Source of the DNA: Bacillota bacterium
GTDB taxonomy: Bacteria; Bacillota; Clostridia; Lachnospirales; Anaerotignaceae
Assembly: GCA_021768705.1 (NCBI GenBank)
Contig: JAETUG010000010.1
Coordinates: forward strand, 1-64,000
Length of the DNA: 64,000 nucleotides
Direction: 5' to 3'
The notes beneath the pieces were generated by a model. It ran no database searches and had not been told where the DNA came from. It saw only the letters and a list, made by a program, of their open reading frames with translations. Made by a program: the position numbers and the translations under genes. This document shows positions 1 through 64,000 of this stretch, piece after piece (the first letter of the stretch is position 1; each line of letters opens with the position of its first letter).

Positions 1-111
<111 letters not shown>

Positions 112-157
112 TGGAGTATTGGTTGTGACAATACGCTATTCTATTTTGAGAGTTTAT

Positions 158-181
158 AGTACTTTCAGAAGTGCGTTTTTT
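158..181 (+). terminator. Weak hairpin plus T-run after the 16S gene
   Basis: A 6-bp stem (GTACTT at 159-164 with AAGTGC at 169-174, loop TCAG) is followed by one G and six T. It could end or attenuate 16S transcription before the tRNA. It could equally be part of the 3' processing region, because no separate promoter is visible for the tRNA. Confidence 0.4.
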
Positions 182-204
182 AACTAAAATAATTTAACTA
201 CTGT

Positions 205-285
205 GGGTGGATTCCCGAGCGGCCAAAGGGGGCAGACTGTAAATCTGTTGCGATAGCTTCGAAGGTTCGAATCCTTCTCCGCCCA
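205..285 (+). tRNA. tRNA-Tyr (GUA)
   Basis: The acceptor stem GGGTGGA (205-211) pairs with TCCGCCC (278-284), with discriminator A at 285. The anticodon loop reads CTGTAAA, giving anticodon GTA for tyrosine. A long variable arm is present, as expected for bacterial tRNA-Tyr, and the T-arm is GAAGG/CCTTC. CCA is not encoded. It lies 94 bases after the 16S end, so it is probably co-transcribed with it. Confidence 0.95.
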
Positions 286-295
286 GAAAAAATGA

Positions 296-324
296 GGACA
301 GGCGTTTTGCCTGTTCTTTTTTTT
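296..324 (+). terminator. Rho-independent terminator after tRNA-Tyr
   Basis: The stem GGACAGGC (296-303) pairs with GCCTGTTC (309-316), followed by a run of eight T. It closes the 16S/tRNA-Tyr transcript before the PepSY gene, which argues that this is the natural end of the rRNA unit. Confidence 0.85.
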
Positions 325-483
325 GCGAAAAATAGTTTTACTGTATAAATAGAATCAGTATAGATAACAAGGAATATCAATAAAAAATTATAATCGATAA
401 AAATATAGTATTTTGATAGGAAATGTGGTATTATAGGAAAACAGAAGCAGATCAGAAAGAGAAAAATGGAAAGGGTGAGCGGA

Positions 484-840
484 ATGAAGAAGAAATGGAT
501 CGCATTGGGAACAACTTTGGTACTGGCGGCTGCGCTGGCAATGCCTGCTATGGCTGCCAATGGCATTCGGGAAATAAAAGCCAGTCTGCGTCCCGATATT
601 ACCATTGCGGACAGTTCTAAGGGCAGTGCAGATATTGGTTTGGAAAAAGCCAAAAAAATTGCGCTGGAGGATGCTGGCCTGAAGGAAAGAAAAGTTATTT
701 TTGTAACGGCAAAAGCAGATTTTGACGATGGCAGAAAAGAATATGAAGTAGAATTTTACTGCGATGGTACGGAATATGACTACGAAATTGACGCAGCCAC
801 AGGCAAGATTTTGAAAGCGGAAAAAGACATTGACGATTGA
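484..840 (+). CDS. Secreted PepSY-domain protein
   Basis: This is a 118-residue protein with an N-terminal signal peptide (basic MKKK, hydrophobic stretch, cleavage near AMAA). One PepSY-like domain follows: residues of the type LEKAKKIALEDAG, then a strand-rich part ending EYEIDAATGKIL, the usual family finish. PepSY domains occur in secreted proteins and are thought to bind or inhibit proteases, but the role here is unknown. I start at 484 because AAAGGGTGAG sits about 6 bases upstream; the in-frame ATG at 466 has a poorer site. The gene is single and closed by its own terminator. Confidence 0.8.
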   Translation: MKKKWIALGTTLVLAAALAMPAMAANGIREIKASLRPDITIADSSKGSADIGLEKAKKIALEDAGLKERKVIFVTAKADFDDGRKEYEVEFYCDGTEYDYEIDAATGKILKAEKDIDD

Positions 841-871
841 GAAAGAAAAGAATAGAGAGCAAGCATTTTGG

Positions 872-889
872 ACCCCTCCTTGGAGGGGT
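872..889 (+). terminator. Terminator after the PepSY gene
   Basis: An 8-bp stem ACCCCTCC/GGAGGGGT with a two-base loop is followed by a T-rich stretch (TTCTTTAT). It separates the PepSY gene from the PadR locus promoter. Confidence 0.75.
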
Positions 890-902
890 TTCTTTATAAT
901 TA

Positions 903-956
903 TTGACATACCTTGAGAATCTAGGTATAATATAAATACATAGAAGTTCTAGGTAT
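903..956 (+). promoter_or_regulatory. Promoter and probable PadR operator of the 973-4165 locus
   Basis: A near-consensus sigma-A promoter is visible: TTGACA (903-908), 17 bp, TATAAT (926-931). Repeats overlie it: TACCT (909-913) with AGGTA (923-927) as an inverted repeat, and TCTAGGTAT repeated at 920-928 and 948-956. Since the locus encodes a PadR repressor, and PadR proteins usually bind such sites in their own promoters, I infer this is its operator. Confidence 0.65.
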
Positions 957-972
957 TGAAAGGGGTGAAGCT

Positions 973-1710
973 ATGGCATCAGCATTATGGGGCAAATTTG
1001 CCAGTGAGGTTTTAAAAGAAGTCAAATTCAAGTACGATCATAATGCCATTCGGCAGGAATTGGTGGAGCACATGGAGGAGTTGTATGAGGATTTGCAGAC
1101 GGAGGGTATGGACGCCCATGTAGCAGAGGTGATGGCGGTGGAGTATATGGGAAATGCCGCTGAGATCGGGAAAGCCCTCAATGAGGAGCATAGCCCACTG
1201 CTGGGGTGGATCTGGAGAGCAAGCCGTTGGGCGGTCGTGGCGGTGTTTTTGGTGTGTATGGTCTGGTATGGAGGTGGAACGATACGGGCGATTGCAGCAG
1301 GAGTTTCTGCGGAATTTAAAGGAAGGGTGGTCAGTCCGTTGGCTTACTCTTTAGAAGTAGATCAAACGGTGGAATGGTACGATGCAAAGCTGCATTTTGA
1401 CGAGGTATTATACTATGAAGATGAGGTTTTGGAGATTCGGATGAGTTACTTAAACTGGAACGAAAAGTGGAAGCCGGATAGAGGAAACCATATCACTAGA
1501 TTTCAGTTGTATTTTGCCTATGAAGACGCAGAGGGAAACGTAATTATGAAGGAAGGAGGATTGGAAAATAAGTTGGGTGCGGGGGTTTATTATAAAGATC
1601 AGCTATTCCTAACGGATTTTCCCAAAAATGCAAAAAAGTTATATATTTGCTATGACAAATTTGGACGGGATTACATAGAGATCGATCTTTCGGAAGGGGG
1701 AGAAAGATGA
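973..1710 (+). CDS. HAAS/permease-prefix-like membrane protein, copy A
   Basis: This is a 245-residue protein. Residues 1-75 are helical and resemble the HAAS or permease-prefix-1 domains that accompany PadR regulators (EVLKEVKFKYD, EHMEELYEDL, YMGNAAEIGKAL). One membrane helix follows at about 85-110, then an extracytoplasmic strand-rich domain of about 130 residues. No permease domain is present. It is the first gene behind the locus promoter and overlaps the next gene by ATGA. The gene at 2827 is a clear paralogue along its whole length. I infer a membrane sensor or effector working with the PadR protein; the ligand is unknown. Confidence 0.7.
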   Translation: MASALWGKFASEVLKEVKFKYDHNAIRQELVEHMEELYEDLQTEGMDAHVAEVMAVEYMGNAAEIGKALNEEHSPLLGWIWRASRWAVVAVFLVCMVWYGGGTIRAIAAGVSAEFKGRVVSPLAYSLEVDQTVEWYDAKLHFDEVLYYEDEVLEIRMSYLNWNEKWKPDRGNHITRFQLYFAYEDAEGNVIMKEGGLENKLGAGVYYKDQLFLTDFPKNAKKLYICYDKFGRDYIEIDLSEGGER

Positions 1711-2468
1711 AGAAAATAATCAATGCCAAGCGAAGAAGGCTAGAAATTATTTTTTGCGTGTTAGTGATTCTTTTTATGGTATTTCTGACGATGAAGGCAA
1801 ACCAACTATATATCGATCCGGAAAAGGCAGCTTTTGCGGCGCAGAGATTGGAAGGATACGACCCCTTTGAGAAGATTCTTCTGCAACAAGATTCTGTGAG
1901 AGATAATCGGAGATATTATGTGGGTTTAGGAAATCAGAAGGAGGATGCCCCATTTACCGCTATGATAGATGAATATGAAGGGAGGATTGGGAAAGAAGTC
2001 AAAAGTTTTCCTGTATATTATGATAAAGAGGGATATCTGATTATTGTGGAGCTGACAAAAGGTTTGCTTTGGCACGCAGAAGAGGTTCGCACAGAGTATT
2101 TTCGCTTTGTACCTATCAATGCTTATTATCAGGAGGACATGCAGATGCTTCTGGGGTTATGTTTACATCCGGAGATTACGGAAGTGACGATGAAATGGGG
2201 GCATTGGATGGAGGATGAAAATGGAAAATGGGTCACCTATGATATGGGAAAGGGGACATATCCCATTGGCGAGGACGGGTTCTTTTATCAGGAGGTAGAC
2301 ACAAGTAAACGGCTGCAATATGAAGATGGCAGTATTGAGAGCCTAATACAGACAACATATTTAGAAGGTCGGGACAAGGATGGAAATATTCTGTATCGAA
2401 ACGGCATTGATGATGAAGGGAATCGCTGGATCGGTGATTATGATTTTGGAATGGAAAAAGCAGATTAA
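1707..2468 (+). CDS. Single-pass extracytoplasmic protein, copy A (unknown function)
   Basis: This 253-residue protein has a basic N-terminus and one membrane helix (about residues 12-30), followed by a domain predicted to lie outside the cell. I do not recognise a named family. The gene at 3533 is its paralogue: both have a membrane anchor, a motif of the type LGLC-x2-PEITEV, a following W-rich segment, and an end with EGR-x-(K/A)DG-x-(I/V)-(L/I)YR. It is translationally coupled to the preceding gene by a 4-base overlap, which suggests that the two products act together. Confidence 0.65.
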   Translation: MKKIINAKRRRLEIIFCVLVILFMVFLTMKANQLYIDPEKAAFAAQRLEGYDPFEKILLQQDSVRDNRRYYVGLGNQKEDAPFTAMIDEYEGRIGKEVKSFPVYYDKEGYLIIVELTKGLLWHAEEVRTEYFRFVPINAYYQEDMQMLLGLCLHPEITEVTMKWGHWMEDENGKWVTYDMGKGTYPIGEDGFFYQEVDTSKRLQYEDGSIESLIQTTYLEGRDKDGNILYRNGIDDEGNRWIGDYDFGMEKAD

Positions 2469-2480
2469 GGAGGAAAGGCT

Positions 2481-2813
2481 ATGGATAAAAATTTGATCGG
2501 GGGCAGCACAGTTTTGATGTTGTTGGCTTTATTGGAAGAAAAGGACTGCTACGGCTATGAAATTATCAAGGAATTGAAGGAACGAAGCCAAAATGTATTC
2601 CAATTCAAGGAGGGGACGTTGTATCCTGTCCTGCACAGAATGGAAAATCAGGGGTATGTGAAGTCCTACAGAGCCAAGGCGGAAAGCGGCAAGGAACGGA
2701 AATATTATCGCATTACGGCGGCGGGAAAAGCCCAGTTGGCGGAGGAAAAGAAACAGTGGGAGGTTTTCAGCGGCTCCGTGGATCGGGTCATTGGAGCAAG
2801 GAGCTTCGCCTGA
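2481..2813 (+). CDS. PadR-family transcriptional regulator
   Basis: This 110-residue protein is a typical short PadR repressor. It has a winged helix-turn-helix (YGYEIIKEL, then FKEGTLYPVLHRME and the wing with GKERKYYRIT) and a short C-terminal dimerisation helix. The ribosome site AAGGAGG precedes ATG 2481. It sits in the centre of the locus, 12 bases after copy A and 13 bases before copy B of the duplicated gene pair. It probably represses the promoter at 903-931, including its own synthesis. The inducing signal is unknown. Confidence 0.9.
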   Translation: MDKNLIGGSTVLMLLALLEEKDCYGYEIIKELKERSQNVFQFKEGTLYPVLHRMENQGYVKSYRAKAESGKERKYYRITAAGKAQLAEEKKQWEVFSGSVDRVIGARSFA

Positions 2814-2826
2814 GAGGGGGACAGGT

Positions 2827-3546
2827 ATGGAAGAGAAAAAATGGGAGGATTATATTGCGGAAGTGCTTTCCTTCGTGAAATTCAAATACGACCATCAGGC
2901 GATCCGCAGGGAATTGACGGAACACATGGAGGATCTACGGGAGGATTTGATGGCGGAAGGCATGGACGAAGCTGCGGCGGCATATATGACAGTGGTTTAT
3001 ATGGGGGATGCGGCGGAGATCGGAAAAGCCTTGGACAAGGAGCATGGGGCAGTGCTGGGGTGGATATGGAGAATTTCAAGGGCATTGGTGGTTTTGCTGG
3101 TATTTGCAACATTTACACCCTTGTGGAACACTTTGAGCAGCGCAGTAGGAAATTTTTTTGAAAGCTATGAACCCCAATCGGAAAGTGCTGAGGTCTGGCA
3201 TATAGAGTTGGATAGGGAATACCGAGACTACGATTATACGTTGCTTTTGGAGGATTTGTACTATTATAAAGATGGTACGTTGACGGTGGTGTATCGGACG
3301 AAATATAATCCCTTTGATAAAACCATTATTTGGGGTGCGACGATGACAGCGAGTGCTTTTGACGAAAGTGGGGAAAAGGCTTTTCAAGGCGGAAGTGCCT
3401 ACAAAAGTGGAGGCTATAACGGTATAGGCTGGAATAATCTGAAGGGAGTGTCGCAGGATGCCAAGTGGCTTGAAATTTATTTTGGTGATCTGACGGTGAC
3501 AGTGGATTTGGAAACGGGGGAGGTGACGGACCATGGGAAAACGTAA
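2827..3546 (+). CDS. HAAS/permease-prefix-like membrane protein, copy B
   Basis: This 239-residue paralogue of the protein at 973 has the same helical prefix (EVLSFVKFKYDH, EHMEDLREDL, YMGDAAEIGKAL, GWIWR), one membrane helix at about 80-105, and an extracytoplasmic domain sharing the LEDLYYYKDGTL pattern. I start at 2827, because GAGAGGGGGACAGG precedes it and the alignment with copy A begins here; an upstream ATG at 2791 lies inside padR. It overlaps the next gene by 14 bases. The role is inferred only from context. Confidence 0.7.
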   Translation: MEEKKWEDYIAEVLSFVKFKYDHQAIRRELTEHMEDLREDLMAEGMDEAAAAYMTVVYMGDAAEIGKALDKEHGAVLGWIWRISRALVVLLVFATFTPLWNTLSSAVGNFFESYEPQSESAEVWHIELDREYRDYDYTLLLEDLYYYKDGTLTVVYRTKYNPFDKTIIWGATMTASAFDESGEKAFQGGSAYKSGGYNGIGWNNLKGVSQDAKWLEIYFGDLTVTVDLETGEVTDHGKT

Positions 3547-4165
3547 ATGGCAGACAGTAGTATTTATTCTATTGATCGGGTTGCTTTCCTTTGCTTATAT
3601 TCGTCTGAACGATCTGTTTTTCAGCCCGGAGGAGGTTTTTTGGTCCTGCGAAAGGGGATTACAAAGCGGTCCGTCAGAAGAGATTCTATTAGAATATGAA
3701 TCTGCGGATGGCGGATTGATTTTGGTTGGCAGGCAAAAGGACGGGCTGTTTGTTGTGCCTGTGGAACGTAGCCATTTTTTTCTGTGGAAGATGCAGAAAA
3801 CTATAGATGGGGAGTATTATTGTGATGGGGATGTGGACGGATACTATAGAAGTGACGGGGTGGTACTGGGATTGTGTAAAAATCCGGAGATTACAGAGGT
3901 TTCTTTTATTTTGGGAGAATGGTCTGAATTGAGCTGGAAAGAATACACCTGTAAGGTGGAGGATAATGGGCTGATCTGGTATGACACAAAGGTGCAGGAT
4001 ATTGAGAAGTATGTAAACTACTGGGAAGGCAGAAATGCTGACGGAGAAGTGATTTACCGAGAAGGTGATGCCAATTTGGCTGAATCTTTACGAAAGGGCA
4101 ACATTCGACCTGGGAACCGAACGGTAACAAAGCCCTTTATCACTGCGCCGGTGCGGCAGGAATAA
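3533..4165 (+). CDS. Single-pass extracytoplasmic protein, copy B (unknown function)
   Basis: This 210-residue paralogue of the protein at 1707 has one membrane helix at about 6-24 and an external domain containing LGLCKNPEITEV and W-rich strands, with the EGRNADGEVIYREG ending. It is shorter than copy A by about 40 residues. Its start overlaps the end of the preceding gene, so translation is coupled. It is the last gene of the locus and is followed by a strong terminator. Confidence 0.65.
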   Translation: MGKRKWQTVVFILLIGLLSFAYIRLNDLFFSPEEVFWSCERGLQSGPSEEILLEYESADGGLILVGRQKDGLFVVPVERSHFFLWKMQKTIDGEYYCDGDVDGYYRSDGVVLGLCKNPEITEVSFILGEWSELSWKEYTCKVEDNGLIWYDTKVQDIEKYVNYWEGRNADGEVIYREGDANLAESLRKGNIRPGNRTVTKPFITAPVRQE

Positions 4166-4172
4166 GGGGATA

Positions 4173-4206
4173 TTTTCCCGCTTCAAGGGGAAGCGGGAAA
4201 ACTTTT
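4173..4206 (+). terminator. Terminator of the PadR locus
   Basis: A perfect 12-bp stem (TTTTCCCGCTTC at 4173-4184 with its complement at 4190-4201) has a five-base loop and is followed by C and five T. Confidence 0.85.
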
Positions 4207-4228
4207 TCGGAAAAATTGAAAAAAGTTG

Positions 4229-4257
4229 TTGACAAAGTTTGCACCATTTGGTATCAT
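4229..4257 (+). promoter_or_regulatory. Promoter of the tRNA cluster
   Basis: TTGACA (4229-4234), a 17-bp spacer and TATCAT (4252-4257) lie just upstream of tRNA-Leu at 4287. Confidence 0.75.
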
Positions 4258-4286
4258 AATCAAGCGGCTGAAACAACGCAAGATTT

Positions 4287-4370
4287 GCCCGAGTGGCGGA
4301 ATTGGCAGACGCACAGGACTTAAAATCCTGCGGGGTAAAACCCGTACCGGTTCGATCCCGGTCTCGGGCA
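4287..4370 (+). tRNA. tRNA-Leu (UAA)
   Basis: Acceptor GCCCGAG pairs with CTCGGGC, discriminator A at 4370. The anticodon loop CTTAAAA gives anticodon TAA. The long variable arm (GCGGGGTAAAACCCGT) is typical of leucine tRNA. CCA is not encoded. Confidence 0.95.
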
Positions 4371-4393
4371 GCTTCATAAAAAATAGATATTAT

Positions 4394-4469
4394 GCCCAGA
4401 TAGCTCAGTTGGTAGAGCAGTGGACTGAAAATCCACGTGTCACTGGTTCGATTCCGGTTCTGGGCACCA
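4394..4469 (+). tRNA. tRNA-Phe (GAA)
   Basis: Acceptor GCCCAGA pairs with TCTGGGC. The anticodon loop CTGAAAA gives GAA. D-arm GCTC/GAGC and T-arm CTGG/CCGG are intact. CCA is encoded at 4467-4469, unlike the other tRNAs of the cluster. Confidence 0.95.
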
Positions 4470-4474
4470 CATAT

Positions 4475-4546
4475 GCGCGAGTGGCTCAGTGGTAGAGCAT
4501 CGCCTTGCCAAGGCGAGGGTCGCGAGTTCGAATCTCGTCTCGCGCT
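4475..4546 (+). tRNA. tRNA-Gly (GCC), copy 1
   Basis: Acceptor GCGCGAG pairs with CTCGCGC, discriminator T. The anticodon loop TTGCCAA gives GCC for glycine. It has 72 bases with no encoded CCA and is identical to the copies at 4635 and 4733. Confidence 0.95.
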
Positions 4547-4584
4547 TTTCTTCTTCAAAGAAGAGCAAACAATTAAAAAAGGTG

Positions 4585-4613
4585 TTGACAATCAGACAGA
4601 AGTTTGATAAGAT
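4585..4613 (+). promoter_or_regulatory. Internal promoter before tRNA-Gly copy 2
   Basis: TTGACA (4585-4590), a 17-bp spacer and TAAGAT (4608-4613) lie between Gly copies 1 and 2. It would give extra transcription of the last two Gly genes. Confidence 0.6.
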
Positions 4614-4634
4614 ACATCCCGTCGAAAAAAATAT

Positions 4635-4706
4635 GCGCGAGTGGCTCAGTGGTAGAGCATCGCCTTGCCAAGGCGAGGGTCGCGAGTTCGAATCTCGTCT
4701 CGCGCT
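4635..4706 (+). tRNA. tRNA-Gly (GCC), copy 2
   Basis: This is base-for-base the same 72-nt gene as copy 1: acceptor GCGCGAG/CTCGCGC and anticodon GCC. It is the first gene behind the internal promoter at 4585. Confidence 0.95.
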
Positions 4707-4732
4707 TCTTTTTCGACAAAACAACATAGTGT

Positions 4733-4804
4733 GCGCGAGTGGCTCAGTGGTAGAGCATCGCCTTGCCAAGGCGAGGGTCGCGAGTTCGAATCTCGTCTCG
4801 CGCT
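4733..4804 (+). tRNA. tRNA-Gly (GCC), copy 3
   Basis: This is the third identical 72-nt tRNA-Gly gene, 26 bases after copy 2. It ends the cluster and is followed directly by a terminator. Confidence 0.95.
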
Positions 4805-4810
4805 TGAAAG

Positions 4811-4844
4811 AATCGGTTTTGAAAAGTTCAAGACCGATTTTTTT
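4811..4844 (+). terminator. Terminator of the tRNA cluster
   Basis: A 13-bp stem (4811-4823 with 4827-4839, one G-U pair) has loop AAG and is followed by seven T. Confidence 0.85.
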
Positions 4845-4943
4845 GCATATACAGAGAAAAGCTGATGAAAGACTTTGGCAGATCGGACTGCAGGCAGGAC
4901 AAGCGGACAAAGGCATTTCAAGCAGGGGTTGCGTAGCAAACAC

Positions 4944-4970
4944 ATGAGTATAGCGCAGCCATACGAATGG
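4944..4970. repeat. Hairpin-forming dispersed repeat, copy 1
   Basis: This 27-base core, starting ATGAGTA and ending TACGAATGG, matches the core at 50985-51011 at 21 of 27 positions. Both contain a short inverted repeat (here GTAT...ATAC). It lies between the tRNA cluster and the DUF503 gene. Confidence 0.5.
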
Positions 4971-5011
4971 CTTTTCTCAATATAAAACAAAAGAAAAAAG
5001 GAGTGGATGCC

Positions 5012-5293
5012 ATGATCGTAGGGAGTTGTGAGGTCACCTTTCGGGCAGATTGGGTCTCCAGTCTGAAGGAGAAGCGGATGGTAGTAAAAAGTCTGGTGGA
5101 AAAGACGAGACATAAATTTAACGTTTCCGTGGCAGAGGTGGACAGGCAGGATGAGCATAAAATCATTGTCATCGGCTTTGCCTGTGTCACGAATGAAAGA
5201 CGCCATGCCGACAGCATGATACAGCATATTTTGGATTTTATGGAGAAAAATACGGAGGCAGAACTCCTTTCTGCGGAATATGAGGTTTTTTAG
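5012..5293 (+). CDS. DUF503 (YlxP-like) protein
   Basis: This 93-residue protein belongs to the small conserved DUF503 family, known as YlxP in Bacillus, where it is often near ribosome-assembly genes. The family start MIVGSCEVTFR, the LKEKRMVVKSL helix and the FNVSVAEV strand are all present. I start at 5012, with AAAAAAGGAGTG about 8 bases upstream; the ATG at 4967 lies within a repeat. The molecular function is not established for the family. Confidence 0.85.
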   Translation: MIVGSCEVTFRADWVSSLKEKRMVVKSLVEKTRHKFNVSVAEVDRQDEHKIIVIGFACVTNERRHADSMIQHILDFMEKNTEAELLSAEYEVF

Positions 5294-5357
5294 CCATGTT
5301 TTTTGCTGAAAACCTGCGGAAATTTTGCATTTACCTGTAGATTTTCAAAAATCAGTG

Positions 5358-5366
5358 TGTTATAAT
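5358..5366 (+). promoter_or_regulatory. Extended -10 promoter of tig
   Basis: TGT-TATAAT (TG at 5358-5359, TATAAT at 5361-5366) forms an extended -10 with no good -35. It leaves a leader of about 100 nt before tig. Confidence 0.55.
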
Positions 5367-5474
5367 CAACTGTGATTGTGCAGTTTTAGTGTACTGTATT
5401 TCAACATGGCAGCACCATAGAAAATAAGACAAGGTTGTCATAAAACGAATATTTTTAAGGAGGAGCTTCTTACA

Positions 5475-6767
5475 ATGAACGCAACATTATTGAACAAAGA
5501 AAAAACAGCAGTAAAATTTTCCTTTGAAGTAACTGCAGAAGTACTGGAACAGGGTATGGCATTCGCTTACAACAAACATAAAAACAATCTGTCCCTGCCC
5601 GGCTTCAGAAAAGGCAAAGTGCCCAGAAAACTGATCGAAGCGCAGTACGGCGAAGCATTTTTCTACGAAGATGCGATCAACCACATCTTCCCCGAAGAAT
5701 ACATGACAGCAGTAAAAGAGTTGGGTCTGGAAGTTGTATCTACACCTACACTGGACATCGAATACATCGAATCCGGCAAAGGCGCAAAATTCATCGTTGA
5801 CGTAACAGTAAAACCCGAAGTAACATTGGGTCAGTACAAAGGCCTGGAAGTAGAAAAGGTTTCTGCTGAAGTAACAGATACAGACGTTATGATGGAACTG
5901 GAAAAAGTACAGAGACAGAACGCAAGAAAAGTTGAAGTGACAGACAGAGCAGCACAGATGGGCGACGTTGCAAACATCGACTACCTGGGTTCCGTTGACG
6001 GCGTACCTTTCGACGGCGGCAAAGCAGAAGGCCATGACCTGGAACTGGGTTCTCATTCCTTCATCGAAGGCTTTGAAGAACAGATCGTAGGCCACAACAT
6101 CGGTGAAGAATTCGATATCAACGTAACATTCCCCGAAGCTTACCATGCACCTGAGCTGGCTGGCAAAGCTGCTGTATTCGCAATCAAGCTGAATGCCATC
6201 ACAGCAAAGGAACTGCCCGAACTGAACGATGCATTTGCAGAAGATGTATCCGAATTCTCCACACTGGATGAATACAAAGCAGATATTCTGGCTAAACTGG
6301 CAACAGAAAAAACAGAAAAAGCAAGACAGCTGCAGGGCGACAAACTGCTGGATGCAGCAGTAGCAAACTGTACAATGGAAGTTCCTCAGGTTATGTACGA
6401 TAACAAGATCGACAGCATGATGAGAGAATTCGAAGAAAACATCGTTCGTCAGGGTCTGTCCATGGAAATCTACTATCAGTACATGGGCACAAACGAAGAA
6501 ACAATGAGAGAAACTTTCAAAGATACATCCATGAAGAGCGTTGACGCAAGACTGATGCTGGAAACAATCGCGAAAGCTGAAAACCTGGTGATCTCCGATG
6601 AAGATCTGGATGCAGAAGTTTGCAGATACGGCGAAAGCTATGGTGTAGACGGCAAAACAATGCTGGAAATGATCCAGGATGAAGATAAAGAAGCTCTGAG
6701 ACAGGATATGCTGGTAAGAGCAGCGATGAAAGTGATCGAAGACACAGCTATCATCAAAGAAGCTTAA
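5475..6767 (+). CDS. tig: Trigger factor (ribosome-bound chaperone and prolyl isomerase)
   Basis: This 430-residue protein has the three expected domains. The N-terminal ribosome-binding domain carries the signature GFRKGKVPRK (about residues 40-49). The FKBP-type isomerase domain spans about 150-245 (GDVANIDYLGSVDG, DLELGSHSFIEGFEEQIVG). The helical chaperone domain fills the C-terminus. It binds near the ribosome exit tunnel and holds nascent chains. AAGGAGGAG precedes the start. Codon choice is narrow (Thr ACA, Arg AGA, Lys AAA), a sign of high expression. It heads the tig-clpP-clpX order common in bacteria. Confidence 0.97.
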   Translation: MNATLLNKEKTAVKFSFEVTAEVLEQGMAFAYNKHKNNLSLPGFRKGKVPRKLIEAQYGEAFFYEDAINHIFPEEYMTAVKELGLEVVSTPTLDIEYIESGKGAKFIVDVTVKPEVTLGQYKGLEVEKVSAEVTDTDVMMELEKVQRQNARKVEVTDRAAQMGDVANIDYLGSVDGVPFDGGKAEGHDLELGSHSFIEGFEEQIVGHNIGEEFDINVTFPEAYHAPELAGKAAVFAIKLNAITAKELPELNDAFAEDVSEFSTLDEYKADILAKLATEKTEKARQLQGDKLLDAAVANCTMEVPQVMYDNKIDSMMREFEENIVRQGLSMEIYYQYMGTNEETMRETFKDTSMKSVDARLMLETIAKAENLVISDEDLDAEVCRYGESYGVDGKTMLEMIQDEDKEALRQDMLVRAAMKVIEDTAIIKEA

Positions 6768-6826
6768 TCAGCGGTGAAGCCGCTCACTTGGAGACGGGAG
6801 CTCTGAGTTGAAATATCGTAAGTCAG

Positions 6827-6850
6827 ATAGGCACAGGAAACTGTGCCTAT
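6827..6850 (+). terminator. Hairpin between tig and clpP
   Basis: A perfect 10-bp stem (ATAGGCACAG/CTGTGCCTAT) carries a GAAA tetraloop, with only TT following. It may be a partial terminator or an mRNA-stabilising hairpin that tunes clpPX relative to tig. Confidence 0.5.
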
Positions 6851-6891
6851 TTAGATAATATAAGACCCAAAATAGATTGGAGGGAATCATA

Positions 6892-7491
6892 ATGAGTTTA
6901 GTACCTATGGTCGTAGAACAGTCCAACCGTGGTGAACGTTCTTATGATATTTATTCCAGATTGCTGAAAGACAGAATCATTTTCCTGGGGGAAGAAGTCA
7001 ACGACGTGACAGCGAGCCTTGTGGTAGCGCAGCTGTTGTTCTTGGCGGCGGAAGACCCCGATAAGGATATCAACCTGTACATTAACAGCCCCGGCGGTTC
7101 TGTAACAGCTGGTATGGCGATTTACGATACCATGCAGTATATCAAGCCCGATGTATCTACTATCTGTATCGGTATGGCGGCAAGTATGGGGGCTTTCCTG
7201 CTGGCAGGCGGTGCAAAAGGCAAGAGATATGCTCTGCCCAATGCGGAAGTGATGATCCATCAGCCCAGCGGCGGCGCAAGAGGGCAGGCAACGGATATCC
7301 GTATCCATGCAGAAAATATTTTGCGTACCAAGAAAAAACTGAACGAGATTCTGGCTGAAAATACAGGCCGTTCTTATGAAGAAATCGAAAGAGATACGGA
7401 ACGGGACAACTTTATGAGTGCTGAGGAAGCAAAGGCTTATGGTCTGATCGACGATGTCATCACAAAACCTCAGACAAAGGAGAGAGGATAA
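6892..7491 (+). CDS. clpP: ATP-dependent Clp protease, proteolytic subunit
   Basis: This 199-residue serine peptidase forms the barrel of the ClpXP protease. The catalytic Ser98 is in GMAASMGA, His123 is in MIHQPSGG, and the Asp lies near 172 in the GLIDDVI region. The family signature [11 protein letters not shown] is at 64-74. I start at 6892 ([10 protein letters not shown]), behind TTGGAGGGAATC; the in-frame ATG 15 bases upstream lacks a site. The stop codon touches clpX, so the protease and its unfoldase are made together. Confidence 0.97.
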
Positions 7492-8787
7492 ATGGCAGGT
7501 AAAACGGAAGATATGAATAAACTGCGGTGTTCCTTCTGTGGTAAAACACAGGATCAGGTGAAAAAACTGATTGCGGGACCCAATGTATATATCTGCGATG
7601 AATGCATCGACCTTTGCGCGGACATCATCGATGAAGAATACGATGTTCTGGCAAACAAGGATGAAGAACTGAACGTTCCCAAGCCTAAGGAGATCAAAGA
7701 AACCCTGGATGAATATGTCATTGGTCAGGATCGGGCAAAGCAGGCTTTGGCTGTTGCCGTTTATAATCATTACAAACGGATTTATATGGATGCGAAAGCA
7801 GAGGATGTGGAACTGCAGAAAAGCAATATCCTGCTGGTAGGTCCTACAGGTACCGGTAAAACGCTGCTGGCCCAGACACTGGCGAAGGTACTGAATGTAC
7901 CCTTTGCGATTGCAGATGCCACATCCCTGACGGAAGCAGGCTATGTTGGTGAAGATGTGGAAAATATCCTGCTGAAGCTGATCCAGGCGGCAGATTATGA
8001 TATCGAGCGGGCAGAGAGAGGCATTATCTATATCGATGAGATCGATAAGATCACAAAGAAAAGTGAAAACGTATCCATTACAAGAGATGTCAGCGGCGAA
8101 GGCGTACAGCAGGCATTGCTGAAGATTCTGGAAGGGACAGTGGCGAGCGTACCTCCTCAGGGCGGCAGAAAACACCCCCATCAGGAATTCATCCAGATCG
8201 ATACCACAAATATCCTGTTTATCTGCGGCGGTGCCTTTGGCGGCATTGAAAAGATCATTCAGAACCGTATGGGTCACAAGGTCATCGGTTTTGGCGCAGA
8301 GGTACAGAGCAAGCTGGATAAAACAAACGATGAACTGCTGCAGAGCCTGATGCCTCAGGATCTGCTGAAATATGGCCTGATTCCTGAATTTATCGGTCGT
8401 CTGCCTGTGGTAGTGACGTTGGATAATCTGGACGAGGATGCCTTTGTGCATATTTTGACAGAGCCTAAGAATGCCTTGACAAAGCAGTATGAATATCTTT
8501 TCGCTTTGGATGATGTCATTCTGGAATTCAAGGAAGAAGCCCTGAGAGCCATCGCAAGAAAAGCTATGGAACGGGAAACCGGTGCCCGTGGTCTGCGCTC
8601 CATCGTAGAGGAATTTATCAACCCCATTATGTATGAGATTCCTACAGAAACGACAGTGGAACGCTGTATCATCACAGAAGCTGTTGTGGGTGGAAAAGAA
8701 AAACCCGAATATGTTTATAATGAAAACAGACAGCCTCTGCAGCGGATGCGGAAACGCAAAAGCAGCAAAACGGGAGTTTCTGCTTAA
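7492..8787 (+). CDS. clpX: ATP-dependent Clp protease, ATP-binding subunit ClpX
   Basis: This 431-residue AAA+ unfoldase feeds substrates to ClpP. The N-terminal zinc-binding domain has the C4 pattern CSFC...CDEC (about residues 13-40). Walker A is GPTGTGKT (about 121-128), Walker B IYIDEIDK, and the ClpP-docking IGF-type loop is visible as VIGFGAEV. It begins directly at the clpP stop, with AGGAGAGGAT upstream. A large terminator follows, closing the tig-clpPX group. Confidence 0.97.
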
Positions 8788-8858
8788 AAAAGATATTTGT
8801 TTGAATGAATCGATTTTACGCCACACTCTGAGGGGTTCGGATCGTAATAGAGAAAGAA

Positions 8859-8907
8859 AAAGTGTCGGAAATACTGCAAAGCAGTATTCTGACGCTTTCT
8901 TTTTTTG
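8859..8907 (+). terminator. Terminator after clpX
   Basis: A stem of about 16 bp with one bulged base (8861-8877 with 8881-8897, loop AAA) is followed by eight T. The rest of the 386-base gap from clpX to ilvA holds only the ilvA promoter and an AT-rich leader. Confidence 0.8.
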
Positions 8908-9050
8908 TCCGGAAGCGACTGCTTTTGGGGAAAAACGCACAATGAACAGCGGTAAAATTTTATAGTGTATGGAAAATTGTACACGTCCTGTGGAATCACT
9001 GGAATATCTGACGAAAACACAAAAAATGTTAAAAAAATCGCAAAAAAGCG

Positions 9051-9079
9051 TTGACTACATAAGGGGAGAGGGATATAAT
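9051..9079 (+). promoter_or_regulatory. Promoter of ilvA
   Basis: TTGACT (9051-9056), a 17-bp spacer and TATAAT (9074-9079) form a near-consensus sigma-A promoter. The leader is about 85 nt and includes a small hairpin GGACA...TGTCC. Confidence 0.8.
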
Positions 9080-9173
9080 TTACCTGTATTTGAGAGGGGG
9101 ACAAAAAGAAACAAATGTCCTTGAAATAGAAACAATATAAAAGAAAAAGATATATAAATAGGAGGAAGAAAAA

Positions 9174-10364
9174 ATGCTGACACTGGAAATGATTCAGGAT
9201 GCAAAAAAAGTACTGGAAGGCGTAGCAAGAACAACACCTCTGTTCGAATCCGCTTTCATCAACCCCAATGCAAACGTATTTATCAAATGTGAAAATATGC
9301 AGGTTACAGGCTCCTTCAAACTGAGAGGCGCTTATGTAAAAACAGCTAGCCTGACAGAAGAAGAAGCTTCCAAAGGCGTAATCGCTTGCTCCGCTGGTAA
9401 CCATGCACAGGGCGTTGCTCTGGCAGCTCAGAAAAAAGGCATCAAAGCAACCATCTGCATGCCCGCTGGCGCACCTCTGGCAAAAGTAGAAGCTACAAAG
9501 AGCTATGGCGCAGAAGTTGTTCTGGTTCCCGGCGTATACGATGACGCAGCTGCAAAAGCTGTAGAACTGCAGAAAGAACATGGCTACACATTCCTGCACC
9601 CCTTCAACGATGAATATGTAATGGCAGGTCAGGGTACAGTTGGTCTGGAAATCCTGGACAAACTGCCCGATGCAGAAGTTGTTCTGGTTCCCATCGGCGG
9701 CGGCGGTCTGATCTCCGGTGTTGCTTGTGCAATCAAGAGCATCAACCCCAACTGCAAAGTATACGGTGTACAGGCAGCAGGTGCTCCTTCCATGAAACAG
9801 TCCATGGAACATAAGAAAATTGAAAAACTGGCTAGCGTTGCAACAATGGCTGACGGTATCGCTGTAAAAGAACCCGGCGACCTGACATTTGAAAACTGCC
9901 TGAAATATGTTGACGGTGTTGTAACAGTAACAGAAGCTGAAATCGCTTCCGCTATTCTGATGCTGCTGGAAAAACACAAAATGGTAGCAGAAGGTGCTGG
10001 TGCTGTTTCCGTAGCAGCAGCTATGACAAACAAAGTAGACATTGCCGGCAAGAATGTTGTTTGTGTCGTATCCGGTGGTAACGTAGACGTTAACGTTCTG
10101 GACAGAATCATCGACAAAGGCCTGCAGGAAAATGGCAGAATCGCTGAATTCTCTGTAATGATGGCTGATAAACCCGGTCAGCTGATCCAGCTGCTGCAGA
10201 TCATCGCAGAAACAGGCGCAAACATTCTGGATGTAAACCACGACAGAAGAGCAAAAGGCGTAGCAGTAAGCAACGTAGTAGTAAACGTAACAGTAGAAAC
10301 AAGAAACAAAGCACACTACGAAGAAATGATGGCAGCTCTGAAAGCAAACGGCTACACAATCTGA
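9174..10364 (+). CDS. ilvA: Threonine ammonia-lyase (threonine dehydratase) with ACT domain
   Basis: This 396-residue fold-type II PLP enzyme converts threonine to 2-oxobutyrate and ammonia. Lys49 in GSFKLRGAY is the PLP Schiff-base residue; SAGNHAQG holds the substrate, and GGGGL binds the PLP phosphate. A C-terminal ACT domain (about 325-396) suggests amino-acid feedback. The length matches the single-ACT, about 400-residue class. No ilv or leu genes are adjacent. The strong promoter, AGGAGG site and very narrow codon set fit high expression and a catabolic role. A tdcB-like name would also be defensible. Confidence 0.92.
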   Translation: MLTLEMIQDAKKVLEGVARTTPLFESAFINPNANVFIKCENMQVTGSFKLRGAYVKTASLTEEEASKGVIACSAGNHAQGVALAAQKKGIKATICMPAGAPLAKVEATKSYGAEVVLVPGVYDDAAAKAVELQKEHGYTFLHPFNDEYVMAGQGTVGLEILDKLPDAEVVLVPIGGGGLISGVACAIKSINPNCKVYGVQAAGAPSMKQSMEHKKIEKLASVATMADGIAVKEPGDLTFENCLKYVDGVVTVTEAEIASAILMLLEKHKMVAEGAGAVSVAAAMTNKVDIAGKNVVCVVSGGNVDVNVLDRIIDKGLQENGRIAEFSVMMADKPGQLIQLLQIIAETGANILDVNHDRRAKGVAVSNVVVNVTVETRNKAHYEEMMAALKANGYTI

Positions 10365-10383
10365 TTTTTATAAATGATATGAA

Positions 10384-10411
10384 AACCATCCTCGTTTGAG
10401 GGTGGTTTTTT
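10384..10411 (+). terminator. Terminator after ilvA
   Basis: A 10-bp stem (AACCATCCTC/GAGGGTGGTT, one U-G pair) with loop GTTT is followed by a T-run. It makes ilvA monocistronic. Confidence 0.85.
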
Positions 10412-10460
10412 GTTGCAAGAAAAGCGGAAATATAGTATCCTACCTCTTGAGGTGAAAAAG

Positions 10461-11360
10461 ATGGAAAAAACAAAAGATAAACGGACAGTCGGCATCTGCT
10501 ATACCCTTGCGGGTGGGATGTGTTGGGGGCTTTCCGGCTGCTTTGGGCAATATTTATTTCAGGAAAAGGGCATCACAGCAGAATGGCTGGTAACGGTGCG
10601 TCTGGTTCTTGCAGGCATACTGCTGATTTTGCTGGGGCTGCTTTTGACGAAAAAGAAAATGGGGGATGTTTGGAAAGAATCTGCGGATAAAAAACGATTG
10701 CTGATCTTTGCTATCGGCGGTATGCTGACTTGTCAGTATACGTATTTTGCCGCCATCCAACATTCCAATGCAGGCACGGCAACGGTACTGCAGTCTTTAG
10801 CACCTGTGATCATTTTGGGCATCGTTTGCATGAAGGAAAAACGACTTCCCCGAAAGTTAGAAACGGGAGCCATATTTTGTGCGCTTTTTGGGGTATTTCT
10901 GCTGAGCACTCATGGGGATATCCACAGTATGAGTATTACAATATTGGCACTGCTTTTCGGTTTGGGGGCGGCAGCCAGTGCAGCAGCCTATAACCTGCTT
11001 TCCGGAGATCTGCTGCGGAAATACGGCGTATATGCCGTAGTTGGCTATGCCATGTTTATAGCCGGGTTGGCTATGGTCATCTTCGTGCGTCCCTGGAGAT
11101 ATGCCGTGGTCTATGATATGGAAACGATTTTGGCAACGGCAGGGGTCGTTGTCATCGGCACGGCTGTGGCGTTTTCTTTGTATTTGAAGGGGGTCAGCCT
11201 TGTAGGGCCTTTCATGGGCAGCCTGCTGGGGATGGTCGAGCCTATTACGGCGGTTATCGTTTCCCTGGTGTTCCTCGGCGCAGCCTTCCAGATGATGGAT
11301 TTGGCTGGGTTTGTGCTGATTCTGGGCACGGTAGTGGCTTTGTCGCTGCGGTCGAAATAA
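10461..11360 (+). CDS. EamA/DMT-family transporter
   Basis: This 299-residue integral membrane protein has ten predicted helices in two EamA repeats, the drug/metabolite transporter layout. The N-terminal repeat begins GICYTLAGGMCWGLSGCFGQ and the C-terminal repeat ends AGFVLILGTVVALS. Substrates in this family range from amino acids to nucleotides and cannot be read from sequence. I start at 10461 behind GAGGTGA; the upstream ATG at 10410 lies in the ilvA terminator region. It is flanked by terminators on both sides. Confidence 0.85.
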   Translation: MEKTKDKRTVGICYTLAGGMCWGLSGCFGQYLFQEKGITAEWLVTVRLVLAGILLILLGLLLTKKKMGDVWKESADKKRLLIFAIGGMLTCQYTYFAAIQHSNAGTATVLQSLAPVIILGIVCMKEKRLPRKLETGAIFCALFGVFLLSTHGDIHSMSITILALLFGLGAAASAAAYNLLSGDLLRKYGVYAVVGYAMFIAGLAMVIFVRPWRYAVVYDMETILATAGVVVIGTAVAFSLYLKGVSLVGPFMGSLLGMVEPITAVIVSLVFLGAAFQMMDLAGFVLILGTVVALSLRSK

Positions 11361-11372
11361 TGAAGCTTATAG

Positions 11373-11406
11373 ATACCTTGGTTTTTACGGAAACCAAGGT
11401 ATATTT
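11373..11406 (+). terminator. Terminator after the EamA gene
   Basis: A perfect 12-bp stem (ATACCTTGGTTT with its complement at 11391-11402) has a six-base loop, but only a short T-rich tail (ATTTG). Confidence 0.65.
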
Positions 11407-11483
11407 GCCTGAAAAAGTATTTTATGGTATGATAAAAGTCTAGAAATTTTATCTTATGATATGAAATAGATGAGGTGAGAAAT

Positions 11484-14324
11484 TTGGCGGAACAAAAGAA
11501 TAATAAAAGAACTGCCAAAACCACTGGAAAAGCACCGACGGTGAAAAAGACGACTTCCACTGCAAAGACCGGTGCAAAAAGCGGTGGGAAAAGTGGAGCA
11601 AAAAAGGCAGAACCTGCTGCGAAAAAAGAGACGACAAAGGTGACGGCACAGCCGGCTCGTTTTGGGGACAGCATATTGGATGAGATCATCCTGCTGTTGA
11701 TCATTGTGGTGTCTATTGTGGTATTCGTGAGCCTTTTGACAGATAAAATGGGCATCATCGGCGGCCTGATCAGCAGCTTTTTCAAGGGCATTCTTGGCTT
11801 CGGAGGCATTTTGTTGCCTGTATTTGTGATTGTTTACTGCATCTGGATGTTGGCCGATGAGGAAAAGAGATATCCTCTGGTGCGAGCCTTTGGTGGGGCA
11901 CTGTTTTTATTGACGGTAGCTTCGGCGGCGCAGATCATCAACCCTGTGAAAGCGGCGGAAGGCGTTGGGTTCCTGAAACGCTGCGGCACGCTGTATGGGG
12001 AAGGGGCTTTTAGCAACGGTGGTTTATTTGGCGGTCTGCTGGGCGGTGCATTGTATCGTGCCCTGGATGTGCTGGGCAGTGCCATTATCCTGTTGGCATT
12101 GGGGATCATTTCCATCGTGATGGCAACGGGCAAATCCTTCTTCCATGCCATTGGGGATGCCAATGCCCATCGGAAGGTGAGAAGAAAGGTTAAGAACGAA
12201 AAGATCAAAAATAAAGCGGAGCGGATCCGTCAGCAAGAGATGATCGAAGCGGAACGGCTGGCGAAGAAAGAAGAACGCCGTAAAAAAATGTCCCGTGAGG
12301 ATTTCAATATTGAACTGCAGGAGGGTGAGGACGAGAAAACGCCTTATGTGCAGGAAACGGTATTCCGTAAAAAGCCTATGATATTGGAACCCCAAAAGAG
12401 GGAGCCTATTTTCGATTTCGTAAAAGAAAATAAAGAGGAAGCAGAACTGAAAAAAGATGCAGTGAAGGCGGCAGCCTCCCAAATGGCGGCTTCCACTCTA
12501 CGAGAAACGGTAAAAACCAAGGTGGGAGATATCATTCCCGGGACAAAGGCGAAAGAGCCGGTGATCCTGCCGGAGAAGCAGGAAGAACCGGTGGTGCAGG
12601 GCGTTGGTCTGGAAGATGGGGATGCGCTGATTGAAGAAATCTTCGCAGAAAAGCCGCAAACAGACGACAGTCCTATTATCGATATCCTGCCCGAAGAAGA
12701 TATGGGCAAGGAGATCGAACCTGCAGAGGAGGTCCCTATTGTTGCGGAAGAAATGATGGAAAAAACACCTGCGGAAAAGACGGCAGAAGAAACGGAAGCG
12801 GAAACAGAAGCGGCGGAAGCGAAAGAGGAGAAGGAAACAGAGGAAATCCCTGCAGAGCCTGTGGAAGAAGAAAAACCTTATATCTATCCTCCTATTGAGC
12901 TGCTGGGAAAAGATCCTCAGACAGGCAGCGGCGGCAACCGCTCCGAAATGATCGAAAATGCAAGAAAACTGGAAACTACATTAAAGAGCTTTGGCGTGGA
13001 TGCCAAGGTCATCCAGATCAGCAAAGGCCCTACGGTGACAAGATATGAGCTTTCTCCCAGCCAGGGGGTAAAGGTCAGCAAGATCGTCAATTTGGCGGAT
13101 GATATTGCCCTGAATCTGGCTGCCAGTGGCATCCGTATCGAAGCGCCTATCCCCGGTAAAGCAGCGGTAGGGATCGAAGTGCCCAATAAGGAGACTCAGT
13201 CTGTTTATATGCGAACTTTGCTGGAAAGTGATGCCTTTCAAGAGCATCCTTCCAAGCTGGCATTCGCATTGGGGCAGGATATCGCAGGCAATCCTGTGGT
13301 GACGGATATCGCCAAAATGCCCCATTTGCTTATCGCCGGCGCTACGGGCAGCGGGAAAAGCGTATGTATCAATACTCTAATTACGAGTATTTTGTATAAA
13401 GCAGACCCCAAGGAGGTCAAGCTGCTTTTGGTTGACCCGAAGGTAGTTGAACTGAGCGTATATAACGGGATTCCCCATCTGCTGATCCCTGTTGTGACAG
13501 ACCCCAAAAAGGCATCCTCTGCCCTGAACTGGGCGGTACGGGAAATGCTGCAGCGGTATAATGATTTTGCCGCCCATGGTGTGCGAGATATCAAGGGCTT
13601 CAATAAAATGATGGAAGAAAAGGGCGACGAAAAGGGCAAAATGCCCCAGATTGTTATCATCATCGATGAATTGGCAGACCTGATGATGGCGGCACCCGGG
13701 GAAGTAGAAGATGCGATTTGCAGACTGGCGCAGATGGCCCGTGCGGCAGGGATGCACCTGATCATCGCTACCCAGCGTCCTTCCGTGGATGTCATCACCG
13801 GTGTCATCAAGGCAAATATCCCTTCCAGACTGGCCTTTGCCGTATCCTCCGGTATCGATTCCAGAACCATTCTGGATATGGTGGGGGCGGAAAAACTGCT
13901 GGGCAAGGGCGATATGCTGTTCTACCCCTCCGGGCAGAGCAAGCCTTCCCGTCTGCAGGGGGCTTTCGTTACCGATCAGGAGGTAGAGGCGATCGTAGAT
14001 TTCCTGAAGAAGAGCAGCAAGCCTTATTATACCCAGGAGACCATCGACCAGATCACCTCCGCAGGAAAAGCCGGCGGCGGTGCTGTGGAGGATTCCGATG
14101 AATTTTTCGGTCAGGCGGTGGATCTGATTTTGGAAAAGGAAAAGGCATCCGTTTCCATGCTGCAGCGGCAGTTCCGCATTGGCTATAACCGTGCGGCAAG
14201 GCTGATGGATGATTTGGAACGGCATGGCATCGTTGGCCCGGAAGAGGGAAGCAAGCCCAGAAAAGTCCTCATTACAAAAAGTGAGTGGGAAGAAATGACC
14301 GGTTCTGTTCCGGAAGAAATTTAA
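11484..14324 (+). CDS. ftsK: DNA translocase FtsK/SpoIIIE
   Basis: This 946-residue septal DNA pump moves chromosomes at division or sporulation. A basic, Ala/Lys-rich N-terminus is followed by about four membrane helices (about 65-210), a Glu/Pro-rich linker (about 270-460), the alpha/beta motor with Walker A GATGSGKS near 618 and Walker [12 protein letters not shown], and a winged-helix gamma domain (about 870-935) that reads DNA polarity. GAGGTGAG lies 4 bases before TTG 11484, so I prefer that start to the GTG at 11475, which lies inside the site. FtsK and SpoIIIE cannot be separated here. Confidence 0.95.
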
Positions 14325-14332
14325 ACAAGGAA

Positions 14333-14367
14333 AAGTCTGAATGAAAAAAACATTCAGGCTTTTTTTG
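14333..14367 (+). terminator. Terminator after ftsK
   Basis: An 11-bp stem (AAGTCTGAATG/CATTCAGGCTT, one U-G pair) has an A7 loop and is followed by T. Confidence 0.85.
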
Positions 14368-14378
14368 TGAAATGCACG

Positions 14379-14407
14379 TTGACAAAATGGGACAAGTATA
14401 GTACCAT
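14379..14407 (+). promoter_or_regulatory. Promoter of the fhs-folD operon
   Basis: TTGACA (14379-14384), a 17-bp spacer and TACCAT (14402-14407) lie directly upstream of the ZTP riboswitch. Confidence 0.65.
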
Positions 14408-14411
14408 CAAC

Positions 14412-14516
14412 GTAGGGTCATATGACTGACGGAAGTGGAAGGAACCACATGGGAGTATGACAATTCGAATGCCGACCGTCTGGGCGATGATGCTTGGATC
14501 GTGTGCGGCTTTTTTT
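14412..14516 (+). promoter_or_regulatory. ZTP (pfl) riboswitch with terminator
   Basis: The conserved pfl-motif pieces appear in order: GGTCATATGACTGACGG (14416-14432), AACCACATGGGAGTATGAC (14443-14461) and the 3' pseudoknot element GCCGACCGTCTGGGCG (14471-14486). This class senses the purine intermediate ZMP/ZTP, which accumulates when 10-formyl-tetrahydrofolate is short. A downstream GC-rich segment ending GTGCGGC can pair back to GCCGAC, followed by seven T (14510-14516). Ligand binding should keep the aptamer intact and allow read-through into fhs-folD, which restores 10-formyl-THF. Confidence 0.9.
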
Positions 14517-14602
14517 GCGTAGCAGAAAAAGCACTGATGCAAGTAGAAAGGTAACCAGTTATGTAAATGGTGAAGATTCATCAACGGAGAGGAGTTTTTT
14601 GA

Positions 14603-16276
14603 ATGTTTAAGACAGACTTACAGATCGCACAGGAATGCAAAATGGAACATATCCTGAAAGTTGCTGAAAAAGCAGGCATCCCCGAAGAATTTGTGGATTG
14701 CTATGGGAAATACAAAGGTAAAATCAGCGACAAATACTACAACGAAATCAAAGACAACCCCGACGCAAAACTGATCCTGGTAACAGCTGTAAACCCCACA
14801 CCCGCCGGCGAAGGCAAAACAACAGTTACCATCGGTCTGACAGAGGCACTGCAGAAAATGGGCAAAAATGCTATCACCTGTCTGCGTGAACCCTCTTTGG
14901 GCCCCTGCATGGGCGTAAAGGGCGGCGCTGCCGGCGGCGGTTATGCACAGGTAGTTCCCATGGAAGATATCAATCTGCATTTTACAGGCGACCTGCATGC
15001 TATTACAACAGCAAACAATCTGTTGGCTTCTATGGTAGACAACCATATTCAGCAGGGCAACGAACTGAACATCGACCCCAGAAAGATTGTATGGAAACGC
15101 TGTGTTGACCTGAACGACAGACAGCTGAGAAATGTAATTTCCGGTTTGGGCGGCAAGGTAAACGGCGTACCCAGAGAGGATGCGTTCCAGATCACAGTAG
15201 CTTCTGAAATTATGGCTATTTTCTGCCTGGCAAACGACCTGAAACAGCTGAAAGAAATGCTGGGTCAGATCATCATTGGCTATACTTATGACGATGAACC
15301 CGTAACTGCAAAAATGATCGGTGCTGACGGCGCAATGACAGTTCTGTTGAAAGATGCCCTGCAGCCCAACGTGGTGCAGACACTGGAAAACACACTGGCG
15401 ATCATCCATGGCGGTCCCTTCGCAAATATCGCTCACGGCTGCAACTCCGTAAAAGCAACAAAAACAGCAATGAAGATTGCAGATTATGTTGTAACAGAAG
15501 CAGGCTTCGGCGCAGACCTGGGTGCTGAAAAATTCTTTGATATCAAATGCCGTAAGGCTGGTTTGAAACCTGATGCAGTTGTGCTGGTAGCAACAGTGCG
15601 TGCGCTGAAATACAACGGCGGCGTTCCCAAAGCTGACCTGAGCAATGAAAACCTGGATGCATTGGCAAAAGGCTTCGTAAACCTGGAAAAACACATTGAA
15701 AATATCCAGAAATATGGTGTGCCCGTTGTGGTAACACTGAACCATTTCGTAGCAGATACAGACGCAGAAGTTGCTTATGTAAAAGAACGCTGTGAAGCAA
15801 TGGGCGCAACTTTTGCAGTTGCAAGAGTTTGGGCAGAAGGCGGCGAAGGCGGCAAGGCTCTGGCTGAAAAGGTTCTGGAAACACTGGAAACAAAGAAAAG
15901 CAATTTCCACTACCTGTATGAAGACGATCTGACAATCGTTGAAAAAGTTAACAAAGTATGTAAAGAAATCTATGGTGCAGGCACAGTAAACTTCTCTGCG
16001 GCAGCAAAGAAAACACTGGCGCAGATCGACAAGCTGGGCTTCAACCATTTCCCTGTATGTATCGCAAAAACACAGTACTCCCTGTCTGATGACCCCAAGG
16101 TATTGGGTCGTCCCGAAGGCTTTGAAGTAACTGTAAAAGAAATCCGCATTTCTGCGGGCGCAGGCTTTATCGTAGTGCTGTTGGGCGATGTTATGACAAT
16201 GCCCGGTCTGCCCAAGAAACCTGCGGCACTGAATATCGACATTGACGAGGACGGCAACATCGTTGGGCTGTTCTGA
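14603..16276 (+). CDS. fhs: Formate-tetrahydrofolate ligase
   Basis: This 557-residue enzyme makes 10-formyl-tetrahydrofolate from formate, ATP and THF. The P-loop-like PAGEGKTT lies near residues 67-74; the [18 protein letters not shown] and family HFTGDLHAI segments are present. Length matches the 555-560 usual for the monofunctional bacterial enzyme. It is the first gene behind the ZTP riboswitch and is followed 21 bases later by folD, so both one-carbon steps are controlled together. Codon use is narrow, suggesting high expression. Confidence 0.97.
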
Positions 16277-16297
16277 TAAACAAAGGAGTAAAATGAG

Positions 16298-17155
16298 ATG
16301 AAAGCACAATTGATTGATGGCAAAGGGATCTCTGCACAGATCAAGGCAGAAGCGGCAGAAGAAGCAGCAGAACTGAAGGCAAAGGGCATCGAACCCTGCT
16401 TGGCTGTTGTATTGGTTGGGGATGATTCCGCTTCTCAGGTATATGTGAACAATAAGAAAAAGGCGTGCGCAGCTGTAGGTATTAAGTCCGTTTCTCATGT
16501 GTTGTCTGGGGAGACAACAGAGGAGGAGCTGCTGCAGCTAGTCGGCGAGTTGAACGCAGACCAGAGCATTCACGGTATTCTGGTACAGATGCCTGTGCCC
16601 AAACAGATCGATGACAGAAAAGTCATCCTTGCCATCGACCCGAAGAAGGATGTGGATTGTTTCCATCCCGTAAACGTGGGCTATCTCCACACAGGCGGGA
16701 AGGGCTTTCTGCCTTGTACTCCTGCGGGCATCATTGAATTGATCAAACGCAGCGGTCATACCATCGAAGGGAAAAATTGTGTTGTGATCGGAAGAAGCAA
16801 TATCGTTGGGAAGCCTGTGGCAATGCTGTTGATGCAGGAGAACGGGACTGTTACCATTTGCCATTCCAAAACAAAAGATCTGGCGGGTATCTGTCGGGGG
16901 GCGGATATTATCGTCAGCGCAACGGGCAAGGTAAACACAGTAACGGCGGATATGGTAAAGGAAGGCGCGGTCATCATTGACGTCGGGATGAACCGCAATG
17001 AAGCAGGCAAACTATGCGGCGATGTGGATTTTGAGAACGTGAAGGAAGTGGCAGGCACCATCACACCTGTGCCGGGGGGCGTAGGGCCGATGACCATTGC
17101 CATGCTGATGAAAAATTGTATCACAGCCGCAAAAATACAAAACGGATTGATGTAA
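16298..17155 (+). CDS. folD: Bifunctional methylene-THF dehydrogenase/methenyl-THF cyclohydrolase
   Basis: This 285-residue FolD interconverts 5,10-methylene-, methenyl- and 10-formyl-THF using NAD(P). The catalytic Tyr/Lys region is YVNNKKKAC (near 49-57). The cofactor loop is VIGRSNIVGKPVA (about 164-176), and the C-terminal PGGVGPMT signature is present. AAGGAG precedes the start, and the gene lies 21 bases after fhs in the same riboswitch-controlled unit, with a terminator just after it. Confidence 0.97.
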   Translation: MKAQLIDGKGISAQIKAEAAEEAAELKAKGIEPCLAVVLVGDDSASQVYVNNKKKACAAVGIKSVSHVLSGETTEEELLQLVGELNADQSIHGILVQMPVPKQIDDRKVILAIDPKKDVDCFHPVNVGYLHTGGKGFLPCTPAGIIELIKRSGHTIEGKNCVVIGRSNIVGKPVAMLLMQENGTVTICHSKTKDLAGICRGADIIVSATGKVNTVTADMVKEGAVIIDVGMNRNEAGKLCGDVDFENVKEVAGTITPVPGGVGPMTIAMLMKNCITAAKIQNGLM

Positions 17156-17160
17156 GACAA

Positions 17161-17197
17161 ATACCCTTGATTTCGGAAGAAGTCAAGGGTATACTTT
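17161..17197 (+). terminator. Terminator of fhs-folD
   Basis: A 10-bp stem (ATACCCTTGA/TCAAGGGTAT) has a 12-base loop and is followed by ACTTTT. Confidence 0.75.
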
Positions 17198-17286
17198 TAT
17201 CAAGAAAAGCGAGAACACAGGTATGGAAAATGGTATATAGGTAGCGTTGATAGGTATTTTTGACCTGTAGGGGGGTTAGCATAGGT

Positions 17287-17553
17287 ATGAAGAAAGAGGG
17301 AAAATGGTACAGAAAGGTCGTCGTTTTGGTCGTTGTGGTCCTTTTGGCAGAGGGATGTCTGTTTCGAGTACAGGCAGTAACAGATGCTATCAAAATCGAA
17401 AAAGAAGAAGTGGCCATTTGCAGGATAGAGGTCGATGAGAAAGCAGACGGGCACCTGCAGCGGTCTGCAGTAGAAGTTGCGGAGAAGGAAGACATGGAAG
17501 CATTGTTGGAAAAACTGGGGGAAACCATACAGAACTATGAAAGGCAAAAATAA
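17287..17553 (+). CDS. Small exported or membrane-anchored protein, unknown function
   Basis: This 88-residue protein has a basic N-terminus and one strong hydrophobic stretch (about residues 9-22) followed by a Cys (AEGC). It could be a signal peptide, an anchor or a poor lipobox. The rest is charged and likely helical at the end (EKEDMEALLEKLGETIQNYE). I recognise no family. I start at 17287 because AGGGGGG lies about 10 bases upstream. It has its own terminator, which supports a real gene. Confidence 0.55.
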   Translation: MKKEGKWYRKVVVLVVVVLLAEGCLFRVQAVTDAIKIEKEEVAICRIEVDEKADGHLQRSAVEVAEKEDMEALLEKLGETIQNYERQK

Positions 17554-17560
17554 ACACGAA

Positions 17561-17588
17561 AGTCCTCTAAAATAGGGGGCTTTTTCTT
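17561..17588 (+). terminator. Terminator after the small exported protein
   Basis: A stem AGTCCTCTA/TAGGGGGCT with two G-U pairs is followed by five T and CTTTT. Confidence 0.7.
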
Positions 17589-17710
17589 TTGGAAGAAAGA
17601 ACCTGAAAAGAATTTTACGGAAATATAGCAATTTGCCTGTTTTTATAGTAAAATTAAAAGATATGAAAAATACAGTTTTTCTTTATGGGAAGGCTTTAAG
17701 GAGGAATATG

Positions 17711-19075
17711 ATGGGAAAGAAGGTCGCATTCACCTCTTTGGGGTGCGATAAGAATAGAGTGGACAGTGAGGTCATGCTGGGTATCTTACAGAAAAATGGC
17801 TATACTGCTGTGGCAGATGAAGCGGAAGCGGATATCATCGTGGTGAATAGCTGCTGCTTCATCAAGGATGCATTGGAAGAAAGCATTGAGACCATTCTGG
17901 AAATGGCTCAGTATAAAGACCCTGAGGTTGGCAACTGCAAGGGGCTCATTGTGGCAGGCTGTCTGGGGCAGAGATTTGAGAAGGAATTTTTCGATGAACT
18001 GCCGGAGGTAGATGCCATCGTGGGCACGACAGCCTACGAATCCATTGCCGAGGTGGCAGATGAAATTTTGGCAGGCAAGGAGCAAGTGAAGCAGCTGGAA
18101 AGCATTGACTTGGCTATGCAGGATGAAAACGGCAAGTTACGGGTGCTTTCCACAGCACCGTATTTCGCCTATCTGAAAATTTCCGAAGGCTGTGACAACC
18201 ATTGTACCTACTGTGTGATCCCCAAAATGAGAGGGAAACACCGCAGCAGAAAGATGGAAAGCCTGATCGAAGAAGCAACCATGCTGGCACAGCAGGGGGT
18301 AAAGGAGATCGTTATTGTTGCTCAGGATACTTCCATTTATGGCAGAGACCTTTATGGCAAGCCCATGCTCCACGAACTGCTGAAACAGCTGAATGCCATC
18401 GAAGGCATTGCATGGATCAGACTGTTGTACTGCTATCCAGAAACACTGACAGAAGAAACCATCGAGGCTATGGCGGCTTGCGAAAAAGTTTGCCATTACA
18501 TTGATATGCCCATCCAGCATGGCAATGATGCAGTGCTGAAACGCATGGGCAGAAAGAGCAGTCAGGCAATGATTCGGGAAAAAGTGGCAAAGCTTCGGGC
18601 GGCTATGCCTGATATTGCCATCCGAACGACTTTGATCGTTGGATTCCCTGGCGAAAGCGAAGAAGAATTTGCAGATTTGATGCAGTTTGTGCAGGAAATG
18701 AGATTCGAACGTTTGGGTGTGTTCTCCTATTCCCGGGAGGAAGGCACAGCGGCGGCAAGGATGGAAAACCAGATCGATGACGAGTTGAAGGAAGAACGCA
18801 GAGATATCATCATGGATCTGCAGAAATCCATTGCGGCTTCTTTGTGTGAAGCAGAAGTAGGAAAAGAAATGGAAGTGTTGATCGAAGGCAAGCTGCCGGA
18901 AGAAGCCATCTTCTGCGGCAGAACCAGAAGAGATGCTCCCGATATTGATGGGCTGGTGTTCGTTTCTTCTGAGGAAGAACTGTATTCCGGTGATTTTGTA
19001 ACAGTAAGGATTCGCGAAGCAGGCGATTATGATTTGATGGGAGATGTGGTTTATGGAAATGAATCTGCCGAATAA
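17711..19075 (+). CDS. rimO: Ribosomal protein S12 methylthiotransferase RimO
   Basis: This 454-residue radical-SAM enzyme adds a methylthio group to a conserved Asp of ribosomal protein S12. The N-terminal cluster cysteines are in SLGCDKNRVD, NSCCFI and AGCLGQR. The radical-SAM motif CDNHCTYC lies near residues 161-168, and a C-terminal TRAM domain follows. AAGGAGG (17698-17704) leaves 6 bases to ATG 17711 and only 3 to ATG 17708, so I use 17711. Its end overlaps pgsA by 23 bases; rimO-pgsA-cinA-recA is a common Firmicutes order. Confidence 0.95.
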   Translation: MGKKVAFTSLGCDKNRVDSEVMLGILQKNGYTAVADEAEADIIVVNSCCFIKDALEESIETILEMAQYKDPEVGNCKGLIVAGCLGQRFEKEFFDELPEVDAIVGTTAYESIAEVADEILAGKEQVKQLESIDLAMQDENGKLRVLSTAPYFAYLKISEGCDNHCTYCVIPKMRGKHRSRKMESLIEEATMLAQQGVKEIVIVAQDTSIYGRDLYGKPMLHELLKQLNAIEGIAWIRLLYCYPETLTEETIEAMAACEKVCHYIDMPIQHGNDAVLKRMGRKSSQAMIREKVAKLRAAMPDIAIRTTLIVGFPGESEEEFADLMQFVQEMRFERLGVFSYSREEGTAAARMENQIDDELKEERRDIIMDLQKSIAASLCEAEVGKEMEVLIEGKLPEEAIFCGRTRRDAPDIDGLVFVSSEEELYSGDFVTVRIREAGDYDLMGDVVYGNESAE

Positions 19076-19592
19076 GCTGACACTGCTCAGAGTATTCATG
19101 ATTCCGATTTTTTTGCTGGTGCTGTTTTTGGCACCGGAGCCTACCAATAGATATGTGGCAGTGGTTATTTTTATCGTGGCATCCTTGACGGATATGCTGG
19201 ATGGCAAGATCGCCAGAAAGTATAATCTGGTTTCCAATTTCGGAAAATTTATGGATCCTCTGGCGGATAAGCTGCTGGTGATGTCCGCATTGGTTTCCAT
19301 GGTCGCTCTGGAGGATTTGGCGGCATGGGTAGTCATTGTCATTTTGGCGAGAGAATTTGCCATCACCGGGTTTCGCACTCTGGCAATGGAGGCCAATATC
19401 GTTATGGCGGCAAGCTGGTGGGGCAAGGTGAAAACGACCACACAGATGATCATGATTCCTGTGGTTCTGCTGCAGCTGCCCTTTGGCTGTATGCCTGTGG
19501 TGGAAAATATTCTGGTGGCATTGGCGGTATTTTTCACCATCTTCTCCGGTGCGGATTATATTTTGAAAAACAAACAGGTATTGCATGGGTAA
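19053..19592 (+). CDS. pgsA: CDP-diacylglycerol-glycerol-3-phosphate 3-phosphatidyltransferase
   Basis: This 179-residue membrane enzyme makes phosphatidylglycerol phosphate, the step that commits CDP-diacylglycerol to anionic lipids. The CDP-alcohol transferase motif is complete: D-x2-DG-x2-AR-x8-G-x3-D-x3-D, seen as DMLDGKIAR and GKFMDPLAD. Several membrane helices flank it. I start at 19053 because GGGAGATG lies about 8 bases upstream; 19059 (MNLPNKLT) is also possible. It overlaps the rimO end, so translation is probably coupled. Confidence 0.93.
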   Translation: MEMNLPNKLTLLRVFMIPIFLLVLFLAPEPTNRYVAVVIFIVASLTDMLDGKIARKYNLVSNFGKFMDPLADKLLVMSALVSMVALEDLAAWVVIVILAREFAITGFRTLAMEANIVMAASWWGKVKTTTQMIMIPVVLLQLPFGCMPVVENILVALAVFFTIFSGADYILKNKQVLHG

Positions 19593-19600
19593 AATAACGT

Positions 19601-19627
19601 TCCCTCTCCTCTTGGAGAGGGACTTTT
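19601..19627 (+). terminator. Terminator between pgsA and cinA
   Basis: A 9-bp stem (TCCCTCTCC/GGAGAGGGA) with a TCTT loop is followed by CTTTTCTC. Confidence 0.7.
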
Positions 19628-19646
19628 CTCGAAGGAGGGAATTTGA

Positions 19647-20888
19647 ATGAAAGCAGAGATTATGGCAGTTGGTACAGAACTGCTGTTAGGCGATATTTTG
19701 AACACAAACGCCCAATTCTTGGCACAGGAGTTGGCAAATTTGGGCATTGAGGTCTATTATCAGACGGTGGTGGGGGACAACCCCAAACGGCTGAAGGATA
19801 CTATTTTCCACGCCTTTGACCGAGCAGACCTTATCATCACCACAGGGGGACTTGGCCCCACGGAGGATGACCTGACGAAGGAAACGGCGGCGGAATATTT
19901 CGGAGAAAAACTGGTATTGGACGAAAGAGCCTTGGGACGTATCAAAAAATATTTTGACCGTACCGGCAGAACCATGACCCAGAACAACGTGAAACAGGCT
20001 ATGGTGCCCGAAAACAACTGTACGGTTTTGTATAACGACAATGGCACAGCACCCGGTATTATCATGGAGAAGAACGGCAAAATGATCGTGATGCTGCCCG
20101 GCCCACCCAAGGAAACCATTCCTATGTTCCGCAATCAGGTAAAGCCCTATCTGGTGAAAAAACAGGAATTTACCTTTGTTTCCCGTATCCTGCGAGTGGC
20201 AGGCGTAGGGGAAAGCGCTATGGAGGATAGGGTAAAGGACATCATTGATGCCCAGACGAATCCTACTATTGCACCTTATGCCAAGGATGGGGAAGCTATT
20301 CTGCGGATCACGGCAAAGGCCAAGGATGAAGCAGAAGCAAACGAGCTGATCGACCCTGTAGCGGAGCTCCTGAAGGAACGGTTGGGGAATGCCGTTTATG
20401 CGGAAGGTGAAACAGATATGGAAACGGTGGTGGCAGAAATGCTGCTGGAAAGAAAATTGACCGTTGCTGTGGCAGAATCCTGCACTGGGGGTATGATCGC
20501 CTCCCGATTGGTGGAATATCCCGGCATTTCTGCCGCATTGCTGGAAGGTTGTGTAACTTATTCCAACGATGCGAAAATGCACCGATTGGGCGTAAAAGCA
20601 GAGACCTTGGAGAAATACACTGCAGTCAGCGAAGAAACGGCACGGGAAATGGCAGAAGGCATTGCAAAGACCAGCGGTGCTGATATCGGCATTGCTACAA
20701 CAGGCATTGCGGGCCCCGATGGCGGCAGCGAGGAAAAGCCTGTGGGTCTGGTATATATCGGCCTTTCTTACAAGGGAAAAACAGAAGTACAGGAGCATCA
20801 TTTTGTGGGCAAACGGGATAAGATTCGGGAACGTGCCACTTATACAGCTTTGGACTGGCTGAGAAGGGCGATGCTGGATGAAGAATAA
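19647..20888 (+). CDS. cinA: CinA-family protein (competence/damage-inducible; NMN deamidase-type C-terminus)
   Basis: This 413-residue protein has the N-terminal MoaB/Mog-like fold (TELLLGDILNTNAQ, TTGGLGPTEDD, MLPGPPKE) and the C-terminal CinA deamidase domain (about 255-410; VAESCTGGMIASRL, TTGIAGPDGG). In some bacteria the C-terminal domain removes the amide from NMN for pyridine-nucleotide salvage, while the N-terminal domain acts on ADP-ribose. AAGGAGGG precedes the start. The stop codon lies inside the next gene's start region (11-base overlap). Confidence 0.93.
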   Translation: MKAEIMAVGTELLLGDILNTNAQFLAQELANLGIEVYYQTVVGDNPKRLKDTIFHAFDRADLIITTGGLGPTEDDLTKETAAEYFGEKLVLDERALGRIKKYFDRTGRTMTQNNVKQAMVPENNCTVLYNDNGTAPGIIMEKNGKMIVMLPGPPKETIPMFRNQVKPYLVKKQEFTFVSRILRVAGVGESAMEDRVKDIIDAQTNPTIAPYAKDGEAILRITAKAKDEAEANELIDPVAELLKERLGNAVYAEGETDMETVVAEMLLERKLTVAVAESCTGGMIASRLVEYPGISAALLEGCVTYSNDAKMHRLGVKAETLEKYTAVSEETAREMAEGIAKTSGADIGIATTGIAGPDGGSEEKPVGLVYIGLSYKGKTEVQEHHFVGKRDKIRERATYTALDWLRRAMLDEE

Positions 20889-21735
20889 GGGGGACTGGAT
20901 GCTACTGCTGGCTGCTTTTATTGGCGGCGGCGGTTTCATCTGTTTAAAATATTTATTGGATTGGGGCTATGACCCCTTTCAGGTGATTTTCGGACGGTTT
21001 CTGATGGCTTCCATTTGTATGTGCATGGTGTATCATAAACGGCTGAAAAAGATCACGAAACGGGAATGGAAGGTAGGCGGTATTTTGGGTGTGCTGTTGG
21101 CGGCCATGTTCCTGCTGATGACAGTGGGGCTGCAATATACCACTCCTTCTGTCAATGCGTTTTTGGTCAATATTCCTGCAGTCATTGTGCCTTTTATCTG
21201 CTGGGGCGTATTCAAGCAGAAGCCCAGCCGAAACTGTTTTATTGCGGCGGCGATGACGCTGGTAGGGGTGTCCTGTTTATCTCTGACGGCAGATTTTCGC
21301 ATTGATTTGGGGGCAGGACTGTCCCTGCTGGCGGCGGTTGCCTTTTCCCTGCAGATGGCGTTTCTTGGAAATATCACCGAGGGGTGTGATGCGGTGCATA
21401 TTGCTGTGGCGGAAAATCTATTTACATTGCTGGTAACGACGGTCATCGTGACGTTTACGGGATGGGATATGCCTCCGCTGACATTGCCTGCCTTTGGGAA
21501 TTTTTTCTTCCTTGGAGCATTCTGCACAGCGGCGTATTTTGCTTTGCAGTCGGCTGGACAACAGATCACTTCCCCCAATAAGGCGGCTATCATCATTACT
21601 TCGGAATCGATTTTCGCAGCGGTGTTTTCTGCTCTTCTGTATGGCGAACGTATGAGCCTGCGTGGGTATTTGGGCTGTATCATTATTTTTGCCGCAATGG
21701 CACTGGCGGAGCAGCCTGCTAAGGAAACAAAATAG
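20878..21735 (+). CDS. EamA/DMT-family transporter
   Basis: This 285-residue protein has about ten membrane helices in two EamA repeats, of the RhaT/YdcZ-like DMT superfamily (FIGGGGFICLKYLLDWG..., TSESIFAAVFSALLYGERM near the end). It overlaps cinA by 11 bases, so it is co-expressed with it. The link to cinA is not functional in any way I can name. The substrate is unknown. It is distinct in sequence from the EamA protein at 10461. Confidence 0.85.
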   Translation: MKNKGDWMLLLAAFIGGGGFICLKYLLDWGYDPFQVIFGRFLMASICMCMVYHKRLKKITKREWKVGGILGVLLAAMFLLMTVGLQYTTPSVNAFLVNIPAVIVPFICWGVFKQKPSRNCFIAAAMTLVGVSCLSLTADFRIDLGAGLSLLAAVAFSLQMAFLGNITEGCDAVHIAVAENLFTLLVTTVIVTFTGWDMPPLTLPAFGNFFFLGAFCTAAYFALQSAGQQITSPNKAAIIITSESIFAAVFSALLYGERMSLRGYLGCIIIFAAMALAEQPAKETK

Positions 21736-21738
21736 GTA

Positions 21739-21783
21739 TTGACAAGGCGAACAAAATTGCATAAAATGAGAACAGAGGTTCTC
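21739..21783 (+). promoter_or_regulatory. recA promoter with LexA (SOS) box
   Basis: TTGACA (21739-21744), 17 bp and TAAAAT (21762-21767) are followed at once by GAGAAC-AGAG-GTTCTC (21768-21783). This fits the Gram-positive LexA core GAAC-N4-GTTC and covers the expected start site. I infer damage-inducible control of recA. Confidence 0.85.
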
Positions 21784-21841
21784 GTTGAAAGAAGTCCTGA
21801 AATGAAAAAATATTCCTTATCATTGGAAAGGTGGAAATAAA

Positions 21842-22921
21842 ATGGCAGCAAAATCTCAGAAGCAAGACGAAAAATTTGAAGATAAGCAGAAGGCCTTAGA
21901 TGCAGCCCTGAGCCAGATCGAAAAGCAGTTTGGCAAAGGCGCAGTCATGAAATTGGGGGATGACAGTGCGAGAATGGCGGTGGAAGTGGTTCCATCCGGT
22001 TCCCTGAGCCTGGACTTGGCACTGGGGGTTGGCGGTGTGCCCAAGGGCAGGATCGTGGAAGTATATGGCCCTGAATCCTCCGGTAAAACAACGGTAGCCC
22101 TGCACATGGTTGCGGAAGTACAGAAACGGGGCGGCATTGCTGGTTATGTGGATGCGGAACATGCCATGGACCCTACATATGCAAAGGCTTTGGGGGTAGA
22201 TATTGATAACCTGTATATCTCTCAGCCTGACGATGGCGAACAGGCTTTGGAAATTACGGAAACCATGGTACGCAGCGGTGCCATCGATATTGTTATTGTA
22301 GACTCTGTAGCGGCACTGGTACCCAGGGCGGAGATCGAAGGGGAAATGGGCGATTCCCACATGGGTCTGCAGGCAAGACTGATGAGCCAGGCCCTGAGAA
22401 AACTGACGGGTATTACAAACAAATCCAACTGTACCGTTGTTTTCATTAACCAGCTCCGTGAAAAAATCGGTGTGACCTTTGGTAACCCCGAAACGACCAC
22501 AGGCGGCCGTGCCCTGAAATTTTATTCTTCCATCCGTATGGAGATCAGAAAAGCAGATGTGCTGAAACAGGGGACGGAGATCGTGGGCAACCGCGTAAAG
22601 GTGAAGATCGCCAAAAATAAAGTGGCGCCTCCCTTCAAAACAGCGGAATTCGATATCATCTACGGCAAAGGTATTTCCAGAGAAGGGGATATTCTGGACT
22701 TGGCAGCAGATGTGGATATCGTAAACAAGAGCGGTGCATGGTATGCCTATAAGGAAACACGTATCGGACAGGGACGGGAAAACGCAAAGCAGTTCCTGAG
22801 AGATAATCCGGATATGTGTGCAGAAATCGAAAATCAGGTGCGGGAACATTATGGCCTGGCTGCGTTGGAAGTTCCTGCAGCGGCGGCAGAAGAAGCACCT
22901 GTTGTGGAAACAGAGATCTAA
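21842..22921 (+). CDS. recA: Recombinase RecA
   Basis: This 359-residue recombinase forms ATP-dependent filaments on single-stranded DNA, pairs homologous strands and triggers LexA self-cleavage. Walker A GPESSGKT (about 77-84), Walker [10 protein letters not shown] and the DNA-binding loop region [10 protein letters not shown] are intact, and the C-terminus is acidic. AAAGGTGG precedes ATG 21842. It stands behind its own SOS-type promoter. Confidence 0.98.
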
Positions 22922-23042
22922 AAAAAGAATTTTTTATCATATCTTAAGAAAAGAATAAAAAAGATGCAACAAAAACCAAAGATTTTTCGTTTATACTATT
23001 ATAGAAGAAAAACATTTCTAGAGAAAAAGGAGATGACAGCGT

Positions 23043-23252
23043 ATGAAACGAATGATCGCAATGGTTTTGGTGGCATTGGGTGTTGTAAATGTTTATCCGG
23101 GAGAGATGCCGGAAAGACAGCAGACATCCGCAAGATTAGAAGGAAAACAGGAGATTCGTCCCGTTGCGGAAGGAACATCGGATGCATGGAATGCGCTGGA
23201 TGTGGCAACAGAAGGGGTCGTATCATGGACAGAAATGGCAGGAAATGTATAA
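23043..23252 (+). CDS. Small exported peptide, unknown function
   Basis: This 69-residue ORF has a strong ribosome site (AAAAGGAGATGA, 8 bases before ATG). Its N-terminus looks like a signal peptide (MKRM, then a hydrophobic run to about residue 17). The remainder is polar and I recognise no family. It lies 121 bases after recA. Only a weak promoter-like TATACT (22992) is visible, so it may be read from recA. It is followed by a terminator hairpin. Confidence 0.5.
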   Translation: MKRMIAMVLVALGVVNVYPGEMPERQQTSARLEGKQEIRPVAEGTSDAWNALDVATEGVVSWTEMAGNV

Positions 23253-23311
23253 GCAGAATACTTCGCAATAGATAAGGCGATTGCTGAAAAAAATAAAGCA
23301 GCTAATGGATT

Positions 23312-23362
23312 TGGTATCATACTTACAGAAATAAACTGAAAGTATGATACCATTTTATTTTG
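23312..23362. terminator. Convergent terminator between 23043 gene and azlD
   Basis: A perfect 13-bp stem (TGGTATCATACTT with its complement at 23340-23352) is followed by TTTTATTTT on the plus strand; the minus strand has a shorter tail. It separates convergent units. Confidence 0.8.
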
Positions 23363-23394
23363 CGCAGTTTAACAGGAATTTGGCTTTGGTATAT

Positions 23395-23724
23395 TTAAAA
23401 GACGATTTGCACCAGAAGCATATAGCAGACTGTGCCACCGAAGATACTGAGCATGGTGTTTCTTTTCCAGATATGTAAGAGAGCTGTCAGGGCGGAGGCG
23501 ATCAAAGGAGGAGCAAAGCCTGCCGCAGAGGAAAAGGTGATGCCTTTCAGGCAATACATGACCAACGTTGCCATGATGGCCATGGGGAGCACCCGACCCA
23601 AATAGCGGACGATCTCAGGTACTTCTTTTCCGCGGAAAAGGAGGAAAGGCAGGGCACGCTCCGCAAAGGTGCAAAGGGCGCAGACTGCGATGATGAGGAT
23701 GGATTGTGTTGTAGAAAGTACCAT
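23395..23724 (-). CDS. azlD: Branched-chain amino acid exporter, small subunit AzlD
   Basis: This 109-residue protein has about four membrane helices and is the small partner of AzlC in the LIV-E (BrnFE) export family. The family features LCTFAERALPFLLF and LGRVLPMAIM are clear. It starts directly at the azlC stop codon, so the two are translated together. They likely expel valine, leucine, isoleucine or analogues, relevant in a cell that makes 2-oxobutyrate from threonine. Confidence 0.88.
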   Translation of the reverse strand: MVLSTTQSILIIAVCALCTFAERALPFLLFRGKEVPEIVRYLGRVLPMAIMATLVMYCLKGITFSSAAGFAPPLIASALTALLHIWKRNTMLSIFGGTVCYMLLVQIVF

Positions 23725-24426
23725 TTAGTTTTCCTCCTTTTTTGTATTCTGGGGTTCGATACGGCTTCTCAGAATGGTCAGCAAGGCTACTGTGATGACC
23801 AGAGAAGGCAGGATGAAATTGGAAGGTCCGAAAAGAATGAGACAGACAATGCTGGAAACGAAGGCCAGCAGGGCAGGCAGACGGTTATCTGCGCCGGACA
23901 ACTGCTCGATCAGGATGACGATGAACAAAGCCGTCAGGGCGAAATCGATGCCTGTGGTATCAAAGGGGATCAATGTGCCGATGAGGGCACCAAGAATGCT
24001 TAGGACGACCCAATACAGGATGCACATCAGGGCTGTCAGCACATAGGCCCATTTTTCATCGATATCTTCATCGAAATCGTGAGAGCAGTGAAGGGAATAG
24101 TTTTCATCTGTCAGGGAATAGATGAGGAAATATTTCCAGAAGCCAAAGGAGCGGAATTTTTCGATGAAGGACAGACCGTAGAAAATATGGCGGCTATTGA
24201 GCAGCAGTGCCATGATCGCCACAGTTGCCAGGGAAACGCCACCGGCAAAGAAACTCACCATCAGGTATTGCAGGGAGCCTGCCATAACGAAAAGACTGCA
24301 GGCGCCTGTCCAGAGAAAATTGTAACCTACATTCTGCATCAGAACCCCATAGGCCAGCCCTACGGGAATGAAGCTGATGAAGATGGGGAAGCTGTGCTTA
24401 ACTGCATAGCGTAAGGTTTTTGCCAT
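23725..24426 (-). CDS. azlC: Branched-chain amino acid exporter, large subunit AzlC
   Basis: This 233-residue membrane protein has the AzlC/BrnF signature (FPIFISFIPVGLAYGVLMQ near the N-terminus, SLQYLMVSFFAGG, LNSRHIFYGLSF). AAAAGGAGCG precedes the start. It forms an operon with azlD immediately after, and the MATE gene lies 27 bases upstream on the same strand. Confidence 0.9.
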   Translation of the reverse strand: MAKTLRYAVKHSFPIFISFIPVGLAYGVLMQNVGYNFLWTGACSLFVMAGSLQYLMVSFFAGGVSLATVAIMALLLNSRHIFYGLSFIEKFRSFGFWKYFLIYSLTDENYSLHCSHDFDEDIDEKWAYVLTALMCILYWVVLSILGALIGTLIPFDTTGIDFALTALFIVILIEQLSGADNRLPALLAFVSSIVCLILFGPSNFILPSLVITVALLTILRSRIEPQNTKKEEN

Positions 24427-24453
24427 AAAAATCGCTCCTTTTGCTTTTGTATT

Positions 24454-25782
24454 TTAGAAATAATGGTAGTATTTGCGGTTCACCGTCAGGAAAAATACGG
24501 CGATGAGAACGGTGATGGCTTCCGCTACGGGAATGGCAAGCCAGATGCCGTCGATGCCGAGGAACCTCGGCAGAATCAGGATACTTCCGGTGACGAAAAC
24601 AAAGGTACGCAGGAAAGAGATCATTGCCGACACCTTCCCATTGGACAATGCCGTAAAGAAGGAGGAGGCAAAGATGTTGATGCCTGCGAAAAGGAAGTTC
24701 CAGACGAAGATTTTATACCCATAGAGCGTGATCGCATAGGTGTTGCTTTCCTGCGGCGTAAAGATGGCGATGGTCGGCACTGCCATCAAATAGGAAAAGC
24801 CGAAGCACACCACAGAGGAGATCAAAATGATGCCGAGGCACATTTTGAAGAGACGTTTCAGCTGTGGAATATTGCGGTTGCCGTAATTGTAGCTGAAGAC
24901 AGGGGCCGCACCGCTGGCAAAGCCCAGATATGCCGAAGAAAACAAGAACTGGGCATACAACACAATGGTAATGGCTGCAACGCCATCTTCCTTCAGCAGT
25001 TCCATCATTGCCAGATTGAACAGAAAGGTGGTCACAGCCATGGCAGCGGAGGTCACCATTTCCGAAGAGCCATTCAGCATGGTGTGGGCAATGATTTTTC
25101 CGTTCCATTTGGGTTTTACAAAATACAGCACTGTCCTTGGCTTAGCAAAATAGAACAATGCAGGGATGCCGCCAATGATAAAGCCGCTGACAGTACCCCA
25201 GGCTGCCCCGGCGATGCCCATATCCATTCGGACGATGAAGATATAGTCGAAAAGGATATTGGAGAGACCTGCTGCGACATTCAGCCATAGCCCCAGATTG
25301 GGTTTTCCTGCGGTGATGAAAAGGGTCTGGAACATGGTCTGGATGACAGAAATGGTGTAAAATGCCATCATCACTCTGCCATACTCCATGCAATAGGGCA
25401 GCAGGTTCTCATCGGCTCCCAAAAAGAGAGAGAGGGGGCGTATAAACAGGAAGCAGAGGACAGAGATCACTAGACTGACTATGATGCCAAAGGTGATAAT
25501 GAGGGTGAAAGCACTGCGGGCTTCCGCTTCTTTTCCTTCACCCAATTTGCGCCCGATGATGGCGGAGCCCCCTGTCCCCAGCATGATGCCCAATCCGATC
25601 AGGATGTTGATGAGGGGAAAGACAATATTGATGGCGGAGAGGGCAGTGGTCCCCACGAAACGGGAAACGAAAATGCCGTCCACGATGGTATAAGTTGCCA
25701 CAAACACCAGCATGATGATGGTGGGTAGGGTGAATTTTATCAGGGACAATAATGTAAATTCTTTTGAGATATCATTTTGCAT
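24454..25782 (-). CDS. MATE-family efflux transporter
   Basis: This 442-residue protein has twelve predicted helices in two MatE halves, each starting with the family pattern (FTLPTIIMLVFVATYTIVDGIFVSRFVG; second half from about residue 230). Such antiporters use sodium or protons to expel drugs or metabolites. It is of the NorM/MepA type found in Clostridia. It lies just upstream of azlCD with a 27-base gap, so all three may share a transcript. The substrate is unknown. Confidence 0.88.
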   Translation of the reverse strand: MQNDISKEFTLLSLIKFTLPTIIMLVFVATYTIVDGIFVSRFVGTTALSAINIVFPLINILIGLGIMLGTGGSAIIGRKLGEGKEAEARSAFTLIITFGIIVSLVISVLCFLFIRPLSLFLGADENLLPYCMEYGRVMMAFYTISVIQTMFQTLFITAGKPNLGLWLNVAAGLSNILFDYIFIVRMDMGIAGAAWGTVSGFIIGGIPALFYFAKPRTVLYFVKPKWNGKIIAHTMLNGSSEMVTSAAMAVTTFLFNLAMMELLKEDGVAAITIVLYAQFLFSSAYLGFASGAAPVFSYNYGNRNIPQLKRLFKMCLGIILISSVVCFGFSYLMAVPTIAIFTPQESNTYAITLYGYKIFVWNFLFAGINIFASSFFTALSNGKVSAMISFLRTFVFVTGSILILPRFLGIDGIWLAIPVAEAITVLIAVFFLTVNRKYYHYF

Positions 25783-25873
25783 AAGACGACCTCATTTTAT
25801 TTAGCGTAGCACGGAGAAAATCCCGATTCGATTTCAAAATGGTATGCCATAGATGGAAAGAATTGAAACGAGA

Positions 25874-27643
25874 TTACTCTGTTTTCATTTGGTTTACCCG
25901 GTTTTCGTCGGGGGTGATATAGATGGTGCGGTTGGTCAAATAGATGACCATACCGGGCTTGGCACCATTGGGTTTCTTGATATTTTTTCGCTGGGTATAA
26001 TCCACAGGCACCATACTGCTGTTTTTTGCCTTGCTGTAGAAGGCTGCCAGATTGGCTGCTTCCTCCATGGTGGCTTCGGGCAGTTCCTTTTGACCATTGG
26101 TGCGGATGATGACATGGGAACCGGGGATATCTTTGGTATGCATCCAGATGTCGGTTGACTCTGCCATACGCAGGGTCAATTCGTCATTTTGCAGATTGCT
26201 TTTGCCTACAAAAATATCATATCCATCGGAAGAAACATAATGCAGAGGCTTGGATTTTTTTGGCTTTTGTGCGCCTTTTTTCTGTACTTGTCTGCGGATG
26301 AAGCCGCTTTCTGCCAGTTCGGTGCGGATTTCGGAAAGGTCTGCATCATCCTTAGCATTTTCCAATGCGTTTAAGACGCTTTCCAGATAGACCAGTTCTT
26401 CCTCATTTTGTTTTTCCTGAATTTCCAGAGCGGCAAGGGTACGCTTTGCCTTGTTATATTTGCTGAAATATTTCTGAGCATTTTCTGCAGGGGTTTTTGC
26501 AGGGTCGATGGCAATTTCGATCTCTGGCATGTCCGATTCATAATAATCGATGGTCTTGAAGGTAGTCACGCCCTGGGGAACAGCATAAATATTTGCAGTC
26601 AGGAGTTCGCCTTTTTTCTTCCACTGGTCCATGCCCTTGGTTTCTCTGCGGGTTTTCAGCTGAATCTCTTTTTTCTTCACACAGCGTTCGATATTGCTCA
26701 TTACCAGTCTGCGCATATCATGGGCTTTCTGGCGGATATGTGCTGCATTGTCCCGTTCCTGATAGAAGCTTTCCAGCAGGGCGGAGACAGAATCGAAAGA
26801 TCTTTTCTGCAGACCGGAGAATTGGGTCATTTCCAGTACGGCAAAATCCACGATACGGTTGTTTTCCTTTTGATAATAGATAGCAGGCTGATAGGTGGCC
26901 GATTTGATCTCTGCCATGGTTTTATCGAAGGCATCGTAAAGCTTTTCGCCTTCTTCAATGGTGGTTTCCTGACAGGAATTAGAGGAATCCAAGCCGGCAC
27001 GAGAGCAGATTTCCCCCGCCATGATAGGGCTGATACCCGTATATGTCTGGTAAATAAATTCCTGTATTTTTCTACCCTCCTGCAGATGCAGGGAAAAGAG
27101 AAAATCGCCCCGTTCCGCTTCCAGCGGATTTTTCTTATCTTGAGAAGGGGGGAAAACATATTCCTTGCCGGGCAAAACTTCCCGGACGGAGCTTTTTTCA
27201 TGGGTGACACGTTTGATGGAGTCGAGAATCTTACCGTTTTCATCGGTTAGGATCAGGTTACTGTGCTTACCCATGATCTCTAAAATTAGGTTCTTTGTGG
27301 TGATATCGCCCATTTCATTGGCGGATTCCACCCGAAGGATGATGATACGTTCGAAATTGGGCTGGCAGATATCCACGATCTTGCCGCCGGCGATATGTTT
27401 TCGCATGACCATGCAGAACAGGGGTGCAGTCATAGGGTTTTCTCTGGTGCTTTCTGTCAGATGGATACGGGGATGGGCAGAGTTTGCAGAAATGATGATT
27501 TTCTTTGCGCCGCTGCCCAGGCCACGGATGGTCATACGAATCTCGTCAGCTACAGGCTGATGGATCTTATCGATACGCCCTCCTACGAGAGCGGGTTTGA
27601 GTTCGGATACGATGGCAGATGTTGTGATGCCGTCCAGTGCCAT
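25874..27643 (-). CDS. rqcH: Rqc2 homologue RqcH (NFACT protein, ribosome quality control)
   Basis: This 589-residue NFACT protein recognises stalled 50S subunits with peptidyl-tRNA and adds C-terminal alanine tails that mark the chain for proteolysis. The order is NFACT-N (MALDGITTSAIVSEL, GGRIDKIHQP), helix-hairpin-helix, coiled coils (about 290-430), and NFACT-R with WMHTKDIPGSHVIIR near 500. It was first annotated as a fibronectin-binding protein. AAAGGAGGTG lies 6 bases before ATG 27643; an upstream GTG in frame overlaps the site. It is a single gene transcribed away from yicC. Confidence 0.95.
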   Translation of the reverse strand: MALDGITTSAIVSELKPALVGGRIDKIHQPVADEIRMTIRGLGSGAKKIIISANSAHPRIHLTESTRENPMTAPLFCMVMRKHIAGGKIVDICQPNFERIIILRVESANEMGDITTKNLILEIMGKHSNLILTDENGKILDSIKRVTHEKSSVREVLPGKEYVFPPSQDKKNPLEAERGDFLFSLHLQEGRKIQEFIYQTYTGISPIMAGEICSRAGLDSSNSCQETTIEEGEKLYDAFDKTMAEIKSATYQPAIYYQKENNRIVDFAVLEMTQFSGLQKRSFDSVSALLESFYQERDNAAHIRQKAHDMRRLVMSNIERCVKKKEIQLKTRRETKGMDQWKKKGELLTANIYAVPQGVTTFKTIDYYESDMPEIEIAIDPAKTPAENAQKYFSKYNKAKRTLAALEIQEKQNEEELVYLESVLNALENAKDDADLSEIRTELAESGFIRRQVQKKGAQKPKKSKPLHYVSSDGYDIFVGKSNLQNDELTLRMAESTDIWMHTKDIPGSHVIIRTNGQKELPEATMEEAANLAAFYSKAKNSSMVPVDYTQRKNIKKPNGAKPGMVIYLTNRTIYITPDENRVNQMKTE

Positions 27644-27786
27644 AAAGGACACCTCCTTTGATTTTTACATATAATATTTTATTTTAACATATTAAAAATA
27701 TTTTTGCATCTGTTTTGTCAGGGATACAGGAAAAGGATAAATATTAAAATTAGATTAGAAATAGTGAATACAATTTGCTGTTTTTC

Positions 27787-27815
27787 TTGCTATTTGCCAG
27801 ATACTTCTGTATAAT
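27787..27815 (+). promoter_or_regulatory. Promoter of yicC-remA-gmk-rpoZ-priA
   Basis: TTGCTA (27787-27792), a 17-bp spacer and TATAAT (27810-27815) lie 43 bases before the yicC start. The AT-rich 214-base gap between the divergent genes shows no other clear element. Confidence 0.75.
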
Positions 27816-27857
27816 GAAACAACGATTTTGGAACGTGTAACAGAAAGGAATAGAAAC

Positions 27858-28745
27858 ATGAATGCAAGCGTAAGAAGCATGACCGGCTACGGACGCGGCG
27901 AGCATATTGCGGAAGAACGCAAATTCACGGTGGAAATGAAATCCGTGAACCATCGTTACAACGATATGACGATCAAGCTGCCCCGTTCTCTGGCAAGTCT
28001 GGAAGATAAGATCAAAAAAAGAATTATGCGTGATGTATTTCGGGGCAAGACCGACGTTTACATCAGCTTTGAAACATTTTCCGCAGATGATGTGGATGTG
28101 AAACTGAATGAAACACTGGCAGCAGCCTATATCGAAAAACTGAACCTGCTGGAAGAAAAATTTGGCCTGACCGGCGGCAATAAGCTGGAACTGGCAGCAA
28201 AATTCCCTGATGTCATCACAGTGGAAAAAGCGCAGCAGGAAGAAGCTGTCATCTGGGAAGCACTGGCACCTGCATTGGATGAAGCAGTGGAAAAATTCGT
28301 TGCCATGAGAACCGTGGAAGGGGAAAACCTGAAAAAGGATATCCTGCTGAAGGGCGAACGGATCAAAACGCTGGTGGCAGAAGTAAAGGAACGCTCTCCA
28401 CTGGTGGTGGTGGAATATCAGGAAAAGCTGAACAACAGGCTGAAGGAACTGTTGGGCAGTGTGGATGTAGACCCTCAGAGAATTGCCACAGAGGTGGCTG
28501 TTTTTGCAGACAGAGGCTGTGTGGATGAAGAAGTGACCAGACTGGAAAGCCATCTGGTGCAGCTGAAGGATATTCTGGAAGGCGGCGGTCAGGTGGGCAG
28601 AAAGCTGGATTTCCTGATCCAGGAAATGAACAGAGAATCCAACACCATCGCTTCCAAAGCCAACGATATCCAGATCGTAAAAGCCACCATCGAATTGAAA
28701 AGTGAGATCGAAAAGATCAGAGAACAGATTCAGAATTTGGAATAA
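27858..28745 (+). CDS. yicC: YicC/YloC-family endoribonuclease
   Basis: This 295-residue protein has the family start MTGYGR (residues 8-13), the N-terminal YicC domain with SVNHRYND, and the C-terminal DUF1732 domain with [21 protein letters not shown]. The E. coli member is an endoribonuclease acting on small RNAs; the exact role in Clostridia is less clear. I start at 27858 behind GAAAGGA; the upstream ATG at 27828 has no site. The order yicC-remA-gmk-rpoZ-priA is conserved in Firmicutes. Confidence 0.92.
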
Positions 28746-28768
28746 CCCATTATGAGAGAGGATTCGTT

Positions 28769-29026
28769 ATGGATAAATTGCATTTTTTGAACATTGGTTA
28801 TGGCAATGTGGTTTCCGCAAATCGTGTTATCGCCATCATCAGCCCCGATTCCGCCCCTGTGAAGCGAATCATTCAGGATGCCAAGGAAAAGGGAACGCTG
28901 ATCGATGCCACCTATGGCAGAAAGACCCGCTGTGTCATCATCATGGATGATGGGCATATCGTCCTTTCTCCCAATATGCCGGAAACTGTAGGCGGAAGAC
29001 TTTCCGCAGAGCAGAAGGGAATGTAA
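28769..29026 (+). CDS. remA: Extracellular matrix regulatory protein RemA (DUF370)
   Basis: This 85-residue protein matches RemA along its whole length ([47 protein letters not shown]). In Bacillus, RemA binds DNA as a ring-shaped oligomer and activates biofilm-matrix and osmoprotection genes. In Clostridia the targets are not known. It sits between yicC and gmk, as in Bacillus. Confidence 0.93.
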
Positions 29027-29029
29027 ATA

Positions 29030-29638
29030 TTGAAGAAACAGGGTATTTTATTGATTATCTCCGGCCCTTCCGGTTCCGGGAAGGGGACCATCGTAGAACG
29101 TCTTTGCAAGAAGGATGATTTTTCTCTTTCCATTTCTGCAACGACAAGAAAACCCAGAGAATATGAAAAAGACGGGGTGCATTATTTCTTCCATACCCGT
29201 GAAGAATTTGAACAGATGAGAGACCGTAAGGAACTGCTGGAATGGGCAGAATTCTGCGGCAATTATTACGGTACACCCAGAAAATATGTAACAGAGCAGC
29301 TGATGGCGGGCAATAATGTGATCCTGGAGATCGAAGTACAGGGTGCCTTGCAGGTGAAAAAGATCTATCCCGAAGGCGTATTGGTATTTATGGTTCCGCC
29401 CAATCTGGAGGAACTGGGCAACCGCCTGACCAACCGTGGCACAGAGGATAAGGAAACCATCAATATGCGTCTGCGCCGTGCGTTGGAGGAAATGGAACTG
29501 GTGGATGAATATGACTATCTGGTCATCAATGACACCGTAGATCAGGCTACAGAAGACATTCTGACGATCGTAGAAGCAGAAAAAATGAAATGCAGCAGAA
29601 ATAAAGATATCAAAAAGATTTTCAAAGGAGAGATGTAA
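29030..29638 (+). CDS. gmk: Guanylate kinase
   Basis: This 202-residue enzyme phosphorylates GMP to GDP with ATP. The P-loop GPSGSGKGT (about residues 11-19), the GMP-binding TTRKPRE and the YGT-x-R region are intact. It starts with TTG 29030, with AGAAGGGA about 9 bases upstream; no closer ATG fits the family start. It lies 3 bases after remA and 1 base before rpoZ, clearly one operon. Confidence 0.95.
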   Translation: MKKQGILLIISGPSGSGKGTIVERLCKKDDFSLSISATTRKPREYEKDGVHYFFHTREEFEQMRDRKELLEWAEFCGNYYGTPRKYVTEQLMAGNNVILEIEVQGALQVKKIYPEGVLVFMVPPNLEELGNRLTNRGTEDKETINMRLRRALEEMELVDEYDYLVINDTVDQATEDILTIVEAEKMKCSRNKDIKKIFKGEM

Positions 29639-29639
29639 T

Positions 29640-29942
29640 ATGTTAAGACCTTCTTATTCCGACTTACTGGAAGTTATTACACAGGATGCCGAAGATATTA
29701 CCATCGGCAGCAGATATACCATTGTAATCGCGGCAGCAAAAAGAGCAAGACAGCTGGTTGACCATGCGGAACCTATGATCGACAATGTAAAAGTCGATAA
29801 ACCAGTTTCTATCGCTGTTCATGAAATCTATGAAGGCAAGCTGAAAATCCGTCAGGGTCAGCCTGTGGCAGAAGAAGAAAAAGAAGTTGCACTGGCAGAA
29901 GTGGACTTCGAAAGCATGGCAGAAGAAACGGAAGAAGAATAA
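29640..29942 (+). CDS. rpoZ: RNA polymerase omega subunit
   Basis: This 100-residue subunit helps RNA polymerase assembly and, in many bacteria, ppGpp response. The N-terminal MLRPSYSDLLEV and the conserved SRYTIVIAAAKRARQL helix identify it. It is longer than some Firmicutes omegas because of an acidic Glu-rich tail. GGAGAG precedes the start. Its place after gmk is classic. Confidence 0.92.
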   Translation: MLRPSYSDLLEVITQDAEDITIGSRYTIVIAAAKRARQLVDHAEPMIDNVKVDKPVSIAVHEIYEGKLKIRQGQPVAEEEKEVALAEVDFESMAEETEEE

Positions 29943-29943
29943 T

Positions 29944-29977
29944 AGAAAGGGTGTCGCCTGAGCGGCACCTTTCTTTA
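29944..29977 (+). terminator. Attenuator-like hairpin between rpoZ and priA
   Basis: A 13-bp stem with one bulged G (AGAAAGG...GCGGCACCTTTCT) has only TTTATAG after it. It probably lowers, rather than stops, transcription into priA. Confidence 0.55.
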
Positions 29978-29991
29978 TAGGGAGGTGAGAA

Positions 29992-32436
29992 ATGATGTAT
30001 GCAAAGGTGATCGTGGGGCTGAACCGCCCGGAAATGGATAAGATGTTTGATTATGGTGTGCCGGAGGGGCTGGAGGTGCGCCAGGGGGTTCGGGTCATTG
30101 TGCCCTTTGGCAGCCGAAACAGTAAAACGGAAGGCTATGTCATTTCTCTCTCGGAAGAAACGGATGTACCTGAGGATAAGATCAAATATATCATCGAGGT
30201 GTTGGATGAAGGGAAACCGACTTTTACCCCTGTTCTGCTGGAATTGGCGGAATGGATGCAGCAGAGGTATTTCTGCAGCCTGAACCAGTGCCTGCAGGCC
30301 ATCATGCCTGCGGGGATCCGTACCAAAAGCAGTTGGACAGTAAGCCTGAAAGATTTTGCGGAAGAAATAAAGCTGACACCCAAGGAAAAATCGCTGGTGG
30401 ATTTTATAGGGGAACGGAAAAATGTGCCTCTGGATGAAATTCAGGCAGAGTTTGGTGGAAAAGCGATGGATTTCCTGCGGAAAATGGAGGAAAAAGGTCT
30501 GCTGGAATTGCGGCAGGAACTTCGCCGCAGTGAATATAAAAAAGAGAAGAGATTTTATTCTCTGGATGTGGAAGCCTCTCTTTTAGAGGAGGTGCGAAAG
30601 AAGATCGAAAAAGACCGTCGCTTGGAAGGACAGCGGAAAATCATAGCCTATTTGCAGGATGGGAAAGAAGCCACGGCGGAGGAGATGAAGGAGAAACTGG
30701 GCGTGACGGATTCCCCCATCAAGACCTTGCTGCAGAAGGGCATTTTACTGGAACGAAGGCAGACGGAGCTGCGGAAGGTTTTCGATGCAGAAGATTTCCA
30801 AAGGACAGATGCATTTACTCCTACGGCAGAGCAGGCAGCCGCACTGGCTGCTATCCGTTCTGAAATGGAAAAGGAAGAAAAGCGACCTGTGCTTTTGCAT
30901 GGGGTGACGGGCAGCGGCAAAACGGAAATCTATATGCAGATCATTGCCGATGTGCTGGCGAGGGGGCAGCAGGCCATTGTGCTTGTGCCCGAAATTGCCC
31001 TGACACCGCTGATTCTGGAACGATTTATTTCCCGCTTCGGCGATGCGGTCAGCGTGACCCATAGCCGCCTTTCCATGGGGGAACGGGTAGACCAGTGGAA
31101 AAAGGCACGGGACGGAGAGATTTCCGTCATTATCGGCCCTCGTTCGGCGTTGTTTTTGCCCTTTCAGAACGTGGGGGCAATTATTATGGATGAAGCCCAC
31201 GAAAATAGCTATGTTTCCGATATTACGCCGAAATATGATACAAAAGATGTGGCGGCGGAAGCGGCGAAAAAATATCATGCCCTTTTCCTGATGGGGACGG
31301 CAACCCCCGATCTGGTCAGCTACTATAAAGCAAAAGAAGGGGAATATCTCCTGTTGGAGTTGAAGGAACGCACCGGCGGCGGAACTTTGCCGGAGGTTTT
31401 TGTGACGGATATGCGAAAGGAACTGGCGGAGGGGAACCGTTCGGCATTCAGCAGAGAATTGCAGGAAGCAATTCGGGAAAACCTGCGGAAAGGGGAGCAG
31501 ACCATGCTGTTTTTGAACCGCAGGGGCTATGCCACCTTTGTTTCCTGCCGCAGCTGTGGGCATGTGATGACCTGCCCGGAATGTGACATCACCTATACCT
31601 ACCATGCGAAGGAAAAGGCACTGGTTTGCCATTACTGCGGCAGAAGGGCAGATATTCCCAAGATTTGCCCCGAATGTGGTTCCAAATATATTCGATATTT
31701 TGGCACGGGGACGCAGAAGATCGAAGAAGAAGCGAAAAAGCTTTTTCCAGAAGCTCGCATCCTGCGGATGGATTTGGATACGACCATGACGAAGCACAGC
31801 CATGAAAAGATACTGGAGACCTTCGGCAAGGGCGAAGCGGATATCCTGATTGGGACACAGATGATCGCCAAGGGGCACGATTACCCCAATGTGACGTTGG
31901 TGGGCATCATGGCGGCGGATCTATCTTTGAATGTGGACAGCTATACGGCGGCGGAAACGGGCTTTCGTTTGATGACGCAGGCGGCAGGACGTGCAGGACG
32001 GAGAGGGGACAACGGACGAGTGTTCATCCAGACCTATCAGCCGGAGCATTATGCAGTGAAATATGCCGCGAAACAGGATTTCAAAGGTTTTTATGAAGAG
32101 GAAATATTGATGCGGCAAATGATGGGCTATCCGCCCTTCTCCTCCTTTTTCAGCATCCTCATCGTTGGGGAAGAAAAAGATGCCGTGGAAATTGCGGCCC
32201 AAAAGCTGACGGAAAAGCTGGCAAAGGCTGATGGAGAAGGAATTGCTGCTATTTTAGGGCCTGTGCCTGCGGCATTGCCCAAATTCCGCGGAGACTATCG
32301 GTATCAGTTAATCGTAAAGGCGGCGGAGGAAGAACTTCTGCGAGAACTGGTACTGCCTGTGGTGGAAAGTATGAAGAAAGACAGAAGATTCAAGGTTCGA
32401 TACCAAATTTCTCTAAATCCTACCAATATTGTATAA
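29992..32436 (+). CDS. priA: Primosomal protein N' (replication restart helicase PriA)
   Basis: This 814-residue 3'-5' helicase reloads the replisome at collapsed forks. An N-terminal DNA-binding domain (about 1-105), winged helix, helicase core with Walker A GVTGSGKT (about 305-312) and DEAH (MDEAHENSY), and the zinc domain with four CxxC-type pairs (CRSCGH, CPECD, CHYCGR, CPECGS, about 522-570) are all present. GGGAGGTGAG precedes the start. The length is within the family's 730-830 range. Confidence 0.96.
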   Translation: MMYAKVIVGLNRPEMDKMFDYGVPEGLEVRQGVRVIVPFGSRNSKTEGYVISLSEETDVPEDKIKYIIEVLDEGKPTFTPVLLELAEWMQQRYFCSLNQCLQAIMPAGIRTKSSWTVSLKDFAEEIKLTPKEKSLVDFIGERKNVPLDEIQAEFGGKAMDFLRKMEEKGLLELRQELRRSEYKKEKRFYSLDVEASLLEEVRKKIEKDRRLEGQRKIIAYLQDGKEATAEEMKEKLGVTDSPIKTLLQKGILLERRQTELRKVFDAEDFQRTDAFTPTAEQAAALAAIRSEMEKEEKRPVLLHGVTGSGKTEIYMQIIADVLARGQQAIVLVPEIALTPLILERFISRFGDAVSVTHSRLSMGERVDQWKKARDGEISVIIGPRSALFLPFQNVGAIIMDEAHENSYVSDITPKYDTKDVAAEAAKKYHALFLMGTATPDLVSYYKAKEGEYLLLELKERTGGGTLPEVFVTDMRKELAEGNRSAFSRELQEAIRENLRKGEQTMLFLNRRGYATFVSCRSCGHVMTCPECDITYTYHAKEKALVCHYCGRRADIPKICPECGSKYIRYFGTGTQKIEEEAKKLFPEARILRMDLDTTMTKHSHEKILETFGKGEADILIGTQMIAKGHDYPNVTLVGIMAADLSLNVDSYTAAETGFRLMTQAAGRAGRRGDNGRVFIQTYQPEHYAVKYAAKQDFKGFYEEEILMRQMMGYPPFSSFFSILIVGEEKDAVEIAAQKLTEKLAKADGEGIAAILGPVPAALPKFRGDYRYQLIVKAAEEELLRELVLPVVESMKKDRRFKVRYQISLNPTNIV

Positions 32437-32457
32437 AGATGAAAAATATGATATACT
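32429..32457 (+). promoter_or_regulatory. Promoter of the candidate RNA at 32463
   Basis: TTGTAT (32429-32434), a 17-bp spacer and TATACT (32452-32457) overlap the priA stop region and point straight at the structured segment. Transcription would begin near 32463-32465. Confidence 0.65.
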
Positions 32458-32462
32458 TTTCG

Positions 32463-32592
32463 AGAAGAAGCGGAGTACGGCAAAACCTACGGTTTTTCGG
32501 TACATTTGCACCGTAAATGACAGCTGAAATACACCCTGGTGCAGGCAAGCCTGCAAAGCGTGTCTGATCAGCATCTGTTTCTCCGCTTTTAA
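32463..32592 (+). ncRNA. Candidate structured RNA (three-way junction), class unknown
   Basis: The segment closes on itself: AAGCGGAG (32468-32475) pairs with CTCCGCTT (32581-32588). Inside are two arms. Arm 1 is TACGG/CCGTA (32476-32480, 32511-32515), enclosing AAAACC-TAC-GGTTTT. Arm 2 stacks GCTGA/TCAGC (32523-32527, 32568-32572), ACAC/GTGT and GCAGGC-AA-GCCTGC. It has its own promoter and ends in TTTT. It could be a small RNA or a leader of def. I compared it by eye with THF, TPP, 6S and SRP RNAs and found no match. Confidence 0.5.
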
Positions 32593-32611
32593 ATAAATTT
32601 ACAGAAAGTTT

Positions 32612-32640
32612 TTTGTTTGTTCAAATTTTGGAGATAGTAT
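32612..32640 (+). promoter_or_regulatory. Possible separate promoter of def
   Basis: TTTGTT (32612-32617), 17 bp and TAGTAT (32635-32640) would start a short leader before the def ribosome site AGGAGGA. If used, the RNA at 32463 is independent of def. Confidence 0.4.
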
Positions 32641-32660
32641 GAAAACAGGAGGAAGAAACA

Positions 32661-33113
32661 ATGGCAATTCGCAATATTCGCATCAGCACAGACGAAGTGT
32701 TGAGAAAAAAATGCAAACCTGTAAAGGAGATTACCCCCAATCTGCTGACACTGCTGGATGATATGGCTGATACCATGTATGAAGCAAACGGCGTTGGTCT
32801 GGCGGCACCTCAGGTGGGTATCCTGAAAAGAGCGGTAGTCATCGATGTGGGCGAAGGTCTGGTAGAACTGATTAATCCCGTCATTCTGGAAACCAGCGGT
32901 TCTCAGATCGATGATGAAGGCTGCCTGAGCGTTCCCGGCAAATATGCCCCCGTGGAAAGACCTTACTATGCAAAGGTGGAGGCCATGGACAGAGAGGGTA
33001 ATAAATTCATCATCGAAGGGGAAGAATTGATGGCACGTGCCCTGTGCCATGAAATCGACCATCTGGACGGCATCCTGTATATTGATAAGGCTCTGCCTGT
33101 GGAAGAAGCGTAA
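32661..33113 (+). CDS. def: Peptide deformylase
   Basis: This 150-residue metalloenzyme removes the formyl group from new proteins. The three family motifs are intact: GVGLAAPQ (about 43-50), EGCLS (about 88-92, metal Cys) and HEIDH (about 131-135, metal His and catalytic Glu). ACAGGAGGAAG precedes the start. fmt follows 12 bases later: the enzyme pair that adds and removes formyl on the initiator Met. Confidence 0.97.
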
Positions 33114-33125
33114 GGAGGAAATCCG

Positions 33126-34055
33126 ATGAAAGTGATTTTTATGGGGACACCGGATTTTGCGGTGTATTCCTTGAAAGCCCTGCTGACAAAGCATGAGGTG
33201 GTGGCTGTTGTGACACAGCCCGACAAACCCAAGGGCAGAGGCAAAAAAATGCAGTTCACACCGGTAAAGGAACTGGCACTGGAACATGGGATCGAAGTAC
33301 TGCAGCCGGAAAAGGTGAGAGAACCTGAAATGGTGGAGAAACTGCGCAGCTATGGGGCAGACCTGATCGCTGTAACGGCTTTCGGTCAGCTGCTGCCGGA
33401 ATCTATTTTGAATATGCCGAAATATGGCTGCATCAACGTTCATGGCTCTTTGCTGCCGGAATACAGAGGGGCTGCGCCCATGCAGCGTGCCATCATCGAC
33501 GGCAAAAAGGTAACAGGCATCACTACTATGTTTATGGCGAAGGGTATGGATACCGGTGATATGCTGCTGAAAAAAGAAGTAGAAATCCTGCCTACAGATA
33601 ATTTTGAAACACTCCATGACAAAATGGCAGAAGCAGGGGCAGAACTGCTGCTGCAGACGATCGATGGCTTGGAGACAGGCACCATCCAACGCATTCCTCA
33701 AGATGATGCAAAAGCAACACATGCACCTATGATACACAAAGAAACAGGACATATTGACTGGAGCAGACGGGGACAGCAGATCATCGACCTGATGAGAGGG
33801 CTGCATCCCGGCCCCGGTGCTTATGCGATTTATGAAGATGAGCCTTTGAAGATGTTTTGGGCGGAAACAGCGGAAGGCAATTATCCCGATGCTGCATTCG
33901 GGGAGATCGTGGAAGTGACAAAAAAAGACTTTGCGGTCAAATGCGGCGATGGTGTCCTGCGGATCAAGGAAGTGCAGGCCCGCGGCGGGAAGAAAATGGC
34001 GGCAGACGCATATCTGCGGGGTCATGCAATGCATGAGGGCGTCCTGTTCAAATAA
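33126..34055 (+). CDS. fmt: Methionyl-tRNA formyltransferase
   Basis: This 309-residue enzyme formylates Met-tRNAfMet with 10-formyl-THF, the product of the fhs pathway elsewhere in the window. The catalytic region has NVHGSLLPEYRGAAP (Asn/His near 107-109) and the C-terminal tRNA-binding domain is complete. AAGGAGG precedes the start. It forms an operon with def and the zinc peptidase gene that follows. Confidence 0.97.
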   Translation: MKVIFMGTPDFAVYSLKALLTKHEVVAVVTQPDKPKGRGKKMQFTPVKELALEHGIEVLQPEKVREPEMVEKLRSYGADLIAVTAFGQLLPESILNMPKYGCINVHGSLLPEYRGAAPMQRAIIDGKKVTGITTMFMAKGMDTGDMLLKKEVEILPTDNFETLHDKMAEAGAELLLQTIDGLETGTIQRIPQDDAKATHAPMIHKETGHIDWSRRGQQIIDLMRGLHPGPGAYAIYEDEPLKMFWAETAEGNYPDAAFGEIVEVTKKDFAVKCGDGVLRIKEVQARGGKKMAADAYLRGHAMHEGVLFK

Positions 34056-34072
34056 GATAGGAGGAACCAAAT

Positions 34073-34777
34073 ATGTATTACGGTTACGGATACGGTATAG
34101 ATCCCTGGTATTTTCTGGTGCTGCTTGCCTTCCTTTTTTCAATGGTGGCGCAGACGAAAGTATCCGGTACATTCAATAAATATTCAAAGATAAGAAACAG
34201 AAGGGGCTTTACCGGTGCGCAGGTTGCCCAGCAGATGCTGCAGAACGCGGGCATTTACGATGTCAGCGTGCAGCGGGTGGCGGGACATCTGACAGACCAT
34301 TATGACCCCAGAACAAAGACACTGCGTCTGTCTCAGAACGTATACGACAGCGCATCTGTAGCGGCTTTGGGCGTTGCCGCCCATGAAACAGGCCATGCCA
34401 TCCAGCATGATGTGGGCTATGCGCCTCTGGCACTGAGAAGCTTTTTTGTGCCCTTGGCGAATTTCGGCTCCAGACTGGCGATCCCTCTGATTATCATTGG
34501 GCTCCTGTTTGGTGGCGGCGGCAGCACGTTGGTGACACTGGGGATTCTGTTTTTCTCTTTGTCTGTAGCATTTACGATTATTACACTGCCTGTGGAATTC
34601 AACGCATCCACAAGAGCGATCCATATCCTGGAGGATGATGGATTTCTGGACAGTGATGAGATCGGCGGAGCGAAGAAGGTGCTGAGTGCAGCGGCAATGA
34701 CATACGTTGCAGCAGCATTTGCAGCAGTCGCACAGCTCCTGAGACTGATTGCCATCTTTGGCAGAAGAGACGACTAA
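34073..34777 (+). CDS. Zinc metallopeptidase, YugP type (membrane)
   Basis: This 234-residue protein belongs to the neutral zinc peptidase family (Zn_peptidase_2, YugP). The metal site HETGH is at 104-108. An N-terminal helix (about 12-27) and two or three helices near 125-175 and the C-terminus place it in the membrane. The N-terminus is rich in Tyr/Gly. It follows fmt by 17 bases, an order seen in many Clostridia. The substrate is unknown. Confidence 0.88.
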   Translation: MYYGYGYGIDPWYFLVLLAFLFSMVAQTKVSGTFNKYSKIRNRRGFTGAQVAQQMLQNAGIYDVSVQRVAGHLTDHYDPRTKTLRLSQNVYDSASVAALGVAAHETGHAIQHDVGYAPLALRSFFVPLANFGSRLAIPLIIIGLLFGGGGSTLVTLGILFFSLSVAFTIITLPVEFNASTRAIHILEDDGFLDSDEIGGAKKVLSAAAMTYVAAAFAAVAQLLRLIAIFGRRDD

Positions 34778-34783
34778 AAAAAG

Positions 34784-34818
34784 AAAAGGCTAATCTCTGA
34801 AAATGGGATTAGCCTTTT
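34784..34818 (+). terminator. Terminator after def-fmt-peptidase
   Basis: A 14-bp stem (AAAAGGCTAATCTC with 34805-34818, one U-G pair) has a seven-base loop; the T-run is within the stem end. Confidence 0.75.
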
Positions 34819-34897
34819 GGTGTTTTTACAGAAACGCATAAAGTACATTTTAATGTAAGGATATCCAATGAAAAATAGGGAAATAGAGCTGAAAAGA

Positions 34898-34926
34898 TTG
34901 AAGAAAGACACTTTTTGTCGTATAAT
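34898..34926 (+). promoter_or_regulatory. Promoter of the rsmB-thiN run
   Basis: TTGAAG (34898-34903), a 17-bp spacer and TATAAT (34921-34926) lie 43 bases before the rsmB start. Confidence 0.75.
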
Positions 34927-34969
34927 ATTATGTTGAGACAGAATGACTAATACGGAAGGAATTGAAAAG

Positions 34970-36313
34970 ATGATTCAAATCAATCCCAGAGAAATTGTGG
35001 CGGAAGCCCTTATGGAGATCATGACGGAAGAAGCCTATAATAATATGACATTAAGAAGGCTGCTGCGCCAGAATGGTGCTATGCCCCGACAGGACAGAGC
35101 CTTTGTGACAGAGATCGTCAATGGTACCCTCCGCAACCTCATCTATATCGACCATGTGCTGAACACCTTTTCCAAAACGAAAACGGAAAAAATGAAACCA
35201 TGGCTGCGGGCGGTGCTGCGCTCTGCGGTATATCAGATGTATTTTATGGATGTGCCCGATTCCGCAGCTTGCAACGAAGCAGTGAAACTGGCAGGAGCAA
35301 GGGGCTATGGTTCTCTGAAAGGCTTCGTCAATGGTGTTTTGCGGACAGCAGCGAAAAAGAAAAATGAGATTCCCCTGCCGGAAAAAGGTACGGCGGAATA
35401 TCTTTCCGTGGTTTATTCCCACCCTCTGTGGCTGGTGCGGATGTGGATCGCCTATTATGGCTACGGGGAAACAGAAGCCATCTGCGCCTATGATAATCAG
35501 TCTCCTGATGTGACTATTCGTGTGAATACTCTGAAAACAAACAAGGCAGACTTGAAACAGATGCTGGAAGAGGTCGGTGTAGAGGTCAAGGACGGATACG
35601 TTTCCGAAAACGCACTGCATCTGACAAAAACTGCAGACCTGAGCCGACTGGAAGCCTTCCAGAAGGGCTTGTTTCATGTGCAGGATGAAAGCTCTCAACT
35701 GGCGGTAAAGATTTTAGACCCCCAGAAGGGCGAAAGCATTTTGGATATGTGCGCTGCCCCCGGTGGGAAGAGCTTTACCACGGCAGAGACGATGGAGAAC
35801 GAAGGGACATTGATTTCCTGCGATATTTACGAGCATAAGATCGAACTGATGGAAGAAGGGGCGGAACGCCTTGGCATCGGTATCATGGAATGCAGAGTAA
35901 AGGATGGGGCGGAAGCGGAAGAAGAACGGGAATTGTTCGACCGTGTACTGGTGGATGCACCTTGCTCCGGCTTGGGGCTGATGCGGAAGAAACCGGATAT
36001 CCGCCTGAAAAAAGACGGAAACGAAATTGACAGCCTGACAGGGATCCAGAGAAAAATTTTGGAAAATGCCGCAGGCTATGTGAAAAAGGGCGGCATACTG
36101 GTCTATAGCACCTGTACCTTGTGCCGAAAGGAAAACGAAAAGAATTTAGAATGGTTTTTGGAAAACCACCCCGATTTTATGGCTGAGGATATTACAGATT
36201 TTTTGCCGAAGGATTGGAAGGTGGAAACGGCGGAGCAGGGATATCTTACGCTCTTGCCCCATAAAACAAAAACAGATGGCTTTTTCATTTCTAGAATGAG
36301 AAGAAAGGATTAA
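34970..36313 (+). CDS. rsmB: 16S rRNA (cytosine-967-C5) methyltransferase RsmB
   Basis: This 447-residue enzyme methylates C967 of 16S rRNA. It has the NusB-like N-terminal RNA-binding domain (about 1-130), the SAM motif CAAPGGKS (about 258-265) and both catalytic cysteines in DAPCSGLG and STCTL. I start at 34970, with GGAAGGA about 10 bases upstream; ATG 34943 is possible but has no clear site. It heads the rsmB-rlmN-PP2C-kinase-rsgA-rpe-thiN run conserved in Firmicutes. Confidence 0.94.
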   Translation: MIQINPREIVAEALMEIMTEEAYNNMTLRRLLRQNGAMPRQDRAFVTEIVNGTLRNLIYIDHVLNTFSKTKTEKMKPWLRAVLRSAVYQMYFMDVPDSAACNEAVKLAGARGYGSLKGFVNGVLRTAAKKKNEIPLPEKGTAEYLSVVYSHPLWLVRMWIAYYGYGETEAICAYDNQSPDVTIRVNTLKTNKADLKQMLEEVGVEVKDGYVSENALHLTKTADLSRLEAFQKGLFHVQDESSQLAVKILDPQKGESILDMCAAPGGKSFTTAETMENEGTLISCDIYEHKIELMEEGAERLGIGIMECRVKDGAEAEEERELFDRVLVDAPCSGLGLMRKKPDIRLKKDGNEIDSLTGIQRKILENAAGYVKKGGILVYSTCTLCRKENEKNLEWFLENHPDFMAEDITDFLPKDWKVETAEQGYLTLLPHKTKTDGFFISRMRRKD

Positions 36314-36316
36314 GAT

Positions 36317-37366
36317 ATGGAGAGAATTGATATCAAATCCATGAATATAGAAGAACTGGAACAATTTTTAAAAGAATTGGGCGAGCCCAAATTCCGTGCG
36401 AAGCAGATTTTTGACTGGCTCCATGCCAAGCAGGTGAACAGCTTCGAGGAAATGACGAACCTTTCCAAGAGCCTGCGGGAAAAGCTGGATGAAAAAGCTG
36501 CCATCAACGGTGTAGAGATGGTGCGACGGCTGGTTTCCCAGATCGATGGAACGAGAAAATACCTCTTTGCCCTTTCGGATGGTGCTATTATCGAAAGTGT
36601 ATTGATGAAATATGAGCATGGCAATACGGTCTGCATTTCCACACAGGTGGGCTGCCGTATGGGTTGTAAATTCTGCGCTTCCACCCTGGACGGTGTGGAA
36701 CGGGGACTGACAGCAGGGGAAATGCTTTCCCAGATCTATGCGATCCAGAAGGATTGTGGGGAAAGAGTCCACGGCACAGTGCTGATGGGCAGCGGCGAGC
36801 CGCTGGATAACTATGATAACGTCGTGAAGTTCCTGCGTCTTATCAATGACCCCAAGGGGCAGAATATGGGACAGCGGCATATCACCCTTTCCACCTGTGG
36901 CCTGGTGGAAAAAATCTATGATCTGGCAGAGGAAGACCTTCAGATCACACTGGCAGTTTCACTCCATGCCCCCAATGACGGCATCCGTACCCAGACGATG
37001 CCCATTGCCAAGGTTTACAGTATGGAACGCTTGCTGAAAGCCTGCAGGGATTATGCGGAAAAAACAAAACGCCGCATCACCTTTGAATATGCCTTGATCC
37101 ATGGAGTAAATGATGGTGATGAGCATGCGTGGGAGCTGGTGAAAAAGCTGAGAGATCTGCTTTGCCATGTGAACCTGATCCCCGTGAACGATGTGAAGGA
37201 AAGAAACTATATCAAAAGCAGCAGCGACAGAGTGAAGCACTTTGCTTCCATTTTGAATGATAACGGCATTGAAACTACCGTCAGACGCAAGCTGGGCAGC
37301 GATATCGACGCAGCCTGCGGTCAGCTTCGACGGAGCCATATAAAGGAACAAAAGACGGAAGCTTGA
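36317..37366 (+). CDS. rlmN: Dual-specificity 23S rRNA (A2503)/tRNA (A37) methyltransferase RlmN
   Basis: This 349-residue radical-SAM enzyme makes 2-methyladenosine in 23S rRNA A2503 and in some tRNAs. The motif CRMGCKFC (CxxxCxxC, about 113-120) binds the 4Fe-4S cluster. The second mechanism cysteine lies near the end (DIDAACGQL). It starts 3 bases after the rsmB stop, so both rRNA modifiers are translated together. Confidence 0.96.
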   Translation: MERIDIKSMNIEELEQFLKELGEPKFRAKQIFDWLHAKQVNSFEEMTNLSKSLREKLDEKAAINGVEMVRRLVSQIDGTRKYLFALSDGAIIESVLMKYEHGNTVCISTQVGCRMGCKFCASTLDGVERGLTAGEMLSQIYAIQKDCGERVHGTVLMGSGEPLDNYDNVVKFLRLINDPKGQNMGQRHITLSTCGLVEKIYDLAEEDLQITLAVSLHAPNDGIRTQTMPIAKVYSMERLLKACRDYAEKTKRRITFEYALIHGVNDGDEHAWELVKKLRDLLCHVNLIPVNDVKERNYIKSSSDRVKHFASILNDNGIETTVRRKLGSDIDAACGQLRRSHIKEQKTEA

Positions 37367-37402
37367 ATTTTCGAAAACGTTTACCAAGGAGGTGGAGCAG
37401 CG

Positions 37403-38134
37403 TTGAAAGCAGTTGGGGTAAGCGATATTGGAAAATGTCGGAAGAACAACGAAGATGCATATTATATTTCGGCAGGGGATGACCCCGCAGAAAATTTATA
37501 TCTGGTAGCCGACGGAATGGGCGGCTGTAATGCCGGCGAAGTCGCCAGCAGCAGTGCCATCGAAGCATTCTTGGCCTATTTTTGGAAAGAAATGCAGCAT
37601 GCAGACAGCACAGATGTGCTGGATCTGATGACGGGGGCCATGGCGGCTGCCAATAAGGAAGTTTATGATAAATCCAATTCTGCAAGGGAATTTGCGGAAA
37701 TGGGGACGACCATCGTTGCGGCGGCAGTACGGGAAGATAAGGTGTATGTAGCCCATGTGGGAGACAGCAGAGCCTATCTTTTCCATAAAAAAGAAATGCT
37801 GCCCTTAACTACAGACCATTCTTATGTTATGGAATTGGTGAAGATGGGCAACATCACCAAGGAAGAAGCGGCGAGCCACCCCAAGCGGAATGTCATTACC
37901 CGTGCCGTTGGCATCAAAAACTCTGTGGAAGCAGATACGGCGATCCATTCTGTGAAAAAAGGCGATATCGTGATGCTTTGCACAGATGGTCTTTCCGGTA
38001 TGCTGAAGGATGAAGAAATGGCAAAGATTTTGAATAAGCGCACCACCTTGGATCGGAAAGCGGCGATCATGGTGGAAGAAGCCAATAAGCATGGCGGGCA
38101 TGATAATATTTCTCTGATTTTGGTTGAGATATAA
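37403..38134 (+). CDS. stp: PP2C-type Ser/Thr protein phosphatase (PrpC/Stp)
   Basis: This 243-residue metal-dependent phosphatase reverses phosphorylation by the kinase encoded next to it. Metal-site motifs are present: NEDAYY (near 15), VADGMGG (about 34-40), GDSRAY, and GGHDNIS near the end. It starts with TTG 37403, directed by AAGGAGGTGG 6 bases upstream. The kinase gene follows 18 bases later. Confidence 0.95.
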   Translation: MKAVGVSDIGKCRKNNEDAYYISAGDDPAENLYLVADGMGGCNAGEVASSSAIEAFLAYFWKEMQHADSTDVLDLMTGAMAAANKEVYDKSNSAREFAEMGTTIVAAAVREDKVYVAHVGDSRAYLFHKKEMLPLTTDHSYVMELVKMGNITKEEAASHPKRNVITRAVGIKNSVEADTAIHSVKKGDIVMLCTDGLSGMLKDEEMAKILNKRTTLDRKAAIMVEEANKHGGHDNISLILVEI

Positions 38135-38152
38135 GTAGGAGGTTAAAAACTA

Positions 38153-40492
38153 ATGTTATTGAATCCGGGTACTGTCCTCAGCGGCAGATACGAAATTTTA
38201 GAAAAGATCGGTTCCGGCGGCATGGCAGTTGTTTATAGAGGCAGAGACAGAAAACTGGATCGTTATGTGACGGTGAAGGTCCTGCGTGAGGAATTTATTG
38301 GTGATGAAGAATTCATCGAGCGGTTCCGCTCCGAAGCCTGTTCTGCGGCAAGATTGTCCCATCCCAATATCGTAAGAGCTTATGACGTGGGCGAAGATGG
38401 GGATATCAACTATATCGTAAATGAATATATCCATGGGGATACCCTGAAAAAGGCCATCAAGGAAAAAGCGCCTTTCGATTCTCGCTCTACCATCAATGTA
38501 GCGATCCAGATCGCTTCCGCATTGAGCCAGGCCCATAAAGCCCACATCGTACATAGAGATATCAAGCCCCAGAATATTCTGGTGGGGACAGACGGTGTGG
38601 TAAAAGTAACAGACTTTGGCATTGCCAGAGCGGCAACAGCATCCACCATGACGACCACAGCCAATGCGGCTGGCTCGGTTCATTATTTCTCACCCGAACA
38701 GGCCAGAGGCGGCTATGTGGATGAAAAGAGCGATATCTATTCCCTGGGGATCACGATGTTTGAAATGATTACAGGCGTGCTGCCTTTCCAGGGGAACAAT
38801 TCCGTCAGCATCGCATTGATGCATATCAATGATGAACTGCCGGATATCCGTCAGTATAATCCAAACTGTACCCTTTCTTTGGAAGGCATCATCAAAAAAG
38901 CGACCATGAAAAAGGCTGATGAACGCTATGCCAGCATCGATCTTCTGCTGGCAGACCTGATTCGTGCCAGAGCAGAACTCACCGGTGCGGCAAAAACAAC
39001 GGGGAAATCTGCGGAAAAGAAAGAGGATGCAGGCATGAAAGCGGCAGCAGTGGGCGCGGCGGCAGGGGCAGCCGGCGTACGCATGTCCAGAAGGGCAGAA
39101 GCGGCAGCCAGACTGATGGAAGCCCAGGAAAGGGCAGAGGCGGAAAAGGCGGCCCAGGCAGCAGTGGAGACACCTCAGGAAACAAAACCCGCTGACCCTA
39201 AGGAGCTGGAATATATCCGCCGCCATAAGGCAGAGCCTGTGGAAGAAATGCAGGAAGAAAAAGAGCCTATGGAGGAGGAAGGAGATGTCCATACCCCTCT
39301 GGTTGGCTTTGAAAAATACAGCAAGAAGCTGAAAATGAAGCAGATTTCCAAAGAGGATGACTACGAAAACGAATACGTGGAAACAGAGCCTGTAAAAACC
39401 AGCAGACGACCCCAACGAGTGCGCAGAAACCCCAGAACAGAAGACGATTACGATAATGAGCATGACAGAAAGGCAGAACGCAAGGTCATCATTGCGGCAG
39501 TCATCACAGCTCTGGTGCTGATCGGTGCTATTTCCGCGGTGGGCATCAAATTTATGGGCGGCGGTTTTGGCGGTTTTATTTCCAGTGAAAAGAATATTGA
39601 AACGCCCCTGTTCCTTGGCATGTCCTATGAAGAAGCTGCAAAGGAAGCCGAAAAAATGGGTATTATTTTGGTGGAAGATGGCGAAGATTACAGCAGCTTC
39701 TACGATAAAGGACAGATTATCTATCAGTCCGTCAACGAAGGCACCATGATTGGCGAAGGCACCAAAATCGGCGTCAAGATCAGTCTGGGGCTGACGGCGG
39801 AGGAAATGCCTGATGTAGAGGGCAAGAGCGAGAACGCAGCCAAGGAAGCCATCATTAGACTGGTGGGCGATGTGGTGCAGATAGAATATGAATATGACCC
39901 CGATGTGGAGGCAATGAAGGTCATCAAACAGGAGCCCGCCCCCGGTACAGAGATCACAGCGAAGAGCCGCATTGTGCTGACCATCAGCAAGGGCGATGAG
40001 GAAGGCGGCAACGTGGTCGTACCCAATGTAGTGAATGATTCTCTGGATAGTGCGAAGGCGTCTTTGCAAGCCGTTGGTCTGGTGGTTGGCAATGTATCCT
40101 ATGCAGCCAGCGACCGTGTGGCTGAGGGCAAGGTTATGACACAGACATTGTCTGCAAATTCCGAAGTACCCAGAGGTAGTGTTGTGAACCTAGTGGTTAG
40201 CACAGGGGCAGATACAACCAATAATACAGATACATCTACACCTTCTACAGGCAACGGCCAGAGCCAGGGTACAAAATACTTCACCATCAACGCACCCTCC
40301 GGCAGCAGCGGTTCTGTCTATGTGCGTGTGGTGAAAGAGGACGCAGATGGGGTATACCCTGTAGTGGACACTTACCGTGACGCTTCTGATTTCCCTTACA
40401 GTGTATCTGTAACAGGGAAGGGCAGCGGTACTGTGACCTGCTTTATCGACAATGTACAGCAGTGGTCTCAGAGTGTAAATTTTTCGGAGTAA
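38153..40492 (+). CDS. prkC: PASTA-domain Ser/Thr protein kinase (PrkC/Stk1)
   Basis: This 779-residue membrane kinase senses cell-wall fragments and controls growth, division or germination in Firmicutes. The N-terminal kinase is complete: GSGGMAVVYRG, catalytic Lys in TVKVL, HRDIKPQN, DFGIARA and SPEQARG. An Ala/Glu-rich linker (about 280-440), a membrane helix (about 445-468) and three PASTA repeats (about 482-548, 549-617, 618-685) follow. After a Thr/Ser-rich hinge comes a C-terminal strand-rich domain (about 705-779). It forms an operon with its phosphatase. Confidence 0.96.
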   Translation: MLLNPGTVLSGRYEILEKIGSGGMAVVYRGRDRKLDRYVTVKVLREEFIGDEEFIERFRSEACSAARLSHPNIVRAYDVGEDGDINYIVNEYIHGDTLKKAIKEKAPFDSRSTINVAIQIASALSQAHKAHIVHRDIKPQNILVGTDGVVKVTDFGIARAATASTMTTTANAAGSVHYFSPEQARGGYVDEKSDIYSLGITMFEMITGVLPFQGNNSVSIALMHINDELPDIRQYNPNCTLSLEGIIKKATMKKADERYASIDLLLADLIRARAELTGAAKTTGKSAEKKEDAGMKAAAVGAAAGAAGVRMSRRAEAAARLMEAQERAEAEKAAQAAVETPQETKPADPKELEYIRRHKAEPVEEMQEEKEPMEEEGDVHTPLVGFEKYSKKLKMKQISKEDDYENEYVETEPVKTSRRPQRVRRNPRTEDDYDNEHDRKAERKVIIAAVITALVLIGAISAVGIKFMGGGFGGFISSEKNIETPLFLGMSYEEAAKEAEKMGIILVEDGEDYSSFYDKGQIIYQSVNEGTMIGEGTKIGVKISLGLTAEEMPDVEGKSENAAKEAIIRLVGDVVQIEYEYDPDVEAMKVIKQEPAPGTEITAKSRIVLTISKGDEEGGNVVVPNVVNDSLDSAKASLQAVGLVVGNVSYAASDRVAEGKVMTQTLSANSEVPRGSVVNLVVSTGADTTNNTDTSTPSTGNGQSQGTKYFTINAPSGSSGSVYVRVVKEDADGVYPVVDTYRDASDFPYSVSVTGKGSGTVTCFIDNVQQWSQSVNFSE

Positions 40493-40501
40493 GGTGAAAG
40501 C

Positions 40502-41383
40502 ATGCAGGAAGGCGTAATTTTAAAAGGAATTGGCGGTTTTTATTATATCGATACGGAAACGGGCATTTATGAATGCAGGGCAAGGGGAATCTTCCGAAAG
40601 GAAGGTATCCGCCCTACTGTGGGGGATGCGGTACGCATTTCCGTCCTGGATGAGGAAAACAAAAAGGGCAGTCTGGATGAGATTTTGCCCAGAAGAAATG
40701 AATTGATCCGCCCTCGGGTATCCAATGTAGATCAGGCGGTGATCGTATTTGCGGCGAAAAGCCCTAATATGAATCTGGATCTGCTAGATCGTTTCCTGCT
40801 TCTTGCAGAGGAACAGGAACTGGATATTGTGATTGTGATCAATAAGATTGACAAGGATAAAAAAGAAAGGTATCTGGAAGCAGCGGAGCTGTACCGCAAA
40901 GCAGGCTATCCTGTCATCTGCACCAGCGCAGAAAAGGGCGTGGGCATTGAAGAACTGCGTCATGCGTTGGAGAACAAGATTTCCGTTTTTGCAGGTCCTT
41001 CCGGGGTCGGTAAAAGCAGCCTCATCAATGCGGCATTCCCTGGCTTGCAGTTGAACACAGGGGAGATCAGTGAAAAGATACAGCGGGGCAAGCATACCAC
41101 CCGCCATGCGGAGCTGATCCAGATCACAGAGAAAAGCTATATCGTGGACTCTCCCGGGTTTACCTCCCTGTTCCTGACCCATATCCCCTCGGAAAAACTG
41201 CAGTATCATTTCCGTGAATTTGAACCTTTTGTCCATAAATGCTACTACAATGGCTGTATCCATATCAATGAGCCTGACTGTGCCGTAAAAGCGGAGATCG
41301 GCAAAGCCATCTCCCAGATGAGATATGACAGATATGTGACCATATATAACGAACGTAAGGAAGAAGAAGAGAGGAGACACTAA
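40502..41383 (+). CDS. rsgA: Small ribosomal subunit biogenesis GTPase RsgA
   Basis: This 293-residue circularly permuted GTPase helps late 30S maturation. The order is an OB fold (about 1-65), then NKID before the P-loop GPSGVGKSS (about 166-174), then the zinc-binding tail with Cys-x-His type residues (HKCYYNG, CIHINEPDC). The permuted motif order is diagnostic. It follows the kinase by 10 bases. In some Firmicutes RsgA is a substrate of this kinase. Confidence 0.96.
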   Translation: MQEGVILKGIGGFYYIDTETGIYECRARGIFRKEGIRPTVGDAVRISVLDEENKKGSLDEILPRRNELIRPRVSNVDQAVIVFAAKSPNMNLDLLDRFLLLAEEQELDIVIVINKIDKDKKERYLEAAELYRKAGYPVICTSAEKGVGIEELRHALENKISVFAGPSGVGKSSLINAAFPGLQLNTGEISEKIQRGKHTTRHAELIQITEKSYIVDSPGFTSLFLTHIPSEKLQYHFREFEPFVHKCYYNGCIHINEPDCAVKAEIGKAISQMRYDRYVTIYNERKEEEERRH

Positions 41384-41385
41384 CC

Positions 41386-42051
41386 ATGAGTATCAAACTT
41401 TCCCCCTCTATGCTTTCCATTGATTTTGGCAAAGTAGAGGAACAGCTGAAACTGATTGAAGACGCAGGCACACCCTATATCCATTTGGATGTCATGGATG
41501 GCGTTTTCGTACCCAATATCTCTTTTGGGATTCCTGTGATCAAAAGTGTCAGAAAATACAGCAACATGGTTTTCGATGCCCACCTGATGATCGTGGATCC
41601 CGAAAAATATATCGAGGATTTCCATAAAGCAGGAGCAGATATCATCACCATCCATGTGGAAGCAGCAAAATATCCCATGGAAGTGATCCACCAGATCAAA
41701 GCAACAGGCTGCAAGGCAGGCATCACCTTGAACCCCAGAACACCTGTGGAAACGATTTTGCCTTATTTGAAAGAAGTGGATGTCATTATGGTTATGACAG
41801 TAGAGCCCGGTTTCGGCGGACAGAGATTCATGGATAGTCAGCTTTCTAAGATCAGACAGCTGGCAGAATGGAGAAAAGAAATGGGGCTGAACTACGATAT
41901 CGAAGTGGACGGCGGCATCACCATCGATAATGTACGGGAAGTATTGGATGCAGGCGCAAACGTGATCGTAGCAGGCTCCGCCGTATTTGGCAAAGAAGAT
42001 ATTGCTGCGGCAGCAAAGGGCTTTATGGATATTTTCAAGGAGTATGAGTAA
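41386..42051 (+). CDS. rpe: Ribulose-phosphate 3-epimerase
   Basis: This 221-residue TIM-barrel enzyme interconverts ribulose-5-phosphate and xylulose-5-phosphate in the pentose-phosphate pathway. Motifs include HLDVMDGVFVPN (metal His/Asp), MTVEPGFGGQ and EVDGGI. It starts 3 bases after rsgA, as is usual in this cluster. Confidence 0.97.
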   Translation: MSIKLSPSMLSIDFGKVEEQLKLIEDAGTPYIHLDVMDGVFVPNISFGIPVIKSVRKYSNMVFDAHLMIVDPEKYIEDFHKAGADIITIHVEAAKYPMEVIHQIKATGCKAGITLNPRTPVETILPYLKEVDVIMVMTVEPGFGGQRFMDSQLSKIRQLAEWRKEMGLNYDIEVDGGITIDNVREVLDAGANVIVAGSAVFGKEDIAAAAKGFMDIFKEYE

Positions 42052-42052
42052 A

Positions 42053-42691
42053 ATGAAAGTGATTATTTTTGCGGGAGCAAAAATCAGTGATTATCGCTTC
42101 TGTGAAAGCTATCTGCAGGGGGCGGATGCAGTTATCTGCTGCGATGCGGGTATGCGGCATGCGAAAGCATTGGGCATCGACCCTGACTATATCGTAGGGG
42201 ATTTCGATTCCACCAGCCTTGAGATTCTGGAATATTATAAGGCGAAAAACATCCCCATACGTCAGTTCCCCACTAGAAAAGATGAAACAGATATGGAGCT
42301 GGGTATCTTTCTGGCATTGGAATTGGGGGCAACCGATCTGGTGCTGTTCGGCGGCATTGGCGATCGCTTCGACCATACCCTTGCCAATGCCCATTACCTG
42401 CTCTCGCTGTTGAAAAAAGGCGTGAGAGCCAGACTGGTGGACGAGAAGAACTGTGTAGAAGTGATTGACCGCCACTTGACTGTGGAAGGAAGAGTGGGCG
42501 ATCTGGTTTCTACCCTTCCTCTTTCCATGGAAGTGAAGGGCATTACCCTGAAGGGCTTTTCTTACCCCCTGACGGATGCGACCCTGACCTTGGATGGCGA
42601 TTATATTGCGGTCAGCAATGTACTGGCAGAGGAAACAGCTACGATTGATATCAAAGAAGGATATCTTTTTGTGATCCGCTCAAAGGATTAA
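42053..42691 (+). CDS. thiN: Thiamine pyrophosphokinase
   Basis: This 212-residue enzyme pyrophosphorylates thiamine to TPP. The catalytic DFDST motif (about 47-51), DETDMELG and GGIGDRFDHT loop are present. I start at 42053 with AAGGAG 10 bases upstream; the ATG at 42044 would be too close to it. The gene begins 2 bases after the rpe stop and ends the operon. Confidence 0.93.
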   Translation: MKVIIFAGAKISDYRFCESYLQGADAVICCDAGMRHAKALGIDPDYIVGDFDSTSLEILEYYKAKNIPIRQFPTRKDETDMELGIFLALELGATDLVLFGGIGDRFDHTLANAHYLLSLLKKGVRARLVDEKNCVEVIDRHLTVEGRVGDLVSTLPLSMEVKGITLKGFSYPLTDATLTLDGDYIAVSNVLAEETATIDIKEGYLFVIRSKD

Positions 42692-42693
42692 AG

Positions 42694-42730
42694 AAAACCC
42701 CTTTCTATCGAAGGATAGAAGGGGTTTTGT
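42694..42730 (+). terminator. Terminator of the rsmB-thiN operon
   Basis: A 15-bp stem with one bulged T (AAAACCCC.../...GGGGTTTT) is followed by G and TT. Confidence 0.75.
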
Positions 42731-42797
42731 TATATGGATCGTTTTTGCTGCACATTTTTTGAATTGCTGAATAGGAATAAACAAAGGGGGTGTCGGA

Positions 42798-42968
42798 ATG
42801 CGGAGAAGATGCAATGGCGCGCCGATCAGATGGCTGGGCGGGGTAATATTGATCGCCATAGGTGTCGGGATGTTTCTGGCATGCCTGCTTCCGAAGTGTG
42901 TATTTTTGATCGGGGCATTGCTGATCGGGGTGGGGATCTGGCTCATCAGCCAGAACCGACGATGCTAA
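42798..42968 (+). CDS. Small two-helix membrane protein
   Basis: This 56-residue ORF has a good ribosome site (AAAGGGGGTG) before ATG 42798. It begins MRRRCN, has two hydrophobic helices (about 14-30 and 35-50) with CLLPKC between them, and ends QNRRC. The Arg/Cys-rich ends and short turn look designed, not random. I believe similar small proteins exist in Clostridia, but I know no function. It is bounded by terminators on both sides. Confidence 0.6.
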   Translation: MRRRCNGAPIRWLGGVILIAIGVGMFLACLLPKCVFLIGALLIGVGIWLISQNRRC

Positions 42969-42985
42969 ATATCCATAAAACGAAA

Positions 42986-43021
42986 AAAAGCCGTTCTTTT
43001 CATGGGAAAAGAATGGCTTTT
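42986..43021. terminator. Convergent terminator (42798 gene and rpmB)
   Basis: A 16-bp stem with one G-U pair and an ATGG loop has a run of T on the minus-strand side (the plus strand shows CGAAAAAAAG) and a shorter T tail on the plus side. Confidence 0.8.
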
Positions 43022-43036
43022 ATCATTCGTTTAGAA

Positions 43037-43240
43037 TTAGATTGCGCGTGTAATCTTGTTGGAACGCATGCATCTTGTGCAAACGTAAATAGATTTGATG
43101 TTACCGTTGTCTTCAACGATTTTCACTTTCTTTACGTTGGGTTTCCATTTTCTATTCGCACGTCTACTAACCTGGGAACGTTCAATGCTGATTCTATGAC
43201 CTGTCATCTGGCCTTTTTCACAAATTGCACATTTAGCCAT
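43037..43240 (-). CDS. rpmB: 50S ribosomal protein L28
   Basis: This 67-residue ribosomal protein is of the zinc-binding type: CAIC near the start and CTRC near the end form the C4 site. The middle contains SRRANRKWKPN. Start at 43240 follows AAGGAGGTG. It is a single gene convergent with the small membrane protein gene. The zinc form suggests possible zinc dependence, but no zinc-free paralogue is in this window. Confidence 0.96.
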   Translation of the reverse strand: MAKCAICEKGQMTGHRISIERSQVSRRANRKWKPNVKKVKIVEDNGNIKSIYVCTRCMRSNKITRAI

Positions 43241-43284
43241 TGTCTGCACCTCCTTAAACCTTGCCTATGTGACATAACAAAGAT

Positions 43285-43313
43285 ATTCTAGCAGAAAAGT
43301 CAATGATTTGCAA
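43285..43313 (-). promoter_or_regulatory. Promoter of rpmB
   Basis: On the minus strand TTGCAA (43313-43308), 17 bp and TAGAAT (43290-43285) lie 44 bases upstream of rpmB. Confidence 0.65.
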
Positions 43314-43388
43314 GAAAAATAAGCGAAAAATCTGATTTTTTTTCAAAGGGGAAAAAGTACGGATGATTGTAAGAAAATCGTAAGAAAT

Positions 43389-43417
43389 TTGAAAGAAAGC
43401 GGAAGAGCTTCTATGAT
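43389..43417 (+). promoter_or_regulatory. Promoter of the 43444 gene
   Basis: TTGAAA (43389-43394), 17 bp and TATGAT (43412-43417) leave a leader of about 20 nt. Confidence 0.65.
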
Positions 43418-43443
43418 AAAATTAAGCAAAGGAGGGAAATGGT

Positions 43444-44406
43444 ATGAAACGGTTTTTATTTTTCTTTATGAGTATGACGCTTGCAATGGGAAGTATTGCC
43501 TTTGGGGCTGAAAAGGAAACGAAGCTGGTTGTAGATGGTGCGGAATGGAATCTGAAAAATCCTTTCTGGAATCGGAATGGGAAAATGATGATCTCTGTGG
43601 AGGATTTTGCCGATATTGTGGATGGCACCTATCAGGATCTGGGTGAAAATGCCCTTTATTTGGAGGCGGGGGCGCAGGAAAGCGCTGGGAAACCTGTTTG
43701 GCTGGATGCTACTTATGATTTTTGGATTGCAAAACAGGAAAGCAATAATATATGGAATGGTCTTGTTCAGGGATATTTGGGCGAGAACGGAAAATGGTAT
43801 GTGCCTGTACGGGATGCAGCCGATGCGGTCAATCTGAAAACGGAATGGAGCAGAGGAGCGGGAGAAGCTGTGATCAATTTGGCAGGAGCGACGATGCCCC
43901 GCCTTTCTATGAATGTTACATACGATGCAGAGGCGGATACCGTAACGGTGACGCTGAGAAATGAAGAGCCTCAGGAATTTATGTTTGGAGATGATTATTT
44001 TCTGCAGAAATGGAATGGGGAAGCGTGGGAGAAGATGCCGTTAGTAGAGGATCGTTGTTATGATGATATAGGCTTTATCCTTCCGGGGTATTGGCAAAAC
44101 AACGGGATGTCGACAAAAACATTCCGTACGGGTTTTTACGGAGAGGATTTAGAAGCAGGAAGATACCGTCTCTGTGTGCCGATTTCCTATACTTCTTTGG
44201 GACGGGAGGCGATAGAGCATTATGCTATTTCCAAGCCTGTCGGCTCTGATCTGGAGACAGAAACGGATAGAAAGGTATTGGGAGCATGGGCGACCTATTT
44301 TCAAACACCCCAGAGCGAGCCTGCATTTTTTGCGAAAACAGCGTCCGCAGAGGAGTGGAGAGCTCGGACAGATTATGTGGTAAGTGGAGAATTTGAGGTA
44401 AAATAA
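43444..44406 (+). CDS. Secreted protein with copper-amine-oxidase-N-like and Ig-like domains
   Basis: This 320-residue protein has a signal peptide (cut near AFGAE, about residue 21). Residues about 25-140 resemble the amine-oxidase-N repeat (LVVDG..., GKWYVPVRDAADAV), a common surface-protein module that does not imply oxidase activity. Residues about 150-270 resemble the bacterial Ig-like Big_14 type (VTLRNEEPQEFMFGDDYFLQKW, YGEDLEAGRYRLC). It is probably an envelope or matrix protein. AAAGGAGGG precedes the start. It is monocistronic. Confidence 0.65.
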   Translation: MKRFLFFFMSMTLAMGSIAFGAEKETKLVVDGAEWNLKNPFWNRNGKMMISVEDFADIVDGTYQDLGENALYLEAGAQESAGKPVWLDATYDFWIAKQESNNIWNGLVQGYLGENGKWYVPVRDAADAVNLKTEWSRGAGEAVINLAGATMPRLSMNVTYDAEADTVTVTLRNEEPQEFMFGDDYFLQKWNGEAWEKMPLVEDRCYDDIGFILPGYWQNNGMSTKTFRTGFYGEDLEAGRYRLCVPISYTSLGREAIEHYAISKPVGSDLETETDRKVLGAWATYFQTPQSEPAFFAKTASAEEWRARTDYVVSGEFEVK

Positions 44407-44417
44407 GGGAAAAGATG

Positions 44418-44437
44418 GGGAGCGAAAGCTCCCTTTT
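44418..44437 (+). terminator. Terminator after the 43444 gene
   Basis: A 6-bp stem GGGAGC/GCTCCC with a GAAA tetraloop is followed by four T. Confidence 0.75.
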
Positions 44438-44452
44438 CCATTTCAGAAAACA

Positions 44453-44481
44453 TTGTATTTTCCCCACTTTTGCGGTATGAT
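44453..44481 (+). promoter_or_regulatory. Promoter of rnz-tsaD
   Basis: TTGTAT (44453-44458), 17 bp and TATGAT (44476-44481) lie about 60 bases before rnz. Confidence 0.65.
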
Positions 44482-44544
44482 AAAAGAGACAAATTGGGGA
44501 TATTCTATTTATGAAATAAATTTGAGATACAAAGGAGAAATTGC

Positions 44545-45462
44545 ATGTTAGATATTTGTTTACTGGGGACAGGCGGCATGATGCCCATGCCCAGCCGCTT
44601 TCTGACATCGATGCTGGCAAGGCTCAATGGCAGGCTGGCGCTGATTGACTGCGGCGAAGGTACCCAGGTCACCATGAAAATGCTGGGATGGGGCTTCAAG
44701 GCCATCGATGTGATCTGCTTCACCCATTTCCATGCGGATCATATTTCCGGTCTGCCTGGTCTGCTTTTGACCATTGGCAATGCAGGACGGACAGAACCCC
44801 TGACGCTGGTGGGTCCTGTGGGGCTGCAGCGGATCGTGGAAGGGTTGACGCTGATCGCCCCGGAACTGCCTTTCTCAATAGAATATATCGAACTGGATAA
44901 GGATGCGCCGAACCCTGTGCAGGTCGGCTTATTTGAAATCCACCACTGCCCTGCAGACCACATGGTGAAATGCTTCGCTTATCGCATTGATTTGCGCCGC
45001 AAAGGCAAATTCGATGTCAAAAAAGCGGAACAGCTGGGCCTGCCCAAACCCCTTTGGGGCAGACTGCAGAAGGAAGGCATAGTGGAGTATGAAGGCAAAA
45101 CTTACACGGCGGATATGGTGCTGGGGGAAAGCAGAAAAGGCATTTCTGTAGCTTACTGCACAGATAGCCGCCCTGTGGATAGAGTGATGAAATTTGTGGA
45201 AGGCGTACAGCTTTTTATTTGTGAGGGGATGTACGGTGAGGATGAGAAAAAACAGAAGGCGAAAGAAAATAAGCATATGCTGTTTTCTGAGGCAGCCCGA
45301 ATGGCGAAAAATGCCAAGGCGGAACGGCTGTGGCTGACCCACTTCAGTCCTTCTTTGAATGAACCTGAGGAATTTCTGCCTGTGGCACAGGCGATTTTCC
45401 CTGCGGCAGAGCTGGGAGAAGAACGCAAGTGCATCACCATTGAATTTCCCAAGGAAAACTGA
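44545..45462 (+). CDS. rnz: Ribonuclease Z (tRNA 3' processing)
   Basis: This 305-residue metallo-beta-lactamase-fold endonuclease trims tRNA 3' trailers. The metal motif THFHADH is at 60-66, a further His is in HHCPADH (about 132-138), and LTHFSP supplies the last His. It matters here because five of the six tRNA genes in the window lack an encoded CCA, and their precursors need RNase Z. AAAGGAG precedes the start. tsaD follows 13 bases later. Confidence 0.93.
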   Translation: MLDICLLGTGGMMPMPSRFLTSMLARLNGRLALIDCGEGTQVTMKMLGWGFKAIDVICFTHFHADHISGLPGLLLTIGNAGRTEPLTLVGPVGLQRIVEGLTLIAPELPFSIEYIELDKDAPNPVQVGLFEIHHCPADHMVKCFAYRIDLRRKGKFDVKKAEQLGLPKPLWGRLQKEGIVEYEGKTYTADMVLGESRKGISVAYCTDSRPVDRVMKFVEGVQLFICEGMYGEDEKKQKAKENKHMLFSEAARMAKNAKAERLWLTHFSPSLNEPEEFLPVAQAIFPAAELGEERKCITIEFPKEN

Positions 45463-45475
45463 ACGGAGGTAAGCT

Positions 45476-46504
45476 ATGGAGGAAAAGAAAGATATTTATA
45501 TATTGGCCATCGAAAGCTCCTGTGATGAAACAGCGGCGGCGGTGGTGAAAAACGGCAGAGAAGTTCTCTCCAATGTGATTTCTTCCCAGATTGCGCTGCA
45601 TACCCTGTATGGCGGGGTTGTGCCGGAGATCGCATCCAGAAAGCATGTGGAAAACATCGACGGGGTCATCAAAACAGCTCTGGCAGAAGCAGGCATGACT
45701 TTGGAAGAAATGGATGCCATTGGTGTGACCTATGGCCCCGGCCTGGTGGGGGCGCTGTTGGTGGGCCTGGCAGAGGCAAAGGCATTGGCTTATGCGGCGG
45801 GGAAACCCCTGATCGGCGTGCATCACATCGAAGGACATATCTGTGCCAACTATATCGAGAATCAGGATTTTGCACCCCCTTATATGGCGTTGGTGGTTTC
45901 CGGCGGACATTCCCATCTGGTCTATATTTCCGATTATGGCAAATATGAGATTATGGGGCATACCAGAGACGATGCTGCCGGCGAAGCCTATGACAAGGTT
46001 GCCCGTGCCATCGGGATGGGCTATCCCGGCGGCCCGAAGATCGACGCAGCGGCGAAGCTGGGCAATCCCGATGCTGTCAAATTCCCCAGAGTTTTTCTGG
46101 AGGAGGACAGCTATGATTTCAGTTTTAGCGGTCTGAAATCTGCGGTGCTGAACTATGTAAATAAACAGAAAATGATGGGCGAGAAAATCGTCCCTGAAGA
46201 TATCGCTGCCAGCTTCCAGCAGTCTGTGGTGGAGGTTTTGGTGGGCAAGACCATCAAGGCGGCAAAAGCCCATGGCGTGAAAAAGATTGCATTGGCAGGG
46301 GGGGTTGCTTCCAACAGCGCCCTTCGCAGTAAGATGCAGGAGGCATGCGAGAAAGAAGGTTTCTATCTGAGCGTACCTTCTCCCATTTTGTGTACGGATA
46401 ATGCGGCAATGATCGGCTGTGCGGCGTATTATGAATATATCGCAGGGGTGAGAGATGGTTTGGATCTGAATGCCAACCCCAGCCTGAGACTTGGACAGAG
46501 ATAA
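45476..46504 (+). CDS. tsaD: tRNA threonylcarbamoyladenosine synthase subunit TsaD
   Basis: This 342-residue protein transfers the threonylcarbamoyl group to A37 of ANN-decoding tRNAs. The N-terminal [10 protein letters not shown], the metal-site HHIEGH (about 115-120) and [10 protein letters not shown] near the end are intact. ACGGAGGTAAG precedes the start. It is paired with rnz, so two tRNA-maturation genes form one unit. Confidence 0.97.
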
Positions 46505-46533
46505 AAAATGCAGACGCAAAGGAGGAACGGCTT

Positions 46534-46866
46534 ATGGCAAGTATTTTGAGCAGATATGAGAGCATTATGTCTATGAATGTTTGTGGCATGATCGAATTTG
46601 CAGAGGATCCAATGAAAATGGCACGGCATTTGGCTCACCATTTGGAGGATGATCTGTCAAAGACAAGACGTGAGGGTGTTGCACTGATCGCAGAAATCGA
46701 AAAACTGGAAGAGGATATGTCCGTTCCCAATGCGAAGGCCCTTTTGGTAGCCCAAAAGGCAGATTTGATGAAACTCCATGAGCTTCATGAAAAACTCAAC
46801 GAACAGGTGCGTCAGATCACTGCCATGCGAGCGGCGATCTATACTGCTCAGCATAAGAAAAAATAA
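46534..46866 (+). CDS. Short PspA/IM30-like coiled-coil protein
   Basis: This 110-residue protein resembles only the N-terminal part of PspA/Vipp1. The start MASILSRYESIMSMNV and AEDPMKMARHLAHHLEDDL parallel the amphipathic helix and helix 1 of that family, and the rest is coiled coil (AEIEKLEEDM, KLHELHEKLNEQVRQI). Full PspA is about 220 residues, so this is about half size. AAAGGAGG precedes the start. It ends 12 bases before the GNAT gene. A membrane-associated role is only inferred. Confidence 0.55.
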   Translation: MASILSRYESIMSMNVCGMIEFAEDPMKMARHLAHHLEDDLSKTRREGVALIAEIEKLEEDMSVPNAKALLVAQKADLMKLHELHEKLNEQVRQITAMRAAIYTAQHKKK

Positions 46867-46878
46867 GGAGGGTTTCTC

Positions 46879-47400
46879 TTGATTCGTCTGGCAACAAAAC
46901 AGGATTTGAATGAAGTAGAATGTATTTTCCACGAAATTTTGGATAAAGAAGCAGCAACGGTCAGCTACAGCAACTGGATAAAGGGAAAATATCCCACAAA
47001 AGCTCATGCAGAGCTGGCATTAGAACAAGGTACCCTGTATGTGGGTGAGGATGAGAATGGCAGATTATTTGGCTGTGCGAATTTGAATCATCTTCAATTG
47101 GAGGAATATGCGAAGATCCCTTGGCTTTATGAAGCAGAAGGGGATGAGGTATTCGTGATCCACATGCTGTGTATCCGTCCCGATTGTGCAGGACAGGGAC
47201 GTGGCAGGGAATTTGTGGCCTTCTCAGAGGAGCTTGCCAGAGGGAAAGGCTGTAAGGCTGTCCGTATCGATACATACGAAGGCAATACCCCTGCGGCTAC
47301 TTTATATCAGTCCTTGGGGTATCGGCTGGCAGGGAAAACCCTGTTTCATTTCCAGAATGTGATCTGGGAAAATCTGATCTGTTTGGAAAAGAAGCTATAA
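46879..47400 (+). CDS. GNAT-family N-acetyltransferase
   Basis: This 173-residue protein has the GNAT fold. Motif A with the acetyl-CoA loop is seen as MLCIRPDCAGQGRGREFV (about 99-116), and motif B as NTPAATLYQSLGY (about 138-150). It starts with TTG 46879 behind AAGGAGGG. The target could be an amine, antibiotic or protein N-terminus. It lies 12 bases after the PspA-like gene, so the two are likely co-transcribed. Confidence 0.85.
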   Translation: MIRLATKQDLNEVECIFHEILDKEAATVSYSNWIKGKYPTKAHAELALEQGTLYVGEDENGRLFGCANLNHLQLEEYAKIPWLYEAEGDEVFVIHMLCIRPDCAGQGRGREFVAFSEELARGKGCKAVRIDTYEGNTPAATLYQSLGYRLAGKTLFHFQNVIWENLICLEKKL

Positions 47401-47432
47401 GCGGAAATGAGGCATAGACAGGGGGGATATCT

Positions 47433-47876
47433 ATGACAAGAGGAAGAGATATTTTTTGGAGCCTTTATGCGGCGGTTATCCCTTGGTTCAGTGTGTTAGT
47501 GTTGGGGCGTATGGAAAGATATTTGGAGAAGCTGTACTATAGAAGTTTTTCCTTTTTCGTTTTGTATCTGCTCTTTGCGCTGCTGTTTATCCTATTGGGG
47601 GCGGTTTTGGCAGTGCTGGCGGCGCGCTTTTGCAGCAGGCCAGCAGAAACCAGTAGAGTGCCGATGATTGGCCTCGTGATTGGCTGGGTGTCCTCCATTC
47701 TGATTATCGTAGTATTTCTTGGTTTTCTCCACAGCTATTTGGGTGGTTTGCTTATGCGGTATGGCAGCAGAAGGGATTTCCTTTTCGCAGGCTTCTATAC
47801 AGTGGTTTTGCTGTGGTATTGGAAAACCCATACCTTCCTTTCAAAAGAGGAATTGCAAAAAGAAATCGAAACATAA
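47433..47876 (+). CDS. Four-helix membrane protein, unknown function
   Basis: This 147-residue protein has four hydrophobic helices (about 10-27, 38-65, 77-100, 112-130) and a charged C-terminus (LSKEELQKEIET). I recognise no family. GGGGGGATATCT precedes the start. It is the last gene of the rightward run, ending in a terminator shared with the leftward DUF2798 gene. Confidence 0.6.
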   Translation: MTRGRDIFWSLYAAVIPWFSVLVLGRMERYLEKLYYRSFSFFVLYLLFALLFILLGAVLAVLAARFCSRPAETSRVPMIGLVIGWVSSILIIVVFLGFLHSYLGGLLMRYGSRRDFLFAGFYTVVLLWYWKTHTFLSKEELQKEIET

Positions 47877-47877
47877 G

Positions 47878-47904
47878 AAAGAGAGGCGATTGCCTCTCTT
47901 TTTT
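47878..47904. terminator. Convergent terminator (47433 gene and DUF2798 gene)
   Basis: A perfect 10-bp stem (AAAGAGAGGC/GCCTCTCTTT) with a GATT loop is followed by T on the plus strand. Confidence 0.85.
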
Positions 47905-48433
47905 ATGCCGTTTCGCCCATAGCAGCGGATTTTCTTTCTGCAAAGAGTTTTCTGAAGGTAAAGCGTGTGATGGGACCTGCGGCGAATAGGTTCCACAGCA
48001 GTGCCATGGGAAAGTTTTTCAGCACAGTGCCCACCCAGATCGCAGGGAACTGCACAGCAGGGGTGCCGCCCATGATGATGTTGAACAGGATAGCGGCAAC
48101 GGCGCTCATGGTAGGGCACATGATAAGGACAGTACAGCCGGAGATGACCAAGGTACAGAAGAAGGGGTTATCCTTCTTGGGGTCGATGAGCTTCGCCGCC
48201 AAGCCGTAGCCGATGCGGTTGCCCCAGAGATTGGAGAAAATGAAAACGAAGATCCACATGAAAGAAGCTTCTATGAGGGCTTCGTAAAAGACGTGGTTCG
48301 TCATGTTGCTGAAACCGCCGGGCATAGTGCTGTAGCCAAGCTTATGGGCTACATTGAACACCTCCATGCCATAGGCCATGGTGATGGACATGAGGATACC
48401 GAAAATAACTCCTTGAAATTTTGTTTTGGGCAT
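47903..48433 (-). CDS. DUF2798 membrane protein
   Basis: This 176-residue protein has four membrane helices in two DUF2798-like repeats (KFQGVIFGILMSITMAYGMEV; SGCTVLIMCPTMSAVAAIL). The family has no assigned reaction; its layout suggests a small channel or transporter. AAAAGGAGTG precedes the start. Its only clear promoter lies about 180 bases upstream, before a hairpin and a terminator, so expression is probably set by premature termination. Confidence 0.8.
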   Translation of the reverse strand: MPKTKFQGVIFGILMSITMAYGMEVFNVAHKLGYSTMPGGFSNMTNHVFYEALIEASFMWIFVFIFSNLWGNRIGYGLAAKLIDPKKDNPFFCTLVISGCTVLIMCPTMSAVAAILFNIIMGGTPAVQFPAIWVGTVLKNFPMALLWNLFAAGPITRFTFRKLFAERKSAAMGETA

Positions 48434-48493
48434 ACATAAAACACTCCTTTTCTGTTTTTAAAAATGCGGTTGGTTTTAGACTGCAAAAAAATA

Positions 48494-48610
48494 AGGGAGA
48501 CCACAAGGGTCTCCCTATCTTTCTTTTTTTGGTGCAGCCCTTGAAAACAACTGGACTTATGCTTTCTGCTGCACGTTGTAAATGATATTTTGTTTCGCTT
48601 TTTCAGCCAA
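48494..48610 (-). promoter_or_regulatory. Riboswitch-like leader of the DUF2798 gene
   Basis: Read on the minus strand, transcription should begin near 48609. A hairpin region closed by GTGCAGC (48574-48568) and GCTGCAC (48538-48532) comes first. A 9-bp terminator stem AGGGAGACC/GGTCTCCCT (48516-48508, 48502-48494) with a T-run follows. CAAGGG in the 3' flank of the first hairpin (48543-48538) is complementary to CCCTTG in the terminator loop (48509-48504), giving a possible antiterminator. I recognise no known class. Confidence 0.55.
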
Positions 48611-48615
48611 AAAAT

Positions 48616-48644
48616 ATTTTATCAGAAAAGAAAAATTTATGTAA
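48616..48644 (-). promoter_or_regulatory. Promoter of the DUF2798 leader
   Basis: On the minus strand TTACAT (48644-48639), 17 bp and TAAAAT (48621-48616) lie just after the nitrilase pseudogene start of this gap. Confidence 0.6.
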
Positions 48645-48655
48645 GTAAAATTTTT

Positions 48656-49396
48656 TTATTTTTCGTGAACGATCAATTCCAGAACATCAGGTCTTGCATA
48701 ATGACCGCTGCCGTCAAATTCCATGCGGCTGGCAGGCACCTTCTGCATATCCAGATCAGCATAGATGATGGCTTCCTTGTCCCAGACGGGTTCTGTCTCA
48801 TAATGCCCATAGGGGTCGATGATACAGCTGCCGCCACGGCAAACAATATCATTCAGCTTGGCGATCTCATCGGGACAATGGAGGTCATCAGGATACATAT
48901 CCTTGGTGAAATACATATCGCAGTTGATGAAATAGCAATGCCCTTCGATGGCGATATGCTAGATGGTTGCCTGCCATTCGGGATTATCATTGGTATTGGG
49001 GGAAATATACAGGGTCAGTCCTTTATTATAGAGAGCGACACGAGCCAAAGGCATATAGCTTTCCCAGCAGATCATGCTGCCCATGACACCCCAAGGGGTT
49101 TCTGCCACGGGGAAATAATCCTTTTGAGCGTCACCCCAAACCACTCGTTCCGAGCCGGTAGGCTTCAGTTTTTTATGTACGATGATCTCGCCCTCCGGAG
49201 AGAAGAACAGATTGGTGTTATACAAAGTGGCGGTTTCTTCCACTCGCTCCGAAACGCCGATGCTGACCCACGCATGGGCTTCTTTTGCGGCTTCTTGAAT
49301 TAGGTTGATGGCTTTCTCTGTGCTGGCGGCTTTATCAAACAGAACGGGAGCAGCCTGTATCACAGCAATACGGCAGGTGTCTTTTAAGTCTTTCAT
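48656..49396 (-). pseudogene. Nitrilase-family pseudogene (internal deletion and nonsense codon)
   Basis: Both parts read in one frame. The N-terminal part (49396-48959) matches nitrilases: IAVIQAAPVLFD, KLKPTGSERVVWG (catalytic Lys) and ICWESYMPLAR (catalytic Cys). After EWQATI an in-frame TAG (48961-48959) replaces the usual Arg, then HIAIEGHCYF continues to the normal end GHYARPDVL. About 60-70 residues are missing near residue 38, where the family has the catalytic Glu segment: EAAKE runs straight into the segment before SIGVSER. So the gene has lost its active site and has a stop; both point to decay. Confidence 0.85.
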
Positions 49397-49479
49397 AAGA
49401 ATAACCTCCTTCCTTTGTTTTATATTTTTTACATACGTTCAGTATAACATTCTTTCTATATGTATGCAATGGGAAAACA

Positions 49480-50166
49480 TTAGTCCGCAAGGAGGGTATA
49501 TAATTCTTTCAAAGAATGGATCTCATAGTCTACTTTGGCATCGGTGTGGTTTTCTTCACCGTCGGGATTGAACCAACAGGTCTCAATACCGGCATTGTTG
49601 CCGCCTTTGATATCAGAGGTCAGGGAATCCCCAATGATGAGAGCAAGAGTTGGGTCAAAATCCGGGATGCGGGCGAAGCACTGATCGAAAAATGCTTTCT
49701 GGGGTTTTTGGGAACCAAGATATTCGGAAATAAAGACATCTTTCAAATAGGGCTTCAGACCGGAATCCCCAATACGTGTCTCCTGGGTGCTGGCAACGCC
49801 ATTGGTAACGATATAGAGATCATGAGTCTTGCTGAGGGTCTGTATGACTTCAGGAGCTTCTTCGAACACCTCACAGGCATGATCCAGATTGTGGCGATAG
49901 CTGTCCTCAAAGGCAGCACCGTCCCCTGCGTAGCCGAAATGTGCAAAGAGGCGAACGAAACGGGTATAAAGGACGGTTTTTCTGTCGATGATGCCATTCT
50001 CATAATCCTGCCATAGTTTTGCGTTGTTTACCAGATGAAATTGATAAACGGCATCGGTAAAGGGCAGATCATATTCGGCAAAGGTCTTTGCCAATGCCTT
50101 TTTTTCGGATGCGGCAAAATCAAGCAGAGTGCGATCAGCATCAAATAATAAAAATTTCTTTTTCAT
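49480..50166 (-). CDS. HAD-family pyrimidine nucleotidase (YjjG/YfnB type)
   Basis: This 228-residue haloacid-dehalogenase-fold hydrolase has motif I FDADRTLLDF (Asp nucleophile at the N-terminus), motif II IVTNGVAST, and motif III/IV GSQKPQKAFF and IIGDSLTSDI. The YjjG/YfnB subgroup removes phosphate from non-canonical pyrimidine nucleotides; DADRTL instead of DxDGT is tolerated in it. It starts one base after the SDR gene ends, so they are co-transcribed. Confidence 0.85.
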   Translation of the reverse strand: MKKKFLLFDADRTLLDFAASEKKALAKTFAEYDLPFTDAVYQFHLVNNAKLWQDYENGIIDRKTVLYTRFVRLFAHFGYAGDGAAFEDSYRHNLDHACEVFEEAPEVIQTLSKTHDLYIVTNGVASTQETRIGDSGLKPYLKDVFISEYLGSQKPQKAFFDQCFARIPDFDPTLALIIGDSLTSDIKGGNNAGIETCWFNPDGEENHTDAKVDYEIHSLKELYTLLAD

Positions 50167-50907
50167 TTAAATCATACCTCCATCCAGTGTGATGATTTTG
50201 CCTGTTAGGAAATTTGCCCTTTGGCTGGCAAGAAAAACAGCCAGATCGCCCACCTCTTCGGGTTTGCCGAAACGCATGAGAGGAATTTCTTCTGCCAGTG
50301 CCTGCCGTTCTTCTTCAGAGAAGCAAGCGTTCATTTCCGTATCGATGACACCGCAGGAAATGGCATTGACCCGAATGTTGGAGGGCCCCAGTTCCTTTGC
50401 CATGGCTTTGGTAAAGGCATTGATAGCACCCTTTGAGGCGGAATAGACCGCTTCACAGGAAGCACCTACTTCTCCCCACATGGAGGAGATATTGAGGATG
50501 ATTCCATCTTTTTTATGCACCATAGCAGGCACGGCAAGATGGGTGCAGTTGAGGGCAGATTCCAGATTGACAGAAAGGATGCGCTGCCATTGGGCCGGAG
50601 TCATATCGGTGAAAAGACCGATATGGGAAATGCCTGCGTTATTGACTAAAATATCTACAGAGCCAAATTCTTTTTCGATCTCCGCGAAAAGCTCTCTGCA
50701 TGTTTCGTAGTCGGAAACGTCTGCCAAAAGGGCAAGGACGGGGATATGTTCCTTTTCTAATATGGCCTTGGTCTCTTCCAGCTGGGCGATGCTTTTGGAT
50801 GCATTCAGCACCACATTGCACCCGGCATGGCCAAAGGCCAAAGCAATGGCTTTGCCGATGCCCCTGGAAGAGCCGGTGACCAGTACCGTTTTATTTTTTA
50901 AATTCAT
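50167..50907 (-). CDS. SDR-family oxidoreductase (FabG-like)
   Basis: This 246-residue short-chain dehydrogenase has TGSSRGIG for NAD(P) binding (about 11-18), NNAGIS, the catalytic Ser in ISSMWGE and YSASK (about 154-158), and the PEEVGDLAVFLAS ending. It resembles 3-oxoacyl-ACP reductases. The YmfI type that reduces the 5-aminopentanone group on elongation factor P is a close alternative. No fatty-acid genes are near, so a FabG role is not supported by context. Confidence 0.82.
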   Translation of the reverse strand: MNLKNKTVLVTGSSRGIGKAIALAFGHAGCNVVLNASKSIAQLEETKAILEKEHIPVLALLADVSDYETCRELFAEIEKEFGSVDILVNNAGISHIGLFTDMTPAQWQRILSVNLESALNCTHLAVPAMVHKKDGIILNISSMWGEVGASCEAVYSASKGAINAFTKAMAKELGPSNIRVNAISCGVIDTEMNACFSEEERQALAEEIPLMRFGKPEEVGDLAVFLASQRANFLTGKIITLDGGMI

Positions 50908-50934
50908 AGTTTCACAGCCTTTCTAAAAGCGGAG

Positions 50935-51018
50935 AAAAGCATTTCAGTTCCTGCACTGATTGTTTTGCTTGCAAGGAGCGCTCAATGAGTAAGGCAAAGC
51001 CTTACGAATGCTTTTTTT
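50935..51018. terminator. Long composite hairpin before the 51139 gene, with repeat copy 2
   Basis: A 9-bp outer stem AAAAGCATT (50935-50943) pairs with AATGCTTTT (51007-51015), with T-run to 51018. Inside lie GTAAGGC-AAA-GCCTTAC (50989-51005) and palindromes CTTGCAAG and GAGCGCTC. It resembles a terminator, but no gene runs into it from the left on the plus strand. Confidence 0.5.
50985..51011. repeat. Hairpin-forming dispersed repeat, copy 2
   Basis: This 27-base core (ATGAGTA...TACGAATGC) matches 4944-4970 at 21 of 27 positions. Several differences in the stem are compensatory, keeping the hairpin. Confidence 0.5.
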
Positions 51019-51068
51019 TGTATATTATTCTAAAGGAATTTTTAAGAATTTACAAGGTGGGATTTCCG

Positions 51069-51097
51069 TTGGCTTTTGGGGAATGTTGTGATATAAT
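51069..51097 (+). promoter_or_regulatory. Promoter of the 51139 gene
   Basis: TTGGCT (51069-51074), 17 bp and TATAAT (51092-51097) also include an extended -10 TG. Confidence 0.75.
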
Positions 51098-51138
51098 GGC
51101 TCATTACAAAGGGTATGTATTTGGAAAGGATGAATCAG

Positions 51139-52035
51139 ATGAGAAACGAAATATACAATAGGGAGTGGAGATGGATCGAGCAGCTTTCTGCGGCATTCCA
51201 TGTGTTTTCTGCAAATATCAGCTCTGTGATCAAAGTGATGGCGATCATTTTTTTGCCGATCAGCCTGCTGCAGGTCATTATTGGTGATCGTATGATGTCT
51301 GCCTACACGGTGTTTCAGCAAATCATTCCTGTAGGAAATACGACGGCGCATGTGGATGCGTCTCTTTTGATGGATACCACTTATCAGATATTGATCAATT
51401 ATGGGCTGCTGTATATGGTATCTTTATTTTTGGAGCCTGTAGGCGTGATCGCCATTGCAAAGGTTGTAAAGCAATATATCGATGGGAAAGAGGTTTCCAT
51501 GGGGCAGGCTTTGTCGGAAGCTTTTTCCCTGATGCCTACCATCATTGTAACTGGTATCATTTATGGCGTACTGGTATTTTTGGGCAGTATTGTGATCGTT
51601 CCAGGCGTTTATTTCAGCATTGCATGGGGATTTTATCTCTTCTGTATTGGTTTGAGCGGGAAAAAAGGCTGGGCTGCTCTGAAATATAGTAAAGAGCTTG
51701 TAAAAGGGAAATGGTGGAGAACCTTCGCTTACCTGTGGCTTTTGAGCATCGTTGCAATGCTGTGGAATTCTGTATTCCAACTGATTTATGTCTTTGTACC
51801 AGCAGGCACTGCCAGTGACATCCTGTATCAGTTCCTATGTTATTTCTCCCTGGCTTTTGTTGCTACAGGGGAAACGCTGCTGTTTATCAACCGAGAAGCC
51901 ATTACCTTTGGGGTGCACCCTGCGGTGGATGCCCCTGTGGCAGAAATGCCCGAAGAAAATAGACCTGTGGAATCGGTGGAAGGCACTGTAGAAGGGGAAC
52001 CTGTGGAACAAAATGAAGAAAAGAAAGACGAATGA
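51139..52035 (+). CDS. Multi-pass membrane protein, unknown function
   Basis: This 298-residue protein has about six hydrophobic helices spread over residues 30-250 and a Glu-rich cytoplasmic-type tail (EGEPVEQNEEKKDE). It resembles the loosely defined bacterial membrane proteins of the YciC/DUF975 type, but I cannot assign it. I start at 51139 (MRNEIYNREW), behind GGAAAGGATGA; the upstream ATG at 51130 lies within that site. It is monocistronic. Confidence 0.65.
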   Translation: MRNEIYNREWRWIEQLSAAFHVFSANISSVIKVMAIIFLPISLLQVIIGDRMMSAYTVFQQIIPVGNTTAHVDASLLMDTTYQILINYGLLYMVSLFLEPVGVIAIAKVVKQYIDGKEVSMGQALSEAFSLMPTIIVTGIIYGVLVFLGSIVIVPGVYFSIAWGFYLFCIGLSGKKGWAALKYSKELVKGKWWRTFAYLWLLSIVAMLWNSVFQLIYVFVPAGTASDILYQFLCYFSLAFVATGETLLFINREAITFGVHPAVDAPVAEMPEENRPVESVEGTVEGEPVEQNEEKKDE

Positions 52036-52046
52036 TGAATAACGGA

Positions 52047-52083
52047 AAACGCTCCAATGTCATACAACATTGGGGCGTTTTTT
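52047..52083 (+). terminator. Terminator after the 51139 gene
   Basis: A 14-bp stem (AAACGCTCCAATGT with 52067-52080) has a six-base loop and is followed by T. Confidence 0.85.
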
Positions 52084-52177
52084 GTCCCGTTTTTGCGAAA
52101 AAGAACTAGGAAAGTTTTTGTTTTTTTGATATACTGAAATGGTAGGCACAAATGTAGTAAGAATAGAGGTGCGGTTT

Positions 52178-54154
52178 ATGTATTCTGGTAATAGCCACTT
52201 TTCGACAGAAGAAATGAAATATTTGAAACTGCTGGCGAATCAGTATAAAGATATCAATAGTGCGGCAACAGAGATCATCAATCTGAAGGCGATCCTGAAC
52301 CTGCCCAAAGGGACGGAACACTTTGTTTCCGATATCCATGGGGAAGCGGATTCCTTCAGCCATGTACTGCGAAATGCTTCCGGTGTTATCAAAAATCAGA
52401 TCAGTGCGATTTTTGGGGAAAGCCTGCGCAGCAGTGAAAAGAAATCTCTGGCGACGCTGATCTATTATCCCGAAAAGAAACTGGAGCAGATGGCGGAAAC
52501 AGAGGAAGAACTGGAAGAATGGTATAAGATCACTCTGCACAGACTGGTAAAGATCTGCAAGGTGGTTTCTTCCAAATATACTCGTTCGAAAGTAAGAAAA
52601 GCACTGCCCAAGGAATTTGCTTATATCATTGAAGAACTGCTGCACGAAAACAGTGCCAGTGTCGATAAAGATATGTACTATACAGAAATCATACATACAA
52701 TCATCGATCTGGGGCAGGCGGATCGTTTCATTATCGCCATGTGCAATCTGATCCAGAGACTGGCTATCGATCAGCTCCATGTCATCGGCGATATCTACGA
52801 CAGAGGTCCTCATGCTGCTCGTATTATGGATATTCTGGCAAATTATCATTCTGTAGACATCCAGTGGGGCAACCACGATATTGCATGGATGGGGGCGGCT
52901 GCCGGCTGTCAGGCGTTGATCTGTAATGTTCTGCGTATTCAGACAAGATATGCCAACCTGGATACCATCGAAGAAGATTACGGCATCAATCTGCTGCCTC
53001 TGGCAACCTTTGCCATGGAAAAATATGCAGATGACCCTTGTGAACAGTTCAAACCCAAGGCAGATGAGGTGCTGAGCGATAAAGACTTCAAATTGATCGC
53101 AAAAATGCATAAGGCGATCTCCATTATGCAGTGGAAGATGGAAGCGCAGATCATCAAGCGTCATCCTGAATTCCATATGGAAAACAGATTGCTGTTGGAT
53201 AAGATCGATTTTGAAAAAGGCACGATTGTGATCGAAGGTGTGGAATATCCTATGAACGATATGAATTTCCCTACCATCGACCCCAAAGACCCTTATGCGC
53301 TGACACCGGAAGAACAGGAAGTGATGGATAAGGTAAAATCTTCCTTTGTCAACAGTGAAAAGCTGCAGCAGCATATTCGTGTGCTGTATCATAAAGGCAG
53401 TATGTATACCATTTTCAATTCCAACCTGCTGTTCCATGGCGGCATCCCTATGAATGAGGATGGCACCCTGAAAACAGTTACCTTCCGCGGCAAGCAGTAC
53501 AGCGGCAAGGAATATCTGGATGCAGTGGAAAGAACCATGCGCGAAGGCTATTTCAATAAGGCTCATACCAATGCAAAGCGTGAATGTATGGATATCATCT
53601 GGTATATGTGGTGCGGCGAGGATTCTCCTCTGTTTGGCAAAAAGAAGATGACAACATTCGAACGTTATTTTATCGACGATAAGGCTACCCATAAAGAAGT
53701 CAGCAATCCTTACTATTCCCTGCGAAATGAAGAAGCAGTATGTAAGCGTGTGCTGGAGGCCTTTGGTCTGGAACCTGATGCGTCCCACATTGTAAATGGT
53801 CATGTTCCTGTTAAGGTAGTGAAGGGGGAAAGTCCCATCAAGGCCAATGGCAGACTGTTCGTGATCGACGGTGGTTTCTCTAAGGCATACCAGAAGGTAA
53901 CAGGTATCGCAGGTTATACCCTGATTTATAACTCTCACGGCATGGTGTTGGTATCCCATGAACCCTTTGTATCTACAGATATTGCTATCGCAGAAGAAAA
54001 AGATATCCTGTCCTCCACTGTTGCACTGCAGTATACACAGGATCGTATCCGTGTCAGAGATACAGATATCGGTAAGAAACTGCAGGAAAGCATCGATGAA
54101 CTGGAAAAACTGTTGTACGCATACCAGAATGGTATCATCAAAGAACAGCAGTGA
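52178..54154 (+). CDS. fbp: Fructose-1,6-bisphosphatase, class III
   Basis: This 658-residue enzyme is the large Firmicutes-type FBPase, unrelated to the class I enzyme, and runs the gluconeogenic step fructose-1,6-bisphosphate to fructose-6-phosphate. The phosphoesterase metal motifs are clear: SDIHGE (near 50), GDIYDRG (near 203) and GNHDIAWMG (near 231). I start at 52178 behind GAGGTG; the upstream in-frame ATG at 52139 lacks a site. For a cell living on amino acids, this step supplies sugars. Confidence 0.95.
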
Positions 54155-54165
54155 TCGAATATATA

Positions 54166-54204
54166 AGAAAGACTCCTCATTGTAGGGGTTTTTCTTTTTT
54201 TGCA
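54166..54204 (+). terminator. Terminator after fbp
   Basis: A 10-bp stem AAAGACTCCT/AGGGGTTTTT (two G-U pairs) is followed by CTTTTTTT. Confidence 0.75.
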
Positions 54205-54273
54205 TTATGAGAAAACATATTTATTTAATATGAATAAAAGGTATTTGTTAATTGGATTATTTTTTAGTATAAA

Positions 54274-54302
54274 TTGACAAATATTTAGAAAGGTGTTATG
54301 CT
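54274..54302 (+). promoter_or_regulatory. Promoter of the GltB-like gene
   Basis: TTGACA (54274-54279), 17 bp and TATGCT (54297-54302) leave a leader of about 35 nt. Confidence 0.75.
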
Positions 54303-54342
54303 AAATGCAAGTAAATTGCAATTTTAAAAGGAGGTCTTGTTT

Positions 54343-55866
54343 ATGTCTTATAGTCCTTTATTAGGTTCTTCCTTCAATAGAACAAAACTGCGGGATCCAG
54401 CCCATGTGAGCAGCTTTTCCGGTATGTGTTCTATGTGTACAGCAGATTGCGTAGGTACTTGCGAAATCGGTATTTCCGCTGTACGCGGTGCAGATGCAGT
54501 ATATCCCACTACCACAGGGGATAACCAGGTGGCATCGGAAAAAGTATACCCTATCGATTATTCCCATTTCAATATCAATGGTCGTGTATTTGGTGCAGTG
54601 GGGGCAGAAGCGGATTCTGACAAAGCGACGATCCGTGATGTGAACCTGGAAACAGAGATCGGCACTATCAACCCTGTCAAATTGAAACTGCCAATTGTTT
54701 TGCCTGCTCTGATTAAGCTAAATTGGCAGGATTACTTTGGGGGCGCAGCAATGGCCGGTGTTCTGACTGTGATTGGTGAAGGTTCTGTGACAAAAGACCC
54801 TACATTGAGACTGGAAAACGGCAAAGTGGTACATTGCCCCAAATTGGGAGAATTTTTGGATGCCTTTCGGAAATATTATCGTGGCTATGGTCAGATCATT
54901 TTGCAGGTGAATGTGGATGATGACCGCATTGGTGTGCCGGAATATGCCATCAAGGAATGCGGCTGCGAAGCCATTGAATTCAAATTTGGTCAGTCCGCAA
55001 AGGGGACACAGCCCGTCAACAGACTGGCAACCTTGGAAGCGGCATTGAAAGCCCAGGAACAGGGACTGCTGGTTTTGCCCGATCCTTCTGATCCAGAGGT
55101 ACAGGAAAGATATAATGCAGGCTTTGGGGAAAACTTCCGTTCTTATGCAAGACTGCCTATGTGGGATGAGCATTACCTGGTGCCCCGCATCAACCAGCTG
55201 CGGGAAATGGGTCTGAAAAATGTATATTTCAAGATGGCTGGCTACGACTATGCCGATCTGGAACACGTATTGCGGATTGCAGCGGAAGCTCAGGTGGATA
55301 TGGTGACCTTCGATGGTGCCGGCGGTGGTTCCGGTTACAGCCCCTGCAAGATGATGAACGAATGGTGTCTGCCTACGGTAGTGATGCAGAGCTATCTGAA
55401 CGATATTATGGCAAGACTGGAAAAAGAAGGTGTGACCCTGCCCCATATCGCAGTAACTGGCGGTTTTTCTATGGAAGATCAGGTTTATAAGGCACTGGCA
55501 TTGGGCGCACCTTATATCAGCGCAGTGGGCATTTGCCGTGCATCTATGGCAGCAGCTATGAGTGCCAAAAAGGTGGGCGAGTTGCTGGAAGCAGGTAAGC
55601 TGCCTGTGGAACTGCAGCGGTTTGGTTCCACAAAGGACGAACTGTTCCCTGATTTGAGAGAGCTGCGTAATATTTATGGCGAAGAAGCAAATAACTTTAG
55701 CACAGGGGCGGTAGGTGTTTATTCCTACCTAAACAGGATCGCTTTTGGTCTGAAGCATTTTGCAGCACTGAATCGTAAATTCGATTTGAAATACATAGAG
55801 AAAAATGATATCTTCCCCCTGACCAGAGATGCGAAGGATATCATGGATGGCAAGTGGATGAAATAA
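54343..55866 (+). CDS. FMN-binding glutamate-synthase-family protein (GltB-like, stand-alone)
   Basis: This 507-residue protein has the glutamate synthase FMN barrel (from about 105: KLPIVLPALIKLNW; GCEAIEFKFGQSAKG; VTFDGAGGGSGYSP; HIAVTGGF). It lacks the glutaminase domain. The downstream 3Fe-4S cysteines of true GltB appear absent (only ICRASMAAA), while an N-terminal cluster C-x2-C-x3-C-x3-C (about 28-39) may bind Fe-S. AAAGGAGG points to ATG 54343; a TTG six bases earlier is less well placed. No gltD is adjacent and it is monocistronic. The reaction is unknown. Confidence 0.8.
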   Translation: MSYSPLLGSSFNRTKLRDPAHVSSFSGMCSMCTADCVGTCEIGISAVRGADAVYPTTTGDNQVASEKVYPIDYSHFNINGRVFGAVGAEADSDKATIRDVNLETEIGTINPVKLKLPIVLPALIKLNWQDYFGGAAMAGVLTVIGEGSVTKDPTLRLENGKVVHCPKLGEFLDAFRKYYRGYGQIILQVNVDDDRIGVPEYAIKECGCEAIEFKFGQSAKGTQPVNRLATLEAALKAQEQGLLVLPDPSDPEVQERYNAGFGENFRSYARLPMWDEHYLVPRINQLREMGLKNVYFKMAGYDYADLEHVLRIAAEAQVDMVTFDGAGGGSGYSPCKMMNEWCLPTVVMQSYLNDIMARLEKEGVTLPHIAVTGGFSMEDQVYKALALGAPYISAVGICRASMAAAMSAKKVGELLEAGKLPVELQRFGSTKDELFPDLRELRNIYGEEANNFSTGAVGVYSYLNRIAFGLKHFAALNRKFDLKYIEKNDIFPLTRDAKDIMDGKWMK

Positions 55867-55872
55867 GACGGG

Positions 55873-55904
55873 AAAAAAAGAGCCTCAGATGAGGCTCTTT
55901 TTTG
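55873..55904. terminator. Convergent terminator (GltB-like gene and flavodoxin gene)
   Basis: A perfect stem AAAAAAGAGCCTCA/TGAGGCTCTTTTTT with a GA loop works in both directions. Confidence 0.9.
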
Positions 55905-55908
55905 ATGC

Positions 55909-56352
55909 TCAGTTTAAAATGCTTTCGTAAAACTTGACTGCGCCTTCCAGATCGCCCTGATCGGGATGGCCTTTGGCAATACCGCCGATGAGCTTGAAGG
56001 GACCGTAAGTGTCGAAGCCCAGGCAGCCATATTCCCCCAGAATTTCAGCATCTCTGCCCAGGACAGCCTTGCGGATGGCAGCGGTATATCCTTTTTTCTT
56101 TGCGCCGCAGGTATAGAGGAAAAAGACCTTTTTCTTCAGAGGCAGATTTTGTTCTGCAAATTGCAGAAGCATTTTCTGGAATTTGGAAAAATAAATGCCG
56201 GAAGCAAAGCCGATCAGGTCGTATTCTTCCAGAGAAACGGGGATGGGCTGTGTGATATCCACCAGAGTGACATTGTGCTTTTCCACAATGGCATCCAGCA
56301 GTTTTTTCGTGTTGCCATGATGTGTGGAATAGTATAAGATCGCTGTTTTCAT
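55909..56352 (-). CDS. Flavodoxin-family protein
   Basis: This 147-residue flavodoxin-fold protein has the FMN phosphate loop STHHGNTKK (residues 9-17) and the later aromatic loops (ASGIYFSKF, TCGAKKKG). It probably carries electrons or acts as a small quinone or NAD(P)H reductase. AGGAGG precedes ATG 56352. It is transcribed away from an HxlR-type regulator, with the operator in between, so it is probably induced by electrophile or redox stress. Confidence 0.85.
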   Translation of the reverse strand: MKTAILYYSTHHGNTKKLLDAIVEKHNVTLVDITQPIPVSLEEYDLIGFASGIYFSKFQKMLLQFAEQNLPLKKKVFFLYTCGAKKKGYTAAIRKAVLGRDAEILGEYGCLGFDTYGPFKLIGGIAKGHPDQGDLEGAVKFYESILN

Positions 56353-56384
56353 GGAGATCCTCCTTGCTTTTTGATGGTATATAA

Positions 56385-56413
56385 AATATACTATATATGA
56401 AAAATAAGAGCAA
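56385..56413 (-). promoter_or_regulatory. Promoter of the flavodoxin gene
   Basis: On the minus strand TTGCTC (56413-56408), 17 bp and TATATT (56390-56385). The -35 overlaps the left half of the inverted repeat at 56411-56435. Confidence 0.7.
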
Positions 56414-56435
56414 GTACGCAGTTTGGATGTACTTG
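56411..56435. promoter_or_regulatory. Probable HxlR operator
   Basis: A perfect inverted repeat CAAGTAC (56411-56417) and GTACTTG (56429-56435) with an 11-base spacer lies between the divergent flavodoxin and HxlR genes. HxlR proteins bind such GTAC-type palindromes as dimers. Confidence 0.7.
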
Positions 56436-56462
56436 GTATAGAAAAGGATACCGGAGGGACGT

Positions 56463-56831
56463 ATGGAAAAGGATTTGACGGCGGAAGAATATCTGCAAAG
56501 GATATTGCATGACGAAGTGCGGGAGGATTGCCCCATGCGGCGGACATTGGAATTGCTCAGTGGAAAATGGCGGACGCATATCATTTTTGAGCTTTGCAAA
56601 AAGCCATCTTGCCGCTTCGTGGAATTGAAAAAGGCGGTGCCCCGTATCACCAACACCATGCTGACCAATACTTTGCGGGATCTGGAAGGTTTTGGCATCG
56701 TCCATCGGGAACAATTTAATGAAATTCCCCCTAGAGTGGAATATTCCCTGACAGAGAAGGGCAAAGCCCTGTTGCCGGCTTTTTTTGAATTGGCAAAATG
56801 GGGCGAAGCCTATCTGGAACAGGAGCATTGA
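56463..56831 (+). CDS. HxlR-family transcriptional regulator
   Basis: This 122-residue winged-helix regulator has the HxlR pattern: a Cys before the helix (DCPMRRTLELLSGKW), the recognition region FVELKKAVPRITNTML, and the wing PPRVEYSLTEKGKAL. The conserved Cys near residue 23 is the redox-sensing residue in relatives such as YodB and HypR. ACCGGAGGG precedes the start. It probably represses the divergent flavodoxin gene and itself. Confidence 0.9.
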   Translation: MEKDLTAEEYLQRILHDEVREDCPMRRTLELLSGKWRTHIIFELCKKPSCRFVELKKAVPRITNTMLTNTLRDLEGFGIVHREQFNEIPPRVEYSLTEKGKALLPAFFELAKWGEAYLEQEH

Positions 56832-56903
56832 GCGTTCCCCCAAAATATGATATACTGATATAATAGGAATCATATGTACAAAACTTTAAATGGAGCTAAC
56901 AAT

Positions 56904-59276
56904 ATGAATGAAAAAGCATTGCATACTTTAGAATATGACAAGATCATACAAAAACTGGTGAGTTATGCGGTTTCTCCTATGGCAAAGGAACGGGCGGCAG
57001 CCCTGCGTCCTTCTTCTGCCATGAGTGATATCATCATTTGGCAGCAGGAAACCACAGAAGCGACCGCTATGATCTTGAAAAAAGGCACACCTTCCTTTGG
57101 TGGGTTTCGGGAAATCCGTCCTCAATTGAAGCGTGCTTCTATGGCAGGGGTTCTTTCCGTTGCAGAATTGATGGCCATTGGTGAATTTGCTTATGTTTGC
57201 CGCAAGGTGAAAAACTACGCCAGAAAAGAAAATAAAATGGAGATTTACGAGAGACTGGATGAGTATTTCGACCTGATCATCCCTCTGGATAAATTGGAGA
57301 ATGAAATCAGCCGTTGTATCCTTTCTGAAACGGAGATTGCCGATGATGCCAGCTCTGGTTTGCGAAGCGTCCGCAAGGAAATCAAAATTTCCAACGAACG
57401 TGTGAAAGACCATCTGAATAGTATCATTTCTTCCTCTGCCTACAGAAATATGCTGCAGGATTTTGTAATCACCATCAGAAATGACAGATATTGCGTGCCT
57501 GTCAAGGCGGAATACAGAAGTTCTTTCCCTGGCATGATTCACGATCAGTCTAATACGGGTTCTACGCTGTTCATGGAGCCTTTGAGCGTCATCCAGCTGA
57601 ACAACAAGATCAAGGAACTGCAGGCGAAGGAAAAAGAGGAGATCGAAAAGATTCTGCTGATGCTGTCTGATCTGGTGACAGCCCACGCCATTGCTATCGA
57701 GGGCAACTTGGAACTGCTGACACAGCTGGATTTTATCTTTGCAAAAGCGGCACTTTCTCTTTCTATGGATGGGACACAGCCCATGTTCAATACAAAGGGT
57801 TATATCAATATCCACAAAGGCAGACATCCTCTGTTGGACCAGAAAACAGTGGTGCCTACGGATATTTATCTGGGTAAGGAGTTCACCACACTGCTGATTA
57901 CCGGCCCAAATACCGGCGGTAAGACGGTAGCACTGAAAACATTGGGCCTATTTTCCCTGATGGGGCAGGCAGGTCTGCATATTCCTGCCTTCGATAATTC
58001 CCAGTTGGCGGTATTTGATAATGTATTTGCAGATATCGGTGACGAACAAAGCATTGAGCAGAGCCTGTCTACCTTCTCCGCCCATATGACGAATATCGTC
58101 CGTATTATGGATGAGGTTACAGATGATTCGCTGGTACTGTTTGATGAATTGGGCGCAGGCACAGACCCTACGGAGGGTGCCGCATTGGCGGTTGCCATCA
58201 TTCAGGCATTGCTGGAACGGAAGATCCGCACAGCGGTAACCACCCATTACAGCGAATTGAAGGTATTTGCCCTGTCTACAGAAGGGGTGGAAAATGCCTG
58301 CTGTGAATTCAGCGTGGAAACCTTAAGACCTACCTATAAACTGCTGATCGGTATTCCGGGGAAAAGTAATGCTTTCGCCATTTCCAAGCGGCTGGGACTG
58401 CAGGATTATATTCTGGACAGTGCGAAAGAATTTATCAGCCAGGATGAAGCCAGATTCGAGGATGTCATCACCGATCTGGAGATCAGCAAGAAATCTGTAA
58501 AATTTGAACAGGAAAGAGCGGAACAGTATCGTCGGGAAGCGGAAGAACTGAAAAAAGAAGTGGAACGGCAGAAAGAAAAAACCAAGGAGCAAAAGGAAAA
58601 GATCCTTGCCAAGGCAAGAGAAGAAGCCAAGCAGATTTATGCTCAGGCTAAGGAAGAAGCCGACAGTATCGTGAAAGAAATGAACAAGCAGGCGAAGGAA
58701 GCCAACAACCGCAACAAGGTTTTGGAGCAGCGACAGAAGCTGAACGAAAAGCTTTCTTCTATGCAGCAGGATTTCCTGAAATCCAAAAAGGTGAAGCCCA
58801 ACCACAAGGCACCTGAAAACCTGAAGCCCGGCGACAGGGTCTATGTCATCTCCTTCGATCAGAATGGCGAAGTGATCTCTGCGCCGGATAAGAATAAAGA
58901 AGTCATGGTGCAGATGGGTATGATGAAAATGAAAGTGTCTCTGGCGGAATTGATGCTGGACGATACTCCCAAGCCTAAGGAAAAACAGAAAAGACAGCAG
59001 CCTGCCAAAGCAAAGCTCTCCAAGAGCCAGTTTATTTCTGCGGAAATCGACTGCCGTGGGCAGCTGGTGGATGAGGCTGTTGCCAATATTGACAAATATA
59101 TCGATGATGCGTACCTGTCCGGCTTGAAACAGGTTGTGATCATCCACGGGAAGGGCACCGGTGCTCTGCGGGCAGGCGTGCAGCAATATCTGAAAATGAA
59201 TTCCCATGTGAAAAGCTTCCGTCCCGGTACCTTTGGGGAAGGGGAAGCAGGCGTTACCGTTGTAGAATTGAAATAA
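56904..59276 (+). CDS. mutS2: MutS2 (ribosome rescue/anti-recombination ATPase)
   Basis: This 790-residue protein has the MutS core and ATPase with Walker A GPNTGGKT (about 334-341) and Walker B LVLFDELGAGTDP. A long coiled coil (about 515-625) and a C-terminal Smr nuclease domain (about 711-790; DCRGQLVDEA, HGKGTGALR) follow. In Bacillus MutS2 acts on collided ribosomes; earlier work pointed to suppression of recombination. I start at 56904 (MNEKALHTLEYDK) behind GGAGC; the ATG at 56874 is less likely. Confidence 0.95.
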   Translation: MNEKALHTLEYDKIIQKLVSYAVSPMAKERAAALRPSSAMSDIIIWQQETTEATAMILKKGTPSFGGFREIRPQLKRASMAGVLSVAELMAIGEFAYVCRKVKNYARKENKMEIYERLDEYFDLIIPLDKLENEISRCILSETEIADDASSGLRSVRKEIKISNERVKDHLNSIISSSAYRNMLQDFVITIRNDRYCVPVKAEYRSSFPGMIHDQSNTGSTLFMEPLSVIQLNNKIKELQAKEKEEIEKILLMLSDLVTAHAIAIEGNLELLTQLDFIFAKAALSLSMDGTQPMFNTKGYINIHKGRHPLLDQKTVVPTDIYLGKEFTTLLITGPNTGGKTVALKTLGLFSLMGQAGLHIPAFDNSQLAVFDNVFADIGDEQSIEQSLSTFSAHMTNIVRIMDEVTDDSLVLFDELGAGTDPTEGAALAVAIIQALLERKIRTAVTTHYSELKVFALSTEGVENACCEFSVETLRPTYKLLIGIPGKSNAFAISKRLGLQDYILDSAKEFISQDEARFEDVITDLEISKKSVKFEQERAEQYRREAEELKKEVERQKEKTKEQKEKILAKAREEAKQIYAQAKEEADSIVKEMNKQAKEANNRNKVLEQRQKLNEKLSSMQQDFLKSKKVKPNHKAPENLKPGDRVYVISFDQNGEVISAPDKNKEVMVQMGMMKMKVSLAELMLDDTPKPKEKQKRQQPAKAKLSKSQFISAEIDCRGQLVDEAVANIDKYIDDAYLSGLKQVVIIHGKGTGALRAGVQQYLKMNSHVKSFRPGTFGEGEAGVTVVELK

Positions 59277-59306
59277 CATTGGTTTGTGAAAAACGAGGTG
59301 AAGAAG

Positions 59307-59993
59307 ATGGGGAAACAAAGAATTCTGATCGTTGATGATGATATGCATATTGCGGAACTGATCTCTCTTTATATGATGAAGGAGGGATTTGAGACGCAGG
59401 AAGTGTATGATGGCAAGGAAGCGGTAAAGGCGGCGGAAAGCTTTGCCCCTGACCTGATCCTGCTTGATCTGATGCTGCCCGGTATGGATGGGTATCAGGT
59501 CTGCACAGAAGTCCGTAAGACCAGTCGTGTGCCCATCATCATGCTGACAGCCAAAGGCGAGACCTTTGATAAGGTGCTGGGGCTGGAATTGGGTGCAGAT
59601 GATTATATTGTGAAGCCCTTTGACCCCAAGGAATTGGTGGCAAGGGTGAAAGCGGTGCTCCGCAGATATGAACCCAAGCAGGATGAGGCAGATAAAAATG
59701 TGCTGAAGTTTGGGAATCTGGAAATCAATCTTTCCAATTATTCTGTGGTGTATCAGGGAAAAAGTCTGGATTTTCCTCCCAAAGAATTTGAACTGCTCAG
59801 CTTTCTGGCGCAGCACCCCAATCGGGTATTTACTAGAGAACAGCTGCTGGATCAAATCTGGGGATATGAATATGTGGGGGATACCAGAACGGTGGATGTG
59901 CATGTAAAGCGTATCCGTGAAAAGCTCAATGGTGAGGATGAATGGGGTATCCGTACCGTTTGGAGCGTTGGATATAAGTTTGGTCAAAAATAA
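59307..59993 (+). CDS. OmpR-family response regulator
   Basis: This 228-residue regulator has a receiver domain (DDD near 8-10, phospho-Asp in LLDLMLPG near 53, Thr in MLTAKG, Lys in VKPFDP) and an OmpR-type winged helix (about 130-228; FPPKEFELL, TVDVHVKRIREK). GAGGTGA directs ATG 59307; the GTG at 59286 lies upstream of that site. Its partner kinase is probably the one at 60532, although an opposing small gene lies between them. Confidence 0.94.
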   Translation: MGKQRILIVDDDMHIAELISLYMMKEGFETQEVYDGKEAVKAAESFAPDLILLDLMLPGMDGYQVCTEVRKTSRVPIIMLTAKGETFDKVLGLELGADDYIVKPFDPKELVARVKAVLRRYEPKQDEADKNVLKFGNLEINLSNYSVVYQGKSLDFPPKEFELLSFLAQHPNRVFTREQLLDQIWGYEYVGDTRTVDVHVKRIREKLNGEDEWGIRTVWSVGYKFGQK

Positions 59994-60001
59994 GTAAATA
60001 A

Positions 60002-60032
60002 AAAAGGGGCGCTGATACAGGCGTCCCTTTTA
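60002..60032 (+). terminator. Terminator after the response regulator
   Basis: A stem AAAAGGG(G)CGC/GCG(T)CCCTTTT with an eight-base loop. It also marks that the kinase gene is not simply co-transcribed. Confidence 0.65.
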
Positions 60033-60045
60033 TGTAAGTCTGTAA

Positions 60046-60396
60046 TTATTCTTCTGTTTTTTCTTCGGAAGGTTTGGCTTCAGCAGGTGTTGCGTCCACA
60101 GGATTTTCTGTGGGTACGGCTTCGTTGGCTGTGTCTGCTGCAGGAATTTCTTCCGCCAGGCGGGCCTCTTCTGCCTTGCGGCGGGCCATTGCCTCTTTCC
60201 GCTGGGCTTCTTTGCGCATATTGGACCAGCGCAGCATGAAGCACAGGAGCAGAAGAAACAGGATCAGATAATGAAAGCTATTCATGTTTCCCCAATCGAT
60301 GCGGAAGATGACAAGGACAGCCAGAGCGATGAGGATCAGATCTGTGATCGGGAGCTTCTTTCTTTGGGGGGGTCTGTTCTGCATATTATTTTCCAT
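60046..60396 (-). CDS. Small membrane protein with charged tail, unknown function
   Basis: This 116-residue protein has two hydrophobic helices (about 18-33 and 39-54), then a basic helix (RKEAQRKEAMARRKAEEA) and a long Ala/Pro/Glu-rich acidic tail. I recognise no family. The start is unsure: ATG 60396 and ATG 60384 both have weak sites, and an AAAGGAG lies too far upstream. It is encoded on the minus strand between the response regulator and the kinase. Confidence 0.5.
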   Translation of the reverse strand: MENNMQNRPPQRKKLPITDLILIALAVLVIFRIDWGNMNSFHYLILFLLLLCFMLRWSNMRKEAQRKEAMARRKAEEARLAEEIPAADTANEAVPTENPVDATPAEAKPSEEKTEE

Positions 60397-60531
60397 AAGT
60401 AAGTACGAGGCGAAACTGCCTTTCTCCTTTCTGTAATTTTTTGTTTTTTTTAGAAAAAACAACTTTGTAAAACAGTATACCATTCTTTTATGGTTTTGTA
60501 ATGCTTTTTTGATAATTTTGGAGGAATGAAG

Positions 60532-61950
60532 ATGAAAAAAGATTCCATTGTGCGAAAGCAGATGCTGTTATATATGACGACCATCGCTGTTTGCATCTCT
60601 TTGATGGGGGGCGCACTGACGTTGGTGTATACAAATCATTATATGAATGAGAAAAGAGAAGAACTGGTGACCCAGGGGGAAAAGATCGCAGCAGCTTTTT
60701 CGAAGGGCTACCGCACGGGAAATTTGAATAATTTAAGCAATGAGCTGCAGGTTTTGGAAAACTATATGGATGCCGGTATTCTGATGGTCAATCGAGATGG
60801 ACAGGTAATCATTGCTTCACCGGAACTGAATCAGGAAATTTATGAAAAAAAGGTTCTCAGTGAAACGCTTCTGGAAGGCGTTCTGGAGGGAAATGTGGTT
60901 TCGATACAGACGAAAAAAGGGCAGTTTTCTGATATGCCTATGCTGGTAGTAGGCTATCCCCTTTCGGAAGGACAGATTGCCGGATTGTTTATGTGTCGGC
61001 CATTGCCGCAGATCCAGGCTTCCCTGATGGAAATGTATCAGATGAGCATTATCAGCCTCTTCTTTGTTTCTTTGCTGGGCATAATCGTCAGCTATCTGAC
61101 AGCAAAATATGTGGCATTGCCGCTGATGCAGATGAATCGTGCGGCGAAAGTTATTGCGAATGGGAATTTTGAAGAACGGGTCATTGTAAAGGGCAATGAT
61201 GAACTGGGGGAATTGGCGGAAAGCTTCAACCATATGGCAGAGAGCCTGCAGGCACATGAGAAGGTGCAGAAAGATTTCATCGCTAATGTTTCCCACGATC
61301 TTCGTTCTCCTCTGACCAGTATGCAGGGCTTTTTGACAGCCATGCTGGATGGGACAGTGCCGTTGGAAAAACAGGAAAAATATATGAAGATCGTTTTGGA
61401 GGAGACCCAGCGCCTTTCCCGTATGACTCAGAGCATTGTGGAATTGAGCCGTGCCCAGAGCAGTGCGATCTTGCTGGACGAATCTGATTTTGATATCAAC
61501 GACCTGATCCGTGCGAATATTGAGATGTTGGAACCGCAGCTGACGGAGAAAAATGTGCATATCCATGCGATTTATGCGGAAGAAAAAACGCTGGTTCATG
61601 GGGATATGGATAAAATTTCCCGTGTGCTGCAGAATCTGCTGGGAAATGCGGCGAAATTCTCGCCGGAAAATGGCATCATAGAAGTGGAGACTACATTGAA
61701 AGAAAAGAAAAAAGTGCTGATTTCTGTGAAGGATGAAGGACCAGGCATCAGTGCAGAAGATCAGAAATATGTGTTTGATCGCTTTTATAAGACGGATACG
61801 ACCCGCAATAAGGATAAGAACGGCAGCGGCATTGGCCTTGCCATTGTACGGGAATTTCTGCAGGCCCATGGGGAGACAATTACGGTAAAAAGCGAAGAAG
61901 GGAAGGGGGCAACATTTGCTTTCTCTCTGAAATTGTCGGAGGAAGATTGA
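60532..61950 (+). CDS. Sensor histidine kinase
   Basis: This 472-residue kinase has two membrane helices (about 13-35 and 165-190) around an external sensor region. A HAMP segment (about 190-245), the HisKA box NVSHDLRSPLTS (phospho-His near 261), and an ATPase domain (N box GNAAKFSPENG, G boxes DEGPGIS and GSGIGLA) follow. TTGGAGG leaves 7 bases to ATG 60532. It most likely pairs with the OmpR-type regulator at 59307. The signal is unknown. Confidence 0.92.
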   Translation: MKKDSIVRKQMLLYMTTIAVCISLMGGALTLVYTNHYMNEKREELVTQGEKIAAAFSKGYRTGNLNNLSNELQVLENYMDAGILMVNRDGQVIIASPELNQEIYEKKVLSETLLEGVLEGNVVSIQTKKGQFSDMPMLVVGYPLSEGQIAGLFMCRPLPQIQASLMEMYQMSIISLFFVSLLGIIVSYLTAKYVALPLMQMNRAAKVIANGNFEERVIVKGNDELGELAESFNHMAESLQAHEKVQKDFIANVSHDLRSPLTSMQGFLTAMLDGTVPLEKQEKYMKIVLEETQRLSRMTQSIVELSRAQSSAILLDESDFDINDLIRANIEMLEPQLTEKNVHIHAIYAEEKTLVHGDMDKISRVLQNLLGNAAKFSPENGIIEVETTLKEKKKVLISVKDEGPGISAEDQKYVFDRFYKTDTTRNKDKNGSGIGLAIVREFLQAHGETITVKSEEGKGATFAFSLKLSEED

Positions 61951-61977
61951 CAAAAAAAACAAAAATATGCAAATAAG

Positions 61978-62014
61978 AAACCGAGACGGATATCAACATG
62001 CGTCTCGGTTTTTT
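61978..62014 (+). terminator. Terminator after the histidine kinase
   Basis: An 11-bp stem (AAACCGAGACG/CGTCTCGGTTT) is followed by T-run; it may also serve nadE on the other strand. Confidence 0.8.
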
Positions 62015-62038
62015 ATCTATTGCAATCTGTTCTATTTT

Positions 62039-63976
62039 TTACAGCTTTTCTACTTCATCCATCCAGATGCGGCTATGGGCATCGGTAGGCATACGCCAGT
62101 CGCTTCTGGGAGACAGGCACAGGGCGCCGACCTTGGGGCCATCAGGCAGGCAGGAACGTTTGAACTGCTGAATGAAGAAACGGCGATAGAAGTTTTTCAG
62201 CCATTTCAGCAGAGTTTCTCTGTCATATTCACCATGGAAGGCTTTTTCTGCCAGGAAGAGAACCTTTGCAGGGGAATAGCCGAAGCGAATGATCTGATAG
62301 AGGAAGAAATCGTGGAGCTCATAAGGGCCAACAAGATCCTCTGTTTTTTGATTGATCTTCCCGTTTTCATCGGGAGGCAGCAGTTCGGGGCTGACGGGGG
62401 TATCCAAAACATCCAGCAGAGCAGCGGAGGCTTCTGCATCCACTTCGCCGTTGGTTGCCACCCATTTTACCAGTACCCGTACCAGTGTTTTGGGGATGCC
62501 GCCATTGACACCATACATGGACATATGGTCGCCGTTATAGGTTGCCCAGCCCAGTGCCAATTCGGAAAGATCACCTGTACCAACAACCAGACCATTGTAT
62601 TTGTTTGCCAGATCCATCAAGATCTGTGTACGTTCACGAGCCTGAGAGTTTTCGTAAGTTACGTTATGCAGGTTGATATCATGTTCGATATCCTTGAAGT
62701 GCTGGGTAACGGCTTCGCGGATGGGGATCTCCTTCATGGTGATGCCCAGAGAGCGCATCAGTGTCAGGGCATTCTGATAGGTTCTGTCTGTGGTACCGAA
62801 GCCGGGCATAGTTACACCGATAACATTGCTGCGGTCGATACCCAGATAGTCGCAGGCTTTTGCACAAACCAACAGAGCCAGTGTGGAATCCAGACCGCCG
62901 GAGATACCGATCACCAGAGACTGAGAATGGGTATGTTCCATACGTCTTGCCAGACCTGTTGTCTGGATGCCGAAGATATTTTTGCAGCGAGCATCCAGAT
63001 GATCTTTGGGTGTGAAAGGAGCATTGGACAGAGGTCTGTTCCAGTTTTCCAAAGTGGGTTCTTCCTGCATATCGAAGAAGATCTGACGATAGAATTTCTG
63101 AGCTTCCGCTTTCTGCAGATGGGACATGAATGTGGTATGTTTGCGGCGTTCTGCCATCAGCATTTCCACGTCGATATCTGCATAGATCAGTTGGCTTTCC
63201 CGAGAGAAACATTCTGTTTCTGCAAACAGCGCACCGTTTTCATAAATCATGCTGTGACCGCTGAAAACAGCATCTTGGGTGGATTCACCAATGCCTGCGG
63301 AAGTATAGACATAAGCAGACAGAGTACGGGCGGACTGCTGGGATACCAGCTGCTGACGATAGCCGGGTTTGGAAGCAAGCTCATTGCTTGCAGAAAGATT
63401 CAGGATTAATGTTGCACCGTAGAGACTCAGGTAAGAGCTGGGAGGGATAGGAACCCACAGGTCTTCACAGATTTCCGCACCGATTTTCAGTTCGGGAATG
63501 CCTTCTGCAGCAAAGATCAGGTCTGCGCCGATGGGCACATTCTGCCCTGCGTAGGAGATTGCTTCCGCCAGCAGATCATCTGCGGAAGCAAACCAGCGTT
63601 CCTCATAAAATTCACTGTAGTTGGGGATATGGGTTTTGGGAACGATCCCCAACAGTCTGCCTTTATAGATGGCAACAGCACAGTTAAAATTCTGACTATC
63701 CACAGCGATGGGGGCGCCAAGCAGCAGGAACAGATCCAGTTCCTTTGTGGCTTCTGCGATTTCCTGTACGGCTTTTTCTGCCGCTTTCAGCAGGGGAGCT
63801 TGGAAGAACAGGTCTGCACAGGTATAACCGGTGATAGACAATTCGGGGAAGGACAGCACACGGACTTTTTTGGCGGCAGCTTCTTCCACGACTTTTAAAA
63901 TTTCTTCTTTATTATAGACACAATCGGCAACTTTCAGCTTGGGTACGGCTGCGCCGACTTTTACATAACCAAACAT
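62039..63976 (-). CDS. nadE: Glutamine-dependent NAD+ synthetase
   Basis: This 645-residue enzyme makes NAD+ from nicotinate adenine dinucleotide, ATP and glutamine. The N-terminal nitrilase-type glutaminase (about 1-285) has Glu in FPELSITGY (near 44), Lys in VPKTHIPNYSEFYEERWF, and Cys in GAEICEDLW (near 173). The C-terminal synthetase has the ATP P-loop SGGLDS (near 362). The length fits the long, amidotransferase-fused class. GGAGATG precedes the start, and the window ends just upstream. Its intact glutaminase contrasts with the decayed nitrilase at 48656. Confidence 0.96.
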   Translation of the reverse strand: MFGYVKVGAAVPKLKVADCVYNKEEILKVVEEAAAKKVRVLSFPELSITGYTCADLFFQAPLLKAAEKAVQEIAEATKELDLFLLLGAPIAVDSQNFNCAVAIYKGRLLGIVPKTHIPNYSEFYEERWFASADDLLAEAISYAGQNVPIGADLIFAAEGIPELKIGAEICEDLWVPIPPSSYLSLYGATLILNLSASNELASKPGYRQQLVSQQSARTLSAYVYTSAGIGESTQDAVFSGHSMIYENGALFAETECFSRESQLIYADIDVEMLMAERRKHTTFMSHLQKAEAQKFYRQIFFDMQEEPTLENWNRPLSNAPFTPKDHLDARCKNIFGIQTTGLARRMEHTHSQSLVIGISGGLDSTLALLVCAKACDYLGIDRSNVIGVTMPGFGTTDRTYQNALTLMRSLGITMKEIPIREAVTQHFKDIEHDINLHNVTYENSQARERTQILMDLANKYNGLVVGTGDLSELALGWATYNGDHMSMYGVNGGIPKTLVRVLVKWVATNGEVDAEASAALLDVLDTPVSPELLPPDENGKINQKTEDLVGPYELHDFFLYQIIRFGYSPAKVLFLAEKAFHGEYDRETLLKWLKNFYRRFFIQQFKRSCLPDGPKVGALCLSPRSDWRMPTDAHSRIWMDEVEKL

Positions 63977-64000
63977 AGATTCATCTCCTTAGAATTTTCT

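Follow-up and report, generated by a model that had tools for sequence, protein, structure and literature searches.

Here, we identify a folded segment upstream of the peptide deformylase gene def in an Anaerotignaceae bacterium (G000) as one copy of a 125- to 140-bp interspersed element of this gut-bacterial family. We put the probability at about 0.8 that this Anaerotignaceae element is mobile-like, that it settles in transcription-start regions, and that its hairpins function in movement at the DNA level. The reading as a mobile-like repeat follows from the many copies, empty sites in relatives, insertion in both orientations, tandem arrays and covarying base pairing. The element is not a dedicated def switch, and its presence at def is incidental.

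Within the window, i.e., the whole 64,000-nt stretch of DNA analyzed, this copy of the dispersed cloverleaf family maps to 32464–32596 on the plus strand using two covariance models, R1 and R2, which were built from the three copies of its own genome and from 29 copies, respectively. It scores 136 bits with R1 and 90.9 bits with R2 (E 1.8e-16; next best match in the window, E 0.05), and its fold spans 32466–32590. The RNA of 32463–32592 has a minimum free energy of −46.9 kcal/mol compared to −31.9 ± 3.8 kcal/mol for shuffled sequences (z −4.0), and 0 of 200 shuffles folded as well. As originally predicted, the ends pair over 8 bp: the 5′ arm of the closing stem P1 (AAGCGGAG; 32468–32475) is complementary at 8 of 8 positions to the 3′ arm (CTCCGCTT; 32581–32588), giving a terminal inverted repeat, and columns 6–12 pair with columns 127–133 in the alignment of 29 copies (A6). 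By contrast, the predicted three-way junction with two arms is replaced by a four-way cloverleaf with three internal arms inside P1 because the consensus of the three own-genome copies and the 29-copy alignment both show it. These arms, all on the plus strand, are P2 (32477–32501; columns 16–43) with the inner hairpin AAAACC-UAC-GGUUUU; P3 (32504–32518; columns 46–60), a hairpin AUUUGC-ACC-GUAAAU with the consensus UUUGC-UNC-GCAAA; and P4 (32523–32572), a long, sequence-variable arm with GCAAG at its tip that is defined by the minimum free energy fold and by individual folds of other copies. The complementary strand of the segment also folds, both as DNA and as RNA. In agreement with the noted lack of conserved elements of the THF, TPP, 6S and SRP families, no family in Rfam 15 matched the element at gathering level, and a permissive search of 32380–32680 returned only chance eukaryotic matches far under the cut-off. 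Elsewhere in the window, Rfam detected a ZMP/ZTP riboswitch at 14412–14492 (56 bits), which is probably the riboswitch alluded to in the original prediction.

Covariation, which had been proposed as a check, was assessed across the 29 dispersed copies. Here, 89% of cells pair compared to 36–47% in slid controls, both sides have changed in 16 of the 26 pairs, and 0 of 500 shuffles reach the covariation score; together with the z-score of the fold, this establishes the structured segment as real. For the individual arms, 91% of cells are paired in P2, with both-side changes in six of nine pairs, and 94% in P3. The tips of P2 and P3 are conserved and of the C-UNC-G type; P4 varies in sequence but forms a long hairpin in almost every copy, in many cases with the GCAAG tip. 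The fact that dispersed copies covary shows that the fold is important in single-stranded form, and it is compatible with a function as RNA or as DNA alike. In 50 of 57 copies, the reverse complement, i.e., the strand complementary to the def leader and mRNA, folds better, and it has twice the G-U pairs. Moreover, one-base mismatches on the mRNA strand, in helices taken from single folds, are A-C or C-T in 62 cases vs. G-T or A-G in 11, and every subtype of the element has an excess of C over G on the mRNA strand that is not seen in its flanks. These observations are no more than suggestive of a fold that is relevant on the strand opposite to the mRNA because related copies are not independent and because the asymmetry between G-T and A-C is not seen in the 26 aligned core pairs. 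Nevertheless, the better folding of the opposite strand makes it less likely that the leader RNA itself was selected.

A DNA search of G000 with the priA-def gap identified two more copies, at C10:97365–97487 and C43:40887–41009, which are 77–78% identical over 32469–32591, i.e., exactly the segment. R1 finds eight places in this genome, of which five are strong, and detects the element in 15 of the 98 genomes searched. With R2, the carriers are 14 of 58 Anaerotignaceae genomes from 6 of 17 genera, each with 1–13 copies, and none of the genomes outside Anaerotignaceae in a sample of 295 from the order carries the element. Carriers found in a pattern scan of genome records were Anaerotignum sp. 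RGIG4617, a Candidatus Epulonipiscium MAG and Clostridia MAGs; collections of plasmids, phages and viral contigs held no convincing relatives. Family members comprise P1, P2, P3 and the variable P4. The P1 inverted repeat, which is 8 bp in the window copy, reaches up to 12 bp elsewhere (ATAAAAGCGGAG/CTCCGCTTTTAT). Copies are arranged in tandem, with repeat periods of 124 and 150 bp, at L053:1501–1880, L055:2053–2490 (minus strand) and L064:1553–1760; the inner units of L053 are without the 3′ P1 arm, and the second unit of L064 stops within P2. Some insertions are common to different species (L023/L028 and L024/L033), implying that either the activity is old or retention was selected. The window itself contains two further segments of interest. 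At 50924–51015 on the minus strand, close to the beginning of a gene on that strand that reads like fabG, there is a diverged relative with C-type ends (AAAAGCGGAGAAAAGCATTTCAG...CGAATGC) and with P3 missing. The weak model match with E 0.05, at 4843–4985 on the minus strand just past a tRNA cluster, has a recognizable P3 (TTGCGTAGCAAA) and a GAATGGCTTTTCTC end, and is probably another degenerate relative.

The gene def (32661–33113, plus strand), which was located in 57 of the 58 family genomes, contains the element in its leader. priA ends at 32436, and the gap of 32437–32660 has the 224 bases originally reported. Among 50 def upstream regions that were read, of which two were too short for a judgment, the element is present in three, in the sense orientation in G000 and in G009, which belongs to another genus, and reversed in G006 (L115/L004). 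In the closest relative, G003, in which def is 98% identical, both gap flanks match and the segment is missing, i.e., the site is empty. Thus, the proposed comparison of priA-def gaps in relatives spoke against the prediction, the element being absent at def in nearly all of them, the nearest included. What survives of the idea of a def leader is the position; an RNA related to def or formyl-folate is not supported, given that the element is dispersed, lies at unrelated genes and is absent in 47 of 50 regions. Neighbors of other copies, as named from their translated sequences, include the downstream genes rlmB, gyrB, cysS, glgC, radA and cdaA, as well as tmk, pth, ftsE, asp23 and recJ, and a ttcA-like gene lies beside the element in three species; no common pathway is apparent among the downstream genes. 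Copies are also found at RNase P RNA (L044) and at a tRNA (L030), with both RNAs confirmed by Rfam. In G008 (L044:1501–1981), the element runs straight into the RNase P RNA gene, so that the cloverleaf would form the beginning of the rnpB precursor. For the 38 strongest matches, a codon-score gene caller that was checked on the window places the downstream called gene in the same direction in 31 cases and in the opposite direction in 5.

At def, an extended −10 box (TGATATACT; 32449–32457, plus strand), the end of which lies 12 nt ahead of P1 as measured in our box scan, is def's own promoter. This box is native to def because the def promoters of G003, G008 and other genomes have the same −10 and lack the element. 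The near-consensus promoter claimed at this place was therefore only partly recovered: the extended −10 is present, but the −35 is poor (TTGTAT, 3/6), and a scan of the priA-def gap for sigma-70 promoters and terminators found neither. In many other copies, the 3′ flank (32589–32597, plus strand, in the window) has an extended −10 (TTTTATGRTATAAT), which is degenerate here (TTAAATAAA); the window copy has retained the native upstream −10 while its downstream −10 is gone (CTTTTAAATAAATTT).

The position of the element relative to −10 boxes was analyzed by scanning for TGnTATAAT-like boxes around the copies, collapsed to 47 distinct sites. In 16 of these, an extended −10 ends 10–16 nt upstream of P1 (in almost every case 12–15 nt), compared to a background expectation of 0.13, and only five boxes occur in the 42 positions 17–58 nt upstream of P1. 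The element thus has a strong preference for a place 12–15 nt after a native extended −10, i.e., at or just past the expected transcription start. A box is found 7 nt past the 3′ arm in eight sites, five of which have both boxes, and many copies end in their own extended −10 (CTCCGCTTTTATGRTATAAT). In several reversed (D-type) copies, the box is on the minus strand, 10–13 nt outside the other end. In about half of the 47 sites, neither expected place has a recognizable extended −10. The sites at cysS and gyrB are empty in seven congeners of G081 and contain a single box of the TATGATATAAT or ATGGTATAAT type; in G081, the element begins ~14 nt after this box at both genes, and at gyrB a second TATGGTATAAT follows it. 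Because the empty cysS and gyrB sites retain that box, the upstream −10 is native. In a re-pairing test, the sharing between a flank and its own partner did not exceed that between the flank and the partners of others (p 0.21; the insertions may be old), and as there is no pair-specific duplication, the 3′ box seems to be carried by the element rather than to be a duplicated target.

A second, unrelated hairpin element of 70–80 nt (GAGGAAAG...CATTTGACGAGAAA...CGAGATGGTATAAT) also lies just downstream of −10 boxes (L008:1409–1475, L019:1459–1540 and L195 at ~2005–2090), twice in G000 and once at rlmB in G003; Rfam searches of L008 and L019 gave no match to it. At rlmB, the cloverleaf is present in G000 and the unrelated hairpin element occupies the same place in G003, while neither is found in G008, G005 or G002.

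We suggest that the element inserts into transcription-start regions, where it would recognize the −10 sequence or the melted promoter. The gene may be spared because a promoter stays on one or both sides of the element; two promoters would flank the element after insertion, and one −10 would then decay. At def, the upstream native −10 would have been kept and the element would have joined the 5′ leader. The hairpins would serve movement at the DNA level, with any effect on def expression being incidental. More tentatively, it is possible that the element targets start regions at a fixed offset after the −10 and provides a fresh extended −10 at its distal end, thereby letting essential genes tolerate the insertion, and that promoter starts are a general landing site, also for the second element. 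Random insertion followed by selection could also yield the spacing between −10 and P1. A Y1 (RAYT) transposase was considered as the resident mobilizer and rejected because the distribution does not match that of the carriers: the presence of Y1 transposases (PF01797) does not follow that of the element, and none is found in G000, G008, G009, G033 and other carriers, assemblies that are partly incomplete.

Several readings in which the RNA is the functional molecule have to be weighed against a mobile-like repeat. The element is structured and covarying and is found in the def leaders of two genera, as would be expected for a riboswitch or attenuator in the leader RNA that acts in cis on def and is linked to formyl-folate metabolism. 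However, the element is lacking from nearly all def upstream regions, is reversed in one of the three that have it, precedes unrelated genes, RNase P RNA and a tRNA elsewhere, folds better on the opposite strand and has no match in Rfam, making this explanation very improbable. The fixed spacing between −10 and P1 would place a transcription start a few nucleotides before P1, and TTTT follows the 3′ arm; together with the covariation, this is consistent with a multi-copy family of small RNAs of ~130 nt each that start just past the upstream −10 and stop near the 3′ arm (CTCCGCTTTT). We regard such a family as improbable: the scan found no terminator-like site, where the only −10 lies downstream, a copy's own promoter would not transcribe it, D-type copies are read from the opposite side, and here, too, the better folding of the reverse strand counts against an RNA function.

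The element could also have originated as a mobile repeat and been domesticated as a 5′-leader stabilizer, copies near starts having been kept since a structured 5′ end protects the mRNA. The predominance of co-directional downstream genes (31 vs. 5), the predicted start of P1 within a few nucleotides of the start site and the persistence of some insertions across species all fit this scenario. By contrast, the weaker D-type copies are mostly antisense, near relatives are without the def insertion, and the mismatch asymmetry favors the non-mRNA strand. We therefore consider domestication unlikely and favor a mobile-like element with hairpins for DNA-level movement.

The element is short, contains no ORF of at least 80 aa, has 1–13 copies per genome and is bounded by terminal inverted repeats, as are MITEs; it is also dispersed, structured, taxonomically restricted and intergenic, as are repeats of the BOX/Correia type. 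The best reading is a MITE/BOX-like interspersed element, which we do not file as a MITE; in the open-access literature, we found no description of it in Anaerotignaceae. The BOX, RUP and SPRITE repeats of Streptococcus pneumoniae are short, interspersed, extensively structured and clade-restricted, and have been judged parasitic and not regulatory (PMC3049150). They vary in modules and tandem number and are over-represented between convergent genes (PMC3049150). The Anaerotignaceae element is likewise short, structured, confined to a narrow clade and variable in its tandem repeats, a likeness in description; however, rather than convergent gene ends, it favors transcript starts at a fixed distance from the −10. 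Correia elements of Neisseria are small, inverted-ended, mostly upstream of genes and promoter-bearing, and one lies just downstream of the mtrCDE promoter (MITE review PMC10969869). The element shares these small, inverted-ended repeats with promoters mostly upstream of genes, but differs from Correia elements in its clade, its conserved four-helix cloverleaf and its fixed offset to a native −10, and no target-site duplication was detected. As with REP sequences, which are mobilized by Y1 (RAYT) transposases, it is palindromic, extragenic and able to form hairpins as a single strand. In contrast to REP sequences, given as 20–40 bp in PMC3733652, it is ~130 bp with four helices, and the window's genome, like several of the other carriers, lacks the Y1 transposase.

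Seen from one genome alone, the segment is a candidate riboswitch, and only its relatives reveal a repeat, which calls for caution in leader-RNA discovery. If the fixed −10 offset reflects insertion specificity, the element would represent an unusual promoter-directed landing habit in bacteria. In that case, it would also be a natural promoter-plus-leader cassette in housekeeping genes of these bacteria, including def, gyrB, cysS and rnpB.
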